Program-made: the position numbers and the translations under genes
Part shown: piece by piece, positions 1 through 22,572 of the stretch
Layout: each line of letters opens with the position of its first letter
Position numbering within the stretch: position 1 is the stretch's first letter
Virus record (IMG/VR): IMGVR_UViG_3300049596_001407
Location: 1-22,572 of that record
Direction: 5' to 3' (one strand)
DNA: 22,572 nt
From: a virus
The notes under the pieces: generated by a model
The model's input: only the letters and a program-made list of their open reading frames with translations
Databases searched by the model: none
What the model was told of the DNA's origin: nothing

Positions 1-90
1 GTGTAACTTTTTATTAATTTATATTGATTAGATAAGGAGCAACCTACTTAAGCTTTAATAATCAAGATAAATAATAAAAAACATTTACTA
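1..90. other. Leader upstream of first adhesin gene
   Basis: This A/T-rich stretch has no convincing gene. One plus-strand frame is open from the left edge to a TAG at 29-31, so it could hold the last codons of a gene outside the window, but that cannot be decided here. An AAGGAG string at 34-39 resembles a Shine-Dalgarno sequence but is about 50 bases from the ATG at 91 and has no start codon at a useful distance. The last 25 bases hold the ATAAATA motif described separately. Confidence 0.5.
67..73 (+). promoter_or_regulatory. Candidate late-promoter core ATAAATA
   Basis: ATAAATA lies 17 bases before the ATG of the first adhesin gene, within AAGATAAATAATAAAAAAC. It resembles the T4-type late -10 element (TATAAATA). 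Near-identical strings precede the genes at 2548 and 8808. No -35 element is expected for this promoter class. In DNA this A/T-rich the heptamer also occurs by chance, so the call rests on its repeated position just before transcription units. Confidence 0.4.
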
Positions 91-2526
91 ATGTATAATA
101 CTGGGATAGAAATTCCAAAGGTGTCATTTTCATCATTGGACTATACTGAGATAGAAGGAGGCAGCTATTTTATAGGTTTTGACTTAGATAACTCTGGAAA
201 ACTTTCAAAAATAGACAATGCTGGTAATATCACAGTCATTGAAGGATCTGGCGGCGGTGGTGGTATTGTTGATCTTTTAATAGATATTACGCATGCTGCA
301 TTAGTTACTGCAAAAAATTCCTCTAATTTAATTCCAGGAGTAAGTTATAGAATCACTGACTTTCAAACAATATACGATCAGCCAGATTATAGCGATCAAT
401 ATACTGCAAAACAGTCAGTTGAATTAAAAACTGCAAGTATTGATCCAATCATAGTAAGAGCAGTTAGTGACTCTGAATTAGGACTAGACGCTTTTCAAGA
501 AAGTTACCCATTAGACAAGATAAAATATATCTTGGAATATGAGACTTTATTTTCAGGTACTCCAACAAAGGGTAGAATAATAGAGAGAATTGATGAATGG
601 AATAATAGAACAGACTTTGATCATAGAACTGTTTTATTTAAACGATATTTTAGTCTAACTGGAACAGTATGGCACCAAATAAGACATTCAAGTTATTGGG
701 ATACTTCATTAAATTATCCAGAAAGAGAATACGATATTATAACTAATACACCAGCTCTAGTAGATGGAGTTGAGTCAACTTATTTAAGCTATGTATGCAC
801 TACCGCTGGTACTCGGGATTTCGGCTCAGGTAATATTACAGTAAATGTTGGTGACTGGCTGGTAGTTGACCCATATAATGGAATGAGTTGGGCTCAAGTA
901 GATGGATGGATTGAGATGCCTGTATTTATGACGAATGGCATAAACCCATTCAAACCAAATAATAATTATATTCAGGGAATATATGATGCTAAACAGGTTT
1001 TAAATGATGAGTTTTACGATGTTCCATTTGACATAACAAATATTGTATTTAATGATTTTGAAACATATGATAACACTTTAAATGGTGCGTGTACAAATGT
1101 TACTTTTTTTGGTACAACTTATGAGAATGATATATCTGCATACCTACTAAACGTAACTATTGGAGATAGATCAGAGTATGGGGAATTCTGTATTGGGAAT
1201 AAAATATCGTATCGGCTTAAGAATATTACAATTAGTGGAGTATTTACAGGAAATATATTATCTCAAATGGTGCAGGTTAATTTAGATGGGGATTTTAGAA
1301 ATAATAATGGAGGACTTGTATATTCAATATTAGGCCGAGGCAATATTGAACATAATACATTTACCGAAATGTCTGATATACAAGGAGTATTTAGCCAAGT
1401 TTATTTAGGTGAATTTAGAATATATTATAATAAGTTTAATATTATTAGTGAAATAACTTTTAATAATATAAGTAATCTTCAAACTATTATTGGCTGTAAT
1501 ATATTAAAGTTTCAATATTGCGATTTCCAAGAAACTGGGACTCTATATTATTGTAATTTTACACAGTTTCTTGGAAATGACGTATATTCAACTATGAGTT
1601 TTTGTAAAGGAATAGATAATTCAGGTAATAAATTTTATGGAAGAGTATCATCAGTTGATTTTGGTCCATATTTTCGTGAGTGTCAAGTTGGACCAAACTT
1701 TGGTGATACTGGAATAGAAAAATCTTTTCCAGTTAATTATGAAAGTGAATTACCTACGCCAGCGTATTCAAACATTATTCAAGGTTCAATATATGAATGT
1801 GTATTTGGTGCAAATGTTACTGGAAATGTATTTGAAGGAGAGATACGAAAATGTGAATTCCCTTCATTTTTTAAAAATAATCATGTTAAGAATCTACCAA
1901 CTGGCGCGCCGTTTGTAACATTGGTGATTGAAGGTATTCCAGAACTAACTAGTTCAACTGCTACTCAAATTACTACAAGAAAAATTAATCTTACTCAACA
2001 AATATTAGATGACAATAATATTACTGATGTGATATTTCAAGATGTGGATGAAAATGGAGATGATCGATATTGGTTTAGGCATATTAGCTCTTCAAATTTT
2101 AACGAATTACCATTTATGACAAAGTCAACAACTTTGGCTGGAGCAACAGGTACTGCATTAGGTTCAGGTTATTCAAATTCATTAATTATCTCAAAAAAAG
2201 ATGATTATAATAGAGGTGGAGCAATCGGCCAAGTATATTATACAGATGGTACTAATTTTGGTGTACCGTCTCTTGATGAGCTAGTATTAATATATACTAA
2301 TAAAGCTAGTTTAGGGATTCCAAGTGCAGTTGATATTTATTGGTCATCATCTGAAATTAATGCAACAACTGCATATGCAGTAGATTTTTCAGACGGAAGT
2401 ATTTTATCGATTCTTAAAACTGAAAGTCATTCAGTTATTCCAATCTCATATGCTACCTCGTTTAATACTGTGATACTTAAGTATACTGACGAGTATGGAT
2501 CAGAAATTGTTAAATCAATTTTTTAA
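91..2526 (+). CDS. Tail-fibre/adhesin protein with beta-helix body and Lcl-type C-terminus
   Basis: This 811-aa protein is probably a virion receptor-binding fibre or adhesin. Residues 1-50 form a short N-terminal segment, perhaps the attachment region, followed by a glycine linker (GSGGGGG, 52-58). Residues 66-186 are a conserved module with ITDF at 88-91 and FDHRTVLFKRY at 176-186, shared with the next gene. Residues about 310-620 are rich in repeated Asn/Ile/Phe strands such as NNTF and NKF, typical of a right-handed beta-helix. Residues about 704-805 resemble the Lcl/DUF1566 domain (C-type-lectin fold), with PSLDEL near 725 and YWSSSE near 750. The ATG at 91 follows an A-rich leader without a Shine-Dalgarno sequence. 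The gene is followed after 21 bases by its paralogue. The adhesin role is inferred from domain architecture and the tail-gene context; the domain reading is fairly sure. Confidence 0.75.
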   Translation: MYNTGIEIPKVSFSSLDYTEIEGGSYFIGFDLDNSGKLSKIDNAGNITVIEGSGGGGGIVDLLIDITHAALVTAKNSSNLIPGVSYRITDFQTIYDQPDYSDQYTAKQSVELKTASIDPIIVRAVSDSELGLDAFQESYPLDKIKYILEYETLFSGTPTKGRIIERIDEWNNRTDFDHRTVLFKRYFSLTGTVWHQIRHSSYWDTSLNYPEREYDIITNTPALVDGVESTYLSYVCTTAGTRDFGSGNITVNVGDWLVVDPYNGMSWAQVDGWIEMPVFMTNGINPFKPNNNYIQGIYDAKQVLNDEFYDVPFDITNIVFNDFETYDNTLNGACTNVTFFGTTYENDISAYLLNVTIGDRSEYGEFCIGNKISYRLKNITISGVFTGNILSQMVQVNLDGDFRNNNGGLVYSILGRGNIEHNTFTEMSDIQGVFSQVYLGEFRIYYNKFNIISEITFNNISNLQTIIGCNILKFQYCDFQETGTLYYCNFTQFLGNDVYSTMSFCKGIDNSGNKFYGRVSSVDFGPYFRECQVGPNFGDTGIEKSFPVNYESELPTPAYSNIIQGSIYECVFGANVTGNVFEGEIRKCEFPSFFKNNHVKNLPTGAPFVTLVIEGIPELTSSTATQITTRKINLTQQILDDNNITDVIFQDVDENGDDRYWFRHISSSNFNELPFMTKSTTLAGATGTALGSGYSNSLIISKKDDYNRGGAIGQVYYTDGTNFGVPSLDELVLIYTNKASLGIPSAVDIYWSSSEINATTAYAVDFSDGSILSILKTESHSVIPISYATSFNTVILKYTDEYGSEIVKSIF
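286..648 (+). repeat. Paralogous module copy 1 (ITDF...FDHRTVLFKRY)
   Basis: This segment encodes residues 66-186 of the first adhesin and is the best conserved part between the two adhesin genes. Exact nucleotide identity with the second copy includes 17 bases at 355-371 (matching 2782-2798) and 18 bases at 625-642 (matching 3058-3075). It indicates an ancestral tandem duplication and could support recombination between the two genes. Confidence 0.75.
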
Positions 2527-2527
2527 A

Positions 2528-2534
2528 ATAAATA
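2528..2534 (+). promoter_or_regulatory. Candidate late-promoter core ATAAATA before second adhesin
   Basis: ATAAATA occupies most of the first half of the 21-base gap between the two adhesin genes and ends 13 bases before the ATG at 2548. The setting AAATAAATAATTAAAA matches those before 91 and 8808. It could give the second adhesin its own transcript, or simply be the A-rich initiation region used instead of a Shine-Dalgarno sequence. Confidence 0.35.
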
Positions 2535-2547
2535 ATTAAAATTTATT

Positions 2548-4719
2548 ATGTCAATTAATAGCGCATCATTTCAAATAGTAAAAGTCACAACATATAATGA
2601 TATTCCGGAAAACTTTCCTGAGCACGTATGTTATTACACACAAGATACAGGTAAATATTATATTTGGAAAAACTCTTTACTTCAAGAAGTATTCACAGGA
2701 CTTGTCCAAAGTATAACTCATGCTGAACTAGTTGATTTAAAAACGACTAATACTCTTCTTCCAGGTGCAAAATATCTTATTACTGACTTTCAAACAATTT
2801 ATGATCAACCTGATTTTGATGCAAACGGTAATGAAAAAGCAGCAATTGATATAACCGTAAAAACTTCAGGTGTTGAGAGAATTGTTGTTCAGGCAATAGA
2901 TGAATCTACTCTTTTAACACGAGCAGAATCTTTGGATTTCCCAGAAGATACAATTGACTATATTTTGGAATTTACTACTCCAGTTACAGGAACAGTTACT
3001 AAAGGAAAGATTATAAAACGTATTGATGAAAGAGCGAATGAAACAGATTTTGACCACAGAACTGTTTTATTTAAAAGATATGAAGATTTAACGTATAATT
3101 ATGGAGAGTTTTTCCAGTGTTTTGATAATGGTGGAGCTTATCAGGAATTTTTATGTATTCAGCCTGATCAATTTACATATAGCAATAGAATAGGCCTGAC
3201 TGAATCACAATACCAATTTGATTTACCAAATTTTGTGTTGGGTATTTTTGGACCAGGCGATGATTGTTATAATAATGAATTTTTATCTGCACCAATTAAT
3301 ACAACAGTTGCTTCGTATACTAGGAATAATAAAATAGATAATTTAGCAAATTGTACTTTTTCTATGCTTAATACAAATGTTATAAATAGTGCAAGTAATT
3401 GTTTTATGTATTTAAACAGTGGATTTGGAGGTAATACTATAGGAAATGCACTGAATGTTACTATGCCAGGTGGGGTGATGATCAATTGTAGAATTATGGA
3501 TTTAATTAATGTTACAGTAGCTGGACCGGTAAACATACTGGATTCTAATATAACTGCTTTTAGGCAAGTCACATCAATTGCTCCGGTAGATATTGTTTCA
3601 TGTAATTTTAATATTTTTTCTAATATTACTATGAATGACCAATGTCAGTTTCAGTATAATAATATTAATCATTTTAACGGAAATACTTTTAATAAGGCGA
3701 CTTTAAGAAATAATCTTATTTTTAGGGAATGTGAGTTTACTGACGTAGATGGTTGTACTTTTTACGGAGACTTTATCTATAATAAAGGAAAAAGCATTTC
3801 GGCATCAACTTTTAAGGGACACACAGTAAACAATATTCTTACTTTAGTTGATAGGTCAGAATTTGGAACTGGATTCGGCGATATAAATAGTACTACTAAT
3901 TTTAACGGAAGTATTAGTAATTCTCTACTAGGACTAGTTGATGATTGCACATTTGGTTCAAATTGTATTGGAAATATAATTAGTTCAAATATGTACGCTT
4001 GCACGTTTGGAGATTATTTAATGAATAATGAATTCCAAGATATTGGTGATACGCCTGTTAATAAAACAACCGGTCCTCTATTTGAGAGACAGTTTTCAAA
4101 GGTATTTTTTAAACCTTCAATTGATACTACTATATACTCACTAGGAGATGCTTTACCTCTAGGTGAAACCTATCCAAACTATTTTTTCTATAGATCAGAA
4201 ATAATTAATGGGACAACTTATAATTTTTTCGCTAAAAGAAGTGGAGAATTAGCGATTTGGCAAAATCCATTACCTCTAATTCCGCCTAACACTCAGCCTA
4301 CATATAATCAATTAAATACGGTCGATGGTTTAAATAATAGTATGGACAATACTCGAAAACTGAGAAGCGATTTAATTGCTCCTTTTAATGGACAATTGAG
4401 TTTAGGTGTATTGTTAAATTTTGACTTACGAGTTGAGCCAATCGGACTTATTGGATATTATCCTACTCTAGCTGAATTAGAAGTGATTTATACTAACTTG
4501 ACTGCAATGGGTATGGTTATTACTGGAAAAATTTGGTCATCGACTGAATATGATGCAGATACTGCATATGCACTAGATTTTGATACTGGAGTATGGTCAG
4601 CTGAGCCTAAGGATTCACAGCTGGGAGTTGTTTACATTTATGAAAAACGATGCAACTATGATCTTAAGATAAAATATGATGATTTTAGTGGATCTGAAGT
4701 AATAGAGGATTTTGTATAA
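2548..4719 (+). CDS. Second tail-fibre/adhesin protein, paralogue of the preceding gene
   Basis: This 723-aa protein is a tandem paralogue of the 811-aa adhesin. Residues 1-50 differ from the neighbour's N-terminus and contain YYTQDTGKYYIWKN, a pattern seen in phage structural proteins. Residues 56-178 repeat the shared module (ITDF at 78-81, FDHRTVLFKRY at 168-178). Residues about 240-500 are a beta-helix-like region with many Asn, Cys and Phe positions (FNGNTF, DDCTFGSNC). The C-terminus, about 630-715, is Lcl/DUF1566-like, with PTLAELEVIYTN and IWSSTEYDADTAYALDF near 662. The divergent N-termini with matching bodies suggest two fibres attached at different sites, or sequentially, on the same virion. 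Binding specificity cannot be read from sequence. The gene ends 18 bases before the opposing minus-strand gene. Confidence 0.72.
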   Translation: MSINSASFQIVKVTTYNDIPENFPEHVCYYTQDTGKYYIWKNSLLQEVFTGLVQSITHAELVDLKTTNTLLPGAKYLITDFQTIYDQPDFDANGNEKAAIDITVKTSGVERIVVQAIDESTLLTRAESLDFPEDTIDYILEFTTPVTGTVTKGKIIKRIDERANETDFDHRTVLFKRYEDLTYNYGEFFQCFDNGGAYQEFLCIQPDQFTYSNRIGLTESQYQFDLPNFVLGIFGPGDDCYNNEFLSAPINTTVASYTRNNKIDNLANCTFSMLNTNVINSASNCFMYLNSGFGGNTIGNALNVTMPGGVMINCRIMDLINVTVAGPVNILDSNITAFRQVTSIAPVDIVSCNFNIFSNITMNDQCQFQYNNINHFNGNTFNKATLRNNLIFRECEFTDVDGCTFYGDFIYNKGKSISASTFKGHTVNNILTLVDRSEFGTGFGDINSTTNFNGSISNSLLGLVDDCTFGSNCIGNIISSNMYACTFGDYLMNNEFQDIGDTPVNKTTGPLFERQFSKVFFKPSIDTTIYSLGDALPLGETYPNYFFYRSEIINGTTYNFFAKRSGELAIWQNPLPLIPPNTQPTYNQLNTVDGLNNSMDNTRKLRSDLIAPFNGQLSLGVLLNFDLRVEPIGLIGYYPTLAELEVIYTNLTAMGMVITGKIWSSTEYDADTAYALDFDTGVWSAEPKDSQLGVVYIYEKRCNYDLKIKYDDFSGSEVIEDFV
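2713..3081 (+). repeat. Paralogous module copy 2 (ITDF...FDHRTVLFKRY)
   Basis: This segment encodes residues 56-178 of the second adhesin. It is homologous to 286-648, with exact nucleotide matches at 2782-2798 and 3058-3075. The protein match is strong at both ends (YDQPDF and VLFKRY) and looser in the middle, as expected of an old duplication under selection. Confidence 0.75.
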
Positions 4720-4737
4720 TTTATATTAAGATAAATA

Positions 4738-5289
4738 TTAATTAAAATCAAGTTCTACATCAAAGTCAAAATAGGCAAACTTTGCAGTAAATGTTTTAAA
4801 ATCAGGAGTAGATGAACTATATGATAGTTTAAATCCATCTTGCGATTTAAGAATAGGTCTTTTAAAAACAATTGAAGATACTAAATAACCTTCATTATCT
4901 AATAGAGACAATCGCATAGGTGAAAAAGTAGGCTGGTCTCTATTTGAAAAGTCTAGATATTTTAAACTGTTTTCTAAAAATATAAAATAGTTTAAATACG
5001 CATCAGTAAGCTTAAAGGTTATGCTAAATTCTCGAGTAAATAAGTCAACTACTTGTGTTGCATTTTTATAATCTTGTTTCTTACCAAAAAGACGCGTTTG
5101 AACAGTAGGATCCATTTGCCATCCTGGAAAATCAATGGATTGAATAGTTGCTGACATAAACTCATTGATTGTATCATATGGTAAAATCAAGCTTTGATAA
5201 TATTTCTTGTATTTTTCTTTAATTTCCGGTGCAAAGTAATCTGGTGGAAAACTAAAAACAAATCCATTTTGTCGTACGTTAAGTAACAT
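4738..5289 (-). CDS. gp19-like tail-tube-fold protein
   Basis: This 183-aa protein resembles the T4 gp19 tail-tube family, in length (gp19 is about 163 aa) and in pattern. It has a central FPGWQMDP segment, then a segment around VVDLFTREFSITFKLTD and a C-terminal run KTFTAKFAYFDFDVELDF that parallels the final strand of gp19. The fold forms stacked hexameric rings lining the tail, and the same fold is reused in baseplate tube initiators. This copy could therefore be the tube, a tube-initiating ring or a baseplate paralogue. Its ATG lies 3 bases after the stop of the cupin-like gene (TAA GAT ATG), so the two are probably cotranscribed. It is the last gene of its cluster and faces the adhesin gene across 18 bases. 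Confidence 0.55.
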   Translation of the reverse strand: MLLNVRQNGFVFSFPPDYFAPEIKEKYKKYYQSLILPYDTINEFMSATIQSIDFPGWQMDPTVQTRLFGKKQDYKNATQVVDLFTREFSITFKLTDAYLNYFIFLENSLKYLDFSNRDQPTFSPMRLSLLDNEGYLVSSIVFKRPILKSQDGFKLSYSSSTPDFKTFTAKFAYFDFDVELDFN

Positions 5290-5292
5290 ATC

Positions 5293-5556
5293 TTATTTTA
5301 ATTTTTTAACTATTTTTAGTTTTAATGCATAGGTACCTTTAATTAATCTATGCCATTGTCCACGATCAATGAATACAGCAGTATTTAATTCACGAGGTAA
5401 TTCATTTTCAAGCTGTATCTTCCAATCAGTTTTTTCAATAGCGATTATCATTCTATCTTCATTATCCATATGCCATTGTAATTCAATAGGATTAATCGAC
5501 TCATCGAAAGTACGAATTGTACAATCATCAGATATGTCAAGATCTCGATAAATCAC
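5293..5556 (-). CDS. Small cupin-like protein
   Basis: This is a predicted 87-aa protein. I start it at the GTG at 5556, where GTGA overlaps the TGA of the upstream gene by three bases. A longer frame from a TTG at 5586 would overlap that gene by 34 bases and add ten residues with no obvious role. Visible features are LQWHMDNEDRM, then WKIQLENELP, then RGQWHRLIKGT and a hydrophobic LKLKIVKKL end. The two His-containing motifs separated by short strands suggest a small beta-barrel of cupin type, as found in many marine T4-like phages, although the full metal-binding set is not evident. Its role is unknown, and its position between virion genes suggests a late function. Confidence 0.6.
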   Translation of the reverse strand: MIYRDLDISDDCTIRTFDESINPIELQWHMDNEDRMIIAIEKTDWKIQLENELPRELNTAVFIDRGQWHRLIKGTYALKLKIVKKLK

Positions 5557-6128
5557 CAGAATCCAGGATAAGTTTTTCCACCCCAAAGGTGAGCATATCT
5601 ATTAATTCGACAAGCCCAATACCCAGCAGTAGTTCGATCTTTTTTATCAGCGCAATTATGCCTAGCAGCAAATGATTTTCTAGCTTTAGGATCACTTACT
5701 TTTGCAGTTAATCCACCATGAACATCGCCAAATGCAATTTTCATAACTCTTCCTGTTTTAGGATTCTTAACGTATACTTGATATTTCTTCTTTTTACCAC
5801 CACGCTGAGGATAGTTTAATTTAACATTATCCTCCTCATTAATACTGAGATTCTCTAATGGAAGGTCCAATGGAACGGGGTGTCCCCTAAAGCTAGCAGT
5901 TAAACCTAAATCAGTAAATTCAAATAGCTGCCTATCAGGTAGTCCCAGTTCCAGAGATCCTTCAAAGAATAATTCTCGAGCTTCGCAAAGAAGAGTAATA
6001 TGTGCATTTGAGCCAGGTCTAAATACTGACTCGATAATACTATTATCGTTATTAATATGATACTTTAAATTTTCAGAAATTTTTTCAGTACCTATAAATT
6101 GACTAAAACTTTTTATTCGTGTTTCCAT
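5553..6128 (-). CDS. Conserved phage protein with KNPKTG and C-terminal HNC/WAC motif
   Basis: This 191-aa protein has two parts. Residues 1-105 are mixed and include a FRPGSNAH motif near 37. A basic stretch (RGGKKKK) then leads into a compact C-terminal module: VYVKNPKTGRVMKIAFGD, then DPKARKSFAARHNC, then TTAGYWACR, ending in YPGFW. Small proteins with this C-terminal pattern recur in marine and other large tailed phages, but I cannot name a proven function. The spaced Cys residues with nearby His could bind a metal, and the many Lys/Arg residues could bind nucleic acid; both are inference. The ATG at 6128 lies 9 bases after the preceding stop, in AATAAATAATTAAT. Its TGA is the only non-TAA stop in the window. 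Confidence 0.6.
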   Translation of the reverse strand: METRIKSFSQFIGTEKISENLKYHINNDNSIIESVFRPGSNAHITLLCEARELFFEGSLELGLPDRQLFEFTDLGLTASFRGHPVPLDLPLENLSINEEDNVKLNYPQRGGKKKKYQVYVKNPKTGRVMKIAFGDVHGGLTAKVSDPKARKSFAARHNCADKKDRTTAGYWACRINRYAHLWGGKTYPGFW

Positions 6129-6137
6129 ATTAATTAT

Positions 6138-6923
6138 TTATTCGCCTGGTGAATAATTTTCATCAATCCACTTATCTGAAATAGGCGCGTTATCTGGGCC
6201 ACTTGATTCACGAAGATTAAATTTCCTAATCATATTTCCTTTATATCTAGTTGAATGGTCATCAAAACTAGGAAAATACGTCTCCATATTTAGGTCAAGA
6301 GCAATACTTACTGTATTTGAATCAGTATAGGTAAAATTATATGATTTTGTAAATTGAGCAGAATCTGGAAAGGTTACTTGTGCTGGAATCCTTAATCCTC
6401 TAAATTGAAAATATCTTACTTGATTCTTGTAATAAAAATCAAAGATCTTTTCCATTATTTTAAAAGTCTTATTAATATTATCGCTCTCTATTTTAACATT
6501 AAATGTTAATGCCATTGGTAAAGTAAAGAGTCTTGCTGAAAATGCTTTTAATACTTTTTGATCATTTTCATCAAGCATTTCCTGATTAAAACTTCCCCTA
6601 ACAAATTTATTAGTATTATCACTAGGTTTAATTGCAAAGGACGATAGTGTTACTATTCCACGAGGCATTTTTTCATAATTTCCTTCTGCATGATTTGGAT
6701 ATTTACAGTCAGTTGGAAGTTCAATAAAGAAATCTTTCATAAACCCTTCATCTCCACCAAAATTATAGAAGAATGGAATTTCATGGTTTTCTATTTTTCC
6801 ATCTCGAATTAATTGAATAATTACTTCTCGATTTAATAAATCAAGTAGAGAAAGGGTAGCATTTCTTAAGAAAATATCTTGGACATTTTCATTTCTAATA
6901 TTTTCATTATTTGTAACTTGCAT
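6138..6923 (-). CDS. gp15-like tail terminator/completion protein
   Basis: This 261-aa protein parallels T4 gp15, the tail-sheath stabiliser and completion protein (272 aa). It shows an N-terminal LIRDGKIENHEIPFFYNF resembling the gp15 segment with a charged residue run then VPITY; a central MPRGIVTLSSFAIKP; LPMALTFNVKIES followed by a helix (KIMEKIFDFYYKN); and a final strand VSIALDLNMETYFPSFDD resembling the gp15 end LTFEVNGWMYPP. I chose the ATG at 6923, four bases after the upstream stop. The longer frame from 6980 would overlap the upstream gene by 53 bases and adds 19 residues that look like its shadow. The assignment rests on motif spacing without an alignment; a gp3-like or other neck protein is the main alternative. 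Confidence 0.5.
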   Translation of the reverse strand: MQVTNNENIRNENVQDIFLRNATLSLLDLLNREVIIQLIRDGKIENHEIPFFYNFGGDEGFMKDFFIELPTDCKYPNHAEGNYEKMPRGIVTLSSFAIKPSDNTNKFVRGSFNQEMLDENDQKVLKAFSARLFTLPMALTFNVKIESDNINKTFKIMEKIFDFYYKNQVRYFQFRGLRIPAQVTFPDSAQFTKSYNFTYTDSNTVSIALDLNMETYFPSFDDHSTRYKGNMIRKFNLRESSGPDNAPISDKWIDENYSPGE

Positions 6924-6927
6924 AATA

Positions 6928-8712
6928 TTATCTATTTTTAGCGATGTATGGTAGATTAGATTGAGGTCTACAATTATCAATTAGGACAATCATAGATTCA
7001 TCTTTTAAAAACTGTTGACTTAGGATAAAATCATGTTCCTCTTCCCTAAGCATAGTATTAAATATACGAATATTAGTTATTAGGAGTTTTGAATTAAGTA
7101 ATTGATAATTTTCAGTAAGATCAAATGATTCTTGGGTAAACGAAGAGATATTTGATAGAACTCTAATAAATCCATTATGATTTATAATATCACTAGGATC
7201 CTCCTTAATTGAATATACATAGGCTCCACTTTGTTTAAATTCATTAGATGCTGAAATTACAAGAGCATGCCAAGTAGAACTTACAAAATTATTAATTACA
7301 TAATTTTTAATTTGAGAATTTATCTTTACTGTAATAGTCAAGTCTCCATTTGGTAAAGAGGAACTATATCTTGCAAATACTGCACTAATTTGAATACCCG
7401 ATTGAGTTGAGTCACTATATCCATCAATAAAATTAATAGCAGTTGAAATAGATGGCACATTAAATAAGCAGGTAAATGAAAGATTTTTAGAATCAGTCAT
7501 ATTAAACCTAGGTAAAGAATTATAGATAATTGCAGGTTCACTATTTACTTGTGAAATATTCCCAAGATCATAATAATTTTCAATTAGCGGTGCATAATTA
7601 AAAGTATATTTTAGAGGACGTTGCGTAATATCTGGATGAATTGCTTTTCTGGAAGAGTCAAAAGTTGTTGTAATCTTATTATATTGAGCTGGCATTGTTG
7701 AATCTTTAATATCTTTTTCAACTTCTTCACTAAATAGCTGATCTGCACTTAAGATAACATTATCTAAGAAACTCCTAGAGTCATCGGTTAAGAGCATATC
7801 AATATTTGGATTGTATTTTTTAAGTTGAATCTTCCAAAAAGTAGGAGCCATCATAAATCCTTTATTTAGATATGATCCCTGAATCTCAAACATTCTGTTT
7901 AATAATGGAAAATAGAGAAAGTCTCTTTTTCTAGGTTCAGAGTTTGATCCAAAAATAGATTGAAAATATTTATGGTCTACCTCTATTTCAAAAGGTAATT
8001 GAAAGTCTATTCCAAATTCAGTATATTTTGGAGTATTTTCAGGAAAGGCATTATCTTTTACCATTACTTTTATACACTTACGATCAATATTCTTATAGAG
8101 GGTCCACTCTTTAAATACATAATCACCACTATTTGAATCTGGTAAAGTTCTAAAATAGACTACTTGATGTCCATATAGTTGATTTGTAAAAAAGGAAAGT
8201 TCTTGATACATTCCAATAGCACTGTCCACATTATATGGTCTAAAACTAGGATTAGCATTTTGAACAATCGAAGTACACTTTTCATCACTACATACTAATT
8301 TAGGAGAATAAGTATTTGCAACTGATTCAACCTGTTTAAATCTAAGCTTAACTTCATTAATTATAATAGGGGTTGAAAGTTCATCACTAGTACCATCATC
8401 ATATTCATACTTAACTTCAAAGTAGAAGCCATCGCAGTCATCTAAAAAGATATTTGCAGCATCTCCTAAATTTCCAGGAGAAACTTGATACCATAATGAC
8501 CAATCTAATCTGTTTCTAGAATACCTAAAACTTCGAGTTAGCTTAGTTAAATCTAGAGTATTTGGAGAGTCTATTACTAGATCTTCAACGAAATCTGTAA
8601 ATTCAGTTATCTTGCATATTGGATCGACTGTTGAAAATATTCTAAAATTTTTAGAAAAAGTTAAAGAATTATTTTGAGGATCGATTAATAGTTTGACAGT
8701 TGTTTTAACCAT
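6928..8712 (-). CDS. Tail/baseplate structural protein with LamG-like C-terminus
   Basis: This 594-aa protein is the first gene of the 4738-8712 cluster. The N-terminal half is beta-rich, with an immunoglobulin- or Fn3-like strand set around residues 95-130 (FYFEVKYEYDDGT). The sequence VCSDEKC near 138 could hold a Cys pair. Residues about 230-320 (FEIEVDHKYF, RDFLYFPLLNRMFEI) look like a baseplate-type beta domain. Residues about 405-585 resemble a laminin-G/concanavalin-like jelly roll: NLSFTCLFNV, SSTWHALVISAS and a closing LLITNIRIFNTMLREEEHD. LamG domains in phage tails often contact glycans. I cannot assign a T4 equivalent, so only a structural role is claimed. Its upstream intergenic region carries two promoter-like motifs. 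Confidence 0.55.
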   Translation of the reverse strand: MVKTTVKLLIDPQNNSLTFSKNFRIFSTVDPICKITEFTDFVEDLVIDSPNTLDLTKLTRSFRYSRNRLDWSLWYQVSPGNLGDAANIFLDDCDGFYFEVKYEYDDGTSDELSTPIIINEVKLRFKQVESVANTYSPKLVCSDEKCTSIVQNANPSFRPYNVDSAIGMYQELSFFTNQLYGHQVVYFRTLPDSNSGDYVFKEWTLYKNIDRKCIKVMVKDNAFPENTPKYTEFGIDFQLPFEIEVDHKYFQSIFGSNSEPRKRDFLYFPLLNRMFEIQGSYLNKGFMMAPTFWKIQLKKYNPNIDMLLTDDSRSFLDNVILSADQLFSEEVEKDIKDSTMPAQYNKITTTFDSSRKAIHPDITQRPLKYTFNYAPLIENYYDLGNISQVNSEPAIIYNSLPRFNMTDSKNLSFTCLFNVPSISTAINFIDGYSDSTQSGIQISAVFARYSSSLPNGDLTITVKINSQIKNYVINNFVSSTWHALVISASNEFKQSGAYVYSIKEDPSDIINHNGFIRVLSNISSFTQESFDLTENYQLLNSKLLITNIRIFNTMLREEEHDFILSQQFLKDESMIVLIDNCRPQSNLPYIAKNR

Positions 8713-8725
8713 TGAGGTAAACGTT

Positions 8726-8741
8726 TATTTAGTTTATTTAT
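8726..8741 (-). promoter_or_regulatory. Candidate late-promoter cores for the 8712 cluster
   Basis: Read on the minus strand, this segment contains ATAAATA (8741-8735) followed by CTAAATA (8732-8726), ending 13 bases before the ATG at 8712. Both variants match late-promoter cores of the T4 superfamily; CTAAATA is the form reported for some marine T4-like phages. Two close copies in the one sizeable intergenic region of the window is the best promoter evidence here. Confidence 0.45.
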
Positions 8742-8781
8742 TTTAATTTTTTAACTAAACTAGTATACTGGTTATAGTAAA

Positions 8782-8788
8782 ATAAATA
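8782..8788 (+). promoter_or_regulatory. Candidate late-promoter core for the 8808 gene
   Basis: ATAAATA in the context AAATAAATAATAAAAAAG lies 19 bases before the TTG start at 8808. The same 15-base string ATAAATAATAAAAAA occurs at 67-81 before the first adhesin gene. With the opposing motifs at 8726-8741 this makes the 95-base gap a probable divergent promoter region. Confidence 0.42.
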
Positions 8789-8807
8789 ATAAAAAAGAGA
8801 TTATACT

Positions 8808-9608
8808 TTGAAAAAGAAACCGATACTTGACCCACTGTGGATAACTAAAGGGTCTTACTTAGACCCAGAATATTTCAATTACGTGTTGCTTGCAGCTAGC
8901 CAAAAATATAGAGTTGATTTTGAAGAAGGACAATTAGATTATTTTTATGAAATATTTTTTCATAGTTTAAACTTAAATAATTTGGCAATTGATGGCCGAC
9001 TTTTTGATTTTAAATTACACCCTATTTTTAAGAGTGAGCGTATTCATAAAATTACAACAGATCTTAAGCAGATTTATACAAAAAAGGAGGAAGTTGTTGA
9101 GATATTTAGAAATGCAAATTATGTATTCCTAAATATTATTATGGAATACATGGAAGTTCAAATGGATGTTTTAGAAAAAATTGAATTTTTCTATTTAAAT
9201 GAGATGATTCACGAACAATCTGAAATATTCTTGGTAATTAATAGATTAGGAAATAAGAAATATAATATTTGGAAGATATCATCTGACTTAAATCGAGATT
9301 TTGGGTATTCTTTTAAAAAGATTAAATCGATTACTATAAAAGAAATAAAGGAGAACGCCCTTAGGGAAGAACTAGATAAGTTAGACGACCCTGAATTAGA
9401 AAACATGATAGAATCTAAAAACGTTTTATTCACGGTCTTAGATGGGCCCTCTGAAAAGATCTCTGCAAATATTATTAAAGACATTATTCTTTTAAATAAG
9501 GGTGTTGCAAAAGGCATGAATTTCGAACCGTCAATAATAGAAGAATTTTATGGACTTCTTATGTCGGAGAGATTAATGCCTTTTACACTTAATCAGTGGA
9601 TAGATTAA
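8808..9608 (+). CDS. Protein of unknown function, TTG start
   Basis: This 266-aa protein is the only plus-strand gene inside a long minus-strand structural block. I do not recognise it. It is acidic and mostly helical, with a distinctive N-terminus (KKKPILDPLWITKGSYLD, then PEYFNYVLLAASQKY). The middle is helical and hydrophobic (NIIMEYMEVQMDVLEKIEF). A Lys/Glu-rich segment (KIKSITIKEIKENALREELDKLDD) and a C-terminal SERLMPFTLNQWID follow. There is no signal peptide and no clear membrane segment. The start is TTG: the frame has no upstream ATG, and the A-rich leader places the codon sensibly after the promoter-like motif. The codon bias matches its neighbours. Its stop overlaps the opposing gene's stop on a shared TTAA. 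A chaperone, assembly factor or minor structural protein is possible but unproven. Confidence 0.65.
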   Translation: MKKKPILDPLWITKGSYLDPEYFNYVLLAASQKYRVDFEEGQLDYFYEIFFHSLNLNNLAIDGRLFDFKLHPIFKSERIHKITTDLKQIYTKKEEVVEIFRNANYVFLNIIMEYMEVQMDVLEKIEFFYLNEMIHEQSEIFLVINRLGNKKYNIWKISSDLNRDFGYSFKKIKSITIKEIKENALREELDKLDDPELENMIESKNVLFTVLDGPSEKISANIIKDIILLNKGVAKGMNFEPSIIEEFYGLLMSERLMPFTLNQWID

Positions 9609-11944
9609 AGTTTAATGATGTATATTAATGCATAGAATGGTGGTAAGTTATTAACTGGAGCAGTTGCGCCAGTTTGACCATTTACTGTACCCCATGTTAA
9701 TTGTGGGTTTCCATCTTTATTTCGTATACCATTTCCAGTAGTTCCTCTAAAATTATCTTTAGGGTGAGTATGTAAAGCATAATCAACTATTGATTTACCA
9801 AAATATTCACTTTCATGCACAACACCGCCATCACCGCTATTTGGATTAACTCCTCTACGATCACCAGATCCGCTTTCGGGTGCGATTAACAATGGATGAC
9901 GGTGAGAACCAGACGATGTAATACTAACATCGGCACCATTAACTTCAGGGGTTGCTGGATCATCATACATTTCGTGACTATGCGCAGGTATTTGCGCTTG
10001 GGCTAGATAATTTTCACGTTTACCACCACTAGTATTAAGATTATATATTCCACCATCTGCATGTGCTCCAGCGTTTGATTGTTGATAATAAGTGGATGCG
10101 CCTATAATAAAAGCACCTCTAAGATCCGGAACATTATTTGCACCAATAACTGTTGCTAAGGTCGTGTTATTTATGTTTTGACCATTACACTCAAGCCAGC
10201 CGGCAGGAGCAGCGGATCCTGCATAGGCCACTATTGAGCCAGTCGGGACTCCTACTTGTGAAAAGGGAGCCCATGAAGCTTTTCCATAAGCATCTGACTG
10301 CATAACTGCTCCATCCTGCTGATGAGTATCAACCATTCGAATACTTCCGACCACATGGAGAGCAGCTGTCGGATCGTCAATATTAATACCTACCCCTTGC
10401 CATGTGACTGAAAGTGTAGACTGGGGTGAATTGGCGATGTTGACTTTAACTGCAGGTAGGGTAACAAAATCAGCAAGTGGTTGTTTAATATGAAAATTAG
10501 CAGTTGGGGTATCTAGGCCAATCCCGACTCTACCGCTATTTTTTATTACAAATGGGGTTGAATCAATACTTGCCTCATCTTCTACTAAAAAAGAATCGTC
10601 AGTTGTTGCAGTATTAGTAATATGTACTTTTGCAGATGGTGTGCTTGTTCCAATTCCTACTTTACCTTCAATGATTGCACCATCAGTAGGAGCTGCAACT
10701 GATTTGTAACCATCTCCAATTGAAGCATTTCCAGCAACGGTTAAGTAAGAAGTAGGATCAATATCGCCTATTGATAGTTTACCAATAACATTAGTATCTC
10801 CTATAATATAAGTTTTATCATTTAGTAAAATTCCATCAATACCTGAACTATTGTCTAACATAGCCAGTGAAGTAGTACTTAATCTAGAATAACTACTTAC
10901 GTAATTAATAGCTAAACCAAGAGTTGATGCAATATTCTCTTGTCTTAATGCAAAAGTAATTCCGTCTGCCACTACATGATTAACATTATATGTGTTTTGT
11001 TCAACGACAGCTTCCCATGGACCAATAAATGTATTTAATTCATCTTTGATAATACTACCTAAATTTTGCCTATTCAATTTAGGTGTAACAAAATCAAATA
11101 ACCCATTTTGATCAACTAATGGACTATTAAAATCTTCAGGAAGAGAAAGAGAAAACTTTGCAGTATTTACCCAATTATTATTATTAGTTGGACTTAACTG
11201 TGGAGAAGCAATGTAATCTTTATAAAAATTTATTTTTAGATTATGCTTAACGTCACTTAGTTTATTTATCGAAGTTCCATCATTATATAATGAACCAAGC
11301 TCTATATGATATCTTCCATGCTCTGCCGCTAGCGACGATTGACCATCTGCGTGATTTGCAAAAATACTAGTTAATGAATTATATAAAATTTTTGGATCTG
11401 CTGGAAAATCAATAGATGGAGATGTTTCATCAAAATTATGTAAAAATAATTGATTATTTGATGAAGCATTTAAAGTACCTCTAATTTGATCCATTCCTCC
11501 ATTTCTTTGACTAAATGCAATAAATCGAGTATCTATATGAGCAGGATCTTTACCTAGGGTTTTAACAAATGGAGAACCATTTATTGCTAAATAATTATTG
11601 ATAATTGTAGATATCCCAACTTCTAATGTCCAAGTAGAAGTAGCTGAGTCCCAACTCCATACATCAAAATTAACATTATCTAGATAGAGATCACCATCTA
11701 ATAATCCGGTAAAGGTATGTGTAGTTGGAGTATTTGAATCGACCCACCAAGTAGTTCCTCTAATTCCTTGAGGGCCATCTAATCCAATTGGACCAGCTGG
11801 GCCCTGAGGTCCAGTTGAACCAATTGGTCCAGGAGTACCTACTCCAAGTTCAAGAAGTTTATTGAAATTGAAATTTACTTTTTCAACGTTTATCTCTTGA
11901 GGATCTGACGGAAAAATCTCTTTTAAGTTTATTCTAATTGGCAT
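9605..11944 (-). CDS. gp12-like short tail fibre with collagen repeat, VGIGT repeats and collar tip
   Basis: This 779-aa protein is probably a trimeric receptor-binding tail fibre. Residues 1-35 form an attachment segment (NLKEIFPSDP, KVNFNFNKLLELG). Residues 36-63 are nine Gly-X-Y triplets, a collagen-like trimerisation stalk. A long beta-rich shaft follows, then four related repeats near 388, 427, 471 and 517 (GKLSIG, GKVGIGTSTPSAKVHI, GRVGIGLDTPTANFHI, GVGINIDDPTAALHV). Residues 564-620 match the phage tail-collar domain (PTGSIVAYAG, APAGWLECNGQ, VPDLRGAFI). The tip holds three HxH motifs (655-657, 681-683, 725-727), the type used by T4 gp12 for metal binding, and ends PPFYALIYIIKL. The ATG lies one base after the upstream stop. 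The family assignment is strong; the receptor is unknown. Confidence 0.85.
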   Translation of the reverse strand: MPIRINLKEIFPSDPQEINVEKVNFNFNKLLELGVGTPGPIGSTGPQGPAGPIGLDGPQGIRGTTWWVDSNTPTTHTFTGLLDGDLYLDNVNFDVWSWDSATSTWTLEVGISTIINNYLAINGSPFVKTLGKDPAHIDTRFIAFSQRNGGMDQIRGTLNASSNNQLFLHNFDETSPSIDFPADPKILYNSLTSIFANHADGQSSLAAEHGRYHIELGSLYNDGTSINKLSDVKHNLKINFYKDYIASPQLSPTNNNNWVNTAKFSLSLPEDFNSPLVDQNGLFDFVTPKLNRQNLGSIIKDELNTFIGPWEAVVEQNTYNVNHVVADGITFALRQENIASTLGLAINYVSSYSRLSTTSLAMLDNSSGIDGILLNDKTYIIGDTNVIGKLSIGDIDPTSYLTVAGNASIGDGYKSVAAPTDGAIIEGKVGIGTSTPSAKVHITNTATTDDSFLVEDEASIDSTPFVIKNSGRVGIGLDTPTANFHIKQPLADFVTLPAVKVNIANSPQSTLSVTWQGVGINIDDPTAALHVVGSIRMVDTHQQDGAVMQSDAYGKASWAPFSQVGVPTGSIVAYAGSAAPAGWLECNGQNINNTTLATVIGANNVPDLRGAFIIGASTYYQQSNAGAHADGGIYNLNTSGGKRENYLAQAQIPAHSHEMYDDPATPEVNGADVSITSSGSHRHPLLIAPESGSGDRRGVNPNSGDGGVVHESEYFGKSIVDYALHTHPKDNFRGTTGNGIRNKDGNPQLTWGTVNGQTGATAPVNNLPPFYALIYIIKL

Positions 11945-11945
11945 A

Positions 11946-14900
11946 TTAGATGAATTTAATTTTTATTTTTGGACTTACTAGTAATCCTGAACCAGGTTTT
12001 TTAGTAAAACTAAATTTAAGTACTAGTCTGTCTTTTTTATTTATTTGCAATGATTTAAGTATAGTATAACCCTGAGTAAAGCGTTCCCGATCGGTAAGGA
12101 ATCTAAATGAGATTCCATTTGGGTTTGCTGAACTTCTAGTATTTGTACTTGAAAGTGCAGCACTTGGTTTTGAATAGAACTCATTTATATCAACATCATA
12201 TAATTTTAAGATATTTAATTTTATGTATTGCTTAACATAATCTTCAATACTATTAAAATTTCCAATAAATTCATTTGAGTTTATTAAATATTGATTAAAC
12301 TTAGCGGTAATTCCATCTTCAATTAGGAATCTAGCCAAGACATTATTTAAGTTAATTATTCCTGTTAAAGAATCTGGAGTATCTTTAATAATTAATTCTT
12401 TATCACTAATATCTATCTTATCTAAATCATCGTTACTTGAAATAAACGTTTGATTAAATTGGTCAAGTTCAATAAATTCTGGTAAGTTAATTAATTTAGC
12501 TAAGAATGAATCGTCTTCTTCAACTCTTAATGCACCGGATACTGGAACCTTTTGTGATTTACTTGAATATTTATAGTGGAATCCCCAGTCCCAGTTTCCT
12601 CGAAGAAGAAAATATTCACCTTGGCCTATGGCCACTTCATCAATTTTAGGATAAATCGGTAAGTATGAATCATCTGATTCAAGGTCTAATACTTTACTAT
12701 CTGAAACTTTTATATGATTAAAATTAGGAATCACCATATTTGAAGCAACATTAGAGTTTATTTTAATATTACTTAAAGAAATATCAGAAATATTATTTTT
12801 AGTAAATTTAAAGTTAGATTGATATATTAACTGGTTTTGAACGATTGGCTCGTATTCTCCACGATATCTATTTAATTCATATTTTCGTGGCAATTCAGCA
12901 ACTTCATATTCAGTACCAATTTCAGTTTGTCCAGAAAATTGAGTAGGTACACTAGATGTATAATTAGTGATTATTTGATTTTGTTTTTCAATATTCGACT
13001 GGTCCAATATTTCAAGATAGAAATTAGGATTACTTACAGGTATACCGGAAGAATCAGAATAAGAATAATATTCAATTACTTTATGAAAAGTAGTAGATCG
13101 CTGTTCATTAACATATTTTTTAAATTTAGCAAATGATAGTTTTTCAAGTAATCTCTCAAAATACTTTTCTCCGCCATTCATTACTTTAAATACATAATAG
13201 TTATCAATAGCTGCCTCAGAACCATACGGTATGACACCAGCGGTTAATACTGGATATGATGGAGCAATTAAACATGGAGTATACAGTGAATTGTCATAAT
13301 GTATATAATTATCAAATACGCGGTCAAAGATATTTATTAATTTGTAAGGAGCGACTGCACCAGGCCCAACTGGACCAGTTGAAGTTTTCGAACCAAGAAA
13401 TAGATTAGAACCAGTTATTGTGTCATTAATAAATATTACAGTATCTTGAGTAGGATTAACAAAGTCATCAGATAAAATAGATGGATATTGTAAAATATCG
13501 ATATTATTTAATCTACGAACGGTATTTCCAGTAGGAAAGGCTGCAATATTTAATTTTGAGGCAAGTCGAATATTTGAAAATGCATTAGATAAGTTATTAT
13601 ATTTCTTATTTTTTAAAGAATATAATAGGGAATGTGTCATATTAGAAACACCAGCAGTATTAAAATTAATTCGGTATTCACCATTAATTGTTTCAAATGC
13701 ATATGTTTTAGTAGGATCAGTTGGGATAAATAATGGATCATTAAAATTAGCAGTATCTAATAAATCATTACCAGTTGACAAATCATACCATACTGGATCT
13801 ATTTGATCTAGATAACCAATTGCTACTTCAATAACAACTACTATAAATTTAAATTGAGTATGCTCAATTACTTTATATGTAATTGGGGCCTGTTTTTTAT
13901 TATTAATCTCTTCTTTTACTGGTTTAAGTATACAACTAAATTTATATCCATCAAATCTATTAGTTTCAGTTTTAGCTAATGGTTTACCGTCTGGCCCATT
14001 AACAGTAGGATCGGTAACATCTTTAAATGTAATTTTAAACCCTTTAAAAAATGCTTCATATTGACCTGCACTATTTTTAATTAGTGAAGAATATCTAAAT
14101 TGAGTGTCGGCAACTTCTTTGCTTTGTTCATTGGTTGGAGTATAAGTAAAGTAATTTAAGAAATAATCTGGATCAGTTAGTAACTGACCAGTATAATCAA
14201 ATGGAGTTTCAAAATAATAGTTGTTTTTAGCAACAGTTATATCATCATTCATATAGTTAAAACTACTCTCAATATAGAACCATTCATGGGTAAAATTTAA
14301 TGGATTTTGAGAAGAGTCAACATGATCAGGTGAAAAATTATTTCGGCCAAATATAAGTTCGGTATTTAATCTATATGGATTGCTTCGAGAATCAGTTCCG
14401 TTTTTTATTCCCCATTTAGTAATATAAGGAATCATTTTAGATCTCAATGCAAAATCTAAACTTTCATTTTCTTTATAGAAATCATATTCGGATGGGGTAA
14501 CTCCATTTAAATATTTTGTTCGAGTTGAATATTCTTGAACATCAATTGAATTTTGTGAAATTACTTTACTAGGATCCTTAAGTAGTGAAAATCCAGTAAA
14601 ATCATTTACTTCACCATTACCATCATTTAATGGAATAGTAAGATTTGATGAACTTGGATTAAATGTAACTAACGGGTTACCTGAAACAATTGAATAAGAT
14701 AAAGGCGCGGGTCCAAGTGGAATAAATTGTGTACCACTAGAATATAGAATTCCAGTAGCGGAACCATCATTTAGTATAATATCTCCATTATAGACAATAT
14801 AGTTAATATTAGGCTCTAGTAATTTAATATCTGCTGGAATAAAATAATATTTATATAAATCTATTTCTGGGAAATTAGTATATGTGCTTGAATAGAAATC

Positions 14901-17453
14901 CAAGTCTAAATCTTTAATTGAAAAAAAAGAAAGTAACCCAAATGCTGGTCTAAATTTAGGTCGCATTAAAAACTCAGTATGAGAAATAGTTGGTGTTTCT
15001 GGCTCATCTAGGACAACTGCAATTTTTTCATTATATGAAAAAACGGCTGGGCTCCTTAAAGCTTTAGTAGATGAATTTTTTTCATTAATTTCATCAATAT
15101 ATTGCGAAATTTTTCTTATTTTGGAATAACTATCTGATGACTTAATTAAGATAGAATCAAAGTTTTGATTTAATTTATCTAGGTGGCCAGCATCCATAAT
15201 TAATCGATTAGATGTCTCCTTAGAACCCCCTTTAAAATTAAACTGAGAATTAATTAGAGAACTTCCTGAATTTCCATATATTTCAGAAACAGAGTAGTCA
15301 TTAGTTGGAGAAGTATATGATAGTTTATATGAGGAGTCATATTCTCCTGGAGTATTTAATTTAATAAATACTCTTTCATCATATGCATATGCAGTAAATG
15401 TTCTAGTACGTATTTCATTTATACATGAAGCTAGTGCAGAAGCAACTTGTGATAAGTAGCCTGAACCATTTATATAGAATTCGTCATATCCTAGTACATT
15501 ATCATAATCATTATATGCATAATATTGACCAGCTGATGGAATCAATGGATATAGTACAGTTGACTGAATCATATCATACTTTCCAATTGAATCTACTCTA
15601 GTTCCATGCGGATGATATAATCGAATTTCATCATAGTTATTAAGATTCTTTTTAATTTCAATAACTGTATGCGAATATCCTGGAACAGAGCTTGCAAAAC
15701 CAGTATCTTGAAGAAAGATATTTCGACTTTGCCCAAATAGTAAACCTAGATCTATTTTAGTGTTAGATAATCTCATTTTACCAGAAGCAAGTTCCTTTTT
15801 ACATGTTCCAGTAGCGGTAGATACGATTGGTGAATCAGTAACAGAATATTCAAATGAATTATCGTCAATTTTAGTTACTAGGAATTCCCCAGAATATTTT
15901 GGATCACTAGATGAAATTACTACTAAATCATCTGTAATATACTCATGAGAGGCTAGAGTAGCACTCACACGGGTACCATTTAAAGTAGAAGTAATTGTCA
16001 ATATTGCATCATGAAAACCACCATTAATTATAACAGTATCACCACTGCTGTAATTTGTTCCAGCATTAATAATGGTAAAGGATGCAATTCCGCCAAGACC
16101 ATTATCTATAGTAGCAACAGTTAATCCTGATCCTGAGCCAGATGTTGCAACAGTTGTTGCATTTGATGAAGTTGAATACCCAGTACCAACTGACACTAAG
16201 TCAGCAGATGTTACAAATTTAAAATCAATTAGTGTAAGATTAACATTCTTAGTAACTGAATAGTCAACGTTAAATGGATAATTTATTGAATTACCTACTT
16301 TTGGTATATATAAGTTATTATCTTTATCTTGAATATAATTAAGATAAAGAGAGTCTGAATCTAAAAAAGAATTTGTAAATTCAGATAAGTGAATATTTGA
16401 GTTTTTATAAGGAAGTAGTACACCATCATAATTAGTTTGAGACATAACAACATCGTCAGTCTCTAGAAACTTCTTTTTAAAATGTGGAGTATTTTCCCAA
16501 GATGATCTATTTAAGTATGCATAGTCTAGATCGATATCTAACTTAGTTAACTCAATAGCATTTATATAGAATCCAAGATATCTATTAAAATCATATTTTT
16601 CTGAAGAATCATCATTAAATATAAATTCAAGATTTAAAATATCTGGAAATAATATTCCGTGTCTAGAATAACCATTTGTAATATTTTCTTCAAATGATTT
16701 TAAAGGTTGAGAATTAATGTATAGTGAATTTAATAATTCTCCACGATATCCTAATTTTCCTTGATTAATTAAAATACCATTCCAATTAGTATAGTCATTT
16801 TCACCAAATCCAACAGTTAATGGACTCGATGGAAAATTATTGTCATTTACATACTTTCTAATATATGAGCCTACTCGGGTTTCTTCTCTAAGGTCAAATG
16901 TTTTTATTATTGAAGCTTTACTAAAAAGGTCAATTAAGTAATCTGTTTTAGTTTGACTAGAATCATATAATTCTTTTACTTGATCTAGTGGAAAGTTTGC
17001 AGGATCATCGATTTTAACAATTATAAAATATGATGGAAGCTCTTTCTTAAGATATATTGGTGCAAAATAAGACATTCTCTCAAAATACTTATTTGATGCT
17101 AAATATTTGGCCCCACTAAAATAATGGGAAAAGTCATATTGATCTTTAAAATCCTTAGATGTTTTAGTTGAATCAACTTGTTCGTTAATATCAAATATTA
17201 TCTCATTTGGAGTTTGACCATTATTAAAAAATCTAAAAATATTTGAAGGATGCGATTTAGTAGCATCAATTGGGAACTTTGAATATAGATCCTTTGATAA
17301 TTCCTGATTAGCTTTAATTGATTCTAACCATAATTCATCAGTGTCACTAATAGTTATTTTAACATTTCCAGTCAACCTAGGATTAGTCCTAACTAGTTGA
17401 AAACTAGAATCCTCAGTTAAAATTTTAGGAGCTGTTATATTAATATTTCCCAT
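11946..17453 (-). CDS. Giant tail/baseplate structural protein
   Basis: This 1835-aa protein is by far the largest in the window and probably a virion tail component. It is beta-rich, Asn/Ser/Tyr-rich, has no signal peptide and no recognised enzyme motif. Residues about 418-480 show a GxGY/GSGSG segment (VGTGYSTSSN, SGSGSGL, NAGTNYSSGDTVII). Residues about 495-545 resemble a small beta module common in phage structural proteins (HEYITDDLVVISSSDPKYSG, then DDNSFEYSV). Around 1018-1055 it has PYRLNTELIFGRNNFSPD and FTHEWFYIE. Around 1570-1615 it has YLPIYPKIDEVAIGQ and RGNWDWGFHYKY. Similar very large proteins occur beside tail genes in large phages, but I cannot name a T4 equivalent. It starts 18 bases after the 1191-aa gene and is followed after one base by the fibre gene, so all three are probably cotranscribed. 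Confidence 0.6.
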   Translation of the reverse strand: MGNINITAPKILTEDSSFQLVRTNPRLTGNVKITISDTDELWLESIKANQELSKDLYSKFPIDATKSHPSNIFRFFNNGQTPNEIIFDINEQVDSTKTSKDFKDQYDFSHYFSGAKYLASNKYFERMSYFAPIYLKKELPSYFIIVKIDDPANFPLDQVKELYDSSQTKTDYLIDLFSKASIIKTFDLREETRVGSYIRKYVNDNNFPSSPLTVGFGENDYTNWNGILINQGKLGYRGELLNSLYINSQPLKSFEENITNGYSRHGILFPDILNLEFIFNDDSSEKYDFNRYLGFYINAIELTKLDIDLDYAYLNRSSWENTPHFKKKFLETDDVVMSQTNYDGVLLPYKNSNIHLSEFTNSFLDSDSLYLNYIQDKDNNLYIPKVGNSINYPFNVDYSVTKNVNLTLIDFKFVTSADLVSVGTGYSTSSNATTVATSGSGSGLTVATIDNGLGGIASFTIINAGTNYSSGDTVIINGGFHDAILTITSTLNGTRVSATLASHEYITDDLVVISSSDPKYSGEFLVTKIDDNSFEYSVTDSPIVSTATGTCKKELASGKMRLSNTKIDLGLLFGQSRNIFLQDTGFASSVPGYSHTVIEIKKNLNNYDEIRLYHPHGTRVDSIGKYDMIQSTVLYPLIPSAGQYYAYNDYDNVLGYDEFYINGSGYLSQVASALASCINEIRTRTFTAYAYDERVFIKLNTPGEYDSSYKLSYTSPTNDYSVSEIYGNSGSSLINSQFNFKGGSKETSNRLIMDAGHLDKLNQNFDSILIKSSDSYSKIRKISQYIDEINEKNSSTKALRSPAVFSYNEKIAVVLDEPETPTISHTEFLMRPKFRPAFGLLSFFSIKDLDLDFYSSTYTNFPEIDLYKYYFIPADIKLLEPNINYIVYNGDIILNDGSATGILYSSGTQFIPLGPAPLSYSIVSGNPLVTFNPSSSNLTIPLNDGNGEVNDFTGFSLLKDPSKVISQNSIDVQEYSTRTKYLNGVTPSEYDFYKENESLDFALRSKMIPYITKWGIKNGTDSRSNPYRLNTELIFGRNNFSPDHVDSSQNPLNFTHEWFYIESSFNYMNDDITVAKNNYYFETPFDYTGQLLTDPDYFLNYFTYTPTNEQSKEVADTQFRYSSLIKNSAGQYEAFFKGFKITFKDVTDPTVNGPDGKPLAKTETNRFDGYKFSCILKPVKEEINNKKQAPITYKVIEHTQFKFIVVVIEVAIGYLDQIDPVWYDLSTGNDLLDTANFNDPLFIPTDPTKTYAFETINGEYRINFNTAGVSNMTHSLLYSLKNKKYNNLSNAFSNIRLASKLNIAAFPTGNTVRRLNNIDILQYPSILSDDFVNPTQDTVIFINDTITGSNLFLGSKTSTGPVGPGAVAPYKLINIFDRVFDNYIHYDNSLYTPCLIAPSYPVLTAGVIPYGSEAAIDNYYVFKVMNGGEKYFERLLEKLSFAKFKKYVNEQRSTTFHKVIEYYSYSDSSGIPVSNPNFYLEILDQSNIEKQNQIITNYTSSVPTQFSGQTEIGTEYEVAELPRKYELNRYRGEYEPIVQNQLIYQSNFKFTKNNISDISLSNIKINSNVASNMVIPNFNHIKVSDSKVLDLESDDSYLPIYPKIDEVAIGQGEYFLLRGNWDWGFHYKYSSKSQKVPVSGALRVEEDDSFLAKLINLPEFIELDQFNQTFISSNDDLDKIDISDKELIIKDTPDSLTGIINLNNVLARFLIEDGITAKFNQYLINSNEFIGNFNSIEDYVKQYIKLNILKLYDVDINEFYSKPSAALSSTNTRSSANPNGISFRFLTDRERFTQGYTILKSLQINKKDRLVLKFSFTKKPGSGLLVSPKIKIKFI

Positions 17454-17471
17454 TTAGAGTATTTTTCATTT

Positions 17472-20400
17472 TTAATAATTGTTACTTTTAAGTTTTCCTT
17501 TACTTTGAATTAAAGGAGCATCAAGACTAGTCTCTTTGATGTATTGTGAACTTACTTGTAAATCAAAGGAAAATGGAGAATCATCTTTTAGGATAATATC
17601 TATTCCAAGTTTCTTAGAATATTTTATATTAGTAAGAGTACCACCGGTTCTATATCCACCAATATATCCTAATTTATCTGATGCTCTAAATTGAAATAAT
17701 ACTGGAATATTTATTGCATTCTCAGGTCCAAACTTAACCGACTTAGCCGATCGTGCTGGAAAATTACCCTCAACTGAAATAGATTCATAATTAGTCGGGT
17801 ACAAATATAAGTATGATCCGCAAGTATATTTACCAATTAAATATTCATCATTTTTAACAAATCCTAATTTAATTGGATAGTGGCTATCATTCCTATTAAT
17901 ATTAGGAACACCGATTGGATTAACTGGTGTAACCCTAGACGCTTGTTTATAATATTGAACTTCAAAAACATCTTTTACATCAGTAACAGAAGTTTCAAAA
18001 TGTCTTGCATGTGAAAATGGAAGATATTTTTGAGAAGTAGTATCTAAAACTGGGGAATTTGCAAATTCAGGTCTAAACACTTTATCAATATTCGCAACTG
18101 AAAAACCTGAATTACACAATATTGGTAATTCTGGGTGATCTTTACTTATACAGAATTCTGTCAAGTAACCACCTCCTCCAGGTACACCCAAAAGATTAGT
18201 TGAGCCATTCCATACTCTTGTATCAATTGAAGATAGAGGTACTGCAAAACTTGGGTCAAATGGTAAATAGTGTCCCCAGTTAGTTGGAGTATTTAGAGTA
18301 GTACCAACGGTTTGACCAGTGTATGAATAGGTAGTAACAAAGTTTGCACTATATCCTGTCATAGGATTAGTAGGCTCTATAATTTCCTCAGAAAGACCAT
18401 AGTCTCTTACTCTAGAATAAATAAATTGACTTTTAACTTGACTTGATTGATTATTTGAAATTTGTTTAAAATTGTTTATTAAAGGTACTGGATTTGAATT
18501 TACTCCAATTGGAACAATATCGTATCTGCGATTTCTATGATAATCTGATCCAGGAATATATGGAAGACTATTATCTGCATTTTCATTAATTCCTCCAAAC
18601 AATAATGAAACTAGTTCAAGATTAGTAGCAGATGTATTTTGAATAGAAATTGCATATTGTTTAGTAATAATTGATCCCTCTTTATATACAACGGTTCCAC
18701 CAGTAGTGTCTTTAATTAAATCTTTATAGTATCCAGCAAACAATTGAATAGTATCTCCATTAGAAACATCTAATGAATTACCATCAGAATCAATAACACT
18801 TACTTTTATTGCACCCTTATCTAAATTAATAGATTGTTGAATTCCATCAAGAGTAGATTGAAGAGTTTTTAATTTTTGATATAAATCAATAACATTACCT
18901 TCATTTGTGAAAAATCCACTTGAAATATCTTCAGCAAGGTGTGCATAGAATTTATCTCCAGAAGTAAACTGATTAGCTAGGTGACTATCTAATCCTTTTG
19001 CATTTAAGCTATTCTCAAAATCTAATTTTGTTTTTTCAGCAAAAGTTCTTTGAGAAGTAATTACGCTTTCCTCTTGTGATTGAATACTTTCTGGGAAAGT
19101 TATCTGTACTGCATTCGACCATACTGATTCTACTGGATTGGTTGGCCAACCAGCTTCAGAAAGAGACTTTACTTGTATTTCAACAATTTCTCCTTTACGA
19201 ATTGATACATTTAATTGATTTGTATTAACTGAATCAGAATCAGTTAATACTTCTTCTGCCCAATCATATAAACCAGTATTTGCATTTAATGTTTTAATTC
19301 TAGGTTTAGTTAATACTTCTGTCCATGGAGAAAAGGTTGCTTGCTTAAGTGATCCATCAGTATCAGTAAAAGTCTGCTGCTGAGCATTTTGTTGAGTTCC
19401 AGTTAAACTTAAATATCGATATCTATATTTGAATTGAGCAACATTTTGAGCACCATATTTACTAGATTTAGGAGTAGGTATTTGCCAAAATCCACGAACT
19501 TCATATTTACGTTGTGTTACAAATTGAGGAGTTGTAGAAAGTTGAGTAGTTATATTAGTTACAATTGAAGAAAGAGAGGCAGTCCTTTCATTTCTATAAT
19601 TTAAAGATTCAGTTAATTGTTTTTGTAAACGTCTAGCCTCTTTTGGAGTTTTAGAAATAGTTGTAATATTTGATTTAATTGAATCAATCTTTTTATTAAG
19701 TTCATCTATTTCTTGCTGAACTGCTGCTTTCTCTTTAACATTATTATTAAGATCCCTTACATTCTTATCATCTTGTATATGTTGATCAACTTGAACTACT
19801 TTAAAGTCAGCTTCAATAAGAGCTGGAGCATCAGGCATAATTCCTAAGATTGCAGGTTGAGTTTTTTCTTTTGCTAAATTCAATAGAATTAATCCAAAAT
19901 CTGAAACAAAGTTATTATAGTAATCAGCAAGAGTAGTAGTAGAATTATCCTGTAATGGAATAGTCAACTCATTAGTATATAGTGCAACGCCTTTAGAAAA
20001 ATCATTAATTGTTAAGTTTTTAGCTCTACTTACTGGTTTAATAAATAATACTTGATACTCATTAAATCCAACATTTATTGAAAGTTCAGGTCGACGATAC
20101 GGGGAAGGTTTAATTTTTAAAACATTTGCGCCAATCGTAAGCGGATCAGTTCCAAATATTCTTTCTAATACAACTTCAGTATCAGTAGTATTAATTGAAG
20201 CAACTCTATATTCGGTATCATTTGCAGTTATTAAGGTATCTCCAGCTGAAATAGTTTTGCTATTTTTTACATTAGAAATAACATCAGTATACGTAAGTGA
20301 ACTTAATTTATATCTTCTTCTTAGAATAGAAACAGTAGATCCACTAGTTAAAGTTTGATTTCCTTCTTCCTCTAATATTTTAATTATATCAAATGATCCT

Positions 20401-21047
20401 TGATATCTATTTACGGCAACTTCTAAATCAACTTGATTATCATCTTCAAAGAAATCGATTCCATTATCATTTAATTCTTGCTTAAGAGTAGCTAATGAAA
20501 CATCTGTTCTGCCAATATAATTAGCATTAAAGAAAGTAACGACATCGTCATTATTTGCAGAGTTAATAATTATTCTTTTTACAATGAATTGATCAATATC
20601 ATCAGTTAACACAGAAGATATATCTAAACTCACATATAATAGTGGATTTAAAAAAGATTCAAAAAACCAATTGTTTCTTACTTTAAATGAACTCGGTAAA
20701 TCAAAACTTGCTGTTTTAATTTTTTCTAAATCAGATACTAATTCCGATGTTTTCTTTAATTCAAATTTTCTTATTTCTCCAGTTGAAGATTTAATTCCAA
20801 TAACATCATTATTTGCTGAAACTAGTGTATCAAATTTAGTGTTGATATCTTCAATTTTACCTTTAAGATAGCCAAATGAAGGAACATTAAGAGTTGAGGT
20901 AGACCCATCAACTTTGCTTTGAGAAATAGTAACATTTTCAGAAGTAGATTCTAACATGTTCTGTAAATTGAACACAAATTGATTCATGTTGTCAATATCG
21001 ACAACTAATCTCTTTAAAACGTCAGCTAATGTATTTTTTGTTTCCAT
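17472..21047 (-). CDS. Large tail structural protein with coiled coil and Fn3-like region
   Basis: This 1191-aa protein is probably part of the tail tip or baseplate periphery. The N-terminus (about 1-120) is helical. Residues about 416-500 form a strong coiled coil (NNNVKEKAAVQQEIDELNKK, KEARRLQKQLTESL). Residues about 505-655 resemble fibronectin type III-like domains of tail-tip proteins: RKYEVRGFWQIPTP, FKYRYRYLSL, FSPWTEVL and a closing IVEIQVKSLSEAGWP with WSNAVQITFP. A further helical stretch near 660-740 and a beta-rich C-terminal half follow. The organisation recalls J-like or fibre-docking proteins, but no hallmark of the hub is present. The ATG at 21047 lies 3 bases after the stop of the upstream gene, indicating one operon. 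Confidence 0.55.
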   Translation of the reverse strand: METKNTLADVLKRLVVDIDNMNQFVFNLQNMLESTSENVTISQSKVDGSTSTLNVPSFGYLKGKIEDINTKFDTLVSANNDVIGIKSSTGEIRKFELKKTSELVSDLEKIKTASFDLPSSFKVRNNWFFESFLNPLLYVSLDISSVLTDDIDQFIVKRIIINSANNDDVVTFFNANYIGRTDVSLATLKQELNDNGIDFFEDDNQVDLEVAVNRYQGSFDIIKILEEEGNQTLTSGSTVSILRRRYKLSSLTYTDVISNVKNSKTISAGDTLITANDTEYRVASINTTDTEVVLERIFGTDPLTIGANVLKIKPSPYRRPELSINVGFNEYQVLFIKPVSRAKNLTINDFSKGVALYTNELTIPLQDNSTTTLADYYNNFVSDFGLILLNLAKEKTQPAILGIMPDAPALIEADFKVVQVDQHIQDDKNVRDLNNNVKEKAAVQQEIDELNKKIDSIKSNITTISKTPKEARRLQKQLTESLNYRNERTASLSSIVTNITTQLSTTPQFVTQRKYEVRGFWQIPTPKSSKYGAQNVAQFKYRYRYLSLTGTQQNAQQQTFTDTDGSLKQATFSPWTEVLTKPRIKTLNANTGLYDWAEEVLTDSDSVNTNQLNVSIRKGEIVEIQVKSLSEAGWPTNPVESVWSNAVQITFPESIQSQEESVITSQRTFAEKTKLDFENSLNAKGLDSHLANQFTSGDKFYAHLAEDISSGFFTNEGNVIDLYQKLKTLQSTLDGIQQSINLDKGAIKVSVIDSDGNSLDVSNGDTIQLFAGYYKDLIKDTTGGTVVYKEGSIITKQYAISIQNTSATNLELVSLLFGGINENADNSLPYIPGSDYHRNRRYDIVPIGVNSNPVPLINNFKQISNNQSSQVKSQFIYSRVRDYGLSEEIIEPTNPMTGYSANFVTTYSYTGQTVGTTLNTPTNWGHYLPFDPSFAVPLSSIDTRVWNGSTNLLGVPGGGGYLTEFCISKDHPELPILCNSGFSVANIDKVFRPEFANSPVLDTTSQKYLPFSHARHFETSVTDVKDVFEVQYYKQASRVTPVNPIGVPNINRNDSHYPIKLGFVKNDEYLIGKYTCGSYLYLYPTNYESISVEGNFPARSAKSVKFGPENAINIPVLFQFRASDKLGYIGGYRTGGTLTNIKYSKKLGIDIILKDDSPFSFDLQVSSQYIKETSLDAPLIQSKGKLKSNNY

Positions 21048-21050
21048 GTA

Positions 21051-22572
21051 TTATCTTATTTTATCTACTTTAAAAGTAAGGGTAGTATCATCTAAGCAAA
21101 TAATTTCAAAAATAGGTTTATTTGTAAAAGAATTTGCATTTATATGTTGATTAAGTGTATTAATTACTGGATCAGGATTACTTGGTAATTCTGGATTAAA
21201 TTCAGTATCACTTAAAGTAGTTATTAATTTTCCATAGGTTCCAGTATTAATTTTATTTAGGGCATCAGTGTAGATATCTAAATTAAATGTTCCTGGATTA
21301 AATTCATCATCGAATACTAATCGAACTACTTGACCTTTACTCCATGAAATTAGTGAATCATCTATTTTAATAGTATGATCATTTAATAATAGAATAGGAA
21401 CACTTGAATTTTGGTGAGCAAAATAATTAGTGAATGTACCTAATACTAGAATTGGTGAAGTAAATATGTTTGTAATTGACCCATTTGAAATATTATATGC
21501 CTGATCAGTATTATTAATTTTAACGATATTTGGAGTTCTACGATCTATGCTTATTCCATTTCCAGGTCTAACTGCGTCAATATTATAGGCAACTGTAATA
21601 TTTGACTCGCCAGAGATAATCGAATTAATTTTAGAATTCGTATTATCAATCATATTTATTAAATTAGAGGTATTATCGAATATTGCCTGGTTTGCAATAA
21701 GTGATGTTTCAAGATTAGAAACTCTAACAATAATTTCAGCAGTATCTGTTGAATTTAGTAATAAATCTTTAATATTTACAACTTGTTGTTGTAATGAATC
21801 AAGCTCTAATATTTTATTACTGTATGTTGTTTGAAGTTGAGTAAATTTAGTTAGGACGTCTGTAAATAAATCTAGTGAGAATGTAGAATAATCGTTAATT
21901 GACTTTTCTACTTTAGTCTCCTCAATTGAAGTATCTAATTTTAAATTCATTTTAAATGAAAATGAAGTACCATTAGTTTTATTTAAAGGATCTGGTCTAT
22001 ACTTAGTAATTGGTGGTATTGCAAACTCTAAGCCGCTTTGTTTAATTTCATCTAAAAATAAAATACCATATAGATTAGTTTCAAAGTCAGTAGGATTCCC
22101 GTTTCTATCTAATGTATTTGGGTCGTATGTATCATAGTAAACTAAGATTGCATTAAATTCAAAATTTCTATTTGCAACATAGTCATTGAATTGAGCAAAA
22201 ACTTTTATTTCTGGATTTTCACTAGCTAGTTTATAATTAGCTAAATCAAAATCTAATGAAATACCATCAAGAGTATTACGTTGATATTCAATAACCGTAG
22301 ACCCTTGTGTCTTTCTAATAAATTGATCTTGTGCAACATTATATGCACCTGAAATATTATCAGTATAGTATGCATTATTAATAGTTGAATTAAACCAATT
22401 TCCAGGAGAATATGAACCGGCTAAGGTATTTTTAATTTCAGCAGTAACACTAGCATCATCTAAATCATAAAATGCTTTTAGAGAAAGACCAAATGGATGA
22501 GTTTCAGTGTAGTGTCTACCAGAAAGGTATTCGATATCTAATGGATTCGCTAAAGTATTAGCAATAGTTCGT
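21051..22572 (-). CDS. Structural protein, 5' end beyond the window
   Basis: This partial gene runs off the right edge. The same frame stays open without a stop from 22571 to the TAA at 21053-21051, giving at least 506 codons. An internal ATG at 21950 could be mistaken for the start, but the 207 codons before it read as normal protein (LDIEYLSGRHYTETHPFG, AILVYYDTYDPNTL, YGILFLDEIKQSG), and the ATG falls in a continuous beta-strand (GTSFSFKMNLKLD). The visible part has a beta-rich N-terminal region, a helical coiled-coil stretch (about 30-110 after the internal Met), then GNGISIDRRTPNIVKI and a beta-rich end. It is upstream in the same operon as the 1191-aa and 1835-aa genes. A tail or baseplate role is inferred from context only. 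Confidence 0.6.
   Translation of the reverse strand, partial: RTIANTLANPLDIEYLSGRHYTETHPFGLSLKAFYDLDDASVTAEIKNTLAGSYSPGNWFNSTINNAYYTDNISGAYNVAQDQFIRKTQGSTVIEYQRNTLDGISLDFDLANYKLASENPEIKVFAQFNDYVANRNFEFNAILVYYDTYDPNTLDRNGNPTDFETNLYGILFLDEIKQSGLEFAIPPITKYRPDPLNKTNGTSFSFKMNLKLDTSIEETKVEKSINDYSTFSLDLFTDVLTKFTQLQTTYSNKILELDSLQQQVVNIKDLLLNSTDTAEIIVRVSNLETSLIANQAIFDNTSNLINMIDNTNSKINSIISGESNITVAYNIDAVRPGNGISIDRRTPNIVKINNTDQAYNISNGSITNIFTSPILVLGTFTNYFAHQNSSVPILLLNDHTIKIDDSLISWSKGQVVRLVFDDEFNPGTFNLDIYTDALNKINTGTYGKLITTLSDTEFNPELPSNPDPVINTLNQHINANSFTNKPIFEIICLDDTTLTFKVDKIR

Follow-up and report, generated by a model that had tools for sequence, protein, structure and literature searches.

The window analysed here, a virus record of 22,572 bases, contains two adjacent genes, A and B, which lie head to tail on the + strand with a 21-bp gap between them. 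Gene A (91..2526), the first of the array, encodes 811 amino acids in four parts, all on the + strand: an N-terminal unit of 54 residues, here termed alpha (91..252), a module of 121 residues that is shared with B (286..648; 'ITHAxLV...ITDFQTIYDQPD...LFKRY', profile match E 2e-66), an A-lineage body (649..2265) with a beta-helix predicted at residues 317-600 (about 1039-1890), and an Lcl_C-like C-terminal tip (2266..2523), which is assigned by profile and modelled at low confidence. Gene B (2548..4719) encodes 723 amino acids on the same strand and consists of a 55-residue N-terminal unit, here termed beta (2548..2712), a module of 123 residues (2713..3081, profile match E 1e-59), a B-lineage body (3082..4461) with a beta-helix predicted at about residues 240-500, and an Lcl_C-like tip (4462..4716).

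BLASTP of A against B aligns the modules (residues 62-190 of A with 52-182 of B) at 52% identity (E 5e-36; 52-54% overall), the C-terminal segments at 37% (E 1e-9; about 36% for the tips) and the beta-helix segments at 25% (E 2e-7; about 25% for the bodies). Over the N-terminal 54-55 residues the two proteins score z 0-1 against shuffled sequence, compared with z 27 for A and a true N-terminal relative, and homology between alpha and beta was rejected by profile comparison as well (probability 0.3%). An earlier reading made from the sequence only had proposed a shared module at 286-648 and 2713-3081, unrelated first 50-60 residues and strongly diverged beta-helix regions. The profile boundaries fall exactly at those positions, and the values above bear out the other two proposals.

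AlphaFold models of A and B are confident in the modules and beta-helices, poor at the N-termini, and poor in the tip of A and in part of the tip of B. Both models contain the right-handed parallel beta-helix body of tailspike and fibre proteins. In VIA-align the helices match phage tailspikes and depolymerases at Z 16-17, and the models match P22, HK620, CBA120 TSP3, Sf6 and others at Z 14-17 over 250-300 residues, so that the beta-helix-like body ascribed to both genes is well founded. A Foldseek search of the PDB with the whole models gave no match under E 0.001, and the domains are visible only through VIA-align and single-domain matches. No counterpart of the module was found among solved structures.

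The C-terminal tips are recognisable as Lcl-like by more sensitive comparisons. Four of the six paralogues (A, B and the four array genes of the nearest relative described below) match Pfam Lcl_C (PF07603), all under the cut-off, and the gathering score was not reached (15.8 bits against 34.9). A profile of the six sequences, in contrast, picks out 8q4e, the C-terminal domain of Lcl, at E 6e-6, and Foldseek aligns the tip of B with part of the same domain: 62 of 131 residues superpose at 2.1 A, with 27% identity and a probability of 1.00. The Lcl/DUF1566-like end that had been suggested for both genes is thus borne out, by profile and, for B, also by fold. The tip of B also matches Bd2740 weakly in Foldseek (E 1.8, probability 0.72).

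The fold of the body raises the possibility that A and B are depolymerases, with beta-helices acting as glycan lyases or hydrolases, since the best structural matches include the K1 capsule lyase, PL6 alginate lyases and CBA120 TSP3. A common fold alone, however, shows no activity. In the six-gene alignment the invariant positions of the body are Asn, Gly and hydrophobic structural residues, and the sole invariant acidic residue, Asp314 of A, sits at the helix cap with none within the helix, although tailspike active sites vary and the lineages could differ in theirs. The structural nature of the invariant residues weakly favours binding over catalysis, and on the predicted models we regard enzymatic bodies as unlikely.

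Apart from the array, the window is a tail/neck block according to Pfam and PHROG searches, and it also encodes very large structural proteins. Bases 3..17 (+) encode the end of the preceding gene (VTFY and a stop codon), whose C-terminal peptide is identical to that of a gene in the nearest relative (full copy 207 aa, L004:326-949) and whose spacer DNA can be aligned; gene A therefore opens the array, which the window contains in full. Viral searches with the 207-aa preceding gene and with full-length B returned zero new relatives. On the other side the slot is closed by a conserved gene of the structural block, encoding 183 aa (4738..5289, -; 90% identity in L004). Most relatives have one more gene, of about 155 aa (HPxQYKAPxGSxRDKKLDKA...AHQWAMARVNSA), directly ahead of this boundary gene; it is absent from the window (4738-5586, -) and from L004. 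In some wider relatives (L060:5377-7714, L062, L063, L066, L067) the fibre cassette is separated from the boundary gene by a small block that the window lacks, including genes of 294-296, 211 and 271 aa, one of which begins FFQSSLPRAGSTLLQN, as a sulfotransferase does.

Pfam and PHROG searches further identify a gp15-like sheath stabiliser (6138-6980, -; 85% identity in L004) and a neck/Hc2 protein (6928-8712). The sheath-stabiliser frame as listed begins at a TTG within the neck gene; most homologues align from residue 19-20, which puts the probable true start near 6923. A 266-aa gene (8808-9608, +) separates the neck gene from the next fibre gene and stands alone there on the opposite strand in nearly all relatives (38-76% identity); it has no clear family match in Pfam or PHROG. 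A Collar match (PF07484, E 1.4e-10) confirms the gp12-like fibre that had been noted at 9605..11944 (-) as a third candidate receptor binder. Relatives mostly match it only over the N-terminal 294-465 aa; beyond that the sequence varies, as does the overall length (779-1412 aa), which makes this collar-type fibre itself a second variable receptor-binding candidate.

The position of the slot beside the sheath stabiliser and Hc2 counts in favour of A and B being receptor-binding fibres. Its proximity to neck genes would also suit fibres of the head or neck that hold the phage to mucus or polysaccharide and do not decide host range, and the first array protein of a crAss-like phage (L080) has a weak match to a head-decoration family (phrog_2647, E 0.003). 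Nevertheless, the beta-helix matches are mostly to tailspikes and depolymerases, the PHROG matches of A are tail proteins (phrog_13892, phrog_31460), and the module-bearing gp99 of phage PAU follows the sheath gene in a cluster of tail genes. We therefore consider a head or neck location quite unlikely.

Several features bear on the nature of the phage and its host. A window protein of 1835 aa resembles proteins of an uncultured 462-kb phage, of Prevotella Lak megaphages, of Tenacibaculum and Chryseobacterium phages and of PAU, and A-rich sequence lacking a Shine-Dalgarno motif stands upstream of the start codons. A-rich leaders of this kind, together with proteins like those of Bacteroidota phages, fit a Bacteroidota host. 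Judged by these sequence features, this jumbo T4-like phage probably infects Bacteroidota.

The only close relative found is a 14.4-kb contig (L004/L069), which shares the slot and both bounding genes but holds four genes in it (p799, p804, p740 and p791), compared with two in the window. Since the end of the preceding gene and the spacer DNA align, the slot is fully seen in both phages. The copies are 30-50% identical, which is far too divergent for assembly collapse to be a likely cause of the difference. The copy number accordingly varies among relatives, as far as the comparison of these two phages goes, and a strictly conserved pair was not seen.

The six genes of the two phages fall into different groups depending on the domain considered. 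By N-terminus, A and p799 carry alpha while B, p804, p740 and p791 carry beta, with 45-69% identity within each type (z 14-27) and none between them. By module, body and tip, in contrast, A groups with p804 and p791, and B with p740 and p799. All four combinations therefore occur: alpha with the A-lineage body (A), alpha with the B-lineage body (p799), beta with the A-lineage body (p804, p791) and beta with the B-lineage body (B, p740). Third codon positions of B and p740 are identical at 73% across the N-terminus but at 48% across the module (Fisher p 0.003, with no correction for the six comparisons made), a drop of the kind predicted by recombination at or near the junction.

The module tree separates the A lineage from all other modules (support 100) and places B with p740 and p799 (support 91), implying that the two lineages had already diverged before the phages separated. 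A recent duplication giving rise to A and B can thus be rejected, and with it the suggestion that one gene is a recent spare copy.

We also compared how quickly the domains diverge. Between A and p804 the body is 41% identical and the tip 67%, so the beta-helix body is the fastest-changing part and the tip is more conserved. This is the opposite of the extra variation in the C-terminal domain that the sequence-only reading had led one to look for. The dN/dS values are 0.06-0.17 for backbone genes of the two phages and, for A and p804, 0.16 in the module, 0.43 in the body and about 0.14 in the tip, with synonymous sites near saturation, which leaves the test for selection little power. Within that limit no sign of positive selection was seen, dN/dS being below 1 in all domains, and evolution under host pressure finds no direct sign in these values or in tips that are less diverged than the bodies.

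The same comparison bears on whether the tips are targets of a diversity-generating retroelement (DGR), variable sequences rewritten by a reverse transcriptase. The Lcl_C-like tips do resemble the C-type lectin fold of such targets as Mtd (PMC10769870). However, they are not hypervariable, and a reverse transcriptase (PF00078) was found in none of 20 related records of up to 436 kb in which the controls were positive, the window and several of the relatives being fragments. We rejected this explanation as very improbable.

The alpha unit occurs on 17 viral loci, all or nearly all in one clade of jumbo T4-like phages. The bodies behind it are unrelated, comprising YadA-like repeats, a second repeat type, collagen-like GTSGTSG or TGPTG repeats and beta-helices, and they often occupy the same slot: a single alpha gene adjoins the boundary protein in L084, L085 and L088, while two alpha genes and other fibres fill the slot in L060/L082 and L062. 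A constant front with a changing body is what is expected of a virion anchor, and alpha is probably one. On a 207-kb contig (L086/L089), three alpha-headed fibre genes are found at two sites about 120 kb apart in one genome.

The beta unit has a different distribution. It is present on five genes, namely B, three of L004 and one of L080, the sole contig with beta beyond the window and L004, and it never heads the first gene of an array. In L080 it heads the second module gene, the first having a long unrelated N-terminus followed by the module and an Lcl-type tip. The terminase (TerL) of L080 matches only crAss-like phages and their uncultured kin, implying that beta moves between different virion types. 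The two L080 modules are sisters (support 98 in the module tree), so the duplication there was independent, and the array meets the contig edge and may be longer. Among the loci surveyed, beta was found only in arrays and always with an Lcl tip, and Lcl tips only in beta-containing arrays.

From these patterns beta is probably a second anchor or a docking unit. Its presence in a crAss-like phage fits poorly with a lineage-specific virion socket and suggests that it may bind a partner encoded in the same cassette. The proposal of different attachment points for A and B therefore holds in part: alpha resembles a virion anchor, but beta is common to phages of different virion type.

A docking role for beta invites comparison with the Ackermannviridae, in which adjacent beta-helix spikes form a cluster where one has an N-terminal virion anchor and the others dock on it; TSP1-3 dock on TSP4, and the conserved N-termini are thought to permit exchange (PMC11414711, PMC8825819). 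CBA120 TSP1-4 and the genes studied here are alike in being adjacent beta-helix binders beside neck or baseplate genes with one distinct, 5'-most N-terminal anchor. The anchor gene TSP4 (orf213) is 5'-most in its cluster, beside Hc2 and a baseplate wedge gene (PMC8825819), and all three beta-containing arrays likewise begin with a gene without beta and continue with genes that all carry it. By analogy, the array may work as a branched complex. Its first gene, headed by alpha or, in the crAss-like phage, by another long N-terminus, would then encode the fibre seated on the virion, and the beta fibres would dock on that fibre. The restriction of beta to arrays with Lcl tips would agree with such an arrangement, as would its occurrence in both jumbo T4-like and crAss-like phages, where the docking partner may travel with the cassette.

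On the other hand, random order would place a gene without beta first in all three arrays at about 1/16, so the order is a lead and not proof. A and B differ from CBA120 TSP1-4 in lacking detectable gp10-like XD domains (no XD2/XD3 match in Pfam) and in that all members carry the 120-residue module and the Lcl tip. Profile comparisons led us to reject homology between the module and the N-terminus of TSP4 (residues 1-335; probability 1%) and between beta and that of TSP3 (about 1% or less). Moreover, the N-termini ahead of the module span only 55-113 residues in the jumbo phages, and the sole domain of A that B lacks is the 54-residue alpha. We hold the branched complex to be a tentative possibility on the unlikely side. 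Its extended form, in which the array is a self-contained receptor-binding tree with an anchor-bearing root and a variable number of beta fibres, docked through an undescribed 55-residue unit that moves between jumbo contractile and crAss-like short-tailed phages, likewise seems unlikely; if true, fibres could be added without a change of the baseplate.

To place the array among related fibres, a broad module profile was run against viral contigs, giving 173 matching stretches, of which 80 were kept, representing 79 distinct loci. A single module gene is present at 75 loci, two at 2, three at 1 and four at 1, the multi-copy loci including L004 and L080. The single-copy fibres, found in aquatic viral contigs (e.g. 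L006, L014 and L016), have the same module followed by GNxFxxNxIG beta-helix repeats, but their tips are not Lcl-like, unlike those of A and B. Tandem module fibres also occur in L013:5448-12759 (three genes) and L009:7881-12800 (two genes), all with one conserved N-terminus (MKPNNFPxRPSL...EELYTQT), so that only the window, L004 and L080 show the mixed-anchor pattern. No relative of the module was found in bacterial or archaeal genome contigs scanned by exact short patterns, which miss distant relatives. Among annotated phages, full-length A had no match and the module was present only in PAU.

Taken together, we consider it likely that A and B are receptor-binding fibres from a variable cassette whose anchors can be exchanged, carried by a jumbo T4-like phage with a probable Bacteroidota host. 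The receptor-binding role advanced by the sequence-only reading thus stands in respect of the tailspike-type beta-helix, the Lcl/C-type-lectin-like tip and the exchangeable N-termini, though not of the ideas of a spare copy or of host pressure. As trimeric proteins of the tail-fibre or tailspike type, A and B would attach through the exchangeable N-terminal unit, alpha or beta, with the common 120-residue module as adaptor and the right-handed beta-helix as shaft, and the C-type-lectin-like Lcl tip would bind a surface glycan or protein. The cassette would change in two ways: whole copies would be gained or lost, and recombination at the junction of N-terminus and module would join a conserved anchor to a different receptor-binding part. 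A broad or switchable host range, as had been proposed for this phage, is a plausible effect.

Such an arrangement would mean that host-recognition fibres in uncultured, probably Bacteroidota-infecting phages change as whole cassettes, in which copies are gained or lost and a conserved 54-residue front is reused ahead of widely differing bodies. The beta unit, sitting on the non-first array genes of jumbo T4-like and crAss-like phages, offers a testable candidate for a portable fibre-docking unit. Most receptor binders in viral contigs lack annotation, and profiles of alpha and beta can serve to detect them.

Three further systems share single parts with A and B. Legionella Lcl is a trimeric adhesin that binds glycosaminoglycans (PMC11162425); the tip of B is like its C-terminal domain in fold and profile, whereas the body of Lcl is collagen and that of the phage proteins a beta-helix, and A and B stay below the Pfam gathering score. 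Bd2740 of the Bdellovibrio MAT fibres is a trimeric C-type lectin related to the phage adhesin Mtd (PMC10769870). These fibres and Bordetella phage Mtd resemble A and B in being chimeric, with a beta-structured shaft and a trimeric tip like a C-type lectin (PMC10769870), but the structural match is weak, as described above, and no S74 or DGR features were found in A and B. Gp99 of Sphingomonas phage PAU is encoded in a cluster of tail genes and contains the module at 37-38% identity; it is most probably the best viral structure match (1048 aa, E 1.3e-7); the literature search found no virion proteomics for PAU. Unlike A and B, gp99 is a single-copy protein of 1048 aa with other N- and C-terminal parts. 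Compared with these systems and with the Ackermannviridae spikes, the array belongs to a type of host-recognition cassette that is already known, but its multi-copy form is unusual.
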